Source of the DNA: Ruminococcaceae bacterium Marseille-P2935
GTDB lineage: Bacteria > Bacillota > Clostridia > Oscillospirales > Ruminococcaceae
Assembly: GCA_900104565.1 (NCBI GenBank)
Contig: LT629952.1
Location: 434,001 to 498,000 of the forward strand
Direction: 5' to 3'
DNA: 64,000 nucleotides
Shown here: positions 1 to 64,000 of the stretch, one piece after another
How the letters are laid out: each line of letters opens with the position of its first letter
Position numbering within the stretch: the first letter of the stretch is position 1
Notes under the pieces: generated by a model
Told to the model about the DNA's origin: nothing
The model's input: the letters and a program-made list of their open reading frames with translations, nothing else
Databases searched by the model: none
Program-made: the position numbers and the translations under genes

Positions 1-415
1 TAAAGGTGGTCAGGCGAAAAAAGTGCAAAAATATTACAGCCACAGAAAATACAACGATTTTCCAAGTAACTGTAACAAGGGCAATATGGAATTGTTTATG
101 CCCATTCGGGCGCTAGATACCGTGCCCAGCACGGTAAGCTCATAAAATCAAATAAGCGCAAGCAATCAGAAACAGGAAAACAAAGGTAACAGAAAAACTA
201 ATCCAAAACAATTTCATACTATCCTCCCGATCGGCGGGGTGCGGGTGCAAGCATGCTTGCTACCCTCGCCCCCGCCTCTCCTCTATCCTGCTACCAAACC
301 CCTCAAAATCCTCTCAGAGCGTTTCAATACATAAAAAGCATAACTTTAGCAAAATTCAAGTAAAAACGCATTACAAAGGATTTAAAAGGCCTTACAAGAA
401 AAATAAATAGAGTTT
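1..415. other. Noncoding region with strong hairpins (origin or packaging-signal candidate)
   Basis: No gene is supported here (repeated at 2907-3321). A perfect 8-bp stem with a 3-base loop lies at 118-136 (TACCGTGC / GCACGGTA). A GC-rich nested structure spans 233-276: outer GGCGGGG against CCCCCGCC and a perfect 14-bp palindrome GCAAGCATGCTTGC in the middle. Such structures in a rolling-circle element commonly mark the double-strand origin, single-strand initiation site or packaging signal; which of these applies is not decided by sequence alone. Confidence 0.55.
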
Positions 416-676
416 TCATATTTTGGAAGGAATAATTTCCGATAAATAAGAACGATTAGAGCCAAGAGGCTGAAAATAAACTAACTCATAAACAGAATCA
501 ATCACTAAATCAGGAAGCTTAATATTTGTAAAAACCTGAGCAGTACGATAACCAGTAAATCTTGAGGTATTCTCCTGATCAACAGAAACAACATGAAGCT
601 TAGTACCCTTAATAGAACGACCACTTTCTGTATCAACGAAATCAACCAGCTGCACACCTTTTAAAATTACCTTCAC
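416..676 (-). CDS. Small probable ssDNA-binding protein of the satellite (copy 1)
   Basis: The 86-aa product starts at a GTG (676) with GAGG nine bases upstream; a longer frame to 706 lacks a ribosome site. The sequence begins MKVILKGVQLVDF and is beta-rich with alternating hydrophobic residues and a conserved-looking VYELVYFQPLG segment. This pattern suits a small OB-fold ssDNA-binding protein like gene V proteins of filamentous phages, which coat the displaced single strand. The assignment rests on size, pattern and position between orf90 and the origin region, downstream in the same operon; no motif proves it. Identical in the second copy at 3322-3582. Confidence 0.55.
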   Translation of the reverse strand: MKVILKGVQLVDFVDTESGRSIKGTKLHVVSVDQENTSRFTGYRTAQVFTNIKLPDLVIDSVYELVYFQPLGSNRSYLSEIIPSKI

Positions 677-718
677 AATAAAAAACCTCACTTTACTTAT
701 TAGCAATATTTCCTTACA

Positions 719-757
719 GACCGGACCCGGCTGCTAAAGCTTTGCCGGGTTCCGGTC
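719..757. other. GC-rich stem-loop between orf90 and the ssDNA-binding gene
   Basis: GACCGGACCCGGC pairs with GCCGGGTTCCGGTC across a 12-base loop, with one bulge. No T-run follows on the minus strand, so it is better read as an mRNA processing or stabilising hairpin that sets the ratio of the downstream ssDNA-binding protein than as a terminator. Repeated at 3625-3663. Confidence 0.55.
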
Positions 758-771
758 TTCCCTTCTAACAA

Positions 772-1044
772 TTAAACATCTATACTATGATGAAAAATCC
801 TTACCGGATTAGGCAATGTAGAACAGGAAGACAACAACCGAGGGAACGACTCAGAAAAAACATCACAAACACAAGTATCATCAAAACTACAATAAGCAAT
901 TAAACAACAAGCTAAAAACTCATCACGAAGCGAAGCAATACGCTCTAAAAGATCGGGCTCTAATTCACAAAGAGAATCAAACGCACAAACAGCAAAACCA
1001 AAACGATTAATAAAATCCTCAGACACCGAAACTTCAATCTTCAT
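772..1044 (-). CDS. Satellite hypothetical protein orf90 (copy 1)
   Basis: The 90-aa product begins MKIEVSVSEDF. The ATG at 1044 is preferred over the frame start at 1062 because it sits inside the stop region of orf48 (11-base overlap), which implies translational coupling. The protein is acidic with several cysteines (CAFDSLC, CCLIAYC, CVCDVF). I do not recognise it. Its position in the operon between orf48 and the ssDNA-binding-like gene suggests a replication or maintenance accessory role. Second copy at 3678-3950. Confidence 0.65.
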   Translation of the reverse strand: MKIEVSVSEDFINRFGFAVCAFDSLCELEPDLLERIASLRDEFLACCLIAYCSFDDTCVCDVFSESFPRLLSSCSTLPNPVRIFHHSIDV

Positions 1045-1180
1045 AAAGCACCAATCCCCCATTACTCAAAAAATGAAAAAGCAACGCTTCTTTAACGTGG
1101 TTATGTTTAAAAGTCTCGCAAACATCCAACAGCCATAAAAGATCAGAAAAAGTTAATTCCATATTCTTACTAATTTCCAT
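1034..1180 (-). CDS. Satellite small protein orf48, first gene of the minus operon (copy 1)
   Basis: A 48-codon frame beginning MEISKNMELTFSDLL has a strong ribosome site (AAAGGGGTGG, spacing 5) and ends TGA overlapping the next start, so it is very probably a real gene although short. The product is a probable two-helix protein (FSDLLWLLDVCETF then HVKEALLFHFLSN). It is the first gene downstream of the promoter that faces the repressor. Function unknown. Identical in the second copy at 3940-4086. Confidence 0.7.
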   Translation of the reverse strand: MEISKNMELTFSDLLWLLDVCETFKHNHVKEALLFHFLSNGGLVLYED

Positions 1181-1206
1181 ACAACCACCCCTTTCTGTTT
1201 GAATAA

Positions 1207-1235
1207 ATTGTACTTTATAAGAACATATTAATCAA
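1207..1235 (-). promoter_or_regulatory. Sigma-A-type promoter of the satellite minus operon
   Basis: Read on the minus strand, TTGATT and TACAAT are separated by 17 bases, about 27 bases ahead of the orf48 start. The spacer contains the half-site AGAACAT, a half of the palindrome at 1251-1275, so binding of the adjacent repressor would occlude it. Copy at 4113-4141. Confidence 0.65.
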
Positions 1236-1250
1236 AGACGAAATAAAGCT

Positions 1251-1275
1251 ATAATGTTCTTTTAGAGAACATTAT
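1251..1275. promoter_or_regulatory. Palindromic operator for the satellite repressor
   Basis: ATAATGTTCT and AGAACATTAT form a perfect 10-bp inverted repeat around the 5-base centre TTTAG, in the intergenic region between the divergent orf48 operon and the XRE gene. A further half-site AAGAACAT lies at 1219-1226. Position and symmetry suit the binding site of the XRE protein encoded next to it. Copy at 4157-4181. Confidence 0.65.
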
Positions 1276-1350
1276 ACCCGTATAAACTCTTTATTACTTT
1301 GATTATCTTAAAATTAAATGTTATTCTAAAGGACAAAGGGGAGATAAAAC

Positions 1351-1554
1351 ATGGAACTAAAAGAAATATTAAAAGAAGAAAGAAGAAAACATGGTTATAC
1401 ACAACAACAAATTGCCGATAAACTATGTATAGCTAGAGGATCATATACAAAGTATGAAACAGGAGACAACACCCCAACTCTAGAAAACCTTATAAAACTA
1501 GCAGAACTATATAAAGTCTCTTTAGATTACCTTGCAGGGAGATACAAAGAATGA
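1351..1554 (+). CDS. XRE-family HTH repressor of the satellite (copy 1)
   Basis: This 67-aa protein is a single HTH_3/Cro-CI domain (TQQQIADKLCIARGSYTKYE as helix-turn-helix, followed by NLIKLAELYKVSLDYL). The start is supported by GGGGAG seven bases upstream. It diverges from the replication operon across a palindromic operator, the layout of RstR in CTX/RS1 phages, so it is probably the lysogeny-type repressor of Rep/operon transcription and of its own gene. It overlaps the next gene by four bases (ATGA). Copy at 4257-4460. Confidence 0.85.
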   Translation: MELKEILKEERRKHGYTQQQIADKLCIARGSYTKYETGDNTPTLENLIKLAELYKVSLDYLAGRYKE

Positions 1555-1775
1555 AGATAGAAAGAACATGTGAAACATGCCAACTAGGGTTTGACCCATT
1601 CTGTGAACCTCAAAAAGATAGCAACAACATATGCATTAATTGGGAACCAGAAATAAAGTTATTTGAAGAAATGGTAAACATGCTACCTGAAAAAGAAAGA
1701 AATAAATTTCTAATGTCAGGTCAAAACATGGAATGGCTATACAAAAGAATTGAGGAAATAACCGAAGACAAATAA
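1551..1775 (+). CDS. Cys-rich small protein co-transcribed with the repressor (copy 1)
   Basis: The 74-aa product is coupled to the repressor gene by an ATGA overlap. Its N-terminus carries C7-x2-C10, C18 and C28, enough for a zinc site, followed by an acidic helical tail (EIKLFEEMVNMLPEKERNKF). I do not recognise the family. Being transcribed with the repressor, it could modulate repressor activity or be an accessory like RstC, but nothing in the sequence proves this. Copy at 4457-4681. Confidence 0.7.
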   Translation: MKIERTCETCQLGFDPFCEPQKDSNNICINWEPEIKLFEEMVNMLPEKERNKFLMSGQNMEWLYKRIEEITEDK

Positions 1776-1781
1776 CCGTCC

Positions 1782-1858
1782 ACTTTCGCTAAATAACCGT
1801 TGTAGCGAAAGTTGAGAAAACAAAAAGCCGTGATACGCACCCAGCATATCACGGCTTT
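1782..1858. terminator. Two hairpins forming a bidirectional terminator region
   Basis: The first stem is ACTTTCGCTA / TAGCGAAAGT (1782-1812, 11-base loop). The second is AAAGCCGTGAT / ATCACGGCTTT (1824-1858), with A-rich and T-rich flanks on either side, suiting termination of the repressor operon (+) and, in the previous unit, of Rep (-). The first stem shares the TCGCTA / TAGCGA arms with the hairpin at 1886-1910 at the unit end, so it may instead take part in replication or integration. Copy at 4688-4764. Confidence 0.6.
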
Positions 1859-1885
1859 ACTTTGTTTTTTCAATTTTAAAATGAA

Positions 1886-1910
1886 TCGCTAAACCTGTAC
1901 CATTTAGCGA
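1886..1910. repeat. Hairpin at the unit junction
   Basis: TCGCTAAA and TTTAGCGA form a perfect 8-bp stem with a 9-base loop, four bases before the unit-unit junction (1914/1915). The same hairpin ends the array at 4792-4816. Folded single-stranded attachment sites of this kind are known for CTX-phi. Confidence 0.6.
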
Positions 1911-1917
1911 AATTGTA

Positions 1918-2778
1918 CTACATACTTTCCATGACTTCCCTAAGCTTCAACTGTTCAAACGTTAATGGTATAAACGTATCCTCAGGGTCTCCGAAGTCAT
2001 TCAAATCACTACAACATTCATTGTACCACGGTTCTAAATAATTGCCAACCGTAAACGCTTCATTCAAATAAGCCATACTACAAAAATCATCCTGATACTG
2101 CGGATTAAATTCCATGGGTACATCATCCATATCAAACACCAATTCAGGCCGTCTAAGCCCCTTAGAAGCCATTAGGACACGTTTACCCTTACCCATAGAC
2201 ACCAAATCCTTAGTGACGTATTTAGCTATGTAAGAAGCGCATTTTTCATGGTTACGAATCATAGAACAGTTAAACCAGCCACATTTACTAGAATAATACT
2301 GCCAATCCACATAACCTTTTGTATTGGGAACTTCAAAAAGCTGATCTCCTTCACGCTTCATCACAAATTCAGAAACAATTAAATCCTCTGGACGAATCCC
2401 ACGAACTAAACCATGAAAATGAATAGCCTTATCCTTGTGGTACTCGGGAACAATCAAATACCTAAAATCTGGTGAATAACGAACTTTGTAATTATTAAAA
2501 ACCTTTGTTATTCTGTTTCTACAAACATCAAAATTGTAACGATCAATCTTTTGGCCATCAAAGGTAAATGTACAAAAATAATCAAACTGGTTGCACAAGG
2601 CTAAATCTCGAATAGTCCGGCGAGTACGTGCCAAATTATTCAAATATTTTTCATCCTGCTCTAAAGAATCCAATATTTTTTTAGTATTCTCCCCTGCCCT
2701 ACCGCGGTCACCTTTGAAATAAATATGCTTGTAAGCAACCTCTTTCATAGGATATTCATAGATTCTGTAATACGACAT
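1918..2778 (-). CDS. HUH-type rolling-circle replication initiator (Rep)
   Basis: This 286-aa protein has the three motifs of HUH endonucleases: motif I FCTFTF (68-73), motif II HFHGLV with the metal ligands H120 and H122, and motif III YIAKYVTK with candidate nucleophiles Y183 and Y187. It would nick the element origin and attach to the 5' end to start rolling-circle replication. The start ATG has GAGGATG eight bases upstream. The stop codon lies three bases past the unit junction, so the final codons of Rep depend on the neighbouring sequence at the junction. Rep proteins of this size occur in Gram-positive filamentous phages and small plasmids. Only one copy falls in the window. Confidence 0.85.
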   Translation of the reverse strand: MSYYRIYEYPMKEVAYKHIYFKGDRGRAGENTKKILDSLEQDEKYLNNLARTRRTIRDLALCNQFDYFCTFTFDGQKIDRYNFDVCRNRITKVFNNYKVRYSPDFRYLIVPEYHKDKAIHFHGLVRGIRPEDLIVSEFVMKREGDQLFEVPNTKGYVDWQYYSSKCGWFNCSMIRNHEKCASYIAKYVTKDLVSMGKGKRVLMASKGLRRPELVFDMDDVPMEFNPQYQDDFCSMAYLNEAFTVGNYLEPWYNECCSDLNDFGDPEDTFIPLTFEQLKLREVMESM

Positions 2779-3321
2779 GTAATGTCACATCCTCTACTTT
2801 TGGTATCAGGAAGACGTTAGTCAGATCGCTAATGAGTGAATTATGATATGTTGTCTAGTATAGGGAAACCTGATCGTAACTTTTGGTAGATGAATTACCT
2901 GCTAAATAAAGGTGGTCAGGCGAAAAAAGTGCAAAAATATTACAGCCACAGAAAATACAACGATTTTCCAAGTAACTGTAACAAGGGCAATATGGAATTG
3001 TTTATGCCCATTCGGGCGCTAGATACCGTGCCCAGCACGGTAAGCTCATAAAATCAAATAAGCGCAAGCAATCAGAAACAGGAAAACAAAGGTAACAGAA
3101 AAACTAATCCAAAACAATTTCATACTATCCTCCCGATCGGCGGGGTGCGGGTGCAAGCATGCTTGCTCCCCTCGCCCCCGCCTCTCCTCTATCCTGCTAC
3201 CAAACCCCTCAAAATCCTCTCAGAGCGTTTCAATACATAAAAAGCATAACTTTAGCAAAATTCAAGTAAAAACGCATTACAAAGGATTTAAAAGGCCTTA
3301 CAAGAAAAATAAATAGAGTTT
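2779..3321. other. Noncoding region upstream of Rep with the hairpins of the unit
   Basis: No gene is seen in these 543 bases. Two near-identical direct repeats (TACTTTTGGTA near 2798 and AACTTTTGGTA near 2880) lie just upstream of Rep. The 8-bp stem (3024-3042) and the GC-rich nested palindrome (3139-3182) described for copy 1 follow. This is the likely place of the Rep promoter and the double-strand origin. Confidence 0.5.
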
Positions 3322-3582
3322 TCATATTTTGGAAGGAATAATTTCCGATAAATAAGAACGATTAGAGCCAAGAGGCTGAAAATAAACTAACTCATAAACA
3401 GAATCAATCACTAAATCAGGAAGCTTAATATTTGTAAAAACCTGAGCAGTACGATAACCAGTAAATCTTGAGGTATTCTCCTGATCAACAGAAACAACAT
3501 GAAGCTTAGTACCCTTAATAGAACGACCACTTTCTGTATCAACGAAATCAACCAGCTGCACACCTTTTAAAATTACCTTCAC
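3322..3582 (-). CDS. Small probable ssDNA-binding protein of the satellite (copy 2)
   Basis: Identical to the copy at 416-676 (86 aa, GTG start with GAGG upstream). In this complete unit it is the last gene of the orf48-orf90 operon and is followed by the hairpin-rich region and then Rep. OB-fold, gene-V-like assignment is from size, beta-rich pattern and context only. Confidence 0.55.
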   Translation of the reverse strand: MKVILKGVQLVDFVDTESGRSIKGTKLHVVSVDQENTSRFTGYRTAQVFTNIKLPDLVIDSVYELVYFQPLGSNRSYLSEIIPSKI

Positions 3583-3677
3583 AATAAAAAACCTCACTTT
3601 ACTTATTAGCAATATTTCCTTACAGACCGGACCCGGCTGCTAAAGCTTTGCCGGGTTCCGGTCTTCCCTTCTAACAA

Positions 3678-3950
3678 TTAAACATCTATACTATGATGAA
3701 AAATCCTTACCGGATTAGGCAATGTAGAACAGGAAGACAACAACCGAGGGAACGACTCAGAAAAAACATCACAAACACAAGTATCATCAAAACTACAATA
3801 AGCAATTAAACAACAAGCTAAAAACTCATCACGAAGCGAAGCAATACGCTCTAAAAGATCGGGCTCTAATTCACAAAGAGAATCAAACGCACAAACAGCA
3901 AAACCAAAACGATTAATAAAATCCTCAGACACCGAAACTTCAATCTTCAT
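3678..3950 (-). CDS. Satellite hypothetical protein orf90 (copy 2)
   Basis: Identical to the copy at 772-1044; 90 aa, acidic and Cys-containing, translationally coupled to orf48 by an 11-base overlap. Unrecognised family. Confidence 0.65.
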   Translation of the reverse strand: MKIEVSVSEDFINRFGFAVCAFDSLCELEPDLLERIASLRDEFLACCLIAYCSFDDTCVCDVFSESFPRLLSSCSTLPNPVRIFHHSIDV

Positions 3951-4086
3951 AAAGCACCAATCCCCCATTACTCAAAAAATGAAAAAGCAACGCTTCTTTA
4001 ACGTGGTTATGTTTAAAAGTCTCGCAAACATCCAACAGCCATAAAAGATCAGAAAAAGTTAATTCCATATTCTTACTAATTTCCAT
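3940..4086 (-). CDS. Satellite small protein orf48 (copy 2)
   Basis: Identical to the frame at 1034-1180; 48 aa, good ribosome site, first gene of the minus-strand operon. Unrecognised family. Confidence 0.7.
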   Translation of the reverse strand: MEISKNMELTFSDLLWLLDVCETFKHNHVKEALLFHFLSNGGLVLYED

Positions 4087-4156
4087 ACAACCACCCCTTT
4101 CTGTTTGAATAAATTGTACTTTATAAGAACATATTAATCAAAGACGAAATAAAGCT

Positions 4157-4181
4157 ATAATGTTCTTTTAGAGAACATTAT
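4157..4181. promoter_or_regulatory. Palindromic operator (copy 2)
   Basis: Same 10-bp inverted repeat (ATAATGTTCT / AGAACATTAT) as at 1251-1275, between the divergent orf48 operon and the XRE gene of the complete unit. Confidence 0.65.
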
Positions 4182-4256
4182 ACCCGTATAAACTCTTTAT
4201 TACTTTGATTATCTTAAAATTAAATGTTATTCTAAAGGACAAAGGGGAGATAAAAC

Positions 4257-4460
4257 ATGGAACTAAAAGAAATATTAAAAGAAGAAAGAAGAAAACATGG
4301 TTATACACAACAACAAATTGCCGATAAACTATGTATAGCTAGAGGATCATATACAAAGTATGAAACAGGAGACAACACCCCAACTCTAGAAAACCTTATA
4401 AAACTAGCAGAACTATATAAAGTCTCTTTAGATTACCTTGCAGGGAGATACAAAGAATGA
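4257..4460 (+). CDS. XRE-family HTH repressor of the satellite (copy 2)
   Basis: Identical to the gene at 1351-1554 (67 aa, one HTH_3 domain). Two repressor genes in the array would raise repressor dose and immunity to superinfection by the same element, as in CTX/RS1 arrays. Confidence 0.85.
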   Translation: MELKEILKEERRKHGYTQQQIADKLCIARGSYTKYETGDNTPTLENLIKLAELYKVSLDYLAGRYKE

Positions 4461-4681
4461 AGATAGAAAGAACATGTGAAACATGCCAACTAGGGTTTGA
4501 CCCATTCTGTGAACCTCAAAAAGATAGCAACAACATATGCATTAATTGGGAACCAGAAATAAAGTTATTTGAAGAAATGGTAAACATGCTACCTGAAAAA
4601 GAAAGAAATAAATTTCTAATGTCAGGTCAAAACATGGAATGGCTATACAAAAGAATTGAGGAAATAACCGAAGACAAATAA
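4457..4681 (+). CDS. Cys-rich small protein co-transcribed with the repressor (copy 2)
   Basis: Identical to the gene at 1551-1775; 74 aa with four N-terminal cysteines and an acidic helical tail; overlaps the repressor stop by ATGA. Function unknown. Confidence 0.7.
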   Translation: MKIERTCETCQLGFDPFCEPQKDSNNICINWEPEIKLFEEMVNMLPEKERNKFLMSGQNMEWLYKRIEEITEDK

Positions 4682-4804
4682 CCGTCCACTTTCGCTAAAT
4701 AACCGTTGTAGCGAAAGTTGAGAAAACAAAAAGCCGTGATACGCACCCAGCATATCACGGCTTTACTTTGTTTTTTCAATTTTAAAATGAATCGCTAAAC
4801 CTGT

Positions 4805-4832
4805 ACCATTTAGCGAAATTATTATGATTTAT
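4805..4832. other. Right attachment site of the satellite array (dif-like candidate)
   Basis: Repeat identity stops between 4820 and 4821. The 28-base window around the junction contains TTATGATTTAT (4822-4832), similar to the XerD arm of dif (TTATGTTAAAT in E. coli, TTATGTAAACT in B. subtilis), and ACCATTTAGCG in the XerC-arm position, which matches poorly. A XerCD-type attachment site is a reasonable reading because the unit has no integrase, but only about half of the 28 positions agree with the B. subtilis site. Confidence 0.35.
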
Positions 4833-5452
4833 TTTAACATATTTCCCTTTCACTGTCAAATAATTAAATTGGTCAATTTATATAGATTCAAATCTCACTC
4901 TTACCATGGTATGGCGTAGTTAGTCTAATTATCTATTTTTAGGCGCAGTTTACAAAATTTGAAATATCATTTTTAAGTATAATAGTTATTCTTTATCCAA
5001 TTGTGGTTGTGAACCTCAGGTACCATAAGTTTTTTTAAGTCCCAGACTTTACTTTAATGGAAGGAGCGCCAAAGTTCTATAATAGTCTTTTAATCGAGTT
5101 TTATTAACAATACAGGCATTATAGTCAATAAATAATCATTGTTAAATATTTATCAATTAAATTAATATTTTTTCGATAAGTTTATTTTACCAATCAGTTT
5201 GTTTCCAATACTTACAATATAGCAATTATTTCAAATTCCTTTTTAATACCGTGACAAAAAGAGTTTTTTCCTTGTAATGCCTCTCCCCTTCCCTGTATCA
5301 ATAATTGGGGTATAAATTTGCCAACCTAATACTTGGATTGGCAAATTTATACCTCTTGTATTTTAAATTTTTAATGTTCAAACTGCTGCACCCGCTTTTT
5401 CTGAAATATATAATAGTATAACCCCGGGACAGATTGTGTTAGCTATTATATT
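4833..5452. other. AT-rich gene-free region with one large inverted repeat
   Basis: About 620 bases without a supportable gene, between the satellite junction and the ABC permease. A perfect 16-bp inverted repeat (arms 5309-5324 and 5338-5353, GGTATAAATTTGCCAA and complement, 13-base loop) lies near the permease end. Weak T-runs follow it on the plus strand, so it may end a plus-strand transcript or be a protein site. The rest looks like decayed sequence. Confidence 0.5.
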
Positions 5453-6643
5453 CTACTCAAAGCGCAGTGCATCCACAGGTTTTAATTTTGCAGCTGTCAT
5501 GGCAGGATATGCTCCAAAGACGATACCTATAGAAATTGAAAATGCTATGCAAAATAAGATCATTTTAATATTAGGAACAAAGCTAATCGAAAAAATTATA
5601 CAACCAATCCAAACAATTGCTAAGCCCAAGGCACAGCCAATTATACTGCCCAACGCAGACATGGTAAACGCTTCAAATAAAAACTCCAGAACGATAACAC
5701 CTTTACTGGCACCAATTGACTTTTTAATTCCAATTTCTCTGGTTCTTTCATTTACCGATACCAACATAACTGTCATAATTCCCAGCCCGGCAACTACCAG
5801 CGAAACCCCTGCAACGGCCGCTAATACGATTGTAACGGTTGATAAAATATTATCCAATTTATCTTTTTGCTCCATCATATTTTGCGAACGATAACCAGAG
5901 TTAATCCCTGCAGTTCGTTCTAATGCTGATACAATACGTACCCCGGTGGAATCCATAGAATAGGCAGGGTTTATTTTTACGGCAATCTGGTCAAAATTTG
6001 TACGTCCGCTTATTCCCTGCATGGTAGTATAAGGTATATATACAAAAGATGGAATATACTGCCCCAGCATATTCTGCAAAATGTTGCCGCCTGATGCTGC
6101 AACTCCAATGATTTCAAACTCTGACATTCTCCCCTCGGTTTGCAGTGTTAAGCTTTTTCCTACCACATTGGAGCGATGATAGAAAACTTTAGCAGTATTT
6201 TCGTCTACAATACAGACATTGGCCGCCGTATTGATATCGGTTTTATTGATTAACCTGCCATAAATCGGTTCCAGAGAGATTACCTGTTTAGCACCCGCAT
6301 CAATTCCCCAAACAATGCTTTCGGCAACCAGATCGTGCATATAGGTAGGCAGGTACTCCACCATAATGGGGATTGCCTGTTCCACCCCCGAAATAGAACG
6401 TACTGTTTCCAATTGGTTTGCTGACAAAGATGCGTCCGTTACTTTTTTATCGGTAGTAATTGAAATTCCACCAATACCTAAGCTATTCAGTTCCTGGTTG
6501 ACAGTATCTTTGCCAATGTCTCCGATTGCAGATATGACAACAACAGAGGCTACCCCAATTACAATGCTTAATATGGTTAAAAAATTCCGAAATTTTTTTC
6601 TGGTAAGATTTTTAATTCCAAAGCGGATATGATCCATTACCAA
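5453..6643 (-). CDS. MacB/FtsX-type ABC transporter permease
   Basis: The 396-aa protein has the MacB_PCD-FtsX layout: N-terminal membrane helix (FRNFLTILSIVIGVASVVVIS, about 18-40), a ~220-residue extracytoplasmic domain, and three C-terminal helices (about 270-295, 320-345, 355-385) with the VNERTREIGIKKSIGAS signature before the second. It overlaps the upstream membrane-fusion gene by seven bases, so the two form one unit. Such permeases need a LolD/MacB-type ATPase, yet none lies on either side; downstream is gene-free DNA and the satellite array. Either the ATPase is encoded elsewhere or it was lost. Substrate unknown (peptide, lipid or drug export are family roles). Confidence 0.9.
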   Translation of the reverse strand: MVMDHIRFGIKNLTRKKFRNFLTILSIVIGVASVVVISAIGDIGKDTVNQELNSLGIGGISITTDKKVTDASLSANQLETVRSISGVEQAIPIMVEYLPTYMHDLVAESIVWGIDAGAKQVISLEPIYGRLINKTDINTAANVCIVDENTAKVFYHRSNVVGKSLTLQTEGRMSEFEIIGVAASGGNILQNMLGQYIPSFVYIPYTTMQGISGRTNFDQIAVKINPAYSMDSTGVRIVSALERTAGINSGYRSQNMMEQKDKLDNILSTVTIVLAAVAGVSLVVAGLGIMTVMLVSVNERTREIGIKKSIGASKGVIVLEFLFEAFTMSALGSIIGCALGLAIVWIGCIIFSISFVPNIKMILFCIAFSISIGIVFGAYPAMTAAKLKPVDALRFE

Positions 6644-7695
6644 TCCAATTCCCCCTCCAATCGAATAAACTCCCCTTCTTTTATATTTCTGGCTGAGGTA
6701 TTCAAAAGAATATCGGATGGCTGAACTCCCCCTAGCACCTGAGTGCAGAACCCCTGTTCAATTCCTGTAATAATATTTCTGCGCTCTGCCCTTGAATCTG
6801 ACAATATCATGACATATTCCTGATTGTTTTCATCCTGCAGAATACATTGATACGGAATCATTAGCAATTCCTGCGCATCTTCTACTTTAATTTCAGCAGC
6901 GGCTGTCATACCAGATTTTAAATTTTCATCGGGGTTGTCAATCGAAATTTCTACATCCACTACAGTTTCGGTTGCAGTACCCGAACTTACTTTATGCGCA
7001 GTAGGATATATTTTTAAAACAGTTCCAAAGTAAACAGAATCTCCAAACCCTGAACCGGTAATAGCAGCGGTATTTCCTTCCTGAATTTGAGATACTTTTG
7101 ATTCATTGACCGATACAATCAGTTTATATTCATTAGGGTCTGCTATTGTAATGACCGGTTTGCTGCCGGTTGTAAGAACATTTGGCTTCACATTTATTTC
7201 TGTAACAATACCGGTCATGGGTGCATATACAGCATCTGGAATATAAGCCGTATAGCTGTTTGTCTGCGTATTTGCAGAGTATTGCTTTGAGGCAAATTGC
7301 TGGATCTGGGCTTGAGATAATTGATTTTTACTAATACCATAGGCTGCGGCTAGAGCGGCTAAATCAGGAGAATTTTGATTTACCTGTACAGAAGAAGAGT
7401 TCTGTAAAACATTTTGAGTAGTTTTTGTGTCGACATAAAGAAGCGGCTGGTTTTCAATTACTTTATCTCCGACCGATACCATTACCTGTGATGCAAGTAT
7501 CGGAGAATCTAAATATACCTCTGTCATATGAACCAATTGTATCGTTCCGCTGCAGCTGACAGTTTTTTCATACATACGCAGTGCTGGGCGGGTGTATTCC
7601 ACTACCGGAACAGAGGCATATTGAATAGAAGGCATGATTGCCGATGTTAGGGCAAGGATAGCAGTAAGTATAAGTAAACACATTTTAAGTTTCAT
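6637..7695 (-). CDS. HlyD/RND-type membrane-fusion (adaptor) protein
   Basis: A 352-aa protein with one N-terminal membrane anchor or signal (MCLLILTAILALTSAIMPS), a biotinyl-lipoyl-like domain split by a short Gln/Asn/Ser-rich insertion, a beta-barrel (VYFGTVLKIYPTAHKVSSG...VEISIDNPDENLKSGMTA) and a membrane-proximal C-terminus. This is the adaptor of YknX/MacA type. The ATG at 7695 is chosen because AAAAAGG sits nine bases upstream; the frame start at 7704 directly abuts it. It precedes the permease with a seven-base overlap. In B. subtilis YknX-YknY-YknZ an ATPase gene lies between adaptor and permease; here it is missing. Confidence 0.88.
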   Translation of the reverse strand: MKLKMCLLILTAILALTSAIMPSIQYASVPVVEYTRPALRMYEKTVSCSGTIQLVHMTEVYLDSPILASQVMVSVGDKVIENQPLLYVDTKTTQNVLQNSSSVQVNQNSPDLAALAAAYGISKNQLSQAQIQQFASKQYSANTQTNSYTAYIPDAVYAPMTGIVTEINVKPNVLTTGSKPVITIADPNEYKLIVSVNESKVSQIQEGNTAAITGSGFGDSVYFGTVLKIYPTAHKVSSGTATETVVDVEISIDNPDENLKSGMTAAAEIKVEDAQELLMIPYQCILQDENNQEYVMILSDSRAERRNIITGIEQGFCTQVLGGVQPSDILLNTSARNIKEGEFIRLEGELDW

Positions 7696-8078
7696 GATGT
7701 TCATCCTTTTTGTGAATTTATTCTTTCTTCAGCAACTGCAGCTTCAAAAACTGCAGCTTCAAAAGTCTACCTCATTATTGTATCTGCATTTTAATGAATT
7801 ATGAAATAAAAATGGATTATCTAAAAGAATATTCCAGCCCTATTGGCAAAGAATAGTTACCATAAGGTGATTGTTTCAAAGTTTTATAAAACCAGACAAA
7901 AAGGCGATATTATTTCCGGCTTTTTGGCTAAACCCAATCTTATCCAAGAGGTAAGGCAACCCAATGTTCTGTTCAGAAAAACGGTGAAACGGAATGCAAT
8001 ATTCGAATAAAAATATGTTACATTTTAATTGTAAAAGCCGAACATTTTTAGCCGAAGCAGAGCGGCAGAAGGAGTTTT
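7696..8078. other. Gene-free leader between adaptor gene and a small plus-strand gene
   Basis: Holds two direct tandem copies of AACTGCAGCTTCAAAA (period 15, 7734-7764) in the leader of the adaptor gene. A short open plus-strand stretch ending near 8010 lacks a credible start and ribosome site and was not annotated. Confidence 0.5.
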
Positions 8079-8081
8079 ATG

Positions 8082-8246
8082 ATGGAACAGATCAATTTAA
8101 TTTTATGTAATAAGGATTGTATCCATCAAAAAGAGGGATACTGTGCTCTCAACGAGATACAGTATCCCTCTTTGGAAGGCAAAGCAAATGGGTGCGCATA
8201 CTTTATCAGCCGGGAAAAGGAGCCTGGTAGTCATTTTATGGCATGA
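8082..8246 (+). CDS. Small Cys-rich protein (CxxxC...C...C)
   Basis: A 54-aa frame starts MEQINLILCNKDCIHQKEGY and contains four cysteines (CNKDC, YCAL, GCAYF), a pattern seen in many short clostridial proteins of unknown function, often mis-named as dehydratases. GGAG lies seven bases before the ATG at 8082; another ATG directly precedes it at 8079. It ends 16 bases inside the convergent radA gene. The cysteines could bind zinc or an iron-sulfur cluster; no partner is indicated by the neighbours. Confidence 0.7.
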   Translation: MEQINLILCNKDCIHQKEGYCALNEIQYPSLEGKANGCAYFISREKEPGSHFMA

Positions 8247-9616
8247 ATTGCCTGACTGAGGCTTTTTACCCCAACCAGATCAAGCTGAGGCATTTCAGCA
8301 GTGCGAATTTGAACGGCACAGGAATGCGGAAGAATGATTTTGTGGAATCCTAAGCGATATGCTTCGTTCACACGGCTTTGAGCCTGCCCTACTGCACGGA
8401 TTTCCCCCGCAAGACCAATTTCACCAAAGGCAACAATAGATTCATCGATTGGTTTGTCCAGAAGATTTGAAACTAGCGCCAACGCCACTGGCAGATCGGC
8501 CGCTGGCTCGTCTAAACGCAGTCCCCCAACAACATTGATATAAGTATCAATGTTGCCAAAAAAATATCCCACTCTTTTTTCCAATACAGCCAACATCAGA
8601 GAAGTACGGTTATAATCAAATCCGGTAGACATTCTTCTGGGGGTACCAAAAGCCGTTTTGCTCACTAATGCCTGGACCTCTGCTAAAATGGGCCTGGTCC
8701 CCTCCATAACGCAGGATACGCAGGTACCTGACACCATTCCCGGTCGGCCGGAAAGAAGCATAAGCGAAGGGTTTTCCACCTCTCTAAGGCCATCCTCACC
8801 CATTTCAAATACGCCAATTTCATTGGTGGAGCCAAACCGGTTTTTAACTGCTCGCAAAATTCGATAACTTAAGCTGCGTTCCCCTTCAAAATATAACACG
8901 GTATCAACCATATGTTCCAAAACTTTTGGGCCGGCAATTGCCCCATCCTTGTTGACATGCCCTACAATAAAAATAGGAATATCATTCTCCTTGGCTTCCC
9001 GTACAAACAGTTGCGTAGACTCCCTTACCTGAGAAACACTTCCTGTGCTGGAGGACAAACTGGAGAGATTCATCGTTTGAATGGAATCGATAATTACCAT
9101 ATCAGGTTTTACCGACTCGATCGTATCAATCACTGTTAACGTGTCAGTTGTGCAGCTAATCAAAAGATTTTCGGTCGATACTCCCAACCGAATGGCGCGA
9201 AGTTTCAGCTGGCGCATACTTTCCTCACCGCTTACATACAAAACACGCATTCCCATGCAAAGCTGCTGGCAGATCTGCAGAAGCAAAGTAGACTTACCAA
9301 TTCCCGGATCTCCGCTGATTAATACGACCGACCCGGGAACAATGCCTCCACCCAATACACGGTTTAACTCCGTCATTCCGGTATTGTGGCGAATCCCTTC
9401 GTCCGCAGATATTTCCCCTAAATTTAACACTTGGGCTGGACCAGGGGTAGTCAGCAAATTTGCCGAGGCTTTTTTTGCTGCAGCTGTAGTTGGCTGTGCT
9501 TTTACCTGCTCGACAAACGTATTCCATTCGTTGCATTCAGGGCACTTTCCCTGCCATTTTGGGGATTCATACCCACATTCATTGCATACAAAAACGGTTT
9601 TTACCTTTACTGCCAC
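8231..9616 (-). CDS. radA: DNA repair protein RadA (Sms)
   Basis: The 461-aa protein has the full RadA plan: N-terminal zinc finger (C11-x2-C14...C25-x2-C28), RecA-like ATPase with Walker A GDPGIGKST (about 100-110), the RadA-specific KNRFG motif in RAVKNRFGSTNEIG, and a C-terminal Lon-like domain. It promotes branch migration of recombination intermediates. It lies four bases after the stop of the 3' part of cwlD, so it appears to be in one operon with cwlD; since cwlD is interrupted upstream, radA must rely on a promoter inside the 3' half or in the inserted element until excision. Confidence 0.97.
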   Translation of the reverse strand: MAVKVKTVFVCNECGYESPKWQGKCPECNEWNTFVEQVKAQPTTAAAKKASANLLTTPGPAQVLNLGEISADEGIRHNTGMTELNRVLGGGIVPGSVVLISGDPGIGKSTLLLQICQQLCMGMRVLYVSGEESMRQLKLRAIRLGVSTENLLISCTTDTLTVIDTIESVKPDMVIIDSIQTMNLSSLSSSTGSVSQVRESTQLFVREAKENDIPIFIVGHVNKDGAIAGPKVLEHMVDTVLYFEGERSLSYRILRAVKNRFGSTNEIGVFEMGEDGLREVENPSLMLLSGRPGMVSGTCVSCVMEGTRPILAEVQALVSKTAFGTPRRMSTGFDYNRTSLMLAVLEKRVGYFFGNIDTYINVVGGLRLDEPAADLPVALALVSNLLDKPIDESIVAFGEIGLAGEIRAVGQAQSRVNEAYRLGFHKIILPHSCAVQIRTAEMPQLDLVGVKSLSQAIHAIK

Positions 9617-9620
9617 GTAC

Positions 9621-10208
9621 TTACACTTCCTTTAAATCGCATCCTAAATATTCCATCAAAGAGCTAAAGATAACAAAAGCAATTTTGTCCTGATATTCTT
9701 CTTCTGTTAAACGCTGCGCTTCTACCGTATTCGAAAGAAAACCGCATTCTACTAATACCGCGGTAGACGGCGCATGATAGATCAAATAAACGTCCTTATT
9801 AATTGGTTTGCATTTTCTGGTATTTTCCGGTTGAATCATTTCAATAAAACGGCGCTGCAAAATTTCAGCAACAGTTTTGCTGCTATCATCTTGCTGACCG
9901 TAAAAAATTTGAGTTCCCGAATATTTTGATTGTGAAAACTGGTTTTGGTGAATACTCAGAGTAATACTGCCGGGATGCTCTTCAATGATTTTTAAACGAT
10001 TATGAATATCAGATGTTTTTTGTTTTTTGATTCCGGTAATGCCTTTATTATGAATAGAAGTATCCGTTTCCCGCGTCATGACTACATCCATACCATAAAG
10101 CTGCAGTATGTCCCGCAGCTTAAGACCGATTGATAGATTAATATCTTTTTCTATAATGCCGTTTTGTCCTACAGCACCGCCGTCCATTCCGCCATGGCCT
10201 GGATCAAT
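9621..10208 (-). CDS. cwlD: CwlD N-acetylmuramoyl-L-alanine amidase, 3' portion of split gene
   Basis: This open frame encodes the Amidase_3 domain from IDPGHGG onward: zinc ligand Glu in GIIEKD, zinc ligand His in LSIHQNQF, catalytic Glu in LVECGFLSN. Its first codons are the duplicated core shared with the 5' portion at 13887-14041. Joining the two at the core gives a 240-aa protein (B. subtilis CwlD is 237 aa) with H50, E65, H132 and E199 in the expected order. CwlD cleaves the stem peptide from muramic acid in the spore cortex, the first step to muramic-delta-lactam required for germination. The frame is intact, arguing against simple decay. In the unexcised state it has no start, membrane anchor or promoter. 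Confidence 0.93.
   Translation of the reverse strand: MDPGHGGMDGGAVGQNGIIEKDINLSIGLKLRDILQLYGMDVVMTRETDTSIHNKGITGIKKQKTSDIHNRLKIIEEHPGSITLSIHQNQFSQSKYSGTQIFYGQQDDSSKTVAEILQRRFIEMIQPENTRKCKPINKDVYLIYHAPSTAVLVECGFLSNTVEAQRLTEEEYQDKIAFVIFSSLMEYLGCDLKEV
10189..10208. other. Attachment core at the recombinase end of the element
   Basis: The 20 bases match 13887-13906 at 18 positions, with the 11-base block CCATGGCCTGG (10192-10202) identical. The bases encode IDPGHGG in cwlD. Both mismatches are silent in cwlD, so crossover anywhere in the core restores the same protein. Confidence 0.88.
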
Positions 10209-10214
10209 GTAATA

Positions 10215-11783
10215 CTAAAATTTCCAGCAAATTTTTACACGGCGCCTTTCCCCTGCTTTTTTTATACCAATTTCTATTTTCTCCACCCACTCATCTGTTA
10301 TTGTATGGCTTAGTTCTTCCAGATGTTGATGGTCTAAAATAAACTGCTGAGGAGTGTTGGAGTCATCTGACAAACAATTTTTTTGTATTTCCTCCCAAAC
10401 AACCTTTTTTTGTTTTTCAATCTGTGCTAATTCCTGCTGAATTCGTTTTAAATATTGATAAAATTGTTCTTTGTGAACCAAACCTGCAACACGATCTTCA
10501 TATAGTTTTAAAATCATGTCCTGCCTGGTTAAATACTTTGTATTTAACCGTTGATATTCGGACTCCCAAAACTTGTGTTTTAAGCTGGTACTACTGCTTT
10601 TGGGAAAAGCAATTTTATGTGGTTGATAATATTGGCTCAGCAATTTATTAATCTCCTGCAGCAGAATGCCTTCCAACCAATCTAAGCGAAAAAAACTGCT
10701 GTTTTTACATAACTTGGAAGACAGCCTGGCATTTTTACATTGCAGGTAAAAGTAGCGTTTTTTTCCACTTTGAGTACTCAGCTTAACCATAGGAGAACCG
10801 CATTCACTGCAGAATATTTTACCGCACAATGGATGCTTTTCCCCTTCCAGCCGGCTGCTACGGGTTTGTACCTGCAATTTATTCTGTACTGCATTCCATG
10901 TAACTTGATCAATAATTGCATCATGGGCATCATAGCTGCGTATCCACTGGTCTTGAGGCAACTTTATTACCTTTTCGTTTTTATAGCTGAGAGGATGGCT
11001 TTTGCCCTGTACCAAGGTGCCGGTGTAAGTTTCGTTTCGAAGAATGTGAAAGATGGTAGGGGCTGTCCAGTAAAGCAACCGCGTTGGCTGTTTCCCTGGA
11101 GAAAAAGGGATACCAAGCAGACGTTTATGTTCGGTTGGGGAAGGAATTCCACGTTCGTTCAGCCATTTGGCAATTTTGATATATCCCCAGCCCTGCAGGT
11201 ATTGATGAAAAATATCTGCTACCACAGGTGCGGCTTGCGGGTCCGGTATCAAATGGTGCTTATCTTTGGGGTCAATTAAGTAACCAAAAGGAGCAAAAGA
11301 GCCAGTAAATTCCCCCCTGCGCCGTTTATGTTCCAAAACACTGCGAATGTTCTCTGAGAGATCTTCCAAGTACCACTCGTTTACCAAACCATTGATTTGT
11401 CGAGATTTTTTATTGCCGGCGATTTCGGTATCAGCATTGTCTACCAGCCCAATAAATCGAATATTCCACTCTACAAATTTACCATGTAGGTATTTTTCAA
11501 TCATTTCTAAGTCCCGGCTGAATCTGGACTGGGATTTACATAAAACAATATCTACCTTTCTTGCTTCGCAATCTGCAATTAATTGATTCCAGCCAGGGCG
11601 GTTGCGATCAGCACCAGAGTAGTCGTCATCGGAATAAATGCTAACTATCTCCCAGCCTTTTTTTAAACAATATTCAATCAGCATCGATTTTTGATTTTGA
11701 ATACTTTCGCTGTCTTCTAAAGGAGAAGACTTATTACGGTCTTCATCCGACAGACGAGTGTAAATTCCAACCTTGTTTGCCAT
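10215..11783 (-). CDS. Large serine recombinase (site-specific integrase/excisionase)
   Basis: A 522-aa protein with an N-terminal resolvase domain whose nucleophile is the Ser in YTRLSDE, followed by conserved catalytic stretches (YSDDDYSGADRNRPGW, KSQSRFSRD), a recombinase domain (about 165-290), a zinc-ribbon domain (CGKIFCSECG ... CKNARLSSKLC) and a C-terminal coiled coil (about 385-460). This is the plan of SpoIVCA, CisA and phage phiC31-type integrases. The ATG at 11783 (MANKVGIYTRLS) has AAAGG nine bases upstream; two earlier ATGs are too close to that site. The stop lies seven bases from the attachment core, the usual place of an integrase next to att. It is predicted to excise the element from cwlD. 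Confidence 0.93.
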   Translation of the reverse strand: MANKVGIYTRLSDEDRNKSSPLEDSESIQNQKSMLIEYCLKKGWEIVSIYSDDDYSGADRNRPGWNQLIADCEARKVDIVLCKSQSRFSRDLEMIEKYLHGKFVEWNIRFIGLVDNADTEIAGNKKSRQINGLVNEWYLEDLSENIRSVLEHKRRRGEFTGSFAPFGYLIDPKDKHHLIPDPQAAPVVADIFHQYLQGWGYIKIAKWLNERGIPSPTEHKRLLGIPFSPGKQPTRLLYWTAPTIFHILRNETYTGTLVQGKSHPLSYKNEKVIKLPQDQWIRSYDAHDAIIDQVTWNAVQNKLQVQTRSSRLEGEKHPLCGKIFCSECGSPMVKLSTQSGKKRYFYLQCKNARLSSKLCKNSSFFRLDWLEGILLQEINKLLSQYYQPHKIAFPKSSSTSLKHKFWESEYQRLNTKYLTRQDMILKLYEDRVAGLVHKEQFYQYLKRIQQELAQIEKQKKVVWEEIQKNCLSDDSNTPQQFILDHQHLEELSHTITDEWVEKIEIGIKKAGERRRVKICWKF

Positions 11784-11835
11784 CGGCATCATCCTTTACT
11801 TAGATTCAGCCGCCAGTACTGTAAGTACCTCTTTA

Positions 11836-11985
11836 TTATAATGTCTTATGCGGCTGTTGAAAAGAGGCATTCCATTCAAATGCAATTATTTTCGACATCC
11901 GCTGATTGATTTCGTCTTCCACTTTACTTTGATCCTGCGTTTGTATCACGGTAATCACCTCAATCTCTTCCCAGGTGTTTTCCAA
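11836..11985 (-). CDS. 49-aa protein upstream of the recombinase (candidate directionality factor)
   Basis: An open frame starts at TTG (11985) with AAGGGG six bases upstream and reads MENTWEEIEVITVIQTQDQS, then a helical segment KVEDEINQRMSKIIAFEWNA. It ends 52 bases before the recombinase start and lies directly downstream of the sigma-E-like promoter, so both would share one transcript. Excision by large serine recombinases usually requires a small recombination directionality factor, and this is the only other small gene in the element; that role is inference. It could also be a chance frame with a rare start codon. Confidence 0.5.
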   Translation of the reverse strand: MENTWEEIEVITVIQTQDQSKVEDEINQRMSKIIAFEWNASFQQPHKTL

Positions 11986-12013
11986 GCTATCATCCCCTTA
12001 TTTGTATTAATTC

Positions 12014-12042
12014 AAGGTATGAAAGCCTGGTTATTTTTATTC
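12014..12042 (-). promoter_or_regulatory. Sigma-E-like promoter for the small gene and recombinase
   Basis: Read on the minus strand, GAATAAAA is followed after 13 bases by CATACCTT. The -10 agrees with the sigma-E consensus CATACAHT at seven of eight positions, and the ATA to CATAC distance is 16, within the known 16-18 range. It lies about 30 bases before the TTG start, with no comparable sigma-A promoter there. Confidence 0.55.
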
Positions 12043-12073
12043 ATGGTTAAAAAATAATTATGTGGTAGGAATG

Positions 12074-12124
12074 TTAATAAATAATAAAAGCCCGGTTAAT
12101 TTCCGGGCTTTTATTATTTATTAA
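12074..12124. terminator. Bidirectional terminator between recombinase and antiporter units
   Basis: A perfect 22-bp inverted repeat (core AGCCCGG / CCGGGCT) with a 7-base loop and A/T tails on both sides begins two bases from the antiporter stop. It isolates the antiporter transcript from the recombinase unit, so the recombinase depends on its own promoter. Confidence 0.85.
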
Positions 12125-12125
12125 C

Positions 12126-13328
12126 TTAAGAAGCTATTCTCGCTTTATTTGTCTTAGTAGTGGTTACTGCAATTTCCCCGGAACGGGTTAAAGCAAACCG
12201 CGCAAGTACCGGACCAACCAATTCATAAATTAAAGTTGCACACAAAACAACGGCACGTATTTGTGCACCGTAAGTTGGTAACTGTGTCATGACAACCTGT
12301 GCCATGCCAATTGCAACACCGGCTTGTGGAAGTAAAGCTAGCCCGAGGTAATTTTGAATGTTTTTATCACTTTTTACAACTTTTGCACCCAGCATTGCCC
12401 CAAAATACTTTCCGATTGAACGGGCGACAATATATAATGCTCCAAGTAATCCTACTGTGGTAAGCACTTGTAAATCCAGCTCAGCACCAGAAATTACAAA
12501 AAACAGCATAAATAGCGGTGGTGTCCAACGATCCACCCCTTCGATAAGAGGTTCGGAGTCCTTTTTTATATTAACCATAGCCGCTCCAATGGCCATACAA
12601 AGCAGCAGCGAGCTAAGCCCCCACATATCGGCCAAAGCAACTCCCAACAGAACTGCAGCAATCATAATGGTCAAACGATTTGCCCGGGATTTGAAAAAAT
12701 GAAAGCAGAAAGCCATGAGTACACCAATTAATACTCCAATTGCCAAAGATCCAAGTATTTCAATTAAAGGATCAAGCAGCATAGTCTGCAAGGATGGCTG
12801 AGCCCCAGAGGCAAACAGCTGAGACACTGCCAACGAAATAGAAAATACAGCAAGTCCTATTGCATCATCCATAGCAACAACAGACAAAAGTGTATTAGTA
12901 ACAGGGCCTTGTGCATTATACTGACGTACAACCATCAATGTGGCAGCAGGTGCCGTTGCTGTTGCAATCGCACCAAGGGTTAAGGCCAGCGACAGATCAA
13001 AACCAAATAAAATTAACACACAATCTACTAAAATGACCGCAGCTAAAGCCTGAAATATAGTGATTACAAAAGCACTCATTCCTACCCGCTTCAAATTTTC
13101 CTTTTTAAATTCTCCGCCAATAGAAAAAGCAATAAATCCAAGGGCTACCGAAGTAATGCTGGATACTGCCGAAAGTGACTCTTCCTGAAAAATACCCAGG
13201 CAGTATGGCCCAACCAGCAAGCCTGCAACCAGGTATCCGGTAACATTGGGCAAATTTATTTTTTTAACAACTCGGCTAAGCAGTAAGCCAACCGCCATTG
13301 CCGCAGCAATACTGAACAAAATATTCAT
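12126..13328 (-). CDS. CPA2-family cation/proton antiporter (KefB/Na+:H+ type)
   Basis: The 400-aa protein is almost wholly membrane helices (about 12-13) and shows the monovalent cation:proton antiporter-2 pattern, including NVTGYLVAGLLVGPYCLG near the start, ATATAPAATLMVVRQ and AMDDAIGLAVFSI with the ion-binding Asp pair region. It lacks the C-terminal TrkA-N domain of KefB/C. The start overlaps the stop of the PII-like gene by ATGA, so the two are coupled. It is cargo of the cwlD element, read from a sigma-A-type promoter. It should exchange Na+ or K+ for protons at the cell membrane; which ion cannot be told. Confidence 0.88.
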   Translation of the reverse strand: MNILFSIAAAMAVGLLLSRVVKKINLPNVTGYLVAGLLVGPYCLGIFQEESLSAVSSITSVALGFIAFSIGGEFKKENLKRVGMSAFVITIFQALAAVILVDCVLILFGFDLSLALTLGAIATATAPAATLMVVRQYNAQGPVTNTLLSVVAMDDAIGLAVFSISLAVSQLFASGAQPSLQTMLLDPLIEILGSLAIGVLIGVLMAFCFHFFKSRANRLTIMIAAVLLGVALADMWGLSSLLLCMAIGAAMVNIKKDSEPLIEGVDRWTPPLFMLFFVISGAELDLQVLTTVGLLGALYIVARSIGKYFGAMLGAKVVKSDKNIQNYLGLALLPQAGVAIGMAQVVMTQLPTYGAQIRAVVLCATLIYELVGPVLARFALTRSGEIAVTTTKTNKARIAS

Positions 13329-13678
13329 ATCTCGTTTCTTGAAACTCCTTCAAAGTGCATTACTGGAACTGTAAAAACGATTCCTGTATTCGGTTTATCA
13401 AAATCACCGCAGATATTTCGAATAACCTGTTTTGCAGGAACAATCAGCTCGTCCGGCATCACGGCAAGCATCATTTTTCCGTTATTGTCACTATAGTCAA
13501 AAAGACTACGTTCTTGACCAAAAAAAGCAGGCAGTTTCGTACTCTTGCTAGAGGAAAGAACATGTAATATTCCTTCACAGTTTAAAAAAGTAGCTCCGCT
13601 GACTCCAGCTTCCATCAAACCAGACAGCACCTCTGGCATCTTATCTGATTGATTTGTAATATACACCAACAATTGCAT
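13325..13678 (-). CDS. PII-like signalling protein coupled to the antiporter
   Basis: A 117-aa protein starting MQLLVYITNQSDKMPEVLSG; the ATG at 13678 has AGGTG five bases upstream. Pattern (beta-strand start LLVYIT, EVLSGLMEAGVSGATFL, and terminal GIVFTVPVMHFEGV) is that of small PII-like trimeric proteins, which sense nucleotides and gate partner transporters. The ATGA overlap with the antiporter gene supports a regulatory partnership of that kind. The canonical GlnB uridylylation T-loop signature is absent. Family assignment is by pattern only. Confidence 0.6.
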   Translation of the reverse strand: MQLLVYITNQSDKMPEVLSGLMEAGVSGATFLNCEGILHVLSSSKSTKLPAFFGQERSLFDYSDNNGKMMLAVMPDELIVPAKQVIRNICGDFDKPNTGIVFTVPVMHFEGVSRNEI

Positions 13679-13707
13679 GGAATCACCTCTCAAAAATTTT
13701 TGATATA

Positions 13708-13736
13708 ATTATACCGTTTTTTGTCTTTTCTGTGAA
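13708..13736 (-). promoter_or_regulatory. Sigma-A-type promoter of the antiporter operon
   Basis: On the minus strand TTCACA and TATAAT are separated by exactly 17 bases, about 30 bases before the PII-like start. It points to vegetative expression of the cargo, unlike the recombinase unit. Confidence 0.75.
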
Positions 13737-13886
13737 GTATATAAATAATATTTTGTAAATAATGTATAAATATATTTTTTTAAGTTAAAGTAATATATTA
13801 GTTATAAAGACAATTATTAGTTTTTATTTCTATACAATTTTGGTTTACCTTACTGCATTAGAAAAGGAATTGTACTATTAATTACA

Positions 13887-13906
13887 CCACCATGGCCTGG
13901 GTCAAT
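13887..13906. other. Attachment core at the 5' cwlD end of the element
   Basis: Matches 10189-10208 at 18 of 20 positions; CCATGGCCTGG at 13890-13900 is identical. Lies in the codons for IDPGHGG. On the element side the reading frame leaves cwlD and stops after eight codons past GHGG. Confidence 0.88.
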
Positions 13907-14041
13907 AATAATAGTCGGATATGTAAAGGCATCACTTAAAACTGGTGCAGTTTTAGAAATATTTTTAATTGAAATACCAACTGCAATTGCACATAAAATA
14001 CTAAAAAAGATTCCTACAAGCATTGTTTGTCTGTTTTTCAT
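13887..14041 (-). CDS. cwlD: CwlD N-acetylmuramoyl-L-alanine amidase, 5' portion of split gene
   Basis: This piece starts MKNRQTMLVGIFFSILCAIA at 14041 (GGGGG eight bases upstream) and gives 52 residues: a signal-anchor helix (about 6-25), a linker, and TIIIDPGHGG containing the first zinc ligand H50. A longer frame to 14104 is less likely because it runs through the promoter. Unexcised, translation would run into the element and stop at 13850, giving an inactive 63-aa peptide. The rest of the gene is at 9621-10208. The anchor places the mature enzyme on the outer face of the mother-cell-derived outer forespore membrane/cortex space, as known for CwlD. Confidence 0.92.
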
Positions 14042-14091
14042 ATTGTAACCCCCAGCACTATTATTAACTTTAAAATATCTCAGAAAATTCC

Positions 14092-14122
14092 ATGGTATGA
14101 ACACCCTTTAGAAATAGTATTC
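14092..14122 (-). promoter_or_regulatory. Sigma-E-like promoter of cwlD
   Basis: On the minus strand GAATACTA (consensus GHATANTT, 7 of 8) and CATACCAT (consensus CATACAHT, 7 of 8) are separated by 15 bases, about 50 bases before the start codon. cwlD is a known sigma-E target in B. subtilis, so sequence and expectation agree. Confidence 0.7.
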
Positions 14123-14320
14123 ATTTATTTTGGTTTACATGTAGAGATTTAAAAATTTATGGGAAAGGAATAAAAAACAGAAGCTTCAATTGTTTTGAAT
14201 AAAGCATAATAAAATTATGTTTGTGAAGTGCAAAAGGAAGAGCGTTTTTATGATAGTGTTAAGTACCTAGTTTTTATTAAGTTTTCTATTTAGTTCGTTT
14301 GCAATATTTAAAAATTACAT

Positions 14321-14353
14321 AAAAAAACCGTTTGCAACAGCAAACGGTTTTTT
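14321..14353 (-). terminator. Terminator of the tRNA cluster
   Basis: AAACCGTTTGC / GCAAACGGTTT with a 4-base loop, followed on the minus strand by T-rich sequence, directly after the tRNA-Cys gene. Confidence 0.88.
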
Positions 14354-14355
14354 GC

Positions 14356-14430
14356 TGGAGGCGCCGACCAGATTTGAACTGGTGAATCAGGGTTTTGCAG
14401 ACCCGTGCCTTACCACTTGGCTACGGCGCC
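14356..14430 (-). tRNA. tRNA-Cys (GCA)
   Basis: 75 bases including an encoded CCA. The acceptor GGCGCCG pairs with CGGCGCC, the anticodon loop is CTGCAAA, and the T arm has GTTCAAATC. Last gene of a five-tRNA cluster read leftward and followed by a terminator. Confidence 0.97.
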
Positions 14431-14480
14431 AGTTATAGAAAAAGGTACTTTATTTTCATAAAGCACCTTTTCACGTCTTG

Positions 14481-14556
14481 TGGAGCGGGTTACGAGGCTC
14501 GAACTCGCTACCTCCACCTTGGCAAGGTGGCGCTCTACCAGATGAGCTAAACCCGC
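14481..14556 (-). tRNA. tRNA-Gly (GCC)
   Basis: 76 bases with encoded CCA; acceptor GCGGGTT, anticodon loop TTGCCAA, T loop GTTCGAGCC. Fourth in the cluster. Confidence 0.97.
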
Positions 14557-14559
14557 ATA

Positions 14560-14635
<76 letters not shown>

Positions 14636-14640
14636 ACAAA

Positions 14641-14717
14641 TGGCGACCCGGATGGGGTTCGAACCCACGACCTCTAGCGTGACAGGCTAGCGTTCTAACC
14701 AACTGAACTACCGGGCC
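14641..14717 (-). tRNA. tRNA-Asp (GTC)
   Basis: 77 bases with encoded CCA; acceptor GGCCCGG, anticodon loop CTGTCAC, T arm GTTCGAACC. Second in the cluster. Confidence 0.97.
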
Positions 14718-14720
14718 ATA

Positions 14721-14796
14721 TGGTGGGAACAACAGGGCTCGAACCTGTGACCCTCTGCTTGTAAGGCAGATGCTCTCCCAGCTGAGCTATGCTCCC
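14721..14796 (-). tRNA. tRNA-Val (TAC)
   Basis: 76 bases with encoded CCA; acceptor GGGAGCA, anticodon loop CTTACAA, T arm GTTCGAGCC. First in the cluster; the 3-5 base spacing to the next tRNA implies one primary transcript. Confidence 0.97.
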
Positions 14797-15018
14797 ATAC
14801 CATTTTCGCTTTAAAGAAGTTTTTGTTTCCCTCAGCGACGTATTTTATTATACTATATCAAAATATGAAAGTCAACACCTTTTTAAAAAAATTACTCGAA
14901 TTTTGACATTTAAATACTCCCCTTCCATATAATAAAATGGGTGAACCATTGTTTTTCACATGGAAATACGAGAATAATAATGGAAAGGTACTGATCAAAC
15001 TAATAGGAGATTTTTTAC

Positions 15019-15450
15019 ATGATACAGCAAGATATTTATTTGCTACAGCAAGTTTATCAAAATGCAATAATAGGAAGTGATGCGGTAGGTCATCTGATTT
15101 CTAAGTCCACTGATTCTGAGTTAATTAAAAATATGACTTCGCGGATGTTTGAATATAAACGCATTGCTCAAAAAGCAGTGCAACAGCTTGCAGTCTACCA
15201 TATGGTACCAAAACCACTACCTGCCATGAAAAAAGCCGCAATTATCTCTGGAATAGGAATCAACACACTCTTTAATGTTAAAAGCAGCCACCTTGCAGAA
15301 CTTTTAATGAATGGTAACACCATGGGGATTATTGCCATTACCAAACAGCTTAATCAAGCCTCTGGCTGTTCAGGACAAGCCATTGCTTTAGGGAATGAAC
15401 TGCTGCAGTTGGAGTATAGTTATCTTGAATCTAATAAAATATTTTTATAA
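15019..15450 (+). CDS. Hypothetical helical protein, ferritin-like bundle pattern
   Basis: A 143-aa soluble protein with GGAG nine bases before the ATG. It looks all-helical: MIQQDIYLLQQVYQNAIIGSDAVGHL, then ELIKNMTSRMFEYKRIAQKA, a middle segment with Gly and Ser (HLAELLMNGNTMGIIAITKQLNQ) and a C-terminal helix. Short proteins of this pattern in Clostridia resemble DUF2383/ferritin-like bundles, but metal-binding E-x2-H pairs are not evident. It stands alone on the plus strand between the tRNA cluster and comEA, so context gives no role. Confidence 0.65.
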   Translation: MIQQDIYLLQQVYQNAIIGSDAVGHLISKSTDSELIKNMTSRMFEYKRIAQKAVQQLAVYHMVPKPLPAMKKAAIISGIGINTLFNVKSSHLAELLMNGNTMGIIAITKQLNQASGCSGQAIALGNELLQLEYSYLESNKIFL

Positions 15451-15496
15451 AAAATAAATAATAATATCATTCATGTTCATTCTATTCTGGAACGCG

Positions 15497-15961
15497 CTAA
15501 ACCGTTACATGTGGACGTATTTGCTCCATTTTCTTTTCTCCGATTCCATTTACTTCAATTAATTGTTCAACCGAAGTAAACTTTCCGCCAATGCTTTCTC
15601 GGTATATTATAATTTTTTTAGCAGTCACTTCTCCAATACCTGGCAGTGCCATAAAATCAAACATGGTAGCTTGATTGATATTTATTATGCTTCCCTCCGG
15701 CAATTTGGATATTACAGGATTCTCCCCCGCTTCTGGTGGCACGTAGGAAGGAGTTTTGGGGAAACTGTAGCGTGATTCTTCAGAAGGGCTTGCAGCGGAT
15801 TCAGGCGGTGGTGCAGTACTGCTGTGTACAGTTTCCAATTCTGTTTGTATGGTTGGCAGTGGATTATAATAAATACCGGGGACATTTGCTGAAATCCAAT
15901 AAAAAACAAGTGCAACTATAAAAACACTGGTAAAAATGAAGAAAATATATTTTCCATTCAT
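15497..15961 (-). CDS. comEA: ComEA-like helix-hairpin-helix DNA-binding protein
   Basis: The 154-aa protein starts at 15961 (MNGKYIFFI, GAGG upstream) with one membrane anchor (about 5-24), a proline/serine-rich linker (about 40-85) and a C-terminal ComEA HhH domain with the tandem hairpins (ININQATMFDFMALPGIGEVTAKKII and FTSVEQLIEVNGIGEKKMEQI). ComEA binds incoming DNA at the cell surface during transformation. The SLBB domain seen in some homologues is missing. comEC and other competence genes are not adjacent, so it could also serve as a general cell-surface DNA-binding protein. Confidence 0.85.
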   Translation of the reverse strand: MNGKYIFFIFTSVFIVALVFYWISANVPGIYYNPLPTIQTELETVHSSTAPPPESAASPSEESRYSFPKTPSYVPPEAGENPVISKLPEGSIININQATMFDFMALPGIGEVTAKKIIIYRESIGGKFTSVEQLIEVNGIGEKKMEQIRPHVTV

Positions 15962-15980
15962 ATGTAAGACCTCAAATGTC

Positions 15981-16008
15981 AAAAAGGCGGGCATACGCCC
16001 GCCTTTTT
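15981..16008 (-). terminator. Terminator after the transketolase genes
   Basis: Stem GGCGGGC / GCCCGCC with a 4-base loop and a run of T on either strand; ends the minus-strand transketolase transcript and lies just upstream of comEA. Confidence 0.9.
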
Positions 16009-16033
16009 ACTGTTGTTTTTATGCACCTAACAG

Positions 16034-16984
16034 CTATTTCCTGTTGGTAACCAACTCTTTGGCACGGGCTGCAATATCAGGAGCAGTCAAACCAAAACGT
16101 TTTAACAGTTCTTCACCATTTCCAGAATATCCAAATTCATCCTGAATTCCAATTTTAAATACTGGTACAGGGCAACTTGTGCACACCACTTCAGAAACAG
16201 CCTCGCCCAGGCCGCCAATTACGGTGTGTTCTTCCACAGTCAACAGCAGACCGGTTTCTTTTGCTGCTTTTATAATAATGTCGCGGTCAATCGGCTTAAT
16301 GGTATGAATATTGATCACTCTTGCACTAATCCCATCCGCCTTTAAAATCTCGGCTGCTTTTACGGCCTCATAGTTAACAGGACCAGTTGCAATAATGGTA
16401 ATATCTTTACCGTCAACCAGTTGAATCCCCTTACCAAGCTCAAATTTGTAAGTGTCCGGATTATTAAATACCGGTGTAGCCAAACGGGCGAATCTCATAT
16501 AAACCGGGCCAACATACTCAACAGCAGCAGCTACAGCAGCTTTTGCTTCAATATCGTCAGCAGGGTTGATAATAGTCATGCCCGGAATAGTACGCATCAG
16601 TGCAATGTCTTCGCAGCACTGATGGGTTGCACCGTCTTCACCTACCGAAATGCCGGCGTGGGTAGCACCGATCTTTACATTTAAGTGAGGGTAACCAATC
16701 GAGTTACGGACCTGCTCGAACGCACGGCCAGCTGCAAACATTGCAAAAGTGCTGACAAAAGGTATATATCCGCAAGTAGAAGCACCTGCTGCCACACCGG
16801 TCATATTGCATTCGGCAATACCACAGTCAAAATGGCGCTCAGGGTGTGCTTTCATAAAAATGTCGGTTTTTGTTGCTTTAGCAAGGTCAGCGTCAAACAC
16901 AATCAGGTTAGGATATTGATCAGCCAGAGCTGTTATGGCCTCACCATAGCTCTGACGGGTTGCTTTTTTTACCACATCAGCCAT
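16034..16984 (-). CDS. Transketolase, C-terminal (pyrimidine-binding) subunit
   Basis: A 316-aa protein matching the second half of transketolase: pyrimidine-binding domain (PNLIVFDADLAKATKT, IAECNMTGVAAG with the catalytic Glu region) and C-terminal transketolase domain (DGKDITIIATGPVNYEAVKAA, TVEEHTVIGGLGEAVSE). It pairs with the N-terminal subunit one base upstream to make the split enzyme common in Clostridia. Together they move two-carbon units in the non-oxidative pentose phosphate pathway. GGAGG precedes the ATG. Confidence 0.95.
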   Translation of the reverse strand: MADVVKKATRQSYGEAITALADQYPNLIVFDADLAKATKTDIFMKAHPERHFDCGIAECNMTGVAAGASTCGYIPFVSTFAMFAAGRAFEQVRNSIGYPHLNVKIGATHAGISVGEDGATHQCCEDIALMRTIPGMTIINPADDIEAKAAVAAAVEYVGPVYMRFARLATPVFNNPDTYKFELGKGIQLVDGKDITIIATGPVNYEAVKAAEILKADGISARVINIHTIKPIDRDIIIKAAKETGLLLTVEEHTVIGGLGEAVSEVVCTSCPVPVFKIGIQDEFGYSGNGEELLKRFGLTAPDIAARAKELVTNRK

Positions 16985-16985
16985 C

Positions 16986-17831
16986 TTACTTTACCTCCAA
17001 GCTATTCAGAATTGCATGCAAGTCGTCCATAGCAATTTTAAACTGCTCATCGTTGGGCGGGTTGCCATGCCAGGCCGGGTTATTTTCCATAAAGGATACA
17101 CCTTTACCCTTAGTAGATTTAGAGATAATAGCAGTTGGCATGCCCTTAGTTTTCTTAGCAGTTTCGTAAGCATTTTCAATCTGGTCAAAGTCATGTCCAT
17201 TAATGGTAATCACATTCCAGCCAAATGCTTTGAACTTCTCATCAATGGGTTCAACAGAGCAAACGTCAGAAACCTTGCCATCAATTTGAAGTCCATTAGA
17301 ATCTACTACGATGCATAAATTATCCAATTTGCGATGACCTGCAAACATTGCAGCTTCCCAAACTTGGCCTTCCTGAATTTCACCATCGCCCAATGCAGCA
17401 TATACGCGGTAGGATTTACCACTGATTTTTCCAGCTAAAGCCATACCACAAGCGGCAGAAATCCCCTGCCCTAATGAACCGGTAGACATGTCGATACCAG
17501 GGGTATGTTTCATATCCGGATGCCCCTGCAGCATGCGACCCGCTTTTCGAAGTCCCAGAAGTTCCTCGTATGGGAAGTATCCTTTTAATGCAAGGGCGGT
17601 ATAAAGTGCAGGAGCACAATGACCTTTGGACAATACAAAACGGTCCCGGTCCTCCCACTTGGGATCCTCCGGCTTAATATTCATTTCATGGAAATAGAGA
17701 TATGCAAGTATGTCGGAGATGGACAGCGAGCCGCCCGGGTGTCCGGAGTTTGCGCTGTGAATTGCCTCAACCGCACCAATTCTAATCCGGCAGGCTTTCT
17801 CTGACAACTCTCTTTTGAGTGCTTCGTTCAT
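16986..17831 (-). CDS. Transketolase, N-terminal (ThDP-binding) subunit
   Basis: A 281-aa protein with the thiamine diphosphate site motif GDGEIQEGQVWEAAM (about 148-163), the N-terminal HSANSGHPGGSLS stretch and the SKGHCAPALY segment. It is the first half of split transketolase; the partner gene starts one base after its stop, so both are made in equal amounts. TAGGAGG precedes the ATG. Confidence 0.95.
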   Translation of the reverse strand: MNEALKRELSEKACRIRIGAVEAIHSANSGHPGGSLSISDILAYLYFHEMNIKPEDPKWEDRDRFVLSKGHCAPALYTALALKGYFPYEELLGLRKAGRMLQGHPDMKHTPGIDMSTGSLGQGISAACGMALAGKISGKSYRVYAALGDGEIQEGQVWEAAMFAGHRKLDNLCIVVDSNGLQIDGKVSDVCSVEPIDEKFKAFGWNVITINGHDFDQIENAYETAKKTKGMPTAIISKSTKGKGVSFMENNPAWHGNPPNDEQFKIAMDDLHAILNSLEVK

Positions 17832-17845
17832 TCCAACTTTTCCTC

Positions 17846-18664
17846 CTATATTTTTCTCACTATATTATGTTCGATATACTCTACCGTATCGGCCAGAGCA
17901 CCATCGACACAATGGCAAACAACTGCGGTGGCTAGTTTTTTTATATCATCCGGCGCGTTAGCCGGTACAATCGCAACCCCCGCTGACTGGAGCATGTCCA
18001 GGTCATTATAATAATCGCCTACAGCAATAACATGGTTATGCGCAATACCAAGTTCTTCGGCTAATTTAGTCAACGCTTTTCCTTTGGTAACACCCTTCGG
18101 AATCATTTCTACCAAACAAGCGCCGGTTGGAACCACATCAACCCCAGGAAAATCCTGAGCTTGAAGCCAGGACACCAGCTCTACACGCTGATGCTCGTGA
18201 CAGATAAACAAAACTTTGTACCAATCCCCATCCAGCTCTTCCAAATTTCCTTTAGTTGCCGGACGACTTATAAGCGGTACAATATCAGGCATTGGGGAGT
18301 TGGTTACATCATAATAATACTTGTCCTGCAGCACATTCGTCAAGAGATGGGGGTATTGTAACCAAATTTTTTTGATATATTCCTTAGTAGCCTTTGGTAA
18401 AAACAGAGCTGAAATTTCTTTTTCTAACCGATAATTATACACACTGCCGCCATTGTGATGCAAAGAAGGTGCATTGATTGGCAGCTGTTCAGCCACAAAC
18501 CGTGCAGCCTCTGGTGAGCGGCCAGATACAATTGTAAACAAGCCACCCTCCTTTGTAAAATATTGTAGTGCATCAATATTCGCTTGCGGCAAAACATATT
18601 GATCGGTAATTAAAGTTCCATCAATATCGCTGGCAATTAGAATACCAGAAAATTTTTTGGGCAT
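17846..18664 (-). CDS. HAD-superfamily (Cof-type) phosphatase
   Basis: A 272-aa protein with HAD motif I ASDIDGTLITD (about 11-21), motif II SGRSPEAARF, Lys motif KGVTKGKAL and motif IV VGDYYNDLDML. The large C2B cap between motifs II and III marks the Cof subfamily, which dephosphorylates sugar phosphates or cofactors; substrate unknown. It lies 14 bases upstream of the transketolase genes, which suggests co-transcription and perhaps a sugar-phosphate role. Confidence 0.92.
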   Translation of the reverse strand: MPKKFSGILIASDIDGTLITDQYVLPQANIDALQYFTKEGGLFTIVSGRSPEAARFVAEQLPINAPSLHHNGGSVYNYRLEKEISALFLPKATKEYIKKIWLQYPHLLTNVLQDKYYYDVTNSPMPDIVPLISRPATKGNLEELDGDWYKVLFICHEHQRVELVSWLQAQDFPGVDVVPTGACLVEMIPKGVTKGKALTKLAEELGIAHNHVIAVGDYYNDLDMLQSAGVAIVPANAPDDIKKLATAVVCHCVDGALADTVEYIEHNIVRKI

Positions 18665-18685
18665 GTTTCAACTCCTATTATAAAT

Positions 18686-19600
18686 TTACACCCCACGAAG
18701 AGTTGCTAAAAAGCGATCAAAATAATCTGGCAAAGGGGTGGTAAATTCCATGTATTCGCCAGTAGCAGGATGTTTAAAACCTAATGTACGGGCATGCAGG
18801 CACTGGCCATTTAATTCCTGTATCACTTTTTTAGGACCATACACCGGGTCACCCGCAATTGGATGGTTTAAATAAGCTAAATGCACACGGATTTGGTGGG
18901 TGCGCCCGGTTTCAAGCTGAAGACTAAGATGGGTAAACCCCATGTATCGCTGCAAAACAGTAAAGTAAGTGGTAGCATCCCTGGCATTTTTATTTGTTAC
19001 ACACATTTTTTTTCGATCTACCGGATGCCTGCCAATTGGCAAATGAATTGTTCCATTGTCTTCTTTTATAGTTCCATAAGCCACAGCTTCATAAATGCGT
19101 GTAAAGGTATGTTCCTTCACCTGCTCTGCCAAGGCTAGATGTGCCTGATCGTTCTTAGCAACCATCAGCAAACCACTGGTGTCTTTGTCAATTCGGTGTA
19201 CAATACCCGGCCTTAAAACCCCGTTAATTCCTGACAAGCTGTTTTTACAATGAAACATAAGTGCATTTACCAATGTTCCGGAAAAATTGCCTGGAGCTGG
19301 GTGTACAACCATACCTTTGGGTTTGTTAACTACTAGTAGGTCCGAATCTTCATACACAATGTCCAAGGGAATATTTTCAGCAACAATGTTCAATTCCTTT
19401 GGCTCTGGCACAGTTAATGTGATAACATCATTGGGCTTTAAACGATAATTTTTAGCAACGGTTTTGCCACAAACCAGCACCTGTTCGTCTTCACACAGTT
19501 TTTGAACTGCGGAACGGGTAAGCGTATCCACCTGGGAGGTTAGATAACTGTCTATTCTCTGATCGACATCTTCTGATTTTGCGTAAAACTGTTGTTCCAT
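18686..19600 (-). CDS. rluD: 23S rRNA pseudouridine synthase RluD family
   Basis: The 304-aa protein has an N-terminal S4 domain (QRIDSYLTSQVDTLTRSAVQKL) and the synthase domain with catalytic motif HRIDKDTSGLL (about 135-146) and the GRTHQIRVHLAYLNHPIAGD signature. RluD-type enzymes modify helix 69 of 23S rRNA. It follows lspA by 39 bases, the arrangement ileS-lspA-rluD typical of Firmicutes. B. subtilis calls the equivalent ylyB. Confidence 0.93.
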   Translation of the reverse strand: MEQQFYAKSEDVDQRIDSYLTSQVDTLTRSAVQKLCEDEQVLVCGKTVAKNYRLKPNDVITLTVPEPKELNIVAENIPLDIVYEDSDLLVVNKPKGMVVHPAPGNFSGTLVNALMFHCKNSLSGINGVLRPGIVHRIDKDTSGLLMVAKNDQAHLALAEQVKEHTFTRIYEAVAYGTIKEDNGTIHLPIGRHPVDRKKMCVTNKNARDATTYFTVLQRYMGFTHLSLQLETGRTHQIRVHLAYLNHPIAGDPVYGPKKVIQELNGQCLHARTLGFKHPATGEYMEFTTPLPDYFDRFLATLRGV

Positions 19601-19639
19601 AAAAATTATATCACCTTTAAATTACATTGAAAATAAAGT

Positions 19640-20161
19640 CTACTTATTTTCAAGCTCACCTTCTGTTAGTTTTTTAGGCTGAGCCACATTTGCTATAGTT
19701 TTTTCTTTTTTACCATCTATAAAGATTACATAGATAAACAGTAGAATAGTACCAATGACTACACAGCAGTCTGCAAAATTAAATACCGGGAAATTAAATA
19801 GCGGAGTAATATCAATAAAATCTACTACAAACTTGCGGAAAATACGATCCACCAGGTTGCCGGCCCCACCACCAATTAACAGCATTAAACTTATAATCAT
19901 AAGCGGATGGCGGAACTTTTGCATAACCAGCAGAATTATACCTGCAATCAGTACAATTCCTGTTAATCCAATCAAAAAAAAGGTTTTTTGCTGTAAAATT
20001 CCAAATGCTGCGCCATAATTTTCTACATAAGTAAAGTTTAAAATTCCGGGAATCACCTGCATGGTGTATACTGGCGCCAGCTGGTTCAGTGCCCAAACCT
20101 TGATCAATTGGTCGATAACTACCAACAGCGCTGCACCGGCTAAAGCGAGATAACTAAACAT
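19640..20161 (-). CDS. lspA: Lipoprotein signal peptidase (signal peptidase II)
   Basis: A 173-aa protein with four membrane helices and both catalytic aspartate motifs: NLVDRI (first Asp, in GGGAGNLVDRIFRKFVVDF) and FNFADCCVVIG (second Asp). It removes signal peptides from prolipoproteins in the membrane. The ATG at 20161 (MFSYLALAG) is chosen because GGAGG lies four bases upstream; the frame extends to 20206 without a ribosome site. Confidence 0.96.
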   Translation of the reverse strand: MFSYLALAGAALLVVIDQLIKVWALNQLAPVYTMQVIPGILNFTYVENYGAAFGILQQKTFFLIGLTGIVLIAGIILLVMQKFRHPLMIISLMLLIGGGAGNLVDRIFRKFVVDFIDITPLFNFPVFNFADCCVVIGTILLFIYVIFIDGKKEKTIANVAQPKKLTEGELENK

Positions 20162-20180
20162 AGATCCTCCAACTTTAATT

Positions 20181-20213
20181 TTGCGGTGCGCCACAAAAGG
20201 TGACACACCGCAA
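20181..20213 (-). other. Hairpin between ileS and lspA
   Basis: TTGCGGTG and CACCGCAA can pair across a 17-base loop, directly after the ileS stop. The run of T on the minus strand is weak, so a partial terminator or processing site is more likely than a full stop. Confidence 0.4.
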
Positions 20214-20222
20214 AATAATTTT

Positions 20223-23015
20223 TTATTTTACAATTGCAGCACATCTTGCACAAAGGGTTGGATGATCCTTATCCTGGCCAACAGTATCACTGTAAACCCA
20301 GCAGCGTTCACATTTTTCACCAGACGCTTTTGTAACCGTTACAGTCATGCCTTCTACATCACCCTGGAACTCCCCTTTGCCATCTTTCAAAATTTCCACT
20401 TGGGAAACAATAAAGACAGTAGTCAGCTCTTCTTCCACAGTTTTTACAAAATCAAACAACTCTCCATCACAATAAAGAGTCACTTTAGCTTCTAATGCCT
20501 TACCAATAACCTTAGCACCACGTGCTGTTTCTAAAGCTTTGTTCACATCATCCCGAAGGGTATGAATACGATCCCATTTTTTCAAGAACTGCTCATCCTG
20601 ATGAATAGCAGATACTTTTGGCATTTCATTAAACATAACCGATTCAGAATCCATTTTACCGTCAGATGGAACAAAAGACCATATCTCCTCGGCAGTGTAC
20701 GGAATAATCGGAGCAATTAGGCGGGTTAGGCCGCTTAAGATCAAATAAATTGCACTCTGCGCACAGCGGCGTTCTTTTCCATTGGTACGCTCACAATATA
20801 AGCGGTCTTTAATCACATCCAGATAGAAATTGGACATATCAATGGTGCAGAAATTATGAACTGCATGGAAAGCTACATGGAAATCAAAGCTTTCATAAGC
20901 AGAACGAACCTTTTCTGTAAGAATATTTAACTGAATTAATGCCCAACGATCCAATTCGGTAAGTTCATCAAAAGGTACCATATCTTTCGATGGGTCAAAA
21001 TCGTAAATGTTTCCCAGAATGTAACGTGCCGTGTTACGGATTTTACGGTATTGCTCGGAAAGCTGTTTTAAAATATCTTTCGAAATACGAATATCGGCAT
21101 GGTAGTCAGAGGAAGCTACCCATAAACGTAAGATGTCAGCACCATATTCTTTAATAATATCCTCAGGCAAAATACCATTTCCAAGTGATTTGGACATTTT
21201 CTTGCCTTCCCCGTCAACAACCCAGCCATGGGTGCAAACAGCTTTGTAGGGTGCAGCGCCCATAGCAGCAACAGCGGTAAGCAGCGAGGATTGGAACCAA
21301 CCACGATATTGATCAGCACCTTCGAGATAAAGGTCTGCCGGCCAATGAGCTTCATCACCACGCTCTGTTAGGGTAGAAGCATGGGTGACACCAGAGTCAA
21401 ACCAAACATCCATAATATCTTTTTCTTTGGTAAAATGTTTACCGCCGCAGTATGGGCAGGTAAACCCTTCTGGAAGAATCTCCTCTGTCGATTTTATATA
21501 CCAGGCGTCGGAGCCTTCCTTGCGGAACAGATTAGAAACAGCCTGTATGCTCTCGTCGGTAACAATATATTTGCCACAGTCATCGCAATAGAAAATAGGA
21601 ATAGGTACGCCCCAAACCCTTTGACGAGAAATACACCAGTCACTGCGGTCACGCACCATGCCGGTGATTCTTCCCTCACCCCATTCCGGAATCCACTGAA
21701 CGTTTTGAATCGCCTTAACCGTATCTTCTTTAAAATCCTCCACTGAGCAGAACCACTGCTCGGTAGCACGGAAAAGAATAGGGCTCTTGCAACGCCAGCA
21801 ATGCGGATATTGATGGATAATTTTTTGCAGTGCAAAAAGTGCGCCGGTTTCTTCCAAATGGATGGCGATGGCTTTGTTTGCAGCATCGGTAGTAAGACCA
21901 GCAAATTGACCGGCCTCTTGTGTTAAAACGCCTTTATCGTCCACAGGTACAATGATTGGAATTTCGGGATAGTGGTTGACACAAACCTCAAAGTCCTCTA
22001 CGCCATGGCCAGGTGCAGTATGAACACAGCCGGTACCGCTTTCAAGTGTTACATGATCACCCAAAATAATAGGTGATACGCGGTCAAGGAAAGGATGACG
22101 ATAGGTGATATATTCCAGTTCCGTTCCAAGCATAGTGCCTACAACTTCATAATCCTCAATTTTTGCTGCTGCCATTGCAGAAGGCATAAGTTCGGTTGCC
22201 ATAACATAGTATTCGTCGTTTGCTTTTACAATACTATATTCATAGGCCGCACCCAGGCAGATGGCAAGGTTGCCTGGTAAGGTCCAGGTTGTCGTGGTCC
22301 AAATAACAAAATATACTTTAGAGGGATCAATTCCCATAGCTGAAAATTTACCCTTATCATCCACCACATTAAACTTTACATAAATAGAATGGCAGGGATC
22401 CTCTTCGTACTCAATCTCTGCTTCGGCCAGAGCAGTATTACAGGTTGGGCACCAGTAAACAGGTTTTAAGCCCTTATAAATATACCCTTTTTTTGCCATT
22501 TCACCAAAAATTTCAATTTGCTTTGCTTCAAATTCAGGCTTTAATGTCAAATATGGGTCTTCATAGTTGCCCAATGAGCCTAAGCGTTTGAATGAATCCC
22601 GCTGCTGATCAACATAGCTTAATGCAAATTCACGGCATCTTTCACGCAGTTCAACAGGAGAAAGTTTTGACTGATCACCTCCAATTTTTTTACGTGCCTT
22701 TAACTCAATTGGAAGTCCGTGAGTGTCCCAGCCAGGAATATAAGGGGCTTTATACCCCATCATGTTTTTGCTGCGGACGATAATATCTTTCAGCACCTTG
22801 TTCAGCGCAGTACCAAGATGAATATCTCCGTTTGCATACGGCGGGCCATCATGCAAAACATAAAGGGGTTTTCCATTGTTTTTTTCAATCATCTTGTAAT
22901 AGCGCCGAGTCTCTTCCCAGTTTTTCAGCATTTCTGGTTCACGCTGGGGCAGGGCTGCCCGCATCTGAAAATCAGTTTTAGGCAGATTCATCGTCTGGTT
23001 ATAATCTTGTGCCAT
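20223..23015 (-). CDS. ileS: Isoleucyl-tRNA synthetase
   Basis: A 930-aa class I synthetase with HLGT (HIGH motif, 66-69), editing CP1 domain (WTTTTWTLPGNLAICLG; GCVHTAPGHGVEDF), KMSKS motif in KKMSKSLGNG (about 596) and a C-terminal zinc finger (CERCWVYSDTVG ... CARC). It charges tRNA-Ile. Only 39 bases separate it from divIVA, so no T-box leader is present between them and it probably shares a transcript with the division genes. Confidence 0.98.
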   Translation of the reverse strand: MAQDYNQTMNLPKTDFQMRAALPQREPEMLKNWEETRRYYKMIEKNNGKPLYVLHDGPPYANGDIHLGTALNKVLKDIIVRSKNMMGYKAPYIPGWDTHGLPIELKARKKIGGDQSKLSPVELRERCREFALSYVDQQRDSFKRLGSLGNYEDPYLTLKPEFEAKQIEIFGEMAKKGYIYKGLKPVYWCPTCNTALAEAEIEYEEDPCHSIYVKFNVVDDKGKFSAMGIDPSKVYFVIWTTTTWTLPGNLAICLGAAYEYSIVKANDEYYVMATELMPSAMAAAKIEDYEVVGTMLGTELEYITYRHPFLDRVSPIILGDHVTLESGTGCVHTAPGHGVEDFEVCVNHYPEIPIIVPVDDKGVLTQEAGQFAGLTTDAANKAIAIHLEETGALFALQKIIHQYPHCWRCKSPILFRATEQWFCSVEDFKEDTVKAIQNVQWIPEWGEGRITGMVRDRSDWCISRQRVWGVPIPIFYCDDCGKYIVTDESIQAVSNLFRKEGSDAWYIKSTEEILPEGFTCPYCGGKHFTKEKDIMDVWFDSGVTHASTLTERGDEAHWPADLYLEGADQYRGWFQSSLLTAVAAMGAAPYKAVCTHGWVVDGEGKKMSKSLGNGILPEDIIKEYGADILRLWVASSDYHADIRISKDILKQLSEQYRKIRNTARYILGNIYDFDPSKDMVPFDELTELDRWALIQLNILTEKVRSAYESFDFHVAFHAVHNFCTIDMSNFYLDVIKDRLYCERTNGKERRCAQSAIYLILSGLTRLIAPIIPYTAEEIWSFVPSDGKMDSESVMFNEMPKVSAIHQDEQFLKKWDRIHTLRDDVNKALETARGAKVIGKALEAKVTLYCDGELFDFVKTVEEELTTVFIVSQVEILKDGKGEFQGDVEGMTVTVTKASGEKCERCWVYSDTVGQDKDHPTLCARCAAIVK

Positions 23016-23054
23016 CTATTTTTTCTCCTTGTTCAGTGAAGTTCAAACTAAAAA

Positions 23055-23840
23055 TTATTTTTTGCGTTTTGAAGGTTTCTCATCATCTCTGGTTAAGTCA
23101 TAACCTATTCCAAATTTGAGGGGACCAAACTTAGATTCAACAGCAGGTGGTGCTTCTTTAAGCCGGGATGTTTTTACAAAAGGTTCAGTTTTATCTTCGT
23201 CTTCTTCATCCATTTCATAATGAAGAGAGGATTGACGGGGGGATGGTTCTTCCTGTTCTACAATTTCACCTGTAGGCTCCTGCGGCCTTGCTTCTGCAGC
23301 AACCTGCTCAGTATCTGTTTGCAATTTTTTTTCTTCGCTTTGTTCTGGCTCAGGCTGTGGCTTATTTTTCTCTTCACTTTCCTGGTATTTCGGATCTTCT
23401 TCCGGCAGCGCAGAAATCAGTTCCAAATGCTGTTTATACAATGACATCAAACGGTTTTTAAAAGATGCGACTTCCTTCTGCATTCTCCCTAAATTTAATT
23501 GTTCCCTTTCCAGCTGTCGTTTTGCACTATCTATCATTTTTTCTGATTTAACAGAAGCATCCCGTAAAATAATGTCCGCCTTATTTTTAGACTCTTTAAT
23601 TACACTATCGCCCAGCTTTTGTGCACCAAGTAATGCGGCACGCAAGCTTTCCTCATCATCACGGTATTCTTCCAATTTATCTGCTAACACTTCAAGTTTA
23701 GATTGCAGATCAGAATTTTCTTCAGTCAGCTCTTCTACCGTGCGGGAAATTTCTTCTAAAAATTGGTCAACCTCATCGGTTTTGTAGCCGCCAAAAGATT
23801 TATTAAAGGTTTTATTCCGAATTTCAACAGGCGTCAGCAT
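23055..23840 (-). CDS. divIVA: DivIVA-family cell-pole/division protein
   Basis: The 261-aa protein begins with the DivIVA membrane-curvature module (MLTPVEIRNKTFNKSFGGYKTDEVDQFLEEI), followed by coiled coil to about residue 150 and a long Glu/Pro/Gln-rich, low-complexity tail (about 150-245) ending in a basic cluster (KPSKRKK). DivIVA organises septum placement and, in sporulation, pole attachment. The tail is longer than in B. subtilis DivIVA (164 aa). It is followed by ileS and preceded by ylmH, the conserved ylm order. Confidence 0.93.
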   Translation of the reverse strand: MLTPVEIRNKTFNKSFGGYKTDEVDQFLEEISRTVEELTEENSDLQSKLEVLADKLEEYRDDEESLRAALLGAQKLGDSVIKESKNKADIILRDASVKSEKMIDSAKRQLEREQLNLGRMQKEVASFKNRLMSLYKQHLELISALPEEDPKYQESEEKNKPQPEPEQSEEKKLQTDTEQVAAEARPQEPTGEIVEQEEPSPRQSSLHYEMDEEDEDKTEPFVKTSRLKEAPPAVESKFGPLKFGIGYDLTRDDEKPSKRKK

Positions 23841-23853
23841 TCTTACAATCCCC

Positions 23854-24618
23854 CTAAATATATTTCAAACAAGAAATGGAGACCCGACCTTTTTTTGTCA
23901 CAGGTCCAATCCGCTGTAAAATGTACTTGCCATAACCACGAATAGATAGTTTATCTTCCTGCGCAACTTCGTTGGAAGGAGAATCAACTATCTCACAATT
24001 TTGCATTACTAGCCCGGATTTAATTAAATTTGAAGCCTTTTCCCTGCTAATGCCAGCCAACATAGCCACCAGTGCATCCAGCCTAGGAGAACTAATTGTA
24101 CCAGACAGTTCTTTATATTGGTGAGCCGCCGGCAGCGTAGCAGGCAGTGAAGCAGAACATTTGACTCCAACCCGTCCAACACGCTTAAGTTCTTCCAACA
24201 CTAGCTTACTGGCATTTTGATGAACAAACAGCACCGCCTGGCCCTCTTGCACAAGAATATCACCAATCAGCTCCCGCTTTATCATCAAGTTCATAAGTGC
24301 ACCCAAAAAATCCCTATGGGAAAGCTTGTCCTCTTTGCGGTAGGTTACTGTAATTGGCACGATCGGAAATGCTTCCCCCTGAGGTTGCATATAATCCGGA
24401 AAAAAGCCTAAAATAACACGTTCTGCTTCAGAAAAGCCACCCCAAAAAAGGTAATCGGTAAAATGTTTTTTTCGAATTGTCGCTAGTGCCACCATAGCTT
24501 GGCGCTCATCTAAAAAATTAGTGAATTTACAGACATTTTTATTTTGTACTGCTGCAAAAAGGTCATCTAAACGTCTTGACAGCAGTACCTCATCTTCATT
24601 AAGTTGAATCACTTCCAT
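23854..24618 (-). CDS. ylmH: YlmH S4-domain RNA-binding protein
   Basis: A 254-aa protein with the YlmH N-terminal region (AERVILGFFPDYMQPQGEAFPIVPITVTY) and a C-terminal S4 domain (SSPRLDALVAMLAGISREKASNLIKSGLVMQNCEIV). In B. subtilis YlmH acts in rescue of stalled ribosomes and lies between sepF/ylmG and divIVA. Its start overlaps the sepF stop (TAATG), indicating coupling. The ylmG gene that usually lies between is missing here. Confidence 0.92.
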   Translation of the reverse strand: MEVIQLNEDEVLLSRRLDDLFAAVQNKNVCKFTNFLDERQAMVALATIRKKHFTDYLFWGGFSEAERVILGFFPDYMQPQGEAFPIVPITVTYRKEDKLSHRDFLGALMNLMIKRELIGDILVQEGQAVLFVHQNASKLVLEELKRVGRVGVKCSASLPATLPAAHQYKELSGTISSPRLDALVAMLAGISREKASNLIKSGLVMQNCEIVDSPSNEVAQEDKLSIRGYGKYILQRIGPVTKKGRVSISCLKYI

Positions 24619-25076
24619 TAAAAGAATACGCCGTTATTTTCCAATTCGTCCAACAAATCGCCCATAATATCTACGTTGTAAGGCGTAATAATATAGGTGG
24701 AATTTGCTACACGTTTAATCTGCCCATTATTGGCATAAGCTACACCGCTTAAAAAGTCAATTAGCCGCCTGGAAACATCCTTATTGGTGGATTCCAGGTT
24801 AAGAACGACGGTGCGTTTTGCATTTAGGTGGTCTGCCACCGAACTGGCATCATCAAAACGTTCTGGCTTTACCAGCACAACCGAAAGCTGGGTGGTAGCA
24901 TGGATATTTACCACCTTATTTCCGGAACGCCTGGGAGCAGGTTCCGAATAGGACGGAGCTTGAGGGGGCTCTTCCTGCTGTTGTTGATTGGAGGTGATGT
25001 AATCCTCCTCTTCATCTTCATACATTTCGTCTTCAGGAATTCCGATCAAGTTTTTAAACTTATCCACGATACTCAT
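24618..25076 (-). CDS. sepF: Cell division protein SepF
   Basis: A 152-aa protein starting MSIVDKFKNLIGI (membrane-binding amphipathic N-terminus) with an acidic, Gln/Pro-rich linker and the C-terminal SepF domain (VVLVKPERFDDASSVADHLNAKRTVVLNL...DFLSGVAYA). It anchors FtsZ rings to the membrane. The ATG at 25076 is chosen for its GGAG nine bases upstream and family fit, though the frame is open to 25169. Confidence 0.95.
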   Translation of the reverse strand: MSIVDKFKNLIGIPEDEMYEDEEEDYITSNQQQQEEPPQAPSYSEPAPRRSGNKVVNIHATTQLSVVLVKPERFDDASSVADHLNAKRTVVLNLESTNKDVSRRLIDFLSGVAYANNGQIKRVANSTYIITPYNVDIMGDLLDELENNGVFF

Positions 25077-25098
25077 AAAACAAAACTCCTTATACTTA

Positions 25099-25812
25099 TC
25101 ATACTCTTTGCCCAAAGATTGCACTGCCCAGTCGAATAATATTACTGCCGTACTGAATGGCACTTGCATAATCGCCAGACATGCCCATCGATAAAAAACT
25201 CATAGATATATTATCTAATTTTTTGCTACTAATGTCAATAAACAGTTCCTGCATCTGGGAAAAATAATGCCCATTCTCCATGCTTTCTGTCGGTTTTGGA
25301 GGAATTGCCATTAGTCCCTTCACTTTAATATTTGGAAAGGAAGACAATTGACAAAGCAGTTCTTCTAATTCTTCGGGGAATATTCCTGCTTTGCTGGCCT
25401 CTTTGCCAATATTCACTTCAACCAGAATATCCATCACTTTGCCAATTTCCCTGCAGCGTTTGTCAATTTCTGCTGCCAGTTTTATCGAATCCACCGAATG
25501 GATCATAGACACCTTGTCGACAATATATTTGACTTTATTTGTCTGCAGATGGCCAATAAAATGAATTTGACAATTTTCTTTCTGGTAAAATGGGTATTTT
25601 TCCTGCAGTTCCTGTACCCGATTTTCCCCTAAAAGCGTAATTCCCCAACCAAGGGCCTGGTTGACAATTTGTGGCGGAATGGTTTTGGTCACTGCCATAA
25701 TAGCAACCTCCCCAGGTTTACGGCCATATTCTTTTTCTAAAGCAGTTACCTGTGCCCGAATTTTATTAAGGCGTTCCATCAATATAGGATTACCGAATTG
25801 GTTTTCCGTCAT
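25099..25812 (-). CDS. yggS: YggS/YlmE-family PLP homeostasis protein
   Basis: The 237-aa protein carries the alanine-racemase-like fold with the PLP lysine in IMAVTKTI, the GENRVQE motif, IHFIGHLQTNK, and SMGMSGDY/A near the end. It binds pyridoxal phosphate and keeps its level balanced. The ATG at 25812 (MTENQFGNPIL) has GGAAGGG upstream and overlaps the preceding gene by 23 bases; the longer frame to 25899 lies wholly inside that gene. The position between the HlyD-like gene and sepF matches ylmE-ylmF order. Confidence 0.94.
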   Translation of the reverse strand: MTENQFGNPILMERLNKIRAQVTALEKEYGRKPGEVAIMAVTKTIPPQIVNQALGWGITLLGENRVQELQEKYPFYQKENCQIHFIGHLQTNKVKYIVDKVSMIHSVDSIKLAAEIDKRCREIGKVMDILVEVNIGKEASKAGIFPEELEELLCQLSSFPNIKVKGLMAIPPKPTESMENGHYFSQMQELFIDISSKKLDNISMSFLSMGMSGDYASAIQYGSNIIRLGSAIFGQRV

Positions 25813-27013
25813 ATAGCTCAGTCCCTTCCACAATGACCTGATCAAACTGCTCAATGGTTGTCTGATCTTCCATATAACTGGAACACAGCACATACCCAAC
25901 TTCTTCCCGAATTACTGAAATGGGCCGGAAAGAAATTTGATAGCCGTCATCAATATATACACCCATCTGATTATCTAAATAACGAATTGCTTTAGAGTTC
26001 ACTTTTAAACCTGTATAGGATTTAAATTTAATTTCGGCTGGATTGTTACGGATGTTCATTAATTCAGGAGAAATATAAGTGCACTGAAAAATAACGATCC
26101 GGTTTGCTTCCTCTTCCTCGCCAATTTTTGTATAAACTGTTGCGTCAATTGCGTCCATACCATAAACACCAAAAGATATAGTTACCGCAAGACCATTTCG
26201 GAATTTGGCTGCATCTTCTTTGGTCATTAATGCAGCATAATACCAGTGGTGGTCATTCATAATTTTACCTACTGCATCCTGGTTAATGACCGGCTGGCGG
26301 TTGAGCAGATCAACATAATCTGAGACAGAAAAATCAGCCATGTTTTTGGGGCTGATAACATCTTCAAATCCATCTACAGACCGTATAAAATACCCTTGGG
26401 ATGGAGAAGAAATCGTTGGGTATTCCCCGCCAATTTTTGCAGAAAGTTGCTCTTTACGGTCGTTTAAAATGGCAATACGGTCTTCAAAATTCTCAATTTT
26501 ACCAGTAGAAAGCTGCTTTTTATTCAGCAGATTTAAAATCTGATTGGTCGTTTCATCCATTCCTGCAACTGCCCCGGAAGAATAAATTTTCACCAGCTTG
26601 CCCAATTGTTCATTCAGTTGACGATTAATGGAATCACTGTAGATAAAATAATCCGTATTTCGGTTTTGCAAGGACGTAAGGGCAGCAATCTCCTGGTTCA
26701 CTTCTTCCAGTTCTTGTGCATCCCGTATCTCCTGTTCGCTATTATAAAGAGTAGCCAGTGGCATTCCGGCGCGCACCTTGGTTCCGTCATCATATTGGTA
26801 ACTGATCGAACTGGAGTTCCGGGTTTGGTCAATCACTGTTTCATCCCGAATGACTACGCCCTGGGTTTTAACAGAATCAGCTACCGTATAGCTGTAAACT
26901 GTTTCAGTGGTATAAGGGGAATAAAAATACCGGTAGGCCTGATAACCGGCATAAACAATTAAAAATAAAACGATGAGCCCAATTAAGATCGTCCCAAAAA
27001 TATTCTTTTTCAT
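25790..27013 (-). CDS. HlyD-like single-anchor membrane protein of the ylm cluster
   Basis: A 407-aa protein with one N-terminal membrane helix (GTILIGLIVLFLIVYAGYQAY, about 7-27), a long extracytoplasmic part with coiled-coil stretches (about 110-180), and lipoyl/beta-barrel-like halves around them (VKTQGVVIRDETVI ... SPSQGYFIRSVDGFEDVI). It resembles HlyD-family adaptors and sits where clostridial ylm clusters carry such a gene upstream of yggS-sepF. No transporter is adjacent, so an export role is doubtful; a cell-envelope or division role is suggested by context only. Confidence 0.75.
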   Translation of the reverse strand: MKKNIFGTILIGLIVLFLIVYAGYQAYRYFYSPYTTETVYSYTVADSVKTQGVVIRDETVIDQTRNSSSISYQYDDGTKVRAGMPLATLYNSEQEIRDAQELEEVNQEIAALTSLQNRNTDYFIYSDSINRQLNEQLGKLVKIYSSGAVAGMDETTNQILNLLNKKQLSTGKIENFEDRIAILNDRKEQLSAKIGGEYPTISSPSQGYFIRSVDGFEDVISPKNMADFSVSDYVDLLNRQPVINQDAVGKIMNDHHWYYAALMTKEDAAKFRNGLAVTISFGVYGMDAIDATVYTKIGEEEEANRIVIFQCTYISPELMNIRNNPAEIKFKSYTGLKVNSKAIRYLDNQMGVYIDDGYQISFRPISVIREEVGYVLCSSYMEDQTTIEQFDQVIVEGTELYDGKPIR

Positions 27014-27078
27014 CTGATATCTCCACAGTCACATGTAAGCTACGCACAAGCCAGCGATTTAATCTTTTGTAAAGTATA

Positions 27079-28023
27079 TCATACAATTCCGCTGTTTTCC
27101 AGAAAATTTCCAGCCTTCAACAAAACTGTTTCGTAATTTGGCAAAAGGTCTGGAAAAATCCAGTGTATTTCTTTGTTCCGTCGAAACCAGGTTAACTGCC
27201 GCTTGGCGTAGCGGCGGCTTTCTTGCTTAATATGTTCGGTACACTCGGTTAAGGTCCTCAGCCCGTTAAAATAATCTTCTAATTCCTTATAACCAATAGC
27301 CTGGTAGGCTGTTGGGGAAGGGCTGGATTCTCTCAGCAGCTTCGCCTCTTCCAAAAGCCCCTGCTCTAACATCATATCCACCCGACGGTTGATTCTGTCA
27401 TAAAGCAGTGACCTGTCGGAATAATTCAATCCGATGATACAGCTGTGATAGGGGGAAGGAATTAGCCTGGAGTTTTTTTGATGTTCACTCATGGGAATAC
27501 CGGTTGTATAGTAAACCTCAAGAGCACGCATAACCCTACCCAGGTTATTTGGGTGCAGCTTTGCCCCCAGGGCAGGGTCCACCTGCTTTAGTTCTTCCAG
27601 CAAGGCTTCCTTTCCCTCTGCCGCGGCCCTCTCCTCCAGCTTTTTGCGGATATTCGGGTCACTTGTAATTTCAGAAAAATCGATATGATTTAAAATGGCA
27701 TCTATATATAACCCGGTACCGCCGGCAAGGATGGGCAGCTTTCCTCTACGATAAATCTTTTCGATTGCTTCTTCAGCCGCACGTTTATAATTAGCTACAC
27801 TAAAACTGTCGCCTGGCTCGCAGATATCAATCAGATGGTGGGGTATGCCCTGCCGCTCAAGAAGATCAGGCTTTGCTGTACCAATATTCATAGTGCGGTA
27901 AATCTGCATGGAATCTGCCGAAACCACTTCTCCGTTATATTGCAGCGCCAAATCCACCGCCAATTTTGTTTTACCACTGGCAGTTGGCCCAACAATTGCT
28001 AAAAGAGGAATTTTTTTTTCCAT
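27079..28023 (-). CDS. miaA: tRNA dimethylallyltransferase
   Basis: A 314-aa enzyme with the P-loop GPTASGKT (about 12-19), the SADSMQIYR substrate motif, GTAKP, GGTGLYIDA and the C-terminal RRYAKRQLTWFR signature. It transfers a dimethylallyl group to A37 of tRNAs reading U-initial codons, the substrate for MiaB encoded in the same cluster. It starts immediately after mutL ends, giving the mutS-mutL-miaA order. Confidence 0.97.
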   Translation of the reverse strand: MEKKIPLLAIVGPTASGKTKLAVDLALQYNGEVVSADSMQIYRTMNIGTAKPDLLERQGIPHHLIDICEPGDSFSVANYKRAAEEAIEKIYRRGKLPILAGGTGLYIDAILNHIDFSEITSDPNIRKKLEERAAAEGKEALLEELKQVDPALGAKLHPNNLGRVMRALEVYYTTGIPMSEHQKNSRLIPSPYHSCIIGLNYSDRSLLYDRINRRVDMMLEQGLLEEAKLLRESSPSPTAYQAIGYKELEDYFNGLRTLTECTEHIKQESRRYAKRQLTWFRRNKEIHWIFPDLLPNYETVLLKAGNFLENSGIV

Positions 28024-29997
28024 CTATTGTATCCTTCCAAACATCTTTTCTAGATCATGTTTTGACAACACGGCACAAATCGGTCGGCCATGGGGACAGT
28101 GCTTTAATTCCGGCTGTTCAGCCAACAGCTGCAAAATTTTTTCCAACTCAATTGTATGGCTTTTATCGTGCGCTTTTATTGCAGACCTGCATGCCACCGA
28201 ATGATAAAGCTGGTCCATAAATTCAGGGGTAATATCCTGATGCAGCCTAGCCAGTTTATGTGCAATTTCTGCAATCGTCTGCGCCGCATCATGCTGGTTA
28301 AGGTGTATTGGAACCTCGCGAATCAGTACTGTTCCGCTGCCAAAATCTTCAACACGAAAACCAACCTGTTCCACCGCGTCAAGATGTTCCAGTAAAGCGC
28401 CATAATCCTCTTTTGCCAGTGCAGTGGTTACCGGCTGCAGTAAAAGCTGTCTCACATTTTCAGCATGTTCTTTTTTTAACTGCTCATAAATAAGCCGTTC
28501 ATGGGCCGCATGCTTATCAATTAATAGCATCTCGTCGCCTTGCTGGGCAACAATATAAGTATCAAACAGTTCGCCAACCACCTGCGCCTTTTCTACCTCA
28601 TTGTTCAAAGCATCCTCACTCATTGGCATAGCAGGTTTTATAACCTCTGGCAGAACCGTAGTTTCAACCGGTTTGCTTACACGTATTGTCTCAGGATCCA
28701 CGACAGAAATATCAATATTAACAGCAGGCTGCTTTTTTACAACAGGAGGGGCATAAATCGAGTCAGCTGCCGAATAACTCCGTTTCGTTTCTGGCTGATA
28801 TATTGTTTGAGAAGAAGAAAAACACAGTTCCCGTTGGCTTCCAATTTTCTTCACCGGTTCATTATTATGATCAGATTCATAACCCTTTACTAAATTCCGG
28901 TATGCGGTAGCAGAAATTTTTTGCGGCTGAACCTGTGGAGTTTTTTCGAGTATAAAAGGATTTATTTTTGCAAAATGCTCTTTTGGCAAGGAAATATCAA
29001 CGCCACGGTCAAAAGTAAGCAAGGCGTTTTTACATCCATGGTATACTACATCAAAAATTCCCCGTTCATCTGCAAACTTTACCTCCAGCTTGGCAGGGTG
29101 AACATTGACATCTACTAAACTCCAGTCAATCTGAATATTTAAAACACCATATGGAAACTTTCCTACCATAACGTAGCCCTTAAAAGCCTCTTCCATAGCT
29201 GCCATAGCTGTTTTGGACCGCACAAAACGGTGGTTGACAAAAAAGTTTTGCAACGTGCGGTTGGGCCTTGCTGCCTGGGGCCTGCAGATATAACCGCTGA
29301 CCTGCAGGATGCCAGACTGATAAGCAACCGGAATCATATTGGAGGATACCTCTCGCCCATAAACTTGAAAAATAGCTCCGAGGAGGTCATTATCCCCTGC
29401 TGTTTGCAGTTTTAACTGGCCATCACGAAAAAAGCGAAAAGCAATTTCTGGGTGAGAAAGCGCCATTTTATCGACTATGGACGCAACTGCATTTCCTTCG
29501 GTAACGTCCTTTTTTAAAAACTTCATTCTAGCTGGAGTATTATAAAAAATGTCTCGCACAATGATCGTAGTCCCCTTAGGGCAGCCCGCTTCTTCAAAAA
29601 TCACCTGGTCTCCGCCTTCAATACCATACCGGGTCCCGGTTTCTTCTTCCTCAGCACAGGTAAGAAGCTCCACTTTGCAGGTTGCCGCAACGGCAGCAAG
29701 GGCCTCCCCCCGAAACCCAAGGGTGGCTATTTCCGAAAGGTCTTCAGCCCCACGAACCTTACTAGTGGCATGACGCAAAAACGCTTTGGGAACATCTTCT
29801 CCTGAAATACCACAGCCATCATCTGTCACCCTAAGATAGGTGACCCCACCATTTTTAATTTCTATTGTAATTTGTTTTGCACCGGCGTCAATCGAATTTT
29901 CTACCAGTTCTTTCACGACAGACGCCGGACGATCTACTACTTCACCTGCGGCAATTAATTCAGCCACATGCCGCTCTAAAACATTAATTTTTGCCAT
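28024..29997 (-). CDS. mutL: DNA mismatch repair protein MutL
   Basis: A 657-aa protein with the GHKL ATPase motifs ENSIDAGA, DDGCGI and TLGFRGEAL in the first 100 residues, the transducer domain to about 330, a variable linker and a C-terminal dimerisation/nicking domain with LLIDKHAAHERLIYEQL (the DQHA-type endonuclease motif, with Lys for Gln) and CPHGRP near the end. Bacteria lacking MutH use MutL as the nicking enzyme. It lies between mutS and miaA. Confidence 0.97.
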   Translation of the reverse strand: MAKINVLERHVAELIAAGEVVDRPASVVKELVENSIDAGAKQITIEIKNGGVTYLRVTDDGCGISGEDVPKAFLRHATSKVRGAEDLSEIATLGFRGEALAAVAATCKVELLTCAEEEETGTRYGIEGGDQVIFEEAGCPKGTTIIVRDIFYNTPARMKFLKKDVTEGNAVASIVDKMALSHPEIAFRFFRDGQLKLQTAGDNDLLGAIFQVYGREVSSNMIPVAYQSGILQVSGYICRPQAARPNRTLQNFFVNHRFVRSKTAMAAMEEAFKGYVMVGKFPYGVLNIQIDWSLVDVNVHPAKLEVKFADERGIFDVVYHGCKNALLTFDRGVDISLPKEHFAKINPFILEKTPQVQPQKISATAYRNLVKGYESDHNNEPVKKIGSQRELCFSSSQTIYQPETKRSYSAADSIYAPPVVKKQPAVNIDISVVDPETIRVSKPVETTVLPEVIKPAMPMSEDALNNEVEKAQVVGELFDTYIVAQQGDEMLLIDKHAAHERLIYEQLKKEHAENVRQLLLQPVTTALAKEDYGALLEHLDAVEQVGFRVEDFGSGTVLIREVPIHLNQHDAAQTIAEIAHKLARLHQDITPEFMDQLYHSVACRSAIKAHDKSHTIELEKILQLLAEQPELKHCPHGRPICAVLSKHDLEKMFGRIQ

Positions 29998-30018
29998 AGC
30001 CGGCGTCTCCTTCTTTAT

Positions 30019-32646
30019 TTATTGCACAAGTTGCTTTAGCTCATAAATCAGGTTAAGTGCCTCTAACGGGGTCAATGTATTAACATCAAGATTCTTCAGC
30101 CTTTCACTGACCGCGCTTTGCTTCATAATACCAAATGTTATCTGCTCCTCTTGAGCGGCATCAATCTTTTTATGGCGTCCAGTCGGTCCTAACGATGTTT
30201 GCTGTCCTGATTCGAGTTCTTTTAAAATCTGATGTGCCCTTTTAATTACCCGGTCTGGAATTCCGGCCAGCTTCGACACCTCAATGCCGTAACTGTCGTC
30301 CGCTCCCCCGGAAATAATCCTACGCAGGAATATAATATCGTCCCCACGTTTTTTTACCGCTATATTATAATTTTTCACTGCAGGAATTTGCTCTTCCAAT
30401 TCGGTCAGCTCATGATAATGGGTAGCAAACAAGGTTTTGGCGCCCAGCTGTTTTTTATCGGCAATATATTCAATGACTGCGCGTGCTATGCTCATACCGT
30501 CATAGGTTGAAGTTCCCCTGCCGATTTCGTCTAAAATAAGCAGGCTTTGAGCAGTTGCATTTTTTAAAATATACGAAACTTCGCTCATTTCCACCATGAA
30601 GGTGGACTGCCCGGCAGACAGATCATCCGACGCACCCACCCTGGTATAAATACCGTCAACAACACCTATTGTTGCCTCCTTTGCCGGCACGAAGGAGCCT
30701 ATTTGAGCCATTAGGGTAATCAGTGCGACCTGGCGCATATAGGTTGATTTACCCGCCATATTTGGGCCGGTAATAATCGCAATTTGTTCATTTTTATTGT
30801 CGAGCTTGGTGTCGTTTGAAACAAAAGGCATACCGCCCAACAAAGTCTCCACAACCGGGTGGCGGCCGTCCTTAATAAAAATACGATCCGAAAGGTTAAC
30901 GGTAGGGCAGCAATAATGATTGGTAACGGCCACCTGGGCAAAGGAACAGTAGACATCTAACGACGCCACTGCGTTGGCAGTAGTCTGAATTCGATGCAGC
31001 TGGGCCGCAACCTGTTGACGAACCTGCTCAAAAAGCTCAGCTTCTATTGTAAGAATCTGCTCGTGAGCGGTCATAATCTTTTCTTCCAAATCTTTCAGTT
31101 CCTGCGTAATGTAGCGCTCACAGTTAGCCAATGTCTGTTTGCGGATATAGTGCTGCGGCACTAAGTCCTGATAGGATTTCGTAACCTCTATATAATAGCC
31201 AAATACCCGGTTATAACCTATTTTTAAGTTTTTTATACCGGTTGTTTCTTTTTCTTTGGCCTCTACCGCGGCCATCACGCTTTTGGTATTATGTACAATG
31301 TTGCGCAATTCATCTAATTCCTGATGAAAACCCTCTTGAATCACTCCCCCATCTTTCACGGCAACGGGAGGATTTTCACAGATCGCCTCAGCTATGAGCT
31401 GCTTCACATCTCTAAGCTCATCAATCTGCCGATAAATCTCGCTTAAGTTTTGAGAAGTCATACTCTTTAAATTTTCTTTTATTTCTGGCAGCCTTGCAAT
31501 GGTAGCTTCCAACGATTTTAGTTCCCTGGGTTGTGCATTTCCATAAACAATTTTGGTCATCAGCCGTTCCAAATCGTAAACATTTCCAAGGCTTTCAATC
31601 AGCCCTGCACGCAAAATAGTCTGTTCTGTCAGTTCTGTTACGGCAGCCAGCCGTTTGGTAATAGCAGCAACATTCATTAAAGGCTGCTCCAGCCAGGTGC
31701 GAATCAGTCTTTTGCCCATGGCTGTTTTGGTTTTGTCCAGCACCCAAAGCAGTGAACCCCGTTTTTCACGGTTGCGAAGGGTTTCGGTAAGCTCCAGGTT
31801 TCTTCTGGCGACAAGGTCCAAGTTCATAAATTGCCGCTCGCTGTAATAACTAAGCGACTGAATACGTTCCATTCCTACTTTTTGAGTTTCTCCCAGGTAA
31901 CTGAGCAGTGCACCTAGGGCAGCAACCGCCAACGGTTTATCTACCAGCCCCAAATCTTCCAGCGCTGGTTTATTAAACTGCGCTAAAATACGGTTAACGC
32001 AGTAATTGTATTCAAAATTATTGTCATCTAACAAATCAGCCGAACAGGTTAACTTTGTTTTTATAAATTCGGCGATATCTTTTTCATGTAAAAATTCAGA
32101 GTTAAAGATAATTTCACTGGGATAAAACCTGCCCAGCTCATTTTTCAGTTTGTTATTGTCCTTCTGTTCACAATGAAGCTCAGTCAGATGGACTTCCCCT
32201 GTTGAAATATCGCAGAATACTACGCCATAATTAAAATCCTGCTTCATTAAACAACAGATATAATTATGTTCCCCTTCTTCCAAAAGGTTGGACTCAATCA
32301 ATGTTCCGGGTGTAACGACACGAATAACCTCCCGTTTTACCACCCCTTTTGCAGTTGCCGGGTTTTCTACCTGCTCACAGATTGCTACTTTGTATCCTTT
32401 CTTTATTAATCGGGCAATATAAGCTTCACAACTGTGATACGGTACCCCGCACATGGGCGCACGCTCTTCCTGGCCGCAGTCGCGGCCGGTCAGAGTGAGT
32501 TCAAGTTCTTTTGATGCCGTGATGGCATCATCATAAAACATCTCATAAAAATCCCCAAGGCGGAAAAACAGGATGTGTTCCTTATGCTGGTTTTTGATGG
32601 CAAAATATTGCTGCATCATGGGCGATAGGTTGGTTTGGTCAATCAC
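30019..32646 (-). CDS. mutS: DNA mismatch repair protein MutS
   Basis: An 875-aa MutS1 protein: N-terminal mismatch-reading FYEMF motif (FFRLGDFYEMF, about 29), connector and clamp domains, and ATPase with Walker A GPNMAGKST (about 625) and DEIGRGTST. The GTG at 32646 (MIDQTNLSP) is the start, with AGGAGG eight bases upstream. A short C-terminal extension ends in the beta-clamp/dimer region. Followed 21 bases later by mutL. Confidence 0.97.
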   Translation of the reverse strand: MIDQTNLSPMMQQYFAIKNQHKEHILFFRLGDFYEMFYDDAITASKELELTLTGRDCGQEERAPMCGVPYHSCEAYIARLIKKGYKVAICEQVENPATAKGVVKREVIRVVTPGTLIESNLLEEGEHNYICCLMKQDFNYGVVFCDISTGEVHLTELHCEQKDNNKLKNELGRFYPSEIIFNSEFLHEKDIAEFIKTKLTCSADLLDDNNFEYNYCVNRILAQFNKPALEDLGLVDKPLAVAALGALLSYLGETQKVGMERIQSLSYYSERQFMNLDLVARRNLELTETLRNREKRGSLLWVLDKTKTAMGKRLIRTWLEQPLMNVAAITKRLAAVTELTEQTILRAGLIESLGNVYDLERLMTKIVYGNAQPRELKSLEATIARLPEIKENLKSMTSQNLSEIYRQIDELRDVKQLIAEAICENPPVAVKDGGVIQEGFHQELDELRNIVHNTKSVMAAVEAKEKETTGIKNLKIGYNRVFGYYIEVTKSYQDLVPQHYIRKQTLANCERYITQELKDLEEKIMTAHEQILTIEAELFEQVRQQVAAQLHRIQTTANAVASLDVYCSFAQVAVTNHYCCPTVNLSDRIFIKDGRHPVVETLLGGMPFVSNDTKLDNKNEQIAIITGPNMAGKSTYMRQVALITLMAQIGSFVPAKEATIGVVDGIYTRVGASDDLSAGQSTFMVEMSEVSYILKNATAQSLLILDEIGRGTSTYDGMSIARAVIEYIADKKQLGAKTLFATHYHELTELEEQIPAVKNYNIAVKKRGDDIIFLRRIISGGADDSYGIEVSKLAGIPDRVIKRAHQILKELESGQQTSLGPTGRHKKIDAAQEEQITFGIMKQSAVSERLKNLDVNTLTPLEALNLIYELKQLVQ

Positions 32647-32684
32647 TGTTTTTTCCTCCTTGAAGATACTGAAAATCAGGTCGG

Positions 32685-33092
32685 TTAGTGGCAGCCTGAG
32701 CAGCTTCCACAGCTTCCGCTGCAGCCACTTTGTTGCTGAATTGCATCAGGGTCTTCCCCATTGATAGAACCTACCAGAATTTGATTAATAAAACTCATAA
32801 GCTGGTCGGCTTCGTTTTTTGCCTCGTTGTAAGCAATCATGTTTGGGTTAGTCATAATTTCGTGATACAACTCTTTAATTTCCTGATCCAGCTGCTCCAG
32901 CTTTTCCTGGTCTTTTTCTTTTTTGGTAACTTCCTGATTGATTGCAACACGCTTTAAATTAAATGCGCCAATCTGCTCCTGCAATACGTTGTCCATATCA
33001 TTGTTTTCTTTAGCAGCCTGCAGGTTTTTATACCGCTCATCCGCTTGAATCGCCTTGCCTAAATCTCTAGCCATTTGAATTAAATCCATCAT
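32685..33092 (-). CDS. YlbF/YmcA-family protein with Cys-rich tail (RicF/RicA-like)
   Basis: A 135-aa helical protein (MMDLIQMARDLGKAIQADERY ... YHEIMTNPNMIAYNEAKNEA) of the Com_YlbF family, with a tail CSGSCGSCSGCH containing five cysteines. The ATG at 33092 is chosen since GGAGG lies five bases upstream; the frame start at 33104 overlaps that site. In B. subtilis the Ric complex (YlbF, YmcA, YaaT) binds iron-sulfur clusters and controls RNase Y and development, and ymcA adjoins miaB (ymcB). Here the gene also directly follows miaB. The tail may supply cluster ligands. Confidence 0.85.
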   Translation of the reverse strand: MMDLIQMARDLGKAIQADERYKNLQAAKENNDMDNVLQEQIGAFNLKRVAINQEVTKKEKDQEKLEQLDQEIKELYHEIMTNPNMIAYNEAKNEADQLMSFINQILVGSINGEDPDAIQQQSGCSGSCGSCSGCH

Positions 33093-33111
33093 TTTTTCCT
33101 CCAAATATTAT

Positions 33112-34524
33112 TTATTCTCCAATTAATGCACAGTTGGTGGCGCGTGCAATCTCCACAGTAACAAATTGTCCAATTTGCGTTTTGTCTCCTGGCCACTCTA
33201 CAATTAGGTTTTCGTCTGTTCTTCCGGCCAGCCAGCCCTCACCGCGTTTTCCAATCCCATCAGCCAGTACACGGACACGCTTACCCACCATACCCTGGTG
33301 AACCTGGGCAGAAATTGCAGTTTGCTCAGCTAGCAGTTCACGGAACCAAAGGGATTTATCCTCTGCCGGGATCGGGTCTTCCATTTCAGCAGCTTTTGTA
33401 CCGCTGCGCCGCGAATAGATAAACTGATATAGATTTGTAAAGCGGACTTTTTTGATCAAATCCATGGTCATTAAAAAATCTTCATAACGTTCGCCCGGGA
33501 ACCCTACAATAATATCACTGGTAAATGAAATGCCCGGGTTCTTTTTTCTTGCATAATCGATTAATTCCAAATAATGTTCTACCGTATATTTACGATTCAT
33601 TTGCTGCAAAATTTTGTTTGAACCACTTTGAACAGGCAGATGAAGATGATTGCAAACCTTTTCACATTCTGCAATCGTATCCAGTAGCTCGGGGGTACAG
33701 TCTTTCGGATGAGAGGTCATAAATCGGATGCGAAAGTCACCGGGTACTGCATTGATTTTTCGCAACAGGCCAGAAAAATTAATTTTTTCTTCCAATCCTT
33801 TGCCATAAGAGTTTACGTTTTGTCCCAGCAGGGTAATTTCTTTATATCCCTGCTGCACCAGATCTGACACTTCTTGCAGAATCATGTCTGGGGTACGGCT
33901 GCGTTCCCGGCCTCGAACATAAGGCACAATACAATAGGTGCAAAAATTATTGCAGCCATACATAATGGGAAGCCATGCCTTAATACCATCTTCCCGCTGC
34001 ACAGGAAGCCCTTCTGCAATTCCGCCGTCGGATTCCCGCAAATCTGAAACGCGTTTTTTCCCGTTCAATATTTCCAGCAAATATTGCGGCAGCATAGGCA
34101 AAGCGTGGGTGCCTAGTATCAAATCAACATATGGATAGCTTTTGCGAATTTTATCTGCAATATGCTGCTGCTGCGTCATGCATCCACAAATTCCAATAAT
34201 CAAGTCTTCCCGTTGACGTTTCAGGTGCTTAAGCTCCCCAATATTGCCAAAAACCCGTTCCTCAGCATTTTCGCGCACCGCACAGGTGTTAAAAAGAATA
34301 ATTTGTGCCTGAGCTGTATCATCTGTAAAACCATAGCCCATCTCTGCAAGCATACCTTTTAGCTTTTCGCCGTCGGCCACACTTTGCTGGCAGCCAAAGC
34401 TGTGCACATAGGCGAGCGGCAAAAAATCATACCGCTCCTGCAGTAATAAAGCCACCTGTTTTTCATACTCCTGCTGAATTTGCAGCTCTTTTTCAGAAAA
34501 AGTTATCTTTGAATCTATCATCAT
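33112..34524 (-). CDS. miaB: tRNA-2-methylthio-N6-dimethylallyladenosine synthase MiaB
   Basis: A 470-aa radical-SAM methylthiotransferase: N-terminal UPF0004 domain with the first cluster cysteines (YVHSFGCQQSVADG; FNTCAVRENAEERV; ICGCMTQQ), radical-SAM motif CNNFCTYCIVPYVRG (about 178-192) and a C-terminal TRAM domain. It methylthiolates i6A37, acting after MiaA. The protein has about 30 extra N-terminal residues relative to the core domain. Confidence 0.96.
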   Translation of the reverse strand: MMIDSKITFSEKELQIQQEYEKQVALLLQERYDFLPLAYVHSFGCQQSVADGEKLKGMLAEMGYGFTDDTAQAQIILFNTCAVRENAEERVFGNIGELKHLKRQREDLIIGICGCMTQQQHIADKIRKSYPYVDLILGTHALPMLPQYLLEILNGKKRVSDLRESDGGIAEGLPVQREDGIKAWLPIMYGCNNFCTYCIVPYVRGRERSRTPDMILQEVSDLVQQGYKEITLLGQNVNSYGKGLEEKINFSGLLRKINAVPGDFRIRFMTSHPKDCTPELLDTIAECEKVCNHLHLPVQSGSNKILQQMNRKYTVEHYLELIDYARKKNPGISFTSDIIVGFPGERYEDFLMTMDLIKKVRFTNLYQFIYSRRSGTKAAEMEDPIPAEDKSLWFRELLAEQTAISAQVHQGMVGKRVRVLADGIGKRGEGWLAGRTDENLIVEWPGDKTQIGQFVTVEIARATNCALIGE

Positions 34525-34747
34525 TTTTATCCCAATCCCTTTGTAATCTTAACTAAGATATTATACTATTTTGTCGAATCATAGTCAAACTTGCAGCAAT
34601 CATTTGGTATAAAAAAGCGTGTGGGATAACGTGCCATCAAACTTGCAGTTTATATGTTTTATATTCACGGCATTGCCAAAACCAATTAGATATATCACTT
34701 GTCAATTTTATATTATGAACATAACGTATAAGTGATATAATTCACAT

Positions 34748-34871
34748 CAATAGGCAGTTGTCGTCTTTAGACGGCGAGCCGTTGTATAAGTTTATAATGA
34801 CCGCACGATTATGCGATTCGGCTTGTTTTGGAATTGTGCTTTGTGGTTACTCATACAAAGCATCAATTTTT
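34748..34871 (+). ncRNA. Candidate small structured RNA
   Basis: TATAAT at 34736-34741 (with a weak TTATGA -35, 17 bases upstream) could start a plus-strand transcript near 34748. It would fold as GTCGTC/GACGGC, an outer CGAGCCG / CGGCTTG stem (34775-34825) enclosing CGCA/TGCG, and end in a hairpin TGCTTTGT / ACAAAGCA (34837-34862) followed by TCAATTTTT, like an intrinsic terminator. It is antiparallel to all neighbouring genes. No known family recognised. Confidence 0.4.
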
Positions 34872-35060
34872 ACCGGACCCGTTTAAAACCTTCGAATTTA
34901 GTAACTGTGAGGTTATGATGTCATGTTACAAGTAATATTTCAGATTCATCAGAAGGTACGAATTCCTGAATATCTAAAAGATTTTACAACTTTGCAAACC
35001 TTTAAAAGGGTGGCTATATTCTAAGAAATAAACCATTTTATATTTTACGCATTAAATAGC

Positions 35061-35086
35061 AAAAACGGCGGGAATAACCCGCCGCT
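35061..35086 (-). terminator. Terminator of fprA
   Basis: GCGGCGGG / CCCGCCG stem with a 5-base loop and TTTTT on the minus strand, immediately after the fprA stop. Confidence 0.9.
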
Positions 35087-35094
35087 TAAAAAAC

Positions 35095-36300
35095 TCATTG
35101 CAATGTCTTAGCAAACTCTATTCCTAATTCTTTGGCCTTTCGCAAATCTTCATCAGACGGAACAAAACAAACTTTGTATCCTTCGCCAAATACCTTTAAC
35201 TTTAAAGCGTTCAGCCTTTGGGTTAGGAATGGTACCGCTTCTCCACTCCAGCCGTAGGAGCCGAATACCAAACAAGGTTTTTTCTGGATGTTAATTGCAT
35301 CCACATGATTGATGAGATCCCAGATTGGTGGCAGTGCATCACGGTTAATGGTTGGGGAACCAACGGCAAATGCATCTGACTGAGCTAACTTAGCACGCAT
35401 GTCAGAAATATCGTGATCAATAACATCAAAAACCTTACACTCTGCCTGGGGTAAAACCGAAAGAATCCCTTCCTGAATAGACTGCGCTACCAGCCTGGTG
35501 TTTCCATAAGCCGAAACGTAAAACACTGGAATGACCGGCACTTCGTTTTTACATGGCTGGCTCCACTGGTAATATTTTTCGCGGACATAGTCCAATCTGC
35601 AGCCTTTGGTAATAACCGGGCCATGACTGGTACAGATAAATTCAATGTCCAAATCAGAAATTTTCTCTAACCCTTTCAAAACATAAGGTTTAAAAGGGCC
35701 CATAATGGCATCGTAATAACCCTGAAAAGCCGTTTCATATTTTTCAGGGTATACTATATTATAATCCATAACCTGTGGTTCACAAAAATGAGAACCAAAA
35801 AAGTCACAAGGAAAAAGCGTTTTATCCTCTTCCAGCCAAGTAAACATAGAGTCAGGCCAGTGCAGAAAAGGAGCGTTGATAAACTTAAGGGTTTTTCCGC
35901 CTAAGTCTAAAGTTTCGCCGTCCTTAACCACCTGCACCTTCAAATCATTTCGATTGGTAATAGATTTAATATAAATTGAACCAGCTTGGGAAACCAAAAT
36001 AGTTGCATTTGGAATATCATTCAGCAATTGGGCCAATGAACCGCTGTGGTCAGGCTCGTTATGATTTAAAATAATATAGTCAATTTTGGCCGGGTCACAA
36101 ACCTCTTTAATATTGTTTAAAAAATGGGTATAGTATGTTTTATGGCAGGTTTCAATTAGGGCTGTTTTTTCATTGCCCTTAATAAGATATGAATTATAAG
36201 ATGTGCCATAATCGGTCTTCATAACGATATCAAATACCCGGAGATTTGGATTCATTACGCCAACCGAATAAACTCCATCATTAATCTGATAAGAAAACAA
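35095..36300 (-). CDS. fprA: A-type flavodiiron protein (FprA)
   Basis: The 401-aa protein has the metallo-beta-lactamase-like diiron domain with HNEPDHSGSL (H-x-E-x-D-H iron ligands, about 79-84) and later ligands in CDFFGSHF and CTSHGPVI, then a C-terminal flavodoxin domain (FYVSAYGNTRLVAQSI, FGSYGWSGEAV). These enzymes reduce O2 or NO to water or N2O in anaerobes. A rubredoxin gene lies 76 bases upstream and is the probable electron donor. The start is TTG (36300) with GGGAGG eight bases upstream. Confidence 0.95.
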   Translation of the reverse strand: MFSYQINDGVYSVGVMNPNLRVFDIVMKTDYGTSYNSYLIKGNEKTALIETCHKTYYTHFLNNIKEVCDPAKIDYIILNHNEPDHSGSLAQLLNDIPNATILVSQAGSIYIKSITNRNDLKVQVVKDGETLDLGGKTLKFINAPFLHWPDSMFTWLEEDKTLFPCDFFGSHFCEPQVMDYNIVYPEKYETAFQGYYDAIMGPFKPYVLKGLEKISDLDIEFICTSHGPVITKGCRLDYVREKYYQWSQPCKNEVPVIPVFYVSAYGNTRLVAQSIQEGILSVLPQAECKVFDVIDHDISDMRAKLAQSDAFAVGSPTINRDALPPIWDLINHVDAINIQKKPCLVFGSYGWSGEAVPFLTQRLNALKLKVFGEGYKVCFVPSDEDLRKAKELGIEFAKTLQ

Positions 36301-36321
36301 ATTGTTACCTCCCCTGCTTTG

Positions 36322-36377
36322 TAAAAAAATCTATACAGCAAAACAGGCACCAGAAACCGGCGCCCGCCTTTTGCTGT
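36322..36377 (-). terminator. Hairpin and T-run between rubredoxin and fprA
   Basis: ACAGCAAAA plus GGC pairs with GCC plus TTTTGCTGT (36335-36377), beginning at the rubredoxin stop; ten bases later comes a run of seven T on the minus strand. It may partly terminate, letting rubredoxin be made in excess over the flavodiiron enzyme. Confidence 0.55.
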
Positions 36378-36535
36378 TATTCCTGCTCAAACATATCTTT
36401 GCCAACGCCGCACAGCGGGCAAACAAAGTCTTCAGGAATATCTTCCCATTTGGTGCCTGGTGCAATTCCGTTATCAGGATCTCCTTTCGCTTCATCATAA
36501 ACATATCCGCAAACGGTGCAAACATAAGACGCCAT
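36377..36535 (-). CDS. Rubredoxin
   Basis: A 52-aa protein starting [19 protein letters not shown] and ending with [16 protein letters not shown]. The two C-x2-C-G pairs bind one iron, and the length is exactly that of clostridial rubredoxins (52-54 aa). It carries single electrons, here most likely to the flavodiiron protein encoded just downstream, forming an oxygen-scavenging chain. A sigma-A-type promoter lies 30 bases upstream. Confidence 0.97.
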
Positions 36536-36565
36536 TATGACACTTCCTTTCTAAATTGTGCTTAT

Positions 36566-36594
36566 AGTATACCACACGAGTATATTATTGTAAA
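36566..36594 (-). promoter_or_regulatory. Sigma-A-type promoter of the rubredoxin-fprA operon
   Basis: On the minus strand TTTACA and TATACT are 17 bases apart, about 30 bases before the rubredoxin start. No PerR-like or other operator palindrome is obvious nearby. Confidence 0.75.
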
Positions 36595-36864
36595 TATACC
36601 CTTGTATATTTTACCATTATTTTTATAAAGTAGCAATGGTACAGCAATAAAAAGGCTGATAGGACCGGAATAGGCAAATATATATACCTGTTTCAAAAAG
36701 CAACTGTTTAAAACCTCAAACCTATAAACAATGAAATGGTCTGGTTTAAAATGAATTAGAAAATTCTATACTAAGGACCGTCAGGAAACACATTAGCCGT
36801 TCCTTCGCTTCAAATAGAAAGTTCTCAGTTACGGTGAGGTGCAAAAACAAGAAATAATAACTGG
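36595..36864. other. Gene-free interval downstream of uvrA
   Basis: Nothing beyond AT-rich sequence and the rubredoxin promoter on its left edge was recognised. Confidence 0.5.
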
Positions 36865-39699
36865 TTAATTTTTATTCTTCCTTAGAACTTTGGCTAAATA
36901 CTCTCCAGTATAGGAGTTTTTGCAGGCTGCGACCTGCTCTGGCGTTCCGACAGCAACGATTGTACCGCCGTTGTCACCACCCTCAGGCCCCAGGTCAATA
37001 ATGTAATCCGCTGTTTTAATCACATCTAGATTATGCTCAATTAAAACGACAGTATTCCCAGCATCAACCAACTTTTGCAAAACTTCTATCAGCATGTGTA
37101 CATCTGCAGTATGAAGCCCTGTGGTTGGTTCGTCTAAAATATAAATGGTTCGGCCGGTTGGACGCTTGGAAAGTTCGGTGGCCAGTTTAACGCGCTGGCT
37201 TTCTCCGCCCGAAAGGGTGGTTGCAGGCTGGCCGAGTTTAATGTATCCAAGTCCGACATCATAAAGGGTCTGTAACTTTCGTTTGATTTTAGGAAGGTTT
37301 TCAAAGAAAGAAAGAGACTCTTCCACTGTCATCTCCAGCACATCATGGATATTTTTGCCCTTATATTTTACCTCCAGGGTTTCACGGTTATAGCGTTTAC
37401 CTTTGCATACTTCACATGGAACATAAATATCTGGTAAAAAATGCATTTCAATTTTTAAAATACCGTCGCCTTCACAAGCCTCACAGCGGCCGCCTTTTAC
37501 ATTAAAAGAAAAGCGCCCCGCATTATATCCACGCATTTTTGCATCATTGGTTTGAGCAAAAACTTCACGGATATCGGTAAATACACCAGTATAGGTTGCC
37601 GGATTAGAACGAGGGGTGCGTCCAATTGGGGACTGATCAATATCAATTACCTTATCCAGCTCTGCAATTCCCTCAATATCATCATGCTTACCTGGTTTTA
37701 ACTTGGAACTGCCAAACTCATTGGCAAGGCGCTTATATAAAACTTCATTGACTAAAGAGCTTTTACCAGAGCCAGATACACCGGTTACGGCAGTTAAGGT
37801 TGCCAGTGGAATCGCAACATCTACATTTTTTAAATTATTTTCGGCGGCACCCTTAATCGTAATCCAATTTCCGTTGCCTTTTCTGCGTTCAGCTGGCACC
37901 GGAATTGACTTTTTGCCGCTTAAATATTGGCCTGTTACAGAACGTTCACATGCCATAATTTCCTGCAGTTTTCCTGCACACACCACTTCACCACCATGAA
38001 CCCCTGCTCCAGGGCCAATATCAACAATATAGTCAGCGTTATACATGGTATCCTCATCGTGTTCAACAACAATCACTGTGTTTCCAAGGTCACGCAGGCG
38101 TTTCAGGGCAGAAATCAGCTTATCATTATCTTTTTGATGCAGCCCAATGCTGGGCTCATCCAAAATATACAAAACCCCAACAAGACTGGAACCAATCTGG
38201 GTTGCCAGCCGGATACGCTGGCTTTCACCGCCAGATAATGTACTGGCTGAACGGGAAAGTGTTAAATACTGCAGGCCAACATTTTTAAGAAATCCCAAAC
38301 GCTCCCGGATTTCTTTTAAAATTTGTTCAGCTATCATCTTTTCACGTTCAGTTAACTGAAGTTTTTCTATAAAGTCCAATGCCTTTACAATTGAAAGCTT
38401 GCTAAAATCACTAATATTAATACCGCCAACCAATACAGAAAGCGAGGTTTTCTTTAGTCTGTCCCCATGACAAACCGGGCACTCCACCGAACTCATCCAG
38501 GTTGAGATTTCATCCCGCATCCATTCGCTGTTCGTTTCTTTAAACCGGCGTTCCAAGTTATTGGCAATTCCTTCAAAATCAGTTATATAAGCCCCCTGCA
38601 TGGTGCCGCTTTCCCGCTTTACCTTTATTTTTTCGCCGCGTGTTCCATAAAGCAGAATATCAACCACCTGTTTGGACAGTTCTTTTACCGGTACATCCAG
38701 CGAAAATCCGTAATGTTCTGCAAGGCCCTCGTAATACATCTGGGCAATTCCGCCTTCGGCATAATACCAACCGCTGGCCCGAATTGCTCCCTGACGGATG
38801 GATAACCGCTTATTAGGAATAATCAAATCTGGATCCACTTTCAAAAAGGTACCTAATCCTGTACATTTTTCACACGCACCGAAGGGATTATTGAAAGAAA
38901 ACATTCTTGGGGTAAGCTCTTCGATGCTAACGTCATGGTCGGGACATGCATAATTTTGCGAAAAGGTAATATCTTCCCCACCCAAAATATTAATGACTGC
39001 CAAACCGCCAGTTAAATTTACGGCTGTTTCTAAAGAATCAGTTAAGCGGGATTTTATTTCATCCTTCACCACTAAGCGGTCAACCACAACCTCGACTGTA
39101 TGTTTTTTATTTTTCTCCAGTTTAATTTCTTCGGTCAAATCATAGAGGTTGCCATCCACCCGGACTCTTGCAAAACCAGAACGTCTGGCAGAATCAAATT
39201 CTTTAACATGTTCTCCTTTTCTGCCACGCACTACCGGCGCCAGTACCTGTATTTTGCTGCCCTTTGGCAAATCCAACACCTTATCTACCATTTGGTCCAC
39301 TGTCTGCTGTTTAATTTCCCTGCCACAAATGGGGCAATGCGGAATACCAATACGCGCATATAGCAGGCGCAGATAATCATAAATTTCAGTTACTGTGCCA
39401 ACCGTAGACCGTGGGTTTTTGGAAGTGGTTTTTTGATCGATAGAAATCGCCGGAGAAAGCCCTTCAATATAATCTACATCAGGCTTGTCCATCTGCCCCA
39501 AAAACTGCCGGGCATAGGATGACAGGCTCTCAACATAGCGGCGCTGGCCGTCTGCATAAATGGTATCAAACGCCAAAGAGGATTTTCCAGACCCTGACAG
39601 GCCGGTAAAAACCACAAGCTGGTCCCTTGGAATTTCCAGATTAATATTTTTTAGGTTATTTTCTCTGGCACCTTTGATAATAATTTTATTTTTAGACAA
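36865..39699 (-). CDS. uvrA: UvrABC system protein A
   Basis: A 944-aa ABC ATPase with two nucleotide-binding halves: Walker [10 protein letters not shown] (about 32) and GVSGSGKSS (about 645), two LSGGESQR signatures, and zinc modules ([49 protein letters not shown]). It finds bulky DNA lesions with UvrB. The start is TTG (39699) with GGAGG eight bases upstream. uvrB precedes it by 16 bases in one operon. Confidence 0.98.
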
Positions 39700-39715
39700 A
39701 GCTGGTTCCTCCGAT

Positions 39716-41692
39716 TTATCTGGATTCCTTGATTTTTTTTATTTTATCGCGCAGGTATGCAGCGTGCTCAAATTCAAGCAGCTTGGCAGCATTTTTCATT
39801 TCCAGGGTTAATTGCTTGATCAATGCTTCCTTCTCCTGCGGGTTTAAACGTCTGCCTTTTTTGCCTGCCCGTTCAGAACGGTCCTTTGTGGAAATTTCCA
39901 GAATTTCACGCACTTCTTTTTGAATGGTTTGTGGCGTAATTCCATGCTCTTTGTTATAGCTTTGCTGAATTTCGCGGCGGCGATAGGTTTCCTCAATGGC
40001 ATGTTGCATCGATTCTGTTACATGGTCTGCATACATAATTACCTTGCCCTGAGCATTACGGGCAGCTCGGCCTATCGTCTGTATGAGTGAAGTTTCTGAC
40101 CTTAAAAAGCCCTCTTTATCCGCATCCAAAATAGCAACTAGCGAAACCTCTGGAATATCAAGTCCTTCACGCAGCAGATTAATGCCAACTAAAACATCAA
40201 ATTCACCCAAACGCAAGTCACGAATAATCTCCATGCGTTCAATGGTATCAATATCATGGTGCATATAACGGATTCGAACACCCATGTTTTCCATGTAAGC
40301 GGTCAAATCTTCCGCCATTTTTTTTGTGAGCGTAGTAACCAGCACCCGCTCACCTTTTGCAGCACGGGCATTTATTTCGGAAAGCAGGTCATCTATCTGC
40401 CCTTCAATGGGTTTTACTTCAATTTCAGGGTCTACCAAGCCAGTAGGACGAATAATCTGTTCTACAATTTGTGTGCTGTGTTCTTTCTCAAATGCTCCTG
40501 GTGTTGCACTAACAAATACAATCTGGTTTAGCTTGTCATAAAATTCATCAAAGTTGAGCGGACGGTTATCAAAAGCGGAAGGGAGGCGAAAACCATAATC
40601 AATCAGGTTTTTCTTTCTGGCGTGGTCACCGCCATACATTCCACGTACCTGCGGCAATGTTACATGAGACTCATCAATAAACAGCACAAAATCTTCCGGA
40701 AAATAATCCAGCAACGTAAAAGGAACACTGCCAGGAGCACGTCCAGAAAGGACACGGGAGTAATTCTCTACCCCTTTACATACGCCGATCTCTGCCAGCA
40801 TTTCCATATCATAGTTTGTGCGCTCTGCAATGCGCTGAGCTTCAATCAATTTGCCCTGGTCTTTAAAAAATTTTACCCGGTCTTCCATTTCTATACGGAT
40901 TTCTTCCAAAGCTCCAAGCATTTTTTCGCGCGGTACAATATAGTGGGATGCCGGGTAAATTGCTACATGGCTGACAGTATTTTTAACTTCCCCTGTTAAT
41001 GTGTTAATTTCGCTGATACGGTCAATTTCATCCCCAAAAAATTCTACCCGAATAGCCGTATCGCCATAATATGCAGGGAAGATTTCTACAACATCCCCAC
41101 GCACACGAAACTTATTGCGAGTAAAATTAATATCATTTCGTTCGTACTGAATTTCCACCAGTTTCTTTACTAGCTCGTCCCGTTCTTTGTGCATACCCAA
41201 CCGCAGTGAAATTACCATGTTGCGGTAATCAATTGGGTCGCCTAAACTATAAATACAAGAAACACTGGATACAATAATAACATCTCTGCGTTCGGAAAGT
41301 GAAGATGTTGCAGAATGGCGAAGCTTTTCGATTTCTTCATTGATTGCACTGTCTTTTTCAATATAAGTATCGGTGTGGGCTATATACGCTTCTGGCTGGT
41401 AATAATCATAATAGGATACAAAATATTCAACAGCATTGTTAGGAAAAAATTCCTTAAACTCCGAGCAAAGTTGGGCGGCCAGCGTCTTATTGTGGGCAAG
41501 CACTAACGTGGGACGGTTAACCTGCGCAATAATGTTTGCCATGGTGAAGGTCTTTCCAGATCCTGTTACACCCATTAGCGCCTGTTCTTTATTTCCTGCT
41601 TCAATCCCATGTACTATCTTACTAATAGCTTCCGGCTGATCACCCGTTGGTAGATAGGACGAAACAAGCTGAAATTTTCCTTCTTCACTCAT
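39716..41692 (-). CDS. uvrB: UvrABC system protein B
   Basis: A 658-aa helicase-like protein: Walker A GVTGSGKT, the beta-hairpin region [22 protein letters not shown], helicase motifs DESHVTLPQ and TIGRAARN, and a C-terminal UVR domain ([30 protein letters not shown]) for UvrC contact. The ATG at 41692 ([11 protein letters not shown]) has GGAG nine bases upstream; the frame is open to 41779 but without a site. First gene of uvrB-uvrA. Confidence 0.98.
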
Positions 41693-42170
41693 ACTGTAAA
41701 TCTCCAATATTATAATTATCAGTTGGTTTGATTTGGATAAACACCCCTTGATTTCAGGTTGCCTTCCATGATACATCAATATTCTTACCAGAAACTCAGA
41801 ACAAATGTTTCTTATTCATATTACTATTTCACACTTATTTTGTCAATATTAGAATACACCAAAAGACTGTAAAATTTATAATTTTATCCTAGTATATTTG
41901 TGCAAATTTTATATATTTGTTTTTTCATCTTTTATACGCAATCCTTAAAAATGCCGAATCATTACTTATTTATAAAATAAGCAGCTGCGAATTTTTGACT
42001 TTAAGTACGAAGCGTTTCACCTTCTTCTGTTATATAGATTCATTCATATTGGCAGCCTAATATAGTAGCACAAACGGGCTATCAATCATTTATCTCCATT
42101 TAAAAAGATGGGGACTATAAATAATAATAGTCTCCATCACTTTTTACTTTTAAAAGGTCAACCTAGCGCA
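41693..42170. other. Gene-free interval upstream of uvrB
   Basis: 478 AT-rich bases with no gene. They hold the terminator at 42107-42138. No LexA/SOS box of the Bacillus type (CGAAC-N4-GTTCG) was seen before uvrB. Confidence 0.5.
42107..42138 (-). terminator. Terminator after the YyaL-type gene
   Basis: GATGGGGACTAT pairs with ATAGTCTCCATC (one G-T pair) across an 8-base loop, followed on the minus strand by TTTTTAAA. Confidence 0.85.
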
Positions 42171-44186
42171 TTATTGATTTAACAGCTTGCTTAACTCTTC
42201 TAAACTATTTACTGGTGCATTACAACTGCCATTTTGGCATAGATAATAAACGAAACCTTCAGATGGTAACGGATAATCTGACGTAAATGGCACAAGCTCA
42301 GACAGCTCTTGCATATTTTCAGCCGTTTTAAAAAGTGTCGACAAATTCAAATGTGAGTTGCTGTATAGCCAGTTCAAGAATACTCCCCTATCTTTTTCGT
42401 CGTTCGTACAACAAACAATTTCACGAGCTGGGTATAATATTTCTAAAAATGCAGTAAGGGCAAACCCATATCCAGCAGGGTAATGTGTTAATTCACCAGC
42501 CAAAAAACGCAGCTGCCGTTCTGATGCCTCAATCCAACTCTTTTCTCCCGTCAATAAAGCTAATCTGGCAAAAACATACCCGGCCATAGAGTTTCCCGAT
42601 GGAATTGCGCCGTCATAACTTTCTTTCGGGCGAGTAATCAATTTTTCTGCGTCGGCAGCATAAAGAAAGCAGCCGCCATTTAATACATCTTCAAAATACT
42701 TTAATATTTGCTTTGCCCGCAAAATGGCAAGTCTTAAATATTTTAAATTCAAGGTGGTTTCATACAGGGTTATTAGGGCATAGGCATAAAACGCATAATC
42801 GTCCAGCTGCCCGGTGTAAGCAGCCTGGCCATCTCTCCAGCGAATCGATAACCTATCATCGGTTCCGCTTAGGTTTTCTTCTATAAACTTTTGAGCTTTT
42901 TGCGCGGCGGACAAATATTTGGGATTATTTAAAATTACAGAAGCCAACGACATTGCTGCAATGGTTAAGCCATTCCAGGAAGTTAGTACTTTATCATCTT
43001 TATGCAGCTTTGTTCTTTTTTTTCGGTATTCATTTAGCTTTTTTTGCATCATTCCAACTGCTGAATCCTCATGTTCCCAATCAGGTGCAGCAATCAGGTT
43101 TGGAATACTTTTCCCTTCAAAATTACCTTTTTGGGTAATATCGTATTTTTTGCAAAAAAGCTTTCCATCTTCTTTTCCCAATACGGACTGAACTTCCTGA
43201 GGAGTAAAAACGTAGTATTTGCCTTCTTCCCCGTCGCTGTCTGCATCCTGCCCGCAATAAAATCCGCCCAAATCATCAGTAAGTTCTGATAAAATATAAT
43301 CTAATGTTCGGGTTGCAGTATTGCGGTAAAATTGTCGTTTGGTAATTTGGTAGGTTTGAAGATAGACAATTGCCAGTAATGCATTATCATAGAGCATTTT
43401 TTCAAAATGGGGTGTCAACCACTTTTGATCAGTGGAGTAGCGAGAAAAGCCTCCGCCAACATGGTCAAATATTCCACCCCGGGCCATTGCAATCAGTGTT
43501 TGCTCAACCATCTCCAGCGCTTTTGAGTCACCTTGTAGTATCGAATACCGCAACAGAAAAAGTAAATTATGTGGGGATGGAAATTTAGGAGCTCGACCAA
43601 ACCCTCCCCACTGGCTGTCAAAGCTATTTTTGTATTGTTTGACCGCTAACTCAAGCAAACTTTTGGACGGCTCGTTTTTCTTAGTCTTTTTATCTTGGTT
43701 CAAAAAAGTTACTATTTCATTCCCAGCTTTAAGCAAATGATTTCTGTCATTGTTCCAGCGCTCGGTTATAATTTCCAGTAACTCTATTAAACCTGTGGAA
43801 CCATAGCGGGTATGCTTTGGCAGATAGGTACCAGCGAAAAAAGGTTTTTGGTCAGGAGTCATTATAATGGTAAGCGGCCATCCTCCTGATCCGGTTACAG
43901 CCTGGCAAACCGACATATAAACGGTATCAATATCCGGCCTTTCTTCTCTGTCGATCTTGATTGAAACAAAATTTTGATTTAATAATTCGGCAACCTGTAA
44001 ATCTTCAAATGATTCGTGTGCCATAACATGGCACCAGTGGCAGGTGGAATAACCAATACTTAAAAATATAGGTTTATCTTCTTTTTTGGCCTTTTCAAAT
44101 GCCGCTTCCCCCCAGGGATACCAATCTACAGGGTTATTTACATGTTGCAGCAGGTAGGGCGATTTTTCTGTTTGCAGGTGATTCAA
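42171..44186 (-). CDS. Thioredoxin-domain protein of the YyaL/DUF255 family
   Basis: A 671-aa protein: N-terminal thioredoxin-like domain with [17 protein letters not shown] and STCHWCHVM (C-x2-C, about 48-51), followed by an (alpha/alpha)6-barrel, glycoside-hydrolase-like region ([47 protein letters not shown]). The family is widespread, known in animals as spermatogenesis-associated protein 20, with an unsettled activity. The start is TTG (44186) with GGGGGA upstream. It stands alone between a terminator and a divergent ferredoxin gene. Confidence 0.92.
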
Positions 44187-44471
44187 CGTATGATTCCCCC
44201 TTTGATATTAGTCAATTTATTAACCTTAGCCTACTCATTATTTTTTAAAATAAACCTGCTTTATTCCTTTTTCAGAAATATTTGTGTACTTATATTTTTT
44301 CATAATATAAAGAACCGTTAATTTCTAAATTGTATCATTCCTGCCTTATGCAAATATGTATTCCAATAAAAATAAATAATCATTAACATAATTTCGTTTG
44401 AATTCCAACAGAATTATTGAAACCAATATAGTATACTACAGATAAATTAATAAAAAGTTGGAGGTAATCAG

Positions 44472-45176
44472 ATGAAAAGAAGAATTATTAAAATAGATGA
44501 CCAAAAATGCAATGGCTGCGGCTTATGTGCCGAAGCATGCCATGAAGGCGCCATTGGAATGGTAGATGGCAAGGCCAGGTTATTGAGAGAAGATTACTGT
44601 GATGGTTTAGGAGACTGTCTTCCAACCTGCCCCACCGGGGCTATTACGTTTGAAGAGCGTGAAGCACCTGCATATAATGCTGAAGCCGTTGAGGCGGCAA
44701 AGCAAGCCAGTATTGCACCACTACCATGCGGGTGCCCCGGTACGCATTCAAAACTGATAGAACGTCCGGAGAATTTTCCCAGTCTTTATTCAGAAAAGAC
44801 CAATATAGAAAGCCAACTGCGCCAATGGCCAGTACAAATTAAACTAGCACCAGTCAACGCACCCTATTTTGAAAACGCCAACCTTTTAATTGCAGCAGAT
44901 TGTACGGCATATGCCTATGGAGATTTTCATCGCAAATTCATGAAAAACCATGTTACTTTAATTGGCTGCCCCAAACTGGATGCGGGAGATTATACGGAAA
45001 AACTGACCGAAATCATCCGCCAAAATAATATTAAAAGTATTCGTGTAGTTCGTATGGAAGTACCATGCTGCGGGGGCATAGAGTACGCCGTGCGTAATGC
45101 GCTACAGCAGAGCGGTAAAATGATTCCCTGGCAGATTGTTGTAGTCTCTACCGATGGGCATATTTTAGAGGATTAA
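44472..45176 (+). CDS. Two-cluster [4Fe-4S] ferredoxin-domain protein
   Basis: A 234-aa protein with an N-terminal 2[4Fe-4S] domain: CNGCGLCAEACHEGA (about 14-28) and CDGLGDCLPTCPTGA (about 44-58). The rest (about 75-234) is a soluble domain with more cysteines (PCGCPGTH, IAADCTAYAYGDFHRKF, GCPKLD, VPCCGG) and no recognised catalytic motif. It belongs to a ferredoxin-like family common in anaerobic Clostridia, with redox function presumed. GGAGG precedes the ATG and a terminator follows. Confidence 0.88.
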   Translation: MKRRIIKIDDQKCNGCGLCAEACHEGAIGMVDGKARLLREDYCDGLGDCLPTCPTGAITFEEREAPAYNAEAVEAAKQASIAPLPCGCPGTHSKLIERPENFPSLYSEKTNIESQLRQWPVQIKLAPVNAPYFENANLLIAADCTAYAYGDFHRKFMKNHVTLIGCPKLDAGDYTEKLTEIIRQNNIKSIRVVRMEVPCCGGIEYAVRNALQQSGKMIPWQIVVVSTDGHILED

Positions 45177-45204
45177 ACGCATTTTCATAAGAAAAACAAA
45201 AAGT

Positions 45205-45240
45205 AAAGCATCCCTTGCATTGGTCAGGGGATGCTTTTTT
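45205..45240 (+). terminator. Terminator of the ferredoxin gene
   Basis: AAAGCATCCC / GGGGATGCTTT hairpin followed by six T on the plus strand. Confidence 0.93.
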
Positions 45241-45491
45241 ATATAGTATTATTTCAATTAGTGCTTTAACTTAATGAATAAGTTGACTACACATAATTTC
45301 ATCATAAACCCAGGTAATCTGAAAGAAATAAAATCTTCTGTTCGAGATATATTATTCTTTCCTATTTTCAGCATAAAAACTGTATAGCAGCCAGAAACAT
45401 TTTGTACCAAAACAAAAAATATAAAATTTAGTACAAAGGTGTATTTTAAAAGGAAAAGCATATAAGACATAGCCAGCCAAATCGTTTTCAA
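45241..45491. other. Gene-free interval downstream of radC
   Basis: AT-rich; a hydrophobic TTG-initiated frame on the minus strand (45258-45491) lacks a ribosome site and looks like chance. Nothing else was recognised. Confidence 0.5.
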
Positions 45492-46169
45492 CTAACCCAG
45501 CAAGCCGGAATCCTTTAACGAGACAAAATCATTTTTGGCCACAATAATATGGTCAACTAATTGTATATTCATTGCTGATAGTGCTTTTTTAACAGACAAT
45601 GTAGTGTTTAAGTCGTCACTGGATGGCAAGGCAAAACCCTGCGGATGATTATGGGCCAAAATAATAGATGCAGCATTATAACGTACAACCATTTCAACTA
45701 TTTTTCTAATATTAACTGGAACCGCATTAATTGTTCCCTCAAACAGCAGTTCGCATGCCAAAAGACGGCAATTGGTATCTAAGCAAAGCAGATAAAACTG
45801 TTCGTTGGTTACCCCAACAAATTTTGGTATCATGTATTTACCGGTCTTTTCTGTAGTATCTAGAGGAAGACCGTCCTGGTTCATATCTTCTAAATATACA
45901 CTGCTTAAAGCCGGAATTAATTTTATTAATATGGCACTATGGTCTCCAATGCCTTTAACCTTTTTTAATTCCTCGAAGGAGGCATCGAAAACATTGGAAA
46001 AAGAACCAAAATGTCGGATAAGCTGATGTGCTAATCCATTGGTATCTTTTTGCGGAATGGCATAATACAACAATAATTCTAACAATTCGTGCTGAGCAAA
46101 ATTGTGATAACCTTCTTTTATAAATCTTTTCTTCATACGTTGCCTATGTTCATGATGTAGATCTTGCAT
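45492..46169 (-). CDS. radC: RadC/JAB-domain DNA repair-associated protein
   Basis: The 225-aa protein has an N-terminal helix-hairpin-helix region (FEELKKVKGIGDHSAILIKLIPALS) and a C-terminal JAB/MPN domain with the zinc motif HNHPQGFALPSSDD and upstream catalytic Glu (ELLFEGTINAV). RadC-type proteins are linked to DNA repair by name, but their activity is unsettled. GAGG precedes the ATG; it forms a single-gene unit. Confidence 0.95.
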   Translation of the reverse strand: MQDLHHEHRQRMKKRFIKEGYHNFAQHELLELLLYYAIPQKDTNGLAHQLIRHFGSFSNVFDASFEELKKVKGIGDHSAILIKLIPALSSVYLEDMNQDGLPLDTTEKTGKYMIPKFVGVTNEQFYLLCLDTNCRLLACELLFEGTINAVPVNIRKIVEMVVRYNAASIILAHNHPQGFALPSSDDLNTTLSVKKALSAMNIQLVDHIIVAKNDFVSLKDSGLLG

Positions 46170-46283
46170 GTCTTACCTCAAAATGTTACTTATCTCTTTC
46201 TGATTATATCTTATTTTAACCGGAATGAAAAGAAAATTTTAAAGATTGTTCCTGCAAATATTTCTTTTTCCTGCATAAAAAAT
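46170..46283. other. Intergenic leader of the repeat cluster
   Basis: Short AT-rich stretch between radC and the 90-bp repeats; no feature recognised. Confidence 0.5.
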
Positions 46284-46600
46284 ATGGTATAATAACCGCA
46301 AAGTGCTTATTATACTTATTCCTGTGGCCTGCCATACGGCAATGGCCAATTATACCATTCACACTTCGTGTTCATGGTATAATAACCGCAAAGCGCTTAT
46401 TATACTTATTCCTATGGCCTGCCATACGGCAATGGCCAATTATACCATTTATACTTCGTGTTCATGGTATAATAACCGCAACCGCAAGGTATCTATTATT
46501 CTTACCTTTGCAGCTTACACACAACAATAATTAAAAAACCATGCATTTTGCAACGTGGTATAATAACCTAAAAATAGTTACTATACTTATATTCTGGCCT
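46284..46600 (+). repeat. 90-bp palindromic tandem repeats with extended -10 boxes
   Basis: Two full units (46284-46373 and 46374-46463) differ at four positions, all transitions; a third is truncated (46464 to about 46505) and a diverged fourth begins near 46553. Each unit starts with TGGTATAAT (extended -10), has an inverted repeat GTATAATAA / TTATTATAC and ends with AATTATACCAT, the complement of its own start, so a full unit is palindromic at both scales. They lie upstream of the RluA-type gene and point toward it. No transposase is present; a MITE or a promoter array are the readings. Confidence 0.75.
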
Positions 46601-46702
46601 ATACTGAAAGGGTTGTATTCTTTATATATTTTCTTATTCCTGTTGTCTCCGTAACAGATAACACAACCATCAACTATGTAATAATTGAATAGGGTAAACG
46701 TA

Positions 46703-47662
46703 ATGAAACAATTTACAATTGGAAAAAATGATGCTGGTCAAAGAGCGGATAAGTTTGTAACTAAAACCGTTCCTTTGCTTCCGCAGTCTATGATGTATAA
46801 AGCTTTTCGCAATAAGCGTATTAAATGCAACGGCAAACGCTGTGAAATTTCTACCAAGCTTCAGCTTGGTGATCATATTGAACTTTATTTAAATGATGAG
46901 TTTTTTCAAACTTTTGAAGAGTCTGCACTGTTCCACCGGGCCCCAAGCCAAGTAGATGTGGTTTATGAAGATGAAAATATTTTATTAGTAAATAAACCAT
47001 GCGGACTAATTGTTCATGAAGACAGTACTCAGCAGATAGATACACTGATCAATCGTATTTTACATTATCTTTTTTTAAAGGGGGAGTATCGGCCTGAAGA
47101 AGAGAACAGCTTTGTTCCCTCTTTATGCAACCGTATTGACCGCAATACACAAGGGATCGTAATTGCTGCTAAAAATGCTGCCTCCCTGCGCATATTAAAT
47201 GAAAAAATTAAAAACCGGGAACTTAGCAAATATTATCTGTGCATTGTACATGGTAATTTGGAAAAGAAAACGGCAACCTTGACCGATTATCTGATTAAAA
47301 ATGAAACAACCAATACCGTGCAAATCTATCATCATTCTGTTCCCGGAGCTAAAACTATTGTTACCCAATATAAAGTAATCCAAGAAAAACCTTTATATAG
47401 TCTTTTAGAAGTAAATCTGCTGACCGGACGTACTCATCAAATTAGAGCACATTTTGCGAGCATTGGTCATCCCTTATTGGGGGATACCAAATACGGTTTA
47501 AATAAAAATAATAAGGGGACTGGTCATAAACACCAGGCCTTGTGTTCCTATAAGCTTATCTTTAATTTTAAAAATGATGGTGAAATTCTGCAATATCTCA
47601 ACGGGAAAACTTTTCAACTTCAGGAGTTGCCTCTTTTGGAACAGTTTGAAGCTTTAAAATAG
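46703..47662 (+). CDS. RluA-family pseudouridine synthase
   Basis: A 319-aa protein with an N-terminal S4 domain (GQRADKFVTKTVPLLPQSMMYKAFRNKRIKC) and synthase domain with catalytic CNRIDRNTQGIVIAAKN (Asp in NRIDRNT) and TGRTHQIRAHFASIGHPLLGD. It isomerises uridine in rRNA or tRNA; which site is unknown, and it is a paralogue of the RluD-type gene at 18686. The ATG at 46703 (MKQFTIGKND) is preferred over the in-frame TTG at 46685. The upstream ribosome site is weak (AGGG). Confidence 0.92.
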   Translation: MKQFTIGKNDAGQRADKFVTKTVPLLPQSMMYKAFRNKRIKCNGKRCEISTKLQLGDHIELYLNDEFFQTFEESALFHRAPSQVDVVYEDENILLVNKPCGLIVHEDSTQQIDTLINRILHYLFLKGEYRPEEENSFVPSLCNRIDRNTQGIVIAAKNAASLRILNEKIKNRELSKYYLCIVHGNLEKKTATLTDYLIKNETTNTVQIYHHSVPGAKTIVTQYKVIQEKPLYSLLEVNLLTGRTHQIRAHFASIGHPLLGDTKYGLNKNNKGTGHKHQALCSYKLIFNFKNDGEILQYLNGKTFQLQELPLLEQFEALK

Positions 47663-47824
47663 CGGCATAAACAGCTTTACAATTACGTATAAATGGGCGA
47701 AATGCTAATTTTTATTTCGTGGACGCGTTCCAATTTCCAAAACCTAAAGGTTATAATAACTTTCAGATGAATTGTCAAAATTGAAAGTTTATATCTGTCA
47801 AAATTCTGTCTGTTACCATTTCAT

Positions 47825-47868
47825 TGTATAAAAAACCTCCAGCCTAAAACTGGAGGTTTTTTATACAA
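47825..47868. terminator. Bidirectional terminator between RluA-type gene and polC
   Basis: A perfect 19-bp inverted repeat (AAAAAACCTCCAG / CTGGAGGTTTTTT with TTGTAT / ATACAA at the ends) around a 6-base loop serves the convergent plus-strand RluA-type gene and minus-strand polC. Confidence 0.92.
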
Positions 47869-47916
47869 TTTCTTAAAGTCTTAATGTTTACACGAAATGT
47901 TTTCATGGGTCTGTTT

Positions 47917-50900
47917 TTAAAAGAAGGTCATCTGGCTGCTTTCAGGCAAACCATCTAAAACCGAAAAATCCCTGAGGATTTGAATGACTGCTTTCGAAAC
48001 ACCTGCCCGGGTCCCAACTTCATCCATAGAGATATAAGCGCCTTCCTGCCCTGCCTGCTGTAAATTTTTGGCGGCGGCTTCTCCCAAACCTTTGAGTGAA
48101 CAGAATGGCAGTCGAATTTTCCCATCCTCTACCCGATAAACGGTTGCATCAGATTTGTAGAGGTCAACCGGTAAAAATTCGTAGCCGCGAGCCAGCATTT
48201 CACAGATAATCTGCAACGTCACGTATTGATCCTCTTCCTTAACCGAACGCTCGTTCCCCTTTTGCTTTAAATCCTGCATACGGCTTCGTACCATGCCAAT
48301 TCCTTTTACTGCAGCTTCTGCATCAAAGTCGCCGCCACGCACGGTAAAATAGGTTGCATAGTATTCCAGCGGATAATAAATTTTATACCAGCCCAGACGA
48401 ATTGCGGCAATAACATATGCCGCAGCATGGGCTTTGGGGAACATGTATTTAATTTTTAAGCAGCTGTCTATATACCATTGCGGCACACCATGTTCCAACA
48501 TGGCTGCTTTATGCTCATCCGTCAGCAGCTTTGGAGCTTTTCCTTTACGGGTAATCTCCATAATTTTAAACGCCATCTTGGGCTCCAGCCCCTTTTGAAG
48601 CAGGTAAGTCATAATGCTGTCACGGGTACCAATTACTTCAGAAATGGTACAGGTGCCATTTTTAATTAAGTCCTGAGCATTGTTTAACCATACGTCCGTA
48701 CCATGGGACAAGCCCGAAATTTGCAGCAGGTCGGAAAAAGTTTTTGGCTGGGCATCAATCAGCATCTGACGTACAAATGGAGTACCCATTTCCGGCAGGG
48801 ACAAAGTTCCGGTATTACAGTCTATATCCTCTGCGGAAACCCCCAGCGCTTCTGGCGAGGTAAACAAACTAATTACCTTACGGTCACTGGTGTCCGCATC
48901 CATCACCTTTACTCCGGTCATATCTTCCAAATGCCGGTACATGGTAGGCACATCATGCCCCAGAATATCCAGCTTTAAAATGGTATCATGCAAAGAATGA
49001 AAGTCAAAGTGCGTCGTAACAACATCAGACGTAGAGTCATCTGCCGGGTGCTGCACTGGGGTAAAATCATATACTTCGTAATCTCTGGGTACTACAACCA
49101 TGCCGCCGGGGTGCTGGCCCGTGGTGCGCTTAACACCAGTACAACCGATTACCATGCGGTTTTCTTCCGCCCTGTGAAGGATCCTCCCCTTTTCGTCCAG
49201 ATATTTTTTCACAAACCCATACGCCGTTTTCGAGGCAACTGAGCCAATTGTTCCAGCTTTGAACACATGGCCGGCGCCAAACAGTTCTTCGGTGTATTTG
49301 TGCGCTTTTGACTGGTACTCACCAGAAAAGTTTAAGTCGATATCGGGTGCCTTGTCGCCGTCAAAACCCAAAAAGGTTTCGAACGGAATATTATGGCCGT
49401 CCCGGTTATAGGGGGTACCGCAATTGGGGCAAGCCTTTTCAGGAAGGTCAAACCCCGAGCCCACCGAACCATCTAATATAAACTCGCTGTGCTTACATTT
49501 AGGGCAAACATAGTGGGGCGGTAGCGGATTTACCTCGGAGATACCTGCCATAATTGCAACAAACGAAGAGCCAACTGACCCACGGGAACCAACCAAATAG
49601 CCGTTCTCTTCTGACTTTGCAACCAATTTCTGCGCAATAATATACAATACTGAGAATCCATGTTTAATAATGGAAGAAAGCTCGCGGTTCAGGCGCTTTT
49701 CCACCACCTCCGGCAGTGGGTCGCCGTACATCTCCCGCGCTCGGCCCCAGGTAATCCGCTGCAAATCCTCTTCTGCACCGTCAATGGTCGGCGTATAAGT
49801 TCCCTTTGGTATGGGCCGTATCTTTTCTACCATATCGGCTATTTTATTGGTGTTCTCAACAACCACTTCATATGCCTTTTCTTCCCCTAAATAGGAAAAT
49901 TCAGCTAGCATTTCGTCGGTAGTTCTAAAGAAAAGCGGAGCCTGTTCAGACGCGTCTTTAAAGCCCTGTCCTGCCATTAATATTTCACGGAAAATAGCGT
50001 CCCCCTCATCCATGAAGTGGACATCACAAGTTGCTACAACAGGAATATCCAGCTTTTGCCCCAGCTTTACAATAGTACGGTTATAATCTCGTAACGCTTC
50101 TTCGTCCTGAGCAATTCCTTCCCGCATTAAAAAACGGTTATTTCCTATGGGCTGAATCTCCAAAAAGTCATAGAATTTGGCAATATCGCATAGCTCTCCC
50201 CAGGTTTTTCCATTTAAAATTGCACGGAACAGCTCGCCAGCCTCGCACGCGGAACCAACAATCAGCCCTTCGCGGTTTTGAATCAGCTTACTTTTTACAA
50301 TGCGCGGGCGCTTATAGTAATAATCCAAATGTGCATAGGAAATTAACTTATAAAGATTTTTAAGGCCGGTTAAATTTTTAGCCAGCAAAATCTGGTGATA
50401 GCTTGGAAGTTTTTTAGGGTCTCCAACCGTTAAACCGGTATTGATACCCGAAATGTTATGTATGCCCTTCTCTTTTTCCATCAGCTCAAATAATTTGACA
50501 GTTATTCCAGCCAGAACACGTGCATCATCACAAGCTCTATGGTGATTAAAATCGCCCAATTTCAAATATTCTGCCACCGTGTTCAGTTTATAGTTTTTAA
50601 TTCCGCTGATTAGGGAACGGCACATGGGGACAGTATCGATATGTGTAAACTGGTAAGGAATTTTACAGCGGTTCATAGCTACTTTTAAAAAACCGGTATC
50701 GAATGGAGCATTGTGGGCAATCAGAACTCTGCAATCCCCACAAAATTGCAAAAACTGTTCCAGCGCTTCTTTTTCTGGGGGGGCTCCTGCAACCATCGAG
50801 TCGTCGATTCCTGTCAGTTTTGTAATTTCAGCTGGAATCGCTTTTTCAGGGTCGACAAAGGTATCAAACTCTTCCAAAACTTCTCCGTTTTTTAACTTCA

Positions 50901-52245
50901 CTGCCCCAATCTCTATAATTCTTTCGCTTCTTGCCATTAGTCCTGTTGTTTCAAGGTCAAATACAATAAAAGTATCATTAAAATCAGCAGTAGCATTACC
51001 AGCCACTACCGGAACCATATCATCTACAAAGTATGCTTCTACCCCATAGATTACTTTAAAATCCCCACCAGAACTATTGATTCTTTCTGCTGCGTTCATA
51101 GCATCCGGATAAGCCTGTGCAACACCATGGTCGGTAATGGCAATTGCTTTATGCCCCCAGCTGTAGGCACGCTCTACATACTTATCCATAGAAGTTAACC
51201 CATCCATAGCCGACATATTACTATGCAAATGCAGTTCTACACGTTTCTTCTCTGCCTGATCGGTCCGTTTGATTCGGCGTACAGTTGAAATGTCAAACGG
51301 CCGGATCGAAACCTCGTGATCATATTTGTCATAGCTGGCCTCACCGCGTACAACTACTGTCATTCCATTTTTCAAATCATCAATTTTCTGGGTTTTATCT
51401 GCCTCCAGAATCAGCTTTAAGGTATTAGAGCCGGTATAATCAGTAATATCGATGGAAAAAATCACTTTCGACTTATCCCTTGTTTCGCGCCGCTCAATGG
51501 AAAAAATATCGCCCCATACCACAACGTTACCGCTTTCGGGAGTCACGTCTGCTAATTTCATAGGTCTTTGCTTAATTGCACGTCCAGTGATTACCGCTAG
51601 GCTATCTGGCTCAAATGCCAGGCCCTCAAAATCAAAAGTGATCTTTTGTGTTCGAATGGGTGCTTTTTCACCTTTCGAGGTACCTTGCCCTCCTTGTACA
51701 CGTGCCAGCGGAATCGGAGTATTTAATACTTTCCGGGCCTCCGCCATAGTTTCCTGATAAATTTTATGCTCGGCAGCAACCTCAGTTACCCCACAAAATT
51801 CCACTTCTACGGAAATTCCAAATTCCTTTTGGATAATCCGCTTAATTGCTAGGTCTGTTTTTCCTGCGGTCAGGGTAAATTTTCCGCCATGCGTCAGATT
51901 AATTTTTAAAACATTGCCTTCAATAACCGCTTGAGCCCCCTCAAAAAAGCCGTTAACCGGGGCTCCGGCTTGCTTAATAGCTTCAATCAAATTTGGCAGA
52001 TATGTCTCATTAAAAAGTTGTGCAGGGTAAGACGGGGAAATTTCTAACCGTTCTAAGCGCAGTGCCATTCTCAAAGCTCGTTCAATTTGAAATAGGACAG
52101 GCTTGTCCACAATATAGTTTAACCTTGCCGTCAAAGACATCTGACGTTTTTCCACATCAAAAGATACCGCCTCCGCCTGCGCATCTGCAATAGGAGCCAG
52201 TATCTCAGCATTTATGTATGGTCCAAACAGTTCCCCAAAATCCAT
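47917..52245 (-). CDS. polC: DNA polymerase III alpha subunit PolC
   Basis: A 1,442-aa Gram-positive-type replicase: N-terminal region, OB-fold ([30 protein letters not shown]), PHP domain ([17 protein letters not shown], about 340-355) interrupted by the 3'-5' exonuclease (FDLETTGL, about 429-436; [10 protein letters not shown]), then palm/fingers with a zinc site (CPKCKHSEF ... CPNCGTPYN) and catalytic aspartates in [14 protein letters not shown]. It is the main leading-strand polymerase in Firmicutes. It is the last gene of the ispG-polC end of the long housekeeping series. ATG has GGAGG five bases upstream. Confidence 0.98.
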
Positions 52246-52259
52246 GGTTTCCTCCGTAT

Positions 52260-53309
52260 TTACAAGGCTTCAACTGATTTTAACAGTTCCTCAATAATTT
52301 TATCCTCCGGAACCTTCTTAATAATTTTCCCTTTTTTGAAAATGAGCCCGCAACCATCCCCGCCCGCAACGCCAATATCTGCGTCACGAGCCTCTCCCGG
52401 GCCGTTAACGGCGCACCCCATCACCGCAACCCTAATATTCTTTTCGCACCCAACCAACGCCTGTTCCACCTTTTCGGCCAAATGGATTAAGTCAATTTTT
52501 GTTCGTCCACAAGTGGGGCACGACACTACCACAACACCAGAATGGTGCATACCCAGGCCTTTTAGAATATCCTTTGCTGCTGTAATTTCCCGAACCGGGT
52601 CAGCAGTCAGTGATACGCGCATTGTATCGCCAATACCATCCAGCAGAAGTGACCCAATACCAATGGAAGACTTGATTATCCCCATTCGCTCGGTACCTGC
52701 TTCAGTAACGCCCAAGTGAAGCGGATAGCTGCATTGATTAGAAATAAGACGGTACGCCGCAACCATGGTATCAACGCGGGAAGACTTTATGGAAATAACA
52801 ATATCGTCAAAATCGAATTTTTCCAGCAAAGATACATGATACATCGCACTTTCCACCAAAGCCTGCGGGGTAGCACTGCCATATTTCGTTAATATTTCTT
52901 TTTCTAAGGAACCTGCATTGACCCCAATACGAATTGGAATTTTACGTTGTTGGCACGCTTTTACAACGGCATGAACCCGGTCGTCTGAACCGATGTTGCC
53001 TGGGTTAATGCGAATTTTATCAACTCCGGCAGCCGCGGCTTCCAACGCCAAGCGGTAATCGAAGTGAATATCTGCCACCACAGGAATAGAAAGCGTGTTC
53101 TTTAAGGCTGTAACCGTAGGAATAGCATTCCGGTCTGGTACTGCAAGCCGGATGATCTCGCACCCGGCTTGCTCCAGCTCCAAAGCTTGTTTTACATTTC
53201 CCTGTATATCGTCTGCGGGTTTGTTCAGCATTGATTGTATAGCAACCCGATGATTACCGCCAATCGCAATTTTTCCAATTTGAACAACCCTGGTCGTTTT
53301 CCGTTTCAT
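52260..53309 (-). CDS. ispG: 4-hydroxy-3-methylbut-2-enyl diphosphate synthase (flavodoxin/ferredoxin)
   Basis: A 349-aa GcpE-family protein with a TIM-barrel N-terminus ([38 protein letters not shown]) and cluster cysteines in [12 protein letters not shown] and [10 protein letters not shown]. It carries out the penultimate MEP isoprenoid pathway step. With dxr three genes upstream and uppS nearby, the cluster joins isoprenoid precursor synthesis to undecaprenyl diphosphate synthesis. Confidence 0.97.
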
Positions 53310-53311
53310 CG

Positions 53312-54343
53312 CTACCTCGCAAACAGTTTCATAATATCGTTAAAAGTGACAACAATCATCAGACCAATCAGCAAAATGAATCCCGCCGCATGAACGTAAC
53401 CTTCATATTCCGGCTTGATTGGCTTCCCACGGAACAGCTCAACTATCATAAACAGCAGTCGACCCCCATCCAAAGCCGGTAAAGGCAAAAGGTTGAATAC
53501 ACCCAGATTTATAGAAATAAATGCAACCATCAACAGCAGAGTCCTTAAGCTGGTTCCACTGGCCTCTCCAATCGCATTTACTACACTAACAGGTCCAGAC
53601 AATTGATTAAGTCCAAAACGACCCGTGATTAAATCTAATACCGATGTCCAAATTTGCTTTACCATCGAAATTGTCCAGTTGCCTGTTTGATAAAGTGTAT
53701 TTATAAAGGTTCTGGGCTGGCTATAAACCCAGAAATCGATTTTAATCATCTTAACGCCATCCCCGATGTCCTCCATCTGAAAAGGTACCTGGGAAAGCTC
53801 TATCATTTTCCCCTCTCGCTCAACAGTTATATCCACCAGACCATCCTCATCACGCATAAACTGGAAGATAATGTCATTATCGGTTCTTACCCGGGAGCCA
53901 TTTATTGCCTTGATCACATCTTTTTCCTGCAACACAGCAGAACTGGTGGCAGTATCAGCAAATTTATAGATTTGGGTGGTTGCAATGGTGTCCGACATAC
54001 TGACAACAGCAAACAAAATGATACCACCAAAAATAATATTCATGATGGAACCAGCGGCTGCAATTAAAATGCGCTGCCAAACTTTTTTGTTGCAATAAGC
54101 TCTTGGGTCATCGGTATCGGAAACATCCTCATCCATACTGGTAAACCCGCCAATCGGAAGTAACCGGATGGTGTACAGGGTTTCCCCCTTGCCAAATTGA
54201 AACAGCTTTGGCCCCATTCCTATTGCAAACTCCGTTACTTTTACCCGGTTTAGTTTTGCTGTAATAAAATGACCCAGTTCATGGAAAAACACAAGCAATC
54301 CAAAAACAAAAATGGCAATTAGTATCTTTATAAATCCGTTCAT
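53312..54343 (-). CDS. rseP: Site-2 membrane metalloprotease RseP/RasP
   Basis: A 343-aa protein with the zinc motif HELGHF in FFHELGHFITAKL (about 21-30), a single PDZ domain (about 115-180) and C-terminal NLLPLPALDGGR with the third metal ligand, and four membrane helices. It cleaves transmembrane segments, e.g. anti-sigma factors and signal peptides. The ATG at 54343 has GGGAGG six bases upstream. It sits between dxr and ispG as in B. subtilis. Confidence 0.96.
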   Translation of the reverse strand: MNGFIKILIAIFVFGLLVFFHELGHFITAKLNRVKVTEFAIGMGPKLFQFGKGETLYTIRLLPIGGFTSMDEDVSDTDDPRAYCNKKVWQRILIAAAGSIMNIIFGGIILFAVVSMSDTIATTQIYKFADTATSSAVLQEKDVIKAINGSRVRTDNDIIFQFMRDEDGLVDITVEREGKMIELSQVPFQMEDIGDGVKMIKIDFWVYSQPRTFINTLYQTGNWTISMVKQIWTSVLDLITGRFGLNQLSGPVSVVNAIGEASGTSLRTLLLMVAFISINLGVFNLLPLPALDGGRLLFMIVELFRGKPIKPEYEGYVHAAGFILLIGLMIVVTFNDIMKLFAR

Positions 54344-54783
54344 GAATTTCCTCCCTTCTAGTTTAGGACTTTTTAAAATATGGAAAGACGTTTTTATTAA
54401 CAGCAAATTCGCTGCTAAGCCACTGCGAATTATGCGAAGTTGTCTAAGATTTTATTAAATTTTGGAACTGCTGTATTTGAAAAAGACCTTTTTCCAAATT
54501 TAAGAATAACCATTAGGGGCTTTGCAAATAGAAAAAAACAGAATGTGATTTACAAAGGGTGAGTGGCAATAACTAATAAGGAATCCTTGCTGCATTCCAA
54601 GCATTATTAACAAAACAGCACCTCTTACCGAAACCCAAAACCAACCTTTGTTTGATTAAAAGCCATGCGCTGCGATTCACCTGCCGACTCGCACCCTTAT
54701 GCACAATTCTGTTGCAGACAATTTGAATAAAAAACACAGCCCCTTTTAGAAAAAGACGGTATTTTCTTTTTTCTAATAATCTC
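54344..54783. other. Gene-free interval between dxr and rseP
   Basis: 440 bases with no supportable gene, unusual inside an otherwise tight series. Only a small T-rich stem (TTTGAAAAAG / CTTTTTCCAAA, near 54476) was noticed. A minus-strand frame reaching into dxr lacks a ribosome site. Confidence 0.5.
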
Positions 54784-55941
54784 CTAGCTAAAATACCGCA
54801 AAACGAACTCGCGTGCCAAAGCATCCGCCTCAATAATATCTTCCAATGTACAAAGGGGCCCGGTTTGTACCTCTTCCACCGCGCGGGCAACTGCTTCGCC
54901 GATTTGATAAAATTTTATTTTATCCTGTAAGAATAAAGCTACCGCCTGCTCATTGGAACCATTGAGTACTGTGGGCAACAATCCTCCTTTGGCAATGGCT
55001 TTTTTAGCTGCAGACAAGCAGTAAAAGGTTTCGTAGTCCGGTTGGTGAAAAGTGAGCGATTTTATATCTGTCAAGGATAAAGGCTTAACACCGCTCGAGA
55101 GCCGGTTTGGGTAGGTTAACGCATATTGTATTGGTATTTTCATGTCAGGCACACCCATTTGGGCAATCACAGAACCATCATTATATTCCACTGCAGAATG
55201 CAAAATACTTTCCCTATGAACCACAATTTCGATCTGGTCCGGTGCAAGATCAAATAAATGGACCGCTTCAATAAATTCCAGCCCCTTATTCATTAAAGTT
55301 GCGCTGTCTATTGTAATTTTGGCACCCATTTCCCAATTTGGGTGCTTGAGAGCCTGGGCTTTCGTAACAGCTTTCAACTGCTCGGCGCTAAATCCAAAAA
55401 ATGGGCCACCTGAAGCAGTGAGAATAATCTTACGAAGCTGTTTAGGATTATTTCCCTGCAAACATTGAAAAATTGCTGAGTGTTCACTATCTACCGGCAG
55501 AATCCGCACCCGGTATTTTTGGGCTGCTGATTTCACCAGTTCACCGCCGATTACTAAAGTTTCCTTGTTGGCCAAAGCAATTTCCTTGCCTGCCGTAATT
55601 GCGCTCAAGGTTGGTTTTAGCCCTACCATGCCAACAACTGCATTTAAAACAATATCGTTCTCAGGCAAAGCAGCAACTTCACAAAGGCTTTCTAAACCGC
55701 CTAATACTTTAATATCTGTATCTTTTAATCGAATTTTCAAATCAGAAAACGCATTCTGGTCCGTAACAGCGACATAGCGAGGGTGGTATTCCCTCGCCTG
55801 TTTTTCTAAAAGTTTACTATTTTTATTTGCAGTTAGCGCAATAACCTTATCTCCTAGATTTTTACATACCTGCAAACTTTGGGTCCCTATCGAACCGGTA
55901 GAACCTAATATTGTAACATTTCTTGACACTTTACCACCCAT
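54784..55941 (-). CDS. dxr: 1-deoxy-D-xylulose 5-phosphate reductoisomerase
   Basis: A 385-aa enzyme with the NADPH motif GSTGSIGTQSL near the N-terminus, GKEIALANKETLVIGGELV, PVDSEHSAIFQCL and the catalytic loop MGAKITIDSATLMNKGLE. It makes MEP, the first committed step to isoprenoids. The start is unsure: ATG at 55941 is given, GTG at 55929 (with GGTGG upstream) is also plausible, and an in-frame TTG at 55962 is least likely. It follows cdsA closely. Confidence 0.95.
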   Translation of the reverse strand: MGGKVSRNVTILGSTGSIGTQSLQVCKNLGDKVIALTANKNSKLLEKQAREYHPRYVAVTDQNAFSDLKIRLKDTDIKVLGGLESLCEVAALPENDIVLNAVVGMVGLKPTLSAITAGKEIALANKETLVIGGELVKSAAQKYRVRILPVDSEHSAIFQCLQGNNPKQLRKIILTASGGPFFGFSAEQLKAVTKAQALKHPNWEMGAKITIDSATLMNKGLEFIEAVHLFDLAPDQIEIVVHRESILHSAVEYNDGSVIAQMGVPDMKIPIQYALTYPNRLSSGVKPLSLTDIKSLTFHQPDYETFYCLSAAKKAIAKGGLLPTVLNGSNEQAVALFLQDKIKFYQIGEAVARAVEEVQTGPLCTLEDIIEADALAREFVLRYFS

Positions 55942-55966
55942 TTTGCATTCACTTATTGCCAATAGT

Positions 55967-56806
55967 TTATTTTATTACCGCTAGAGGGGCAATATTCGCA
56001 ATGATATAAATTAAAGGCATAACAAACAAAACACTGTCAAACCGATCCATCACTCCGCCATGGCCTGGCATAATATGACCAAAATCCTTTACGCCGCATT
56101 GACGTTTAATAATAGAGGCAGATAAATCACCTACAATACTTGCCCCAGCGCTAAGAAGCGAAACTAAAAACACTCTAAAATAGTTTACTTCCATTTTTAC
56201 ACCTGACAGCCCCCATATGTAGGTGAAGGCAAGCGACAGAAGAAAGAAGCTAACTACATTAAATGTAATTCCGCCAAAAACTCCTTCTATCGTTTTATTA
56301 GGACTAATACTTGGGGCAAGCTTATGTTTGCCAAATGCACGGCCCACAAAATAAGCTCCACTATCGGTTAACCAGGCTCCGCCTAATGACAGGAAAAGGT
56401 AAAACAGCCCCAGCTGCAGTCCGAACCCATTGCGGATGTTAACAGCCGTTGTTAACGAAAAAGAGATGCATAGCGTCATAAAAACGGCAAAACCCATCTG
56501 TTCAATTCTCATTGTTCGGTGGGTAAGTAAAAGTATTACAAACAAAGCAAAAATAAATGTATAGCAAATTAAGGGAAGCAAACGAAACACTGCCGGCATT
56601 GTAAAAAATGGAATTCCGCCGGCAAAGAGAATACACACTACTGCCAGAGATTTATTTTCAATAAATTTTGTTGCCAGTAATACCTCATGTACTGCAAGCA
56701 TTGCAAGAATAGCTATTACAATATTAAACCCAATGGTTTCAAAAAATAGGAGCACAATGGCCAATACAACCATACCGATTGCGGCAGTCATTAAACGTTG
56801 CTTCAT
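55967..56806 (-). CDS. cdsA: Phosphatidate cytidylyltransferase
   Basis: A 279-aa polytopic membrane protein with the CdsA signature near the C-terminus (DLSASIIKRQCGVKDFGHIM then PGHGGVMDRFDS). It makes CDP-diacylglycerol, the branch point of phospholipid synthesis. The ATG at 56806 has GGAGG four bases upstream; the frame start at 56833 is unsupported. Confidence 0.95.
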   Translation of the reverse strand: MKQRLMTAAIGMVVLAIVLLFFETIGFNIVIAILAMLAVHEVLLATKFIENKSLAVVCILFAGGIPFFTMPAVFRLLPLICYTFIFALFVILLLTHRTMRIEQMGFAVFMTLCISFSLTTAVNIRNGFGLQLGLFYLFLSLGGAWLTDSGAYFVGRAFGKHKLAPSISPNKTIEGVFGGITFNVVSFFLLSLAFTYIWGLSGVKMEVNYFRVFLVSLLSAGASIVGDLSASIIKRQCGVKDFGHIMPGHGGVMDRFDSVLFVMPLIYIIANIAPLAVIK

Positions 56807-56869
56807 GTTACCTCCAACAAAAGCCTTATGCAATAATATTATGGGGTCGCTGTAATAAATTATTCCCAG

Positions 56870-57580
56870 TTAAATACCACCGAACCGACGGTCACGATTA
56901 CGATAAGCCAATATTGCCTCGTCTAAGTGTTTTGGTGTAAAATCAGGCCAAAGCACATCCATGTATACAAATTCCGAATAAGCACATTGCCAAAGCAAAA
57001 AGTTTGAAATACGGTGTTCCCCGCTTGGGCGAATAATTAAATCGGGATCAGGCTGGCCACTGGTATATAAATAAGTTTCAAAAAGCTGTTCATTTACCTG
57101 ATTCGCCTTTATTTTGTTATCCTCAACTTCTTTTGCAATTCTTTGTACTGCCGTCATTATTTCATTTCGGCCGCCATAGTTCAGGGCAACATTTACAGTC
57201 AGTCCGGTATTTTGGCTGCTGCCCTCCTCCACGCGCTGAATCATATCCTTAATATCATCTGCCAGGGGGGATTTATCCCCAATAAAGAAGGTGCGTACAT
57301 TTTCTTGCTCGTATCTGCGGGCATCTTTTAAATATTCACGCATTAAATCCATAATGGCATCCACTTCTTCTTGAGGGCGCTTCCAGTTTTCCGTTGAAAA
57401 GGCATAAACAGTAAGGTAAGGCACTCCAATTTTTTGACAATAACGTGTGATGTCCCCAAACACCTGTGCCCCTTTTTTATGGCCCATGGTGCGGGGCAAG
57501 CCGCGTTTTTTAGCCCATCTACCGTTGCCATCCATAATAATTGCAATATGCTCCGGCATTGGCAGTATTTGCTGCGGCAT
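56870..57580 (-). CDS. uppS: Isoprenyl transferase (undecaprenyl diphosphate synthase)
   Basis: A 236-aa cis-prenyltransferase with HIAIIMDGNGRWAKKRG (catalytic Asp), the FSTENWKRP motif and C-terminal RIRPSGE-like IIRPSGEHRISNFLLWQCAYSEF. It makes the lipid carrier for wall synthesis, from MEP-pathway precursors. The ATG at 57580 (MPQQILPMPEHI) is given, with AAGGG nine bases upstream; a second ATG seven codons later is possible. Confidence 0.95.
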   Translation of the reverse strand: MPQQILPMPEHIAIIMDGNGRWAKKRGLPRTMGHKKGAQVFGDITRYCQKIGVPYLTVYAFSTENWKRPQEEVDAIMDLMREYLKDARRYEQENVRTFFIGDKSPLADDIKDMIQRVEEGSSQNTGLTVNVALNYGGRNEIMTAVQRIAKEVEDNKIKANQVNEQLFETYLYTSGQPDPDLIIRPSGEHRISNFLLWQCAYSEFVYMDVLWPDFTPKHLDEAILAYRNRDRRFGGI

Positions 57581-57610
57581 ACGCCCACACCCTTTCTTAT
57601 AATAATTCAC

Positions 57611-58165
57611 TTAGATTTCTAAAATTTCTTTTTCTTTTACCTGTGCCATTTTGTCAATATCTTTGCAGAATTTGTCTGTTAAATCCTGGGTTTCTTTTTC
57701 TAATGTTTTCTGATCATCTTCAGTTATCTCTGAGGACTTTTTCATCGCTTTAAACTTGTCGTTTGCATCACGTCTGATAGATCGAATTGCCACTTTGGCA
57801 TCCTCTGCAATTTTATGAATATTTTTGCAGATATCTTTTCTGCGTTCCTCAGTAAGGGGCGGGAAGGCTATACGCAGCACATTGCCATCATTAGTCGGGT
57901 TAATTCCCAAATCAGAAGTCTGGATGGCTTTTTCAACTAGTTTTAACGTAGATTTATCCCATGGCTGAATAACCAAAATTCTGGCTTCTGAAACAGAAAT
58001 AGCAGCCAATGCATTAATTGCAGTTGGTACACCATAATAATCAACACGGATTTTATCCAGAACGCTGGGGTTGGCTCGGCCAGCGCGAATTGACTGGTAT
58101 TCTTTTGCCAGAACATCCAATGTTTTGTTCATCTTTTCCTCAAAGGGTTTTACTTTCGCGTTCAT
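57611..58165 (-). CDS. frr: Ribosome recycling factor
   Basis: A 184-aa protein with the RRF pattern: helical KTLDVLAKEYQSIRAGRANPSVLDKIRVDYYG, the central beta domain, then VRNIRRDAN-like AIRSIRRDANDKFKAM. It splits post-termination ribosomes with EF-G. It is preceded by pyrH by five bases. Confidence 0.97.
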   Translation of the reverse strand: MNAKVKPFEEKMNKTLDVLAKEYQSIRAGRANPSVLDKIRVDYYGVPTAINALAAISVSEARILVIQPWDKSTLKLVEKAIQTSDLGINPTNDGNVLRIAFPPLTEERRKDICKNIHKIAEDAKVAIRSIRRDANDKFKAMKKSSEITEDDQKTLEKETQDLTDKFCKDIDKMAQVKEKEILEI

Positions 58166-58170
58166 AAAGC

Positions 58171-58881
58171 TTATGCCTCCTTAATAATCGTTCCAATTTT
58201 TTCGCCTTTCAGCGCTTTTACTATGTTTTCGGGGTTATCAATACTAAATACCAGAACAGGAATGTTATTATCTTTGCACATAGAAGCTGCTGTCATATCC
58301 ATTACGTTCAGTTCTTTATTTAATACTTCACTAAAAGTAAGTGAGTCATACCGAACAGCATCTGAATATTTGTTTGGATCTTTATCATATACGCCATCTA
58401 CCATGGTAGCTTTAAAAATTACGTCAGCTTCAATTTCTGCCGCACGCAGCGAGGATGTGGTATCGGTAGAAAAAAATGGGTTTCCTGTACCGCAGCCAAA
58501 TATGACAACTCTGCCTTTTTCCAGGTGACGTACAGCACGGTTGCGGATATAAGGCTCTGCAACGGCCTGCATGGCAATTGCAGTCTGTACCCGAACATCT
58601 ACGTCTAATGCTTCAAGGGCATCTGCTAAGGCCAAAGAGTTAATCACAGTAGCCAGCATTCCCATATGGTCTGCTCTTGTCCGGTCCATTTTACCGCTGG
58701 AACGCCCGCGCCAGAAGTTTCCGCCGCCCACTACGATTCCCATTTGAACCCCAAGATCCACACAATCCTTAATACTTTTAGAAATCTTGCTGACAATATC
58801 ATAATCCAATCCAAACTTTTTTTCACCAGCCAGTGCCTCACCGCTGAGTTTCAGCAGGACGCGCTTATATTGCAAATCCAT
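58171..58881 (-). CDS. pyrH: UMP kinase
   Basis: A 236-aa amino-acid-kinase-fold enzyme ([60 protein letters not shown]). It phosphorylates UMP. The ATG at 58881 ([14 protein letters not shown]) has GGAG nine bases upstream; an earlier GTG overlaps that site. Usual place between tsf and frr. Confidence 0.96.
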
Positions 58882-59016
58882 TTTTATCACTCCTGGTATT
58901 TTTATTATATTTTACAATAACAACGTATCAATGTAAAGGTCATATCCATAATTTGAACAAGTGCCGCACAATTTTTCACCAGTTTAAGAAGAGTTTTCCA
59001 ACTCCTGCTCAAAAAA

Positions 59017-59044
59017 ATAGGACACAAGAAAACTTGTGTCCTAT
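59017..59044 (-). terminator. Terminator of rpsB-tsf
   Basis: ATAGGACACAAG / CTTGTGTCCTAT with a 4-base loop and, on the minus strand, a run of seven T; lies 16 bases after the tsf stop. It separates tsf from pyrH. Confidence 0.93.
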
Positions 59045-59060
59045 GAAAGCGGAATACCGC

Positions 59061-59987
59061 TTATTTCATCATGCTTGCAACTTCGTCAGCGAAGTTATCC
59101 TCTCTCTTTTCAAGCCCTTCGCCTTTCTCAAAGCGAACAAAGGATTTAATTGCAATTGATCCGCCCAGAGCTTTTGCGACTTCTGCCACATGCTGGCCTA
59201 CCGAAAGATCGCCGTTCTTTACAAAGGCCTGGTCAACCAAGCAGTTCTCTTTATAATACTTGCCGATTCTGCCTTCAACCATTTTTTCAATAACCTGAGC
59301 AGGTTTATTCTTGGTTTTCTCGTCGTTCATAATCTGAGCTACCAGAATCTCTTTCTCTTTTTTAATGACATCTGAAGGAACTTCTTCTCTGCTGGTGTAG
59401 GTGGGAGACAGTGCAGCAATCTGCAGGGCTACGTCTTTTGCCAGCTCTTTATATTCATTTTTGTCTGCAATAGCAGCATCAACGTCAAATTGTACCATTA
59501 CGCCGATTCTGCCGCCACCGTGAACATAAGTCTCCACATCTCCCTCATAACGGGCAAAACGACGTATCTTCATATTCTCACCGATGGTCAGGATCTTATC
59601 CTTCAGCAGAGCGTCAACGGTTTCGTTGCTGCCAGCAGCAGTGCAGGCAAGCAAAGCATCTACATCTGCAGGGTTATTTTCAATTACAGTTTTAGCACAG
59701 GTTTCAACGAATGCCATAAACGCTTCGTTTTTAGCAACAAAATCGGTTTCAGAGTTAATTTCAATTACAACGCCAACTTTTTTTGCCTCATCAACGCAGG
59801 CAAAAACTACACCTTCGGCGGCAATACGGCCAGCTTTTTTCTCAGCAGCAGCCAAGCCTTTTTCACGAAGGAGTTCTACTGCTTTATCCATATCGCCGTT
59901 TGCTTCGGTCAACGCTTTTTTACAATCCATCATACCGCAGCTGGTTCTCTCTCTAAGAGCCTGTACGTCTTTTGCTGTAAAAGCCAT
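59061..59987 (-). CDS. tsf: Elongation factor Ts
   Basis: A 308-aa protein with the UBA-like N-terminus (KDVQALRERTSCGMMDCKKALTEANGDMDKAVELLREKG) and the EF-Tu contact motif TDFVAKNEAF. It recycles EF-Tu. GGAGG precedes the ATG; located after rpsB as in nearly all bacteria. Confidence 0.98.
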   Translation of the reverse strand: MAFTAKDVQALRERTSCGMMDCKKALTEANGDMDKAVELLREKGLAAAEKKAGRIAAEGVVFACVDEAKKVGVVIEINSETDFVAKNEAFMAFVETCAKTVIENNPADVDALLACTAAGSNETVDALLKDKILTIGENMKIRRFARYEGDVETYVHGGGRIGVMVQFDVDAAIADKNEYKELAKDVALQIAALSPTYTSREEVPSDVIKKEKEILVAQIMNDEKTKNKPAQVIEKMVEGRIGKYYKENCLVDQAFVKNGDLSVGQHVAEVAKALGGSIAIKSFVRFEKGEGLEKREDNFADEVASMMK

Positions 59988-60034
59988 TTTTATTCCTCCA
60001 TTTATTCTATATTACAAAACTATACCTTACACAA

Positions 60035-60064
60035 GATGTCCGCCCTATTGCTACGGCGGACATC
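60035..60064 (-). other. Hairpin between rpsB and tsf
   Basis: GATGTCCGCC / GGCGGACATC, a perfect 10-bp stem with a 10-base loop, without a following T-run. Probably a partial attenuator or mRNA-processing hairpin adjusting S2 to EF-Ts ratio. Confidence 0.6.
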
Positions 60065-60077
60065 AATGATTGTTTCA

Positions 60078-60809
60078 TTACTCAGCGTCAGCTACTGCCT
60101 CTTCTTCGGGAGCAGCGTTTACCTGTTCACCCTGTCTGCCTTCCAGGATAGCGTCAGCCATAGTCTGGGAGATCAGTTTAACAGCACGGATTGCGTCATC
60201 ATTACCAGGAATAACATGATCAATCTCGTCAGGATCGCAGTTGGTGTCAACAATTGCAACTATGGGAATACCAAGTTTTTTTGCTTCTGCAACAGCAATT
60301 CTTTCTTTTCTGGGATCTACAATAAACAAAGCAGCCGGAATCTTCTGCATGTTTTTAATACCGCCCAGGAATTTTTCCAATTTCTCGATCTCAAGGTTCA
60401 GTTTTACAACTTCTTTTTTGGGCAGACGGTCAAATGTGCCGTCTTCCTCCATCTTTCTTAGCTGCTCTAAGCGGCCAATTCTACGACGGATTGTTTTAAA
60501 GTTGGTGAGCATGCCACCCAACCATCTAGCGTTAACGTAGTGAGCACCAGCACGCTCGGCCTCTTCTTTTACAGAATCACCAGCTTGCTTTTTGGTTCCT
60601 ACAAACAGAACCTCCCCGCCTTCTGCAGAAAGGTCACGAACAAACATGTATGCCTCTTCCAGTTTCTTTACAGTCTTCTGCAGGTCAATAATGTAAATAC
60701 CATTACGTTCTGTAAAGATATACTGTGCCATTTTAGGGTTCCATCTGCGGGTCTGGTGGCCGAAGTGTACACCGGCCTCCAAAAGCTGTTTCATAGATAC
60801 TACGCTCAT
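60078..60809 (-). CDS. rpsB: 30S ribosomal protein S2
   Basis: A 243-aa S2 protein ([94 protein letters not shown]). The ATG at 60809 has GGAGG eight bases upstream; the longer frame to 60848 does not. It has a short acidic C-terminal tail. Confidence 0.98.
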
Positions 60810-60951
60810 TTTCTTTTCCTCCTTAGTTGTTTCCACCGCCCTGCGCACTTTAAATTTCCACCTTTCGGCACCAAAAATTCAATTGCAGGACGTGCGTATT
60901 GCTCGAATATTATAACATGCATTTTATCCGAGTGCAAGTATTTATCAGTGT

Positions 60952-61239
60952 TTATTTAAAAAAACCGTCTAAAAAACTATTTTTTTTTCGGCGCTTCGGT
61001 TCACACTCAAAATTCACTAAAATTGTGTCTTCTCCAATCACCTGTATGTCGCACCAACGAATGATTATATCATCTTCCCGGCCCAAAAGTCCAAAAAAAC
61101 GATACCTTCCAAAAACAATCAGCGCAATTATTTTGCCTGTACAGGTATCTACCTCAACATCACAAACTACACCCAAGCGTGAACCGTCCCGAAGGTTAAT
61201 AATGTCTTTACATCGCAGATCTGTAATTCTACAAAGCAT
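60952..61239 (-). CDS. YlmC/YmxH-family PRC-barrel protein
   Basis: A 95-aa protein forming one PRC-barrel (LRCKDIINLRDGSRLGVVCDVEVDTCTGKIIALIVFG ... WCDIQVIGEDTILVNF) with a short basic tail. The YlmC/YmxH family is restricted to spore formers and often follows sigG, as here. Its activity is unknown. GGAGG precedes the ATG. Confidence 0.9.
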   Translation of the reverse strand: MLCRITDLRCKDIINLRDGSRLGVVCDVEVDTCTGKIIALIVFGRYRFFGLLGREDDIIIRWCDIQVIGEDTILVNFECEPKRRKKNSFLDGFFK

Positions 61240-61444
61240 TCGTCGCCACCTCCCCTTTCTATTCTATGGCAGGCAGCCTGCAGATTATAACGAAAATTTA
61301 AAATCTTTTTACTTATAAAAACATTTTTTAGCATTTATGATGAGAGAAAGTTTAATGCATTTAACCACCAAAGCATAAAACTACGGCATATGGAAAGGTG
61401 CCAGCTTTCTTAGAAAAACCGGTGCACCTAAATTTGTATTTAAG

Positions 61445-62209
61445 TTAAATTTTCTTTTTAATTCGTTCCAGAGCTCCTTTTTCTAAACGGCTGACCTGAG
61501 CCTGGCTAATTCCAATCTCCTGCGCAACTTCCATTTGGGTTTTTCCCACAAAAAAACGCAGCGAGAGTATTTTCTTCTCTCGATTTGAAAGATTTACGAT
61601 AGCCTCTTTTAAAGCAATCTCTTCAATCCAGTCGCTGTCGTCGTTTTTATCACCAATTTGATCCATCACGTAGATTGTATCGCCGCCGTCTGAATAAACC
61701 GGTTCATAAAGTGACACCGGGTCGACAATAGACTCCAAAGCCAAAACGACATCTGCTTTTGGACAATCCATATCTTTTGCAATCTCATCAATGGTAGGTT
61801 CCTTATTAAACTGATTTTGCAGCTTTTCCTTCACTTGCATGGCACGGTAAGCCAGATCACGCATAGAGCGGCTAACCCGTACTGAGTTGTTATCTCGTAA
61901 ATAACGCCGAATTTCGCCAATAATCATCGGAACACCATAGGTGGAAAATTTGACCATCTGGTTAGGATCAAAATTGTCAATTGCCTTAATCAGGCCAATA
62001 CACCCTACCTGAAAAAGGTCGTCCAAATTTTCTCCCCGGTTTGTAAATTTTTGTACTACAGATAAAACCAGACGCAGGTTACCGTTAATCATTGTTTGGC
62101 GGGCTTCCTGGTCTCCTTCCCTTATCCTTTTGAGCAGTTCTATCTTTTCTTTTTCCTTAAGCACCGTTAACTTGGAAGTATTGACACCGCAAATTTCCAC
62201 CTTGTTCAT
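61445..62209 (-). CDS. sigG: RNA polymerase sporulation sigma factor SigG
   Basis: A 254-aa sigma-70-family factor: N-terminal MNKVEICGVNTSKL typical of SigG, region 2 (NLRLVLSVVQKFTNRGENLDDLFQVGCIGLIKAIDNFD; KFSTYGVPMIIGEIRRYLRDN), region 3 and region 4 HTH (TQMEVAQEIGISQAQVSRLEKGALERIK). It drives late forespore genes. The ATG at 62209 is used; the open frame begins two codons earlier at TTG. Presence with SigE shows that sporulation genes are kept. Confidence 0.96.
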   Translation of the reverse strand: MNKVEICGVNTSKLTVLKEKEKIELLKRIREGDQEARQTMINGNLRLVLSVVQKFTNRGENLDDLFQVGCIGLIKAIDNFDPNQMVKFSTYGVPMIIGEIRRYLRDNNSVRVSRSMRDLAYRAMQVKEKLQNQFNKEPTIDEIAKDMDCPKADVVLALESIVDPVSLYEPVYSDGGDTIYVMDQIGDKNDDSDWIEEIALKEAIVNLSNREKKILSLRFFVGKTQMEVAQEIGISQAQVSRLEKGALERIKKKI

Positions 62210-62236
62210 ATACAAAGCGCCACATCCTTATCCATC

Positions 62237-62253
62237 TGAATTCTAAATTCAGT
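62237..62253. promoter_or_regulatory. Palindrome upstream of sigG
   Basis: CTGAAT and ATTCAG flank TCTAA (17 bases) about 30 bases before the sigG start. A protein site or a stem in the leader; no clear forespore sigma-F promoter was identified there. Confidence 0.35.
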
Positions 62254-62364
62254 ATGGGCGCAGCAGTTTTAGGTAATTCAGAAATTGCGATTTGCCAATT
62301 GTTTCTAACACTTCCAAGCAACGCTATATTCACTCATATAAATTTTTTAGCATATATGACAAAA

Positions 62365-62390
62365 AGCGGCATACCCGAAGGTACGCCGCT
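62365..62390 (-). terminator. Terminator after the BtpA gene
   Basis: AGCGGCGTACC / GGTATGCCGCT hairpin with TTTTT on the minus strand, which isolates sigG from the sigE-btpA side. Confidence 0.9.
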
Positions 62391-62401
62391 GAATGAATAT
62401 A

Positions 62402-63199
62402 TTATAGTTTTGCGCGATAATCGTTGACAATGTTCATAAAAGACTTCGCCTTTTCTATAGAAATTGGACGGGTAAAACGGGCAGATTCCAAGGCCGATCC
62501 AATGACGATGCCGTCGCAATATTCCAAGGCAGTTAAAACATTATCATGGTTGATTCCGCCGCCGAAAATAATATCAGCATCTGGTCGCGCTTTACGTACC
62601 TGCTTTGCACGGTCAATTGTTTCATCAAAACATCTTCCGGTAATAACCAAAGAGTCGGCATTTCCAAATTTTAGTGCCCAGTGCGCCATCTCACCGATCG
62701 GTTGGTCGGTAAGGGGCCAGCTGGTAATATCATAAACATCTGCCCAAATTTGGCAATTCATATTCATTCTTCTGCGGTAAGCCAAAGCTTCCTTTGCACA
62801 TCCGCTTACAATACCTTCCGCATCCATTACCGAACCGGCATATACTTTTAAACGTACGAAGGGAGAATCCAGCACAGAAGCAACGGCAAGGGTTGCACTG
62901 GCATCTACTTTATGAATATTAACACCCAAAGGGATATGGATATGCTTTTTGATTTCATTACCTATTGCAGACATATAAGCAACTGTTTCGGGATTAACTT
63001 TTGTCAAACCGGGAACATCATGTGTGTTTTGGAACAATACAGCATCAAAACCGGCTTCATCCAATACACAAGCATCCTCAATTGCCTCTTGGGTTAGCTC
63101 TTGCAGGCTTTTACCCTCATAAGTTTCCGTACCAGGCAATGCAGATAAATGCACCATACCAATCATTGGTTTTTTTACCGAAAAAATATCCTTCAGCAT
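62402..63199 (-). CDS. BtpA/SgcQ-family TIM-barrel protein
   Basis: A 265-aa protein of the BtpA family (PMIGMVHLSALPGTETYEG, QNTHDVPGL, PLGVNIHKVDASATLAVA, GGGINHDNVLTALEYCDGIVIGSALE). Members were linked to photosystem I in cyanobacteria (BtpA) and to sugar use (SgcQ); in Clostridia the role is unknown, and a nucleoside or sugar phosphate enzyme is likely from the fold. It stands between sigE and sigG, unlike B. subtilis where these are adjacent. GGAGAG precedes the ATG. Confidence 0.9.
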   Translation of the reverse strand: MLKDIFSVKKPMIGMVHLSALPGTETYEGKSLQELTQEAIEDACVLDEAGFDAVLFQNTHDVPGLTKVNPETVAYMSAIGNEIKKHIHIPLGVNIHKVDASATLAVASVLDSPFVRLKVYAGSVMDAEGIVSGCAKEALAYRRRMNMNCQIWADVYDITSWPLTDQPIGEMAHWALKFGNADSLVITGRCFDETIDRAKQVRKARPDADIIFGGGINHDNVLTALEYCDGIVIGSALESARFTRPISIEKAKSFMNIVNDYRAKL

Positions 63200-63264
63200 T
63201 TTAACTCTCCCCTAAATTTTAATATCTAATATATTTTAAACCTTTTATTCGGAGAAAGCAATAT

Positions 63265-63993
63265 CTATACCAAACGTTCCAATTCCCTTTTCAGTCGTTT
63301 AATAATGCGCTTTTCTAATCTAGAGATGTAAGACTGTGATATGCCAATAATATCAGCAACCTCTTTTTGGGTTTTTTCTTCTCCGTCTAATAAACCAAAA
63401 CGAAGCTGCATAATTAACCTTTCACGTTCGTTAAGGCGGTTAACGGCATCGATCAGTAAGCCTTTCTCAATATCCTGCTCGATCCCCTGATTTACGGTGT
63501 CACTATCTGTTCCCAAAATATCAGAAAGCAGCAGTTCATTTCCATCCCAATCAATATTTAACGGTTCATCAATAGAAACCTCATGTTTTTGTGATTGGAA
63601 TTTACGCAAATACATTAAAATTTCATTTTCTATACACCGTGAAGCATAGGTAGCCAGTTTAATATTCCGTTTGGGGCAGAATGTGTTTACTGCTTTTATT
63701 AATCCAATGGTACCAATCGAAATCAAGTCTTCCACACACACACCTGTAGATTCAAATTTTTTTGCTATGTATACAACTAATCGCAGGTTATGAACAATCA
63801 AAGTTTGTTTTGCCTCGTCATCCTTATCCTCCAGTTTTACAAATACAATCGCTTCTTCCTCTTGGGTCAGCGGCGGGGGCAGAGTTTCTGGCCCGTTGAT
63901 ATAATATATCTTATCCTCTCCAATAATCTGGCATAGTAGCTCCTTTAGCCAGATTATCACAATATTTTTCCCTGTCCCTACTCGCTGTTTCAT
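63265..63993 (-). CDS. sigE: RNA polymerase sporulation sigma factor SigE (pro-form)
   Basis: A 242-aa sigma factor with the hydrophobic pro-sequence ([38 protein letters not shown]; membrane-contact stretch then processing region), region 2 ([37 protein letters not shown]) and region 4 ([29 protein letters not shown]). It directs early mother-cell genes and would read the cwlD promoter at 14092-14122. SpoIIGA, its protease, would normally be upstream, beyond the window. Start near the window edge; ribosome site not visible. Confidence 0.96.
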
Positions 63994-64000
63994 AGTGTCA

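Follow-up and report, generated by a model that had tools for sequence, protein, structure and literature searches.

The 64,000-nucleotide stretch of the Ruminococcaceae bacterium Marseille-P2935 genome analysed here (the window) carries on its minus strand a cwlD gene in two pieces, 13892-14041 (codons 1-50, from the anchor helix to His50) and 9621-10196 (from His50 to the stop, the remainder of the Amidase_3 domain), which are separated by a 3,698-bp element. The host gene radA (8231-9616, minus strand, TIGR00416 over cut-off) lies 3' of cwlD. The original prediction of two cwlD pieces with a 3.7-kb spacing and a recombinase was borne out at the coordinates given, and its rejoined reading frame was reproduced: an intact ORF of 240 codons with H50, E65, H132 and E199 present. 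Both cwlD halves and the large serine recombinase (LSR) gene are fully open in the window, and the interruption falls in the codon of His50, the catalytic zinc-ligand histidine of CwlD. The top NCBIfam family of the rejoined product is CwlD (TIGR02883) at 214.9 bits, the next family scoring 79.9 bits. The TIGR02883 cut-off of 221.55 bits is missed, a point against the interpretation given below; all seven uninterrupted relatives scored likewise fall below it (194-219 bits), and the CwlD of relatives is the closest match to the rejoined protein. By its N-terminal anchor, the H/E/H/E residues of Amidase_3, its single copy and the sporulation regulators in the genome, the rejoined protein is predicted to be CwlD.

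The host genome is rated 100% complete and carries spo0A, sigE and sigG. A second intact cwlD, named beforehand among the findings that would speak against a switch, was sought genome-wide and no further CwlD-grade gene was found. Five other Amidase_3 genes were rejected as a second CwlD, four matching the rejoined protein no better than E 7.8e-11 and the fifth giving no match at E 0.001. Two of the other Amidase_3 loci (L004 and L005) resemble prophage endolysin blocks that are almost identical to each other. Interruption of sigK as well was ruled out, the sigK-like gene being one open frame of 301 aa.

With its ends set at the CA in each His codon, the intervening element occupies 10197-13894 (minus strand) and is flanked by two 20-bp copies of a core, the 3' copy (attR) at 10189-10208 and the 5' copy (attL) at 13887-13906. 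The copies match at 18 of 20 positions and the two mismatches, in GAY and GGY codons, are synonymous, as first described; the recombinase, said to end seven bases from the core, has an actual gap of six bases between core and stop. Across the two 200-bp flanks no pair of 20-mers shares more than these 18 bases, compared with at most 15 in 60 shuffles. CA, with which the His50 codon begins, is the sole dinucleotide common to all junctions in the seven pairs, window included, for which both ends were read. A palindrome at the element ends centred on this CA was found in five of six tested (p <= 0.0012); the window has a weak one, with 7/20 (p 0.25), or 10/20 when shifted by 1 bp (p 0.054), which counts against the preferred interpretation. 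A palindrome-based search for ends over 15 loci recovered L071 and gave a plausible result for L064, most other pairs resembling chance, and for a second member of the LSR family in the host genome (L057) it gave no convincing ends or target.

The recombinase gene (10215-11792, minus strand, like the rest of the element) encodes 525 aa with Resolvase, Recombinase and zinc-ribbon domains over the Pfam cut-offs, and its S15, invariant in 10 aligned sequences, is presumably the catalytic serine. Upstream of it lies a small ORF of 49 aa (11836-11985, start codon uncertain), found at E 0.0049 among 5,785 ORFs with an HMM trained on loci other than those of the cwlD set; it belongs to a conserved family and is a candidate directionality factor. 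The cargo consists of a Na+/H+ exchanger-family antiporter of 400 aa (12126-13328, PF00999 E 7e-35) with a strong hairpin 3' of its gene, likely a terminator (12073-12125; fold of 12030-12140, z -9.1), and a PII-like protein of 122 aa (13325-13693, PF00543 E 2e-4, 3 bits below cut-off), a relative of which adjoins the antiporter in 8/9 relative loci. No phage gene was seen in the 3.7-kb element, the genes being the LSR, the small ORF, the antiporter and the PII-like gene alone. A phage origin was rejected on a tblastn comparison of the LSR with phage records, in which every one of 966 records showed <60% identity. Viral contigs hold 57 relatives of the LSR; among the 24 whose flanks were inspected none is flanked by cwlD and one (L182) extends into cotJC.

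The same break recurs elsewhere. A cwlD 3' half that begins at the same codon, downstream of a same-family LSR, is found in 13 genomes from a named collection and in two further genomes of the host's own family. One of the cases is a named strain, Marasmitruncus massiliensis Marseille-P3646 (L071), with a 3.9-kb version of the element. The break lies at one codon in 16 genomes, the window counted, with diverged recombinases, and these 15 further cases beside related LSRs suggest that a removable insert recurs among spore formers. A second CwlD-grade match is absent from all 15 other genomes, completeness being unstated for 13 of the assemblies. Each of the 14 cwlD-class loci has a 3' half whose frame, read from the His codon, stays open for at least 182 codons. 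The 5' half was found in seven of the 16 genomes, which counts against the interpretation; at eight loci (L074, L075, L078, L079, L081, L088, L097 and L234) the contig starts before it, and at L082 it was not found in ~40 kb searched. No description of an interrupted cwlD was found in the literature searched.

In the LSR tree all 14 cwlD LSRs fall inside one group of 17 rows (SH-aLRT 94). Three of these rows are without an assigned target, and the wider family is also located in non-spore genes, namely other amidases and ABC ATPases of Bacilli MAGs, both points being counted against the preferred explanation; related LSRs are located in cotJC and further candidate spore genes. Two pairs of closely similar LSRs (dS 0.33 and 0.36) reside in cwlD genes that have diverged by dS 3.15 and 1.40, indicating that the element is mobile and strikes the same codon repeatedly. 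Given this recent spread, intact cwlD halves are not necessarily proof of prolonged selection to be rejoined, and a dN/dS test of selection after insertion was abandoned, since the closely similar LSRs diverged more recently than the cwlD genes that host them.

Elements of this general kind are known from several sporulation genes. The skin elements of B. subtilis and C. difficile encode an LSR and split sigK, a mother-cell sporulation gene, and excision in C. difficile requires a directionality factor of 72 aa (PMC5025042). The skin and window elements, as far as the former are described there, share an LSR and the in-frame splitting of a mother-cell sporulation gene; the window element differs in its target (cwlD, with sigK uninterrupted), its size of 3.7 kb, the lack of any phage gene seen, the neighbouring positions of its LSR and candidate directionality factor, and in being known from sequence alone. 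The gin element in gerE of B. cereus ATCC10987 is likewise non-phage, with an LSR (GirC), a small factor (GirX) and a short core common to the gene (PMC5595907), a likeness drawn from its description; unlike the window element it is 28.6 kb long, with three recombinase genes, a 9-bp core and another target. The intervening elements vfbin in spoVFB, vrin in spoVR and SPbeta in spsM (PMC4191935) and yin in yabG (PMC10747680) differ, as portrayed in these accounts, in being prophages or containing phage-related genes, and none is placed in cwlD. Convergence of diverged LSRs on one conserved coding site has been reported, for example in a prolyl isomerase gene (PMC10083194), and parallels the unlike recombinases that converge on cwlD; the word "amidase" is absent from the main text of that report. 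In the window the halves of a sporulation gene can be joined in frame at a short core and the element encodes its own recombinase, while phage genes are absent among those seen, which sets it apart from the prophage-derived class. The window element is classed as a new form of skin-type intervening element. The original claim of a skin-like, site-specific and precisely reversible insertion is strongly supported by the anatomy and by the parallel cases.

As read from the DNA, the halves are intact and in frame, the LSR is apparently complete, the small partner ORF is conserved and the insertion point is the same elsewhere. Precise excision of the element from cwlD is a well supported prediction, and its timing to sporulation is likely. 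Probably, then, the LSR-inserted element in the His50 codon interrupts the sole cwlD and is excised mainly in the sporulating mother cell, rejoining the gene. The element's own LSR would insert it into the His50 codon, and the LSR with the 49-aa protein as directionality factor would recombine attL and attR at CA, so that cwlD is rejoined and a 3.7-kb circle released, mainly in the terminal mother cell. The rebuilt CwlD would then act on the spore cortex, whereas the element with its antiporter cargo would be retained in the forespore chromosome; in vegetative cells cwlD would be unneeded and its interruption cheap.

An alternative that appears unlikely, yet the strongest of those considered, is a mobile cassette in a conserved cwlD site that is excised rarely and at random, without developmental control, only cells that lose it giving germinable spores. 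The recent horizontal spread into the same codon, the non-spore targets of the LSR family and the yin element of C. botulinum, reported to be excised at all culture times (PMC10747680), are in its favor, as is the promoter scan, in which consensus motifs were scored with dinucleotide shuffles as control. No significant mother-cell site was found upstream of the small ORF-LSR operon of the window (sigE-like p 0.16), which weighs against timed excision; the scan gave p 0.01, uncorrected, upstream of the window cwlD itself and a sigE-like site at p <= 0.01, uncorrected, in two of 12 operons (L071 and L089). However, the LSR family has entered late-sporulation genes (cwlD, cotJC) repeatedly, and insertion into a gene without which spores cannot germinate would be costly unless release were timed.

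It is quite improbable that the insertion is dead, cwlD being lost and germinable spores either no longer made or made with another amidase. Here cwlD is known from its split form alone and the host has other Amidase_3 genes, but these are far from CwlD, sporulation regulators are present, and the open halves and LSR of the window and the open 3' halves of the cwlD class argue against decay. Hardly credible is a functional 3' piece, an unanchored amidase domain starting near the right end of the element with no excision. The DPGHGG codons are kept in the window's 3' copy, and in L071 and L077 the frame is open from a GTG that overlaps the LSR end; such a product would nevertheless lack the N-terminal anchor or signal for leaving the cytoplasm, the window frame, followed upstream from DPGHGG, reaches a stop before any ATG, GTG or TTG, and a stop lies just upstream of HGG in L082 and L096 too. 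Excision in the sporulating mother cell remains the preferred explanation.

The muramic lactam that marks the cortex for recognition in germinating spores is the product of CwlD together with PdaA (PMC10116595, PMC8496864). If the sole cwlD must be rebuilt by excision, germinability would hang on the recombinase of a mobile element and could be gained or lost through horizontal transfer. Intervening elements in the literature cited, as far as it describes them, are few and mostly single cases; one break codon in 16 genomes with diverged recombinases makes the rules of attachment sites, the directionality factor and the give-and-take of element and host comparable across cases, and the 3.9-kb version in Marasmitruncus massiliensis Marseille-P3646 makes the question directly testable. 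The chances are about even that one LSR lineage, mostly with a conserved ~50-aa partner, has invaded spore genes on repeated occasions (cwlD, which it cuts at the CA of the zinc-ligand His codon, cotJC, a PRK06851-family ATPase gene and cortex-lytic-like genes) as removable "developmental introns" with a free choice of cargo across gut Clostridia. If so, mother-cell genome rearrangement would be common in this class, beyond the curiosity of sigK.

The minus-strand cwlD gene is divided into a 5' piece (codons 1-50, 14041-13892) and a 3' piece that runs from H50 to the stop codon (10196-9621), and both pieces, as well as the 20-bp core ATTGAYCCAGGCCATGGYGG whose two copies (10189-10208 and 13887-13906) differ by two silent mismatches, are borne out as originally predicted; the distance from the recombinase stop codon to the core is six bases rather than the seven first counted. 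When 200 bp of each flank are compared, the top 20-mer identity is 18/20 versus a maximum of 15 across 60 shuffles. The predicted rejoined frame likewise holds: it has 240 codons and includes H50, E65, H132 and E199, the catalytic residues of Amidase_3. NCBIfam assigns the joined protein to CwlD at 214.9 bits, below the 221.55 cut-off, with the second family at 79.9; since seven relatives with an uninterrupted gene likewise reach only 194-219, the low score is characteristic of the clade. Immediately upstream of cwlD, at 14356-14796, are five tRNA genes (Cys, Gly, Phe, Asp, Val).

A second intact cwlD, which together with an inability to excise would have refuted the original prediction, was not found, the split gene being the only CwlD-grade member of six Amidase_3 matches in the host genome. 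Uninterrupted cwlD genes were sought in related genomes, as had been proposed: among 61 relatives searched the joined protein is matched at E <= 1e-30 in 47 others, the frame being open over 223 aa or more in 46 of them and reaching a contig edge in the 47th (G023). The host has spo0A, over its cut-off, sigE and sigG, both within the window, and an uninterrupted sigK-like gene that scores 2.4 bits below cut-off. It also has two nearly identical endolysin-like blocks (L004 and L005, C7:1066965-1070492 and 1281886-1285416), probably related prophages in one genome.

The 3,698-bp element (10197..13894) carries on the minus strand, in order, genes for a PII-like protein and an antiporter, a strong hairpin, and then the 49-aa ORF and the gene for the large serine recombinase (LSR); no phage genes were seen in it, and its GC content is 39.5% versus 40.8% for the window. 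Of the 9 relative loci examined, 8 also have a PII-like match next to the antiporter, so that the two resemble an ordinary chromosomal gene pair acquired as cargo. TcdA-like and TtcA-like tRNA-modification genes replace the antiporter pair in the Marasmitruncus element (L071:6017-7702).

An LSR-alignment scan of 84,980 species genomes supplied the best 80 of at least 558 confirmed loci, and among these and the window an Amidase_3 3' half lies within 1.5 kb downstream of the LSR in 26. Fourteen belong to the cwlD class (the window, L071, L073, L074, L075, L077, L078, L079, L081, L082, L084, L088, L089 and L097) and 12, mainly from Bacilli MAGs, to an other-amidase class. The cwlD half begins no more than 150 bp from the LSR stop codon in 11 of the 13 non-window loci, and 530 bp (L078) and 1,224 bp (L084) after it in the others. 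This 3' half is the top match in all 13 genomes (query start 36-49 of 240), the second-best match having E >= 1.3e-15 or being absent in these assemblies of unstated completeness. In a draw from the host family 198 of 297 genomes match at E <= 1e-25, and frames of 191-201 aa occur, among the matches listed, in six: the window, G293, G254, G305, G256 and G318. In G293 and G254 a same-family LSR is immediately upstream, which together with the 14 cwlD-class loci brings to at least 16 the genomes in which a cwlD 3' half neighbours an LSR of this family. No same-family LSR was found within the fetched 2.5 to 13 kb of G305, G256 and G318, for which another orientation, a larger element or a different recombinase are offered as alternatives. 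In these three (L236, L237 and L238) a stop codon precedes the (P)PHGG or SPHGG with which the 3' half begins.

Both element ends could be located in 7 of 16 genomes, giving sizes of 3.70, 3.87, 5.81, 7.66, 11.78, 19.4 and 30.4 kb. Unbroken identity across the junction extends over 12 bp in L089, 11 in the window, 9 in L071, 5 in L073 and 4 in L077, and is reduced in L084 and L235 to the two bases CA. Because CA, with which the His codon begins, is common to all seven junctions, and serine integrases cut at the central dinucleotide (available text of PMC5595907), CA is likely the crossover dinucleotide. With the element ends joined as a circle and 20-base arms about CA compared with random arm pairs, palindromes are found in L071 (13/20), L073 (13), L089 (14), L084 (15) and L077 (15), each at p <= 0.0012. 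That of the window is weaker (7/20, p 0.25; 10/20, p 0.054 with a one-base shift), and its outer left arm TAGTATT is identical in L077, L084 and L089; the raw figure for L235 is 11/20.

In a quick tree of 94 of the 95 LSRs (the short L063 omitted; 34 rows without assigned target), all 14 cwlD LSRs fall in one 17-row group (SH-aLRT 94), whose other three rows (L072, L076 and L085) are without an assigned target. The cwlD label changes 4 times versus a shuffled mean of 13.3, and none of 500 shuffles is as low. The window LSR sits in this group (support 88) on a long branch, of a kind placed less surely. The neighbouring group comprises other-amidase and ABC-ATPase insertions, and a separate 21-row group contains all 17 of the tree's cotJC rows. 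The LSR is followed by a cotJC 3' half at 16 loci, seven recognized by eye (L058, L059, L060, L062, L063, L065 and L069, three with Pfam support as well) and nine others (L099, L124, L127, L129, L131, L136, L137, L148 and L149), in all of which the insertion immediately precedes the conserved sequence E(Q/E)KAR-TY. L125 and L141 have the LSR in the opposite orientation, with a cotJC 5' half recognized by eye on the opposite strand. The LSR is followed by half of a PRK06851-family ATPase gene in L064, where a palindrome locates a plausible 4.75-kb element, in L134 and, by reference match, in L144 and L147; L128 adjoins such a half (by eye). Cortex-lytic-like pieces, matching below cut-offs, flank the LSR at L066:8597-9499 and L068:2623-9007. 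MntP-like and 383-aa genes lie between those of L068, as if cargo. ABC-transporter ATPase gene halves adjoin related LSRs of Bacilli MAGs in L111, L123, L133, L140, L142 and L145, the first five having a VALIRTLA motif (L111 assigned by NCBIfam, the rest by eye). A second same-family LSR of the host (L057, C7:1374509-1375987; 43% identity), preceded by a small ORF, is apparently intergenic, and no target was found for it.

The LSR dS is 0.36 versus 1.40 for the cwlD 3' half in the L088/L097 pair, and 0.33 versus 3.15 in L089/L097. Since the LSR values are far lower, the hosts had already diverged when the element entered this one codon in each, which shows that it retargets precisely; with so recent an entry, the intactness of the halves does not prove that rejoining has long been under selection.

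An ORF of 36-80 aa ends 0-160 bp upstream of the LSR at 79 of 95 loci. An HMM trained only on non-cwlD loci was applied to 5,785 ORFs, with the window included twice. Its top matches are small ORFs from 12 cwlD loci out of 14, 11 at E <= 0.005 (window 0.0049) and L074 at 0.033; that of L078 was not found among the 5,785, and the L097 contig starts at the LSR. That this partner is the directionality factor is a fair inference, rather than a demonstration, because known directionality factors are without significant mutual sequence similarity (available text of PMC5025042).

Integration would most likely need the LSR alone and excision the LSR with its partner, restoring H50 and the reading frame of cwlD. 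The skin-like switch originally proposed is partly supported: the precisely excisable LSR element in cwlD stands about as certain as sequence alone allows, and excision timed to sporulation, for which skin, SPbeta, vfbin and gin serve as the models, is the best explanation and a fairly probable one. Confinement of excision to the mother cell would explain the split form in assembled genomes. A consensus scan upstream of the window operon gave no convincing promoter of the mother-cell type (sigE-like, p 0.16); among 12 operons only those of L071 and L089 reach p <= 0.01 (uncorrected, sigE-like), and a sigE-like site precedes cwlD at an uncorrected p of 0.01.

Spore genes named as interrupted are sigK, spsM, spoVFB, spoVR, gerE and yabG (available text of PMC5595907, PMC10747680 and PMC4191935), and the word cwlD is absent from the available text of the yin (PMC10747680) and SPbeta (PMC4191935) papers. 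In 5.39 million open papers, as distinct from subscription papers and supplements, neither a report of an interrupted cwlD nor a match for cwlD as an integrase or prophage insertion site was found. The split cwlD is part of a family-wide pattern, beyond the single case first reported.
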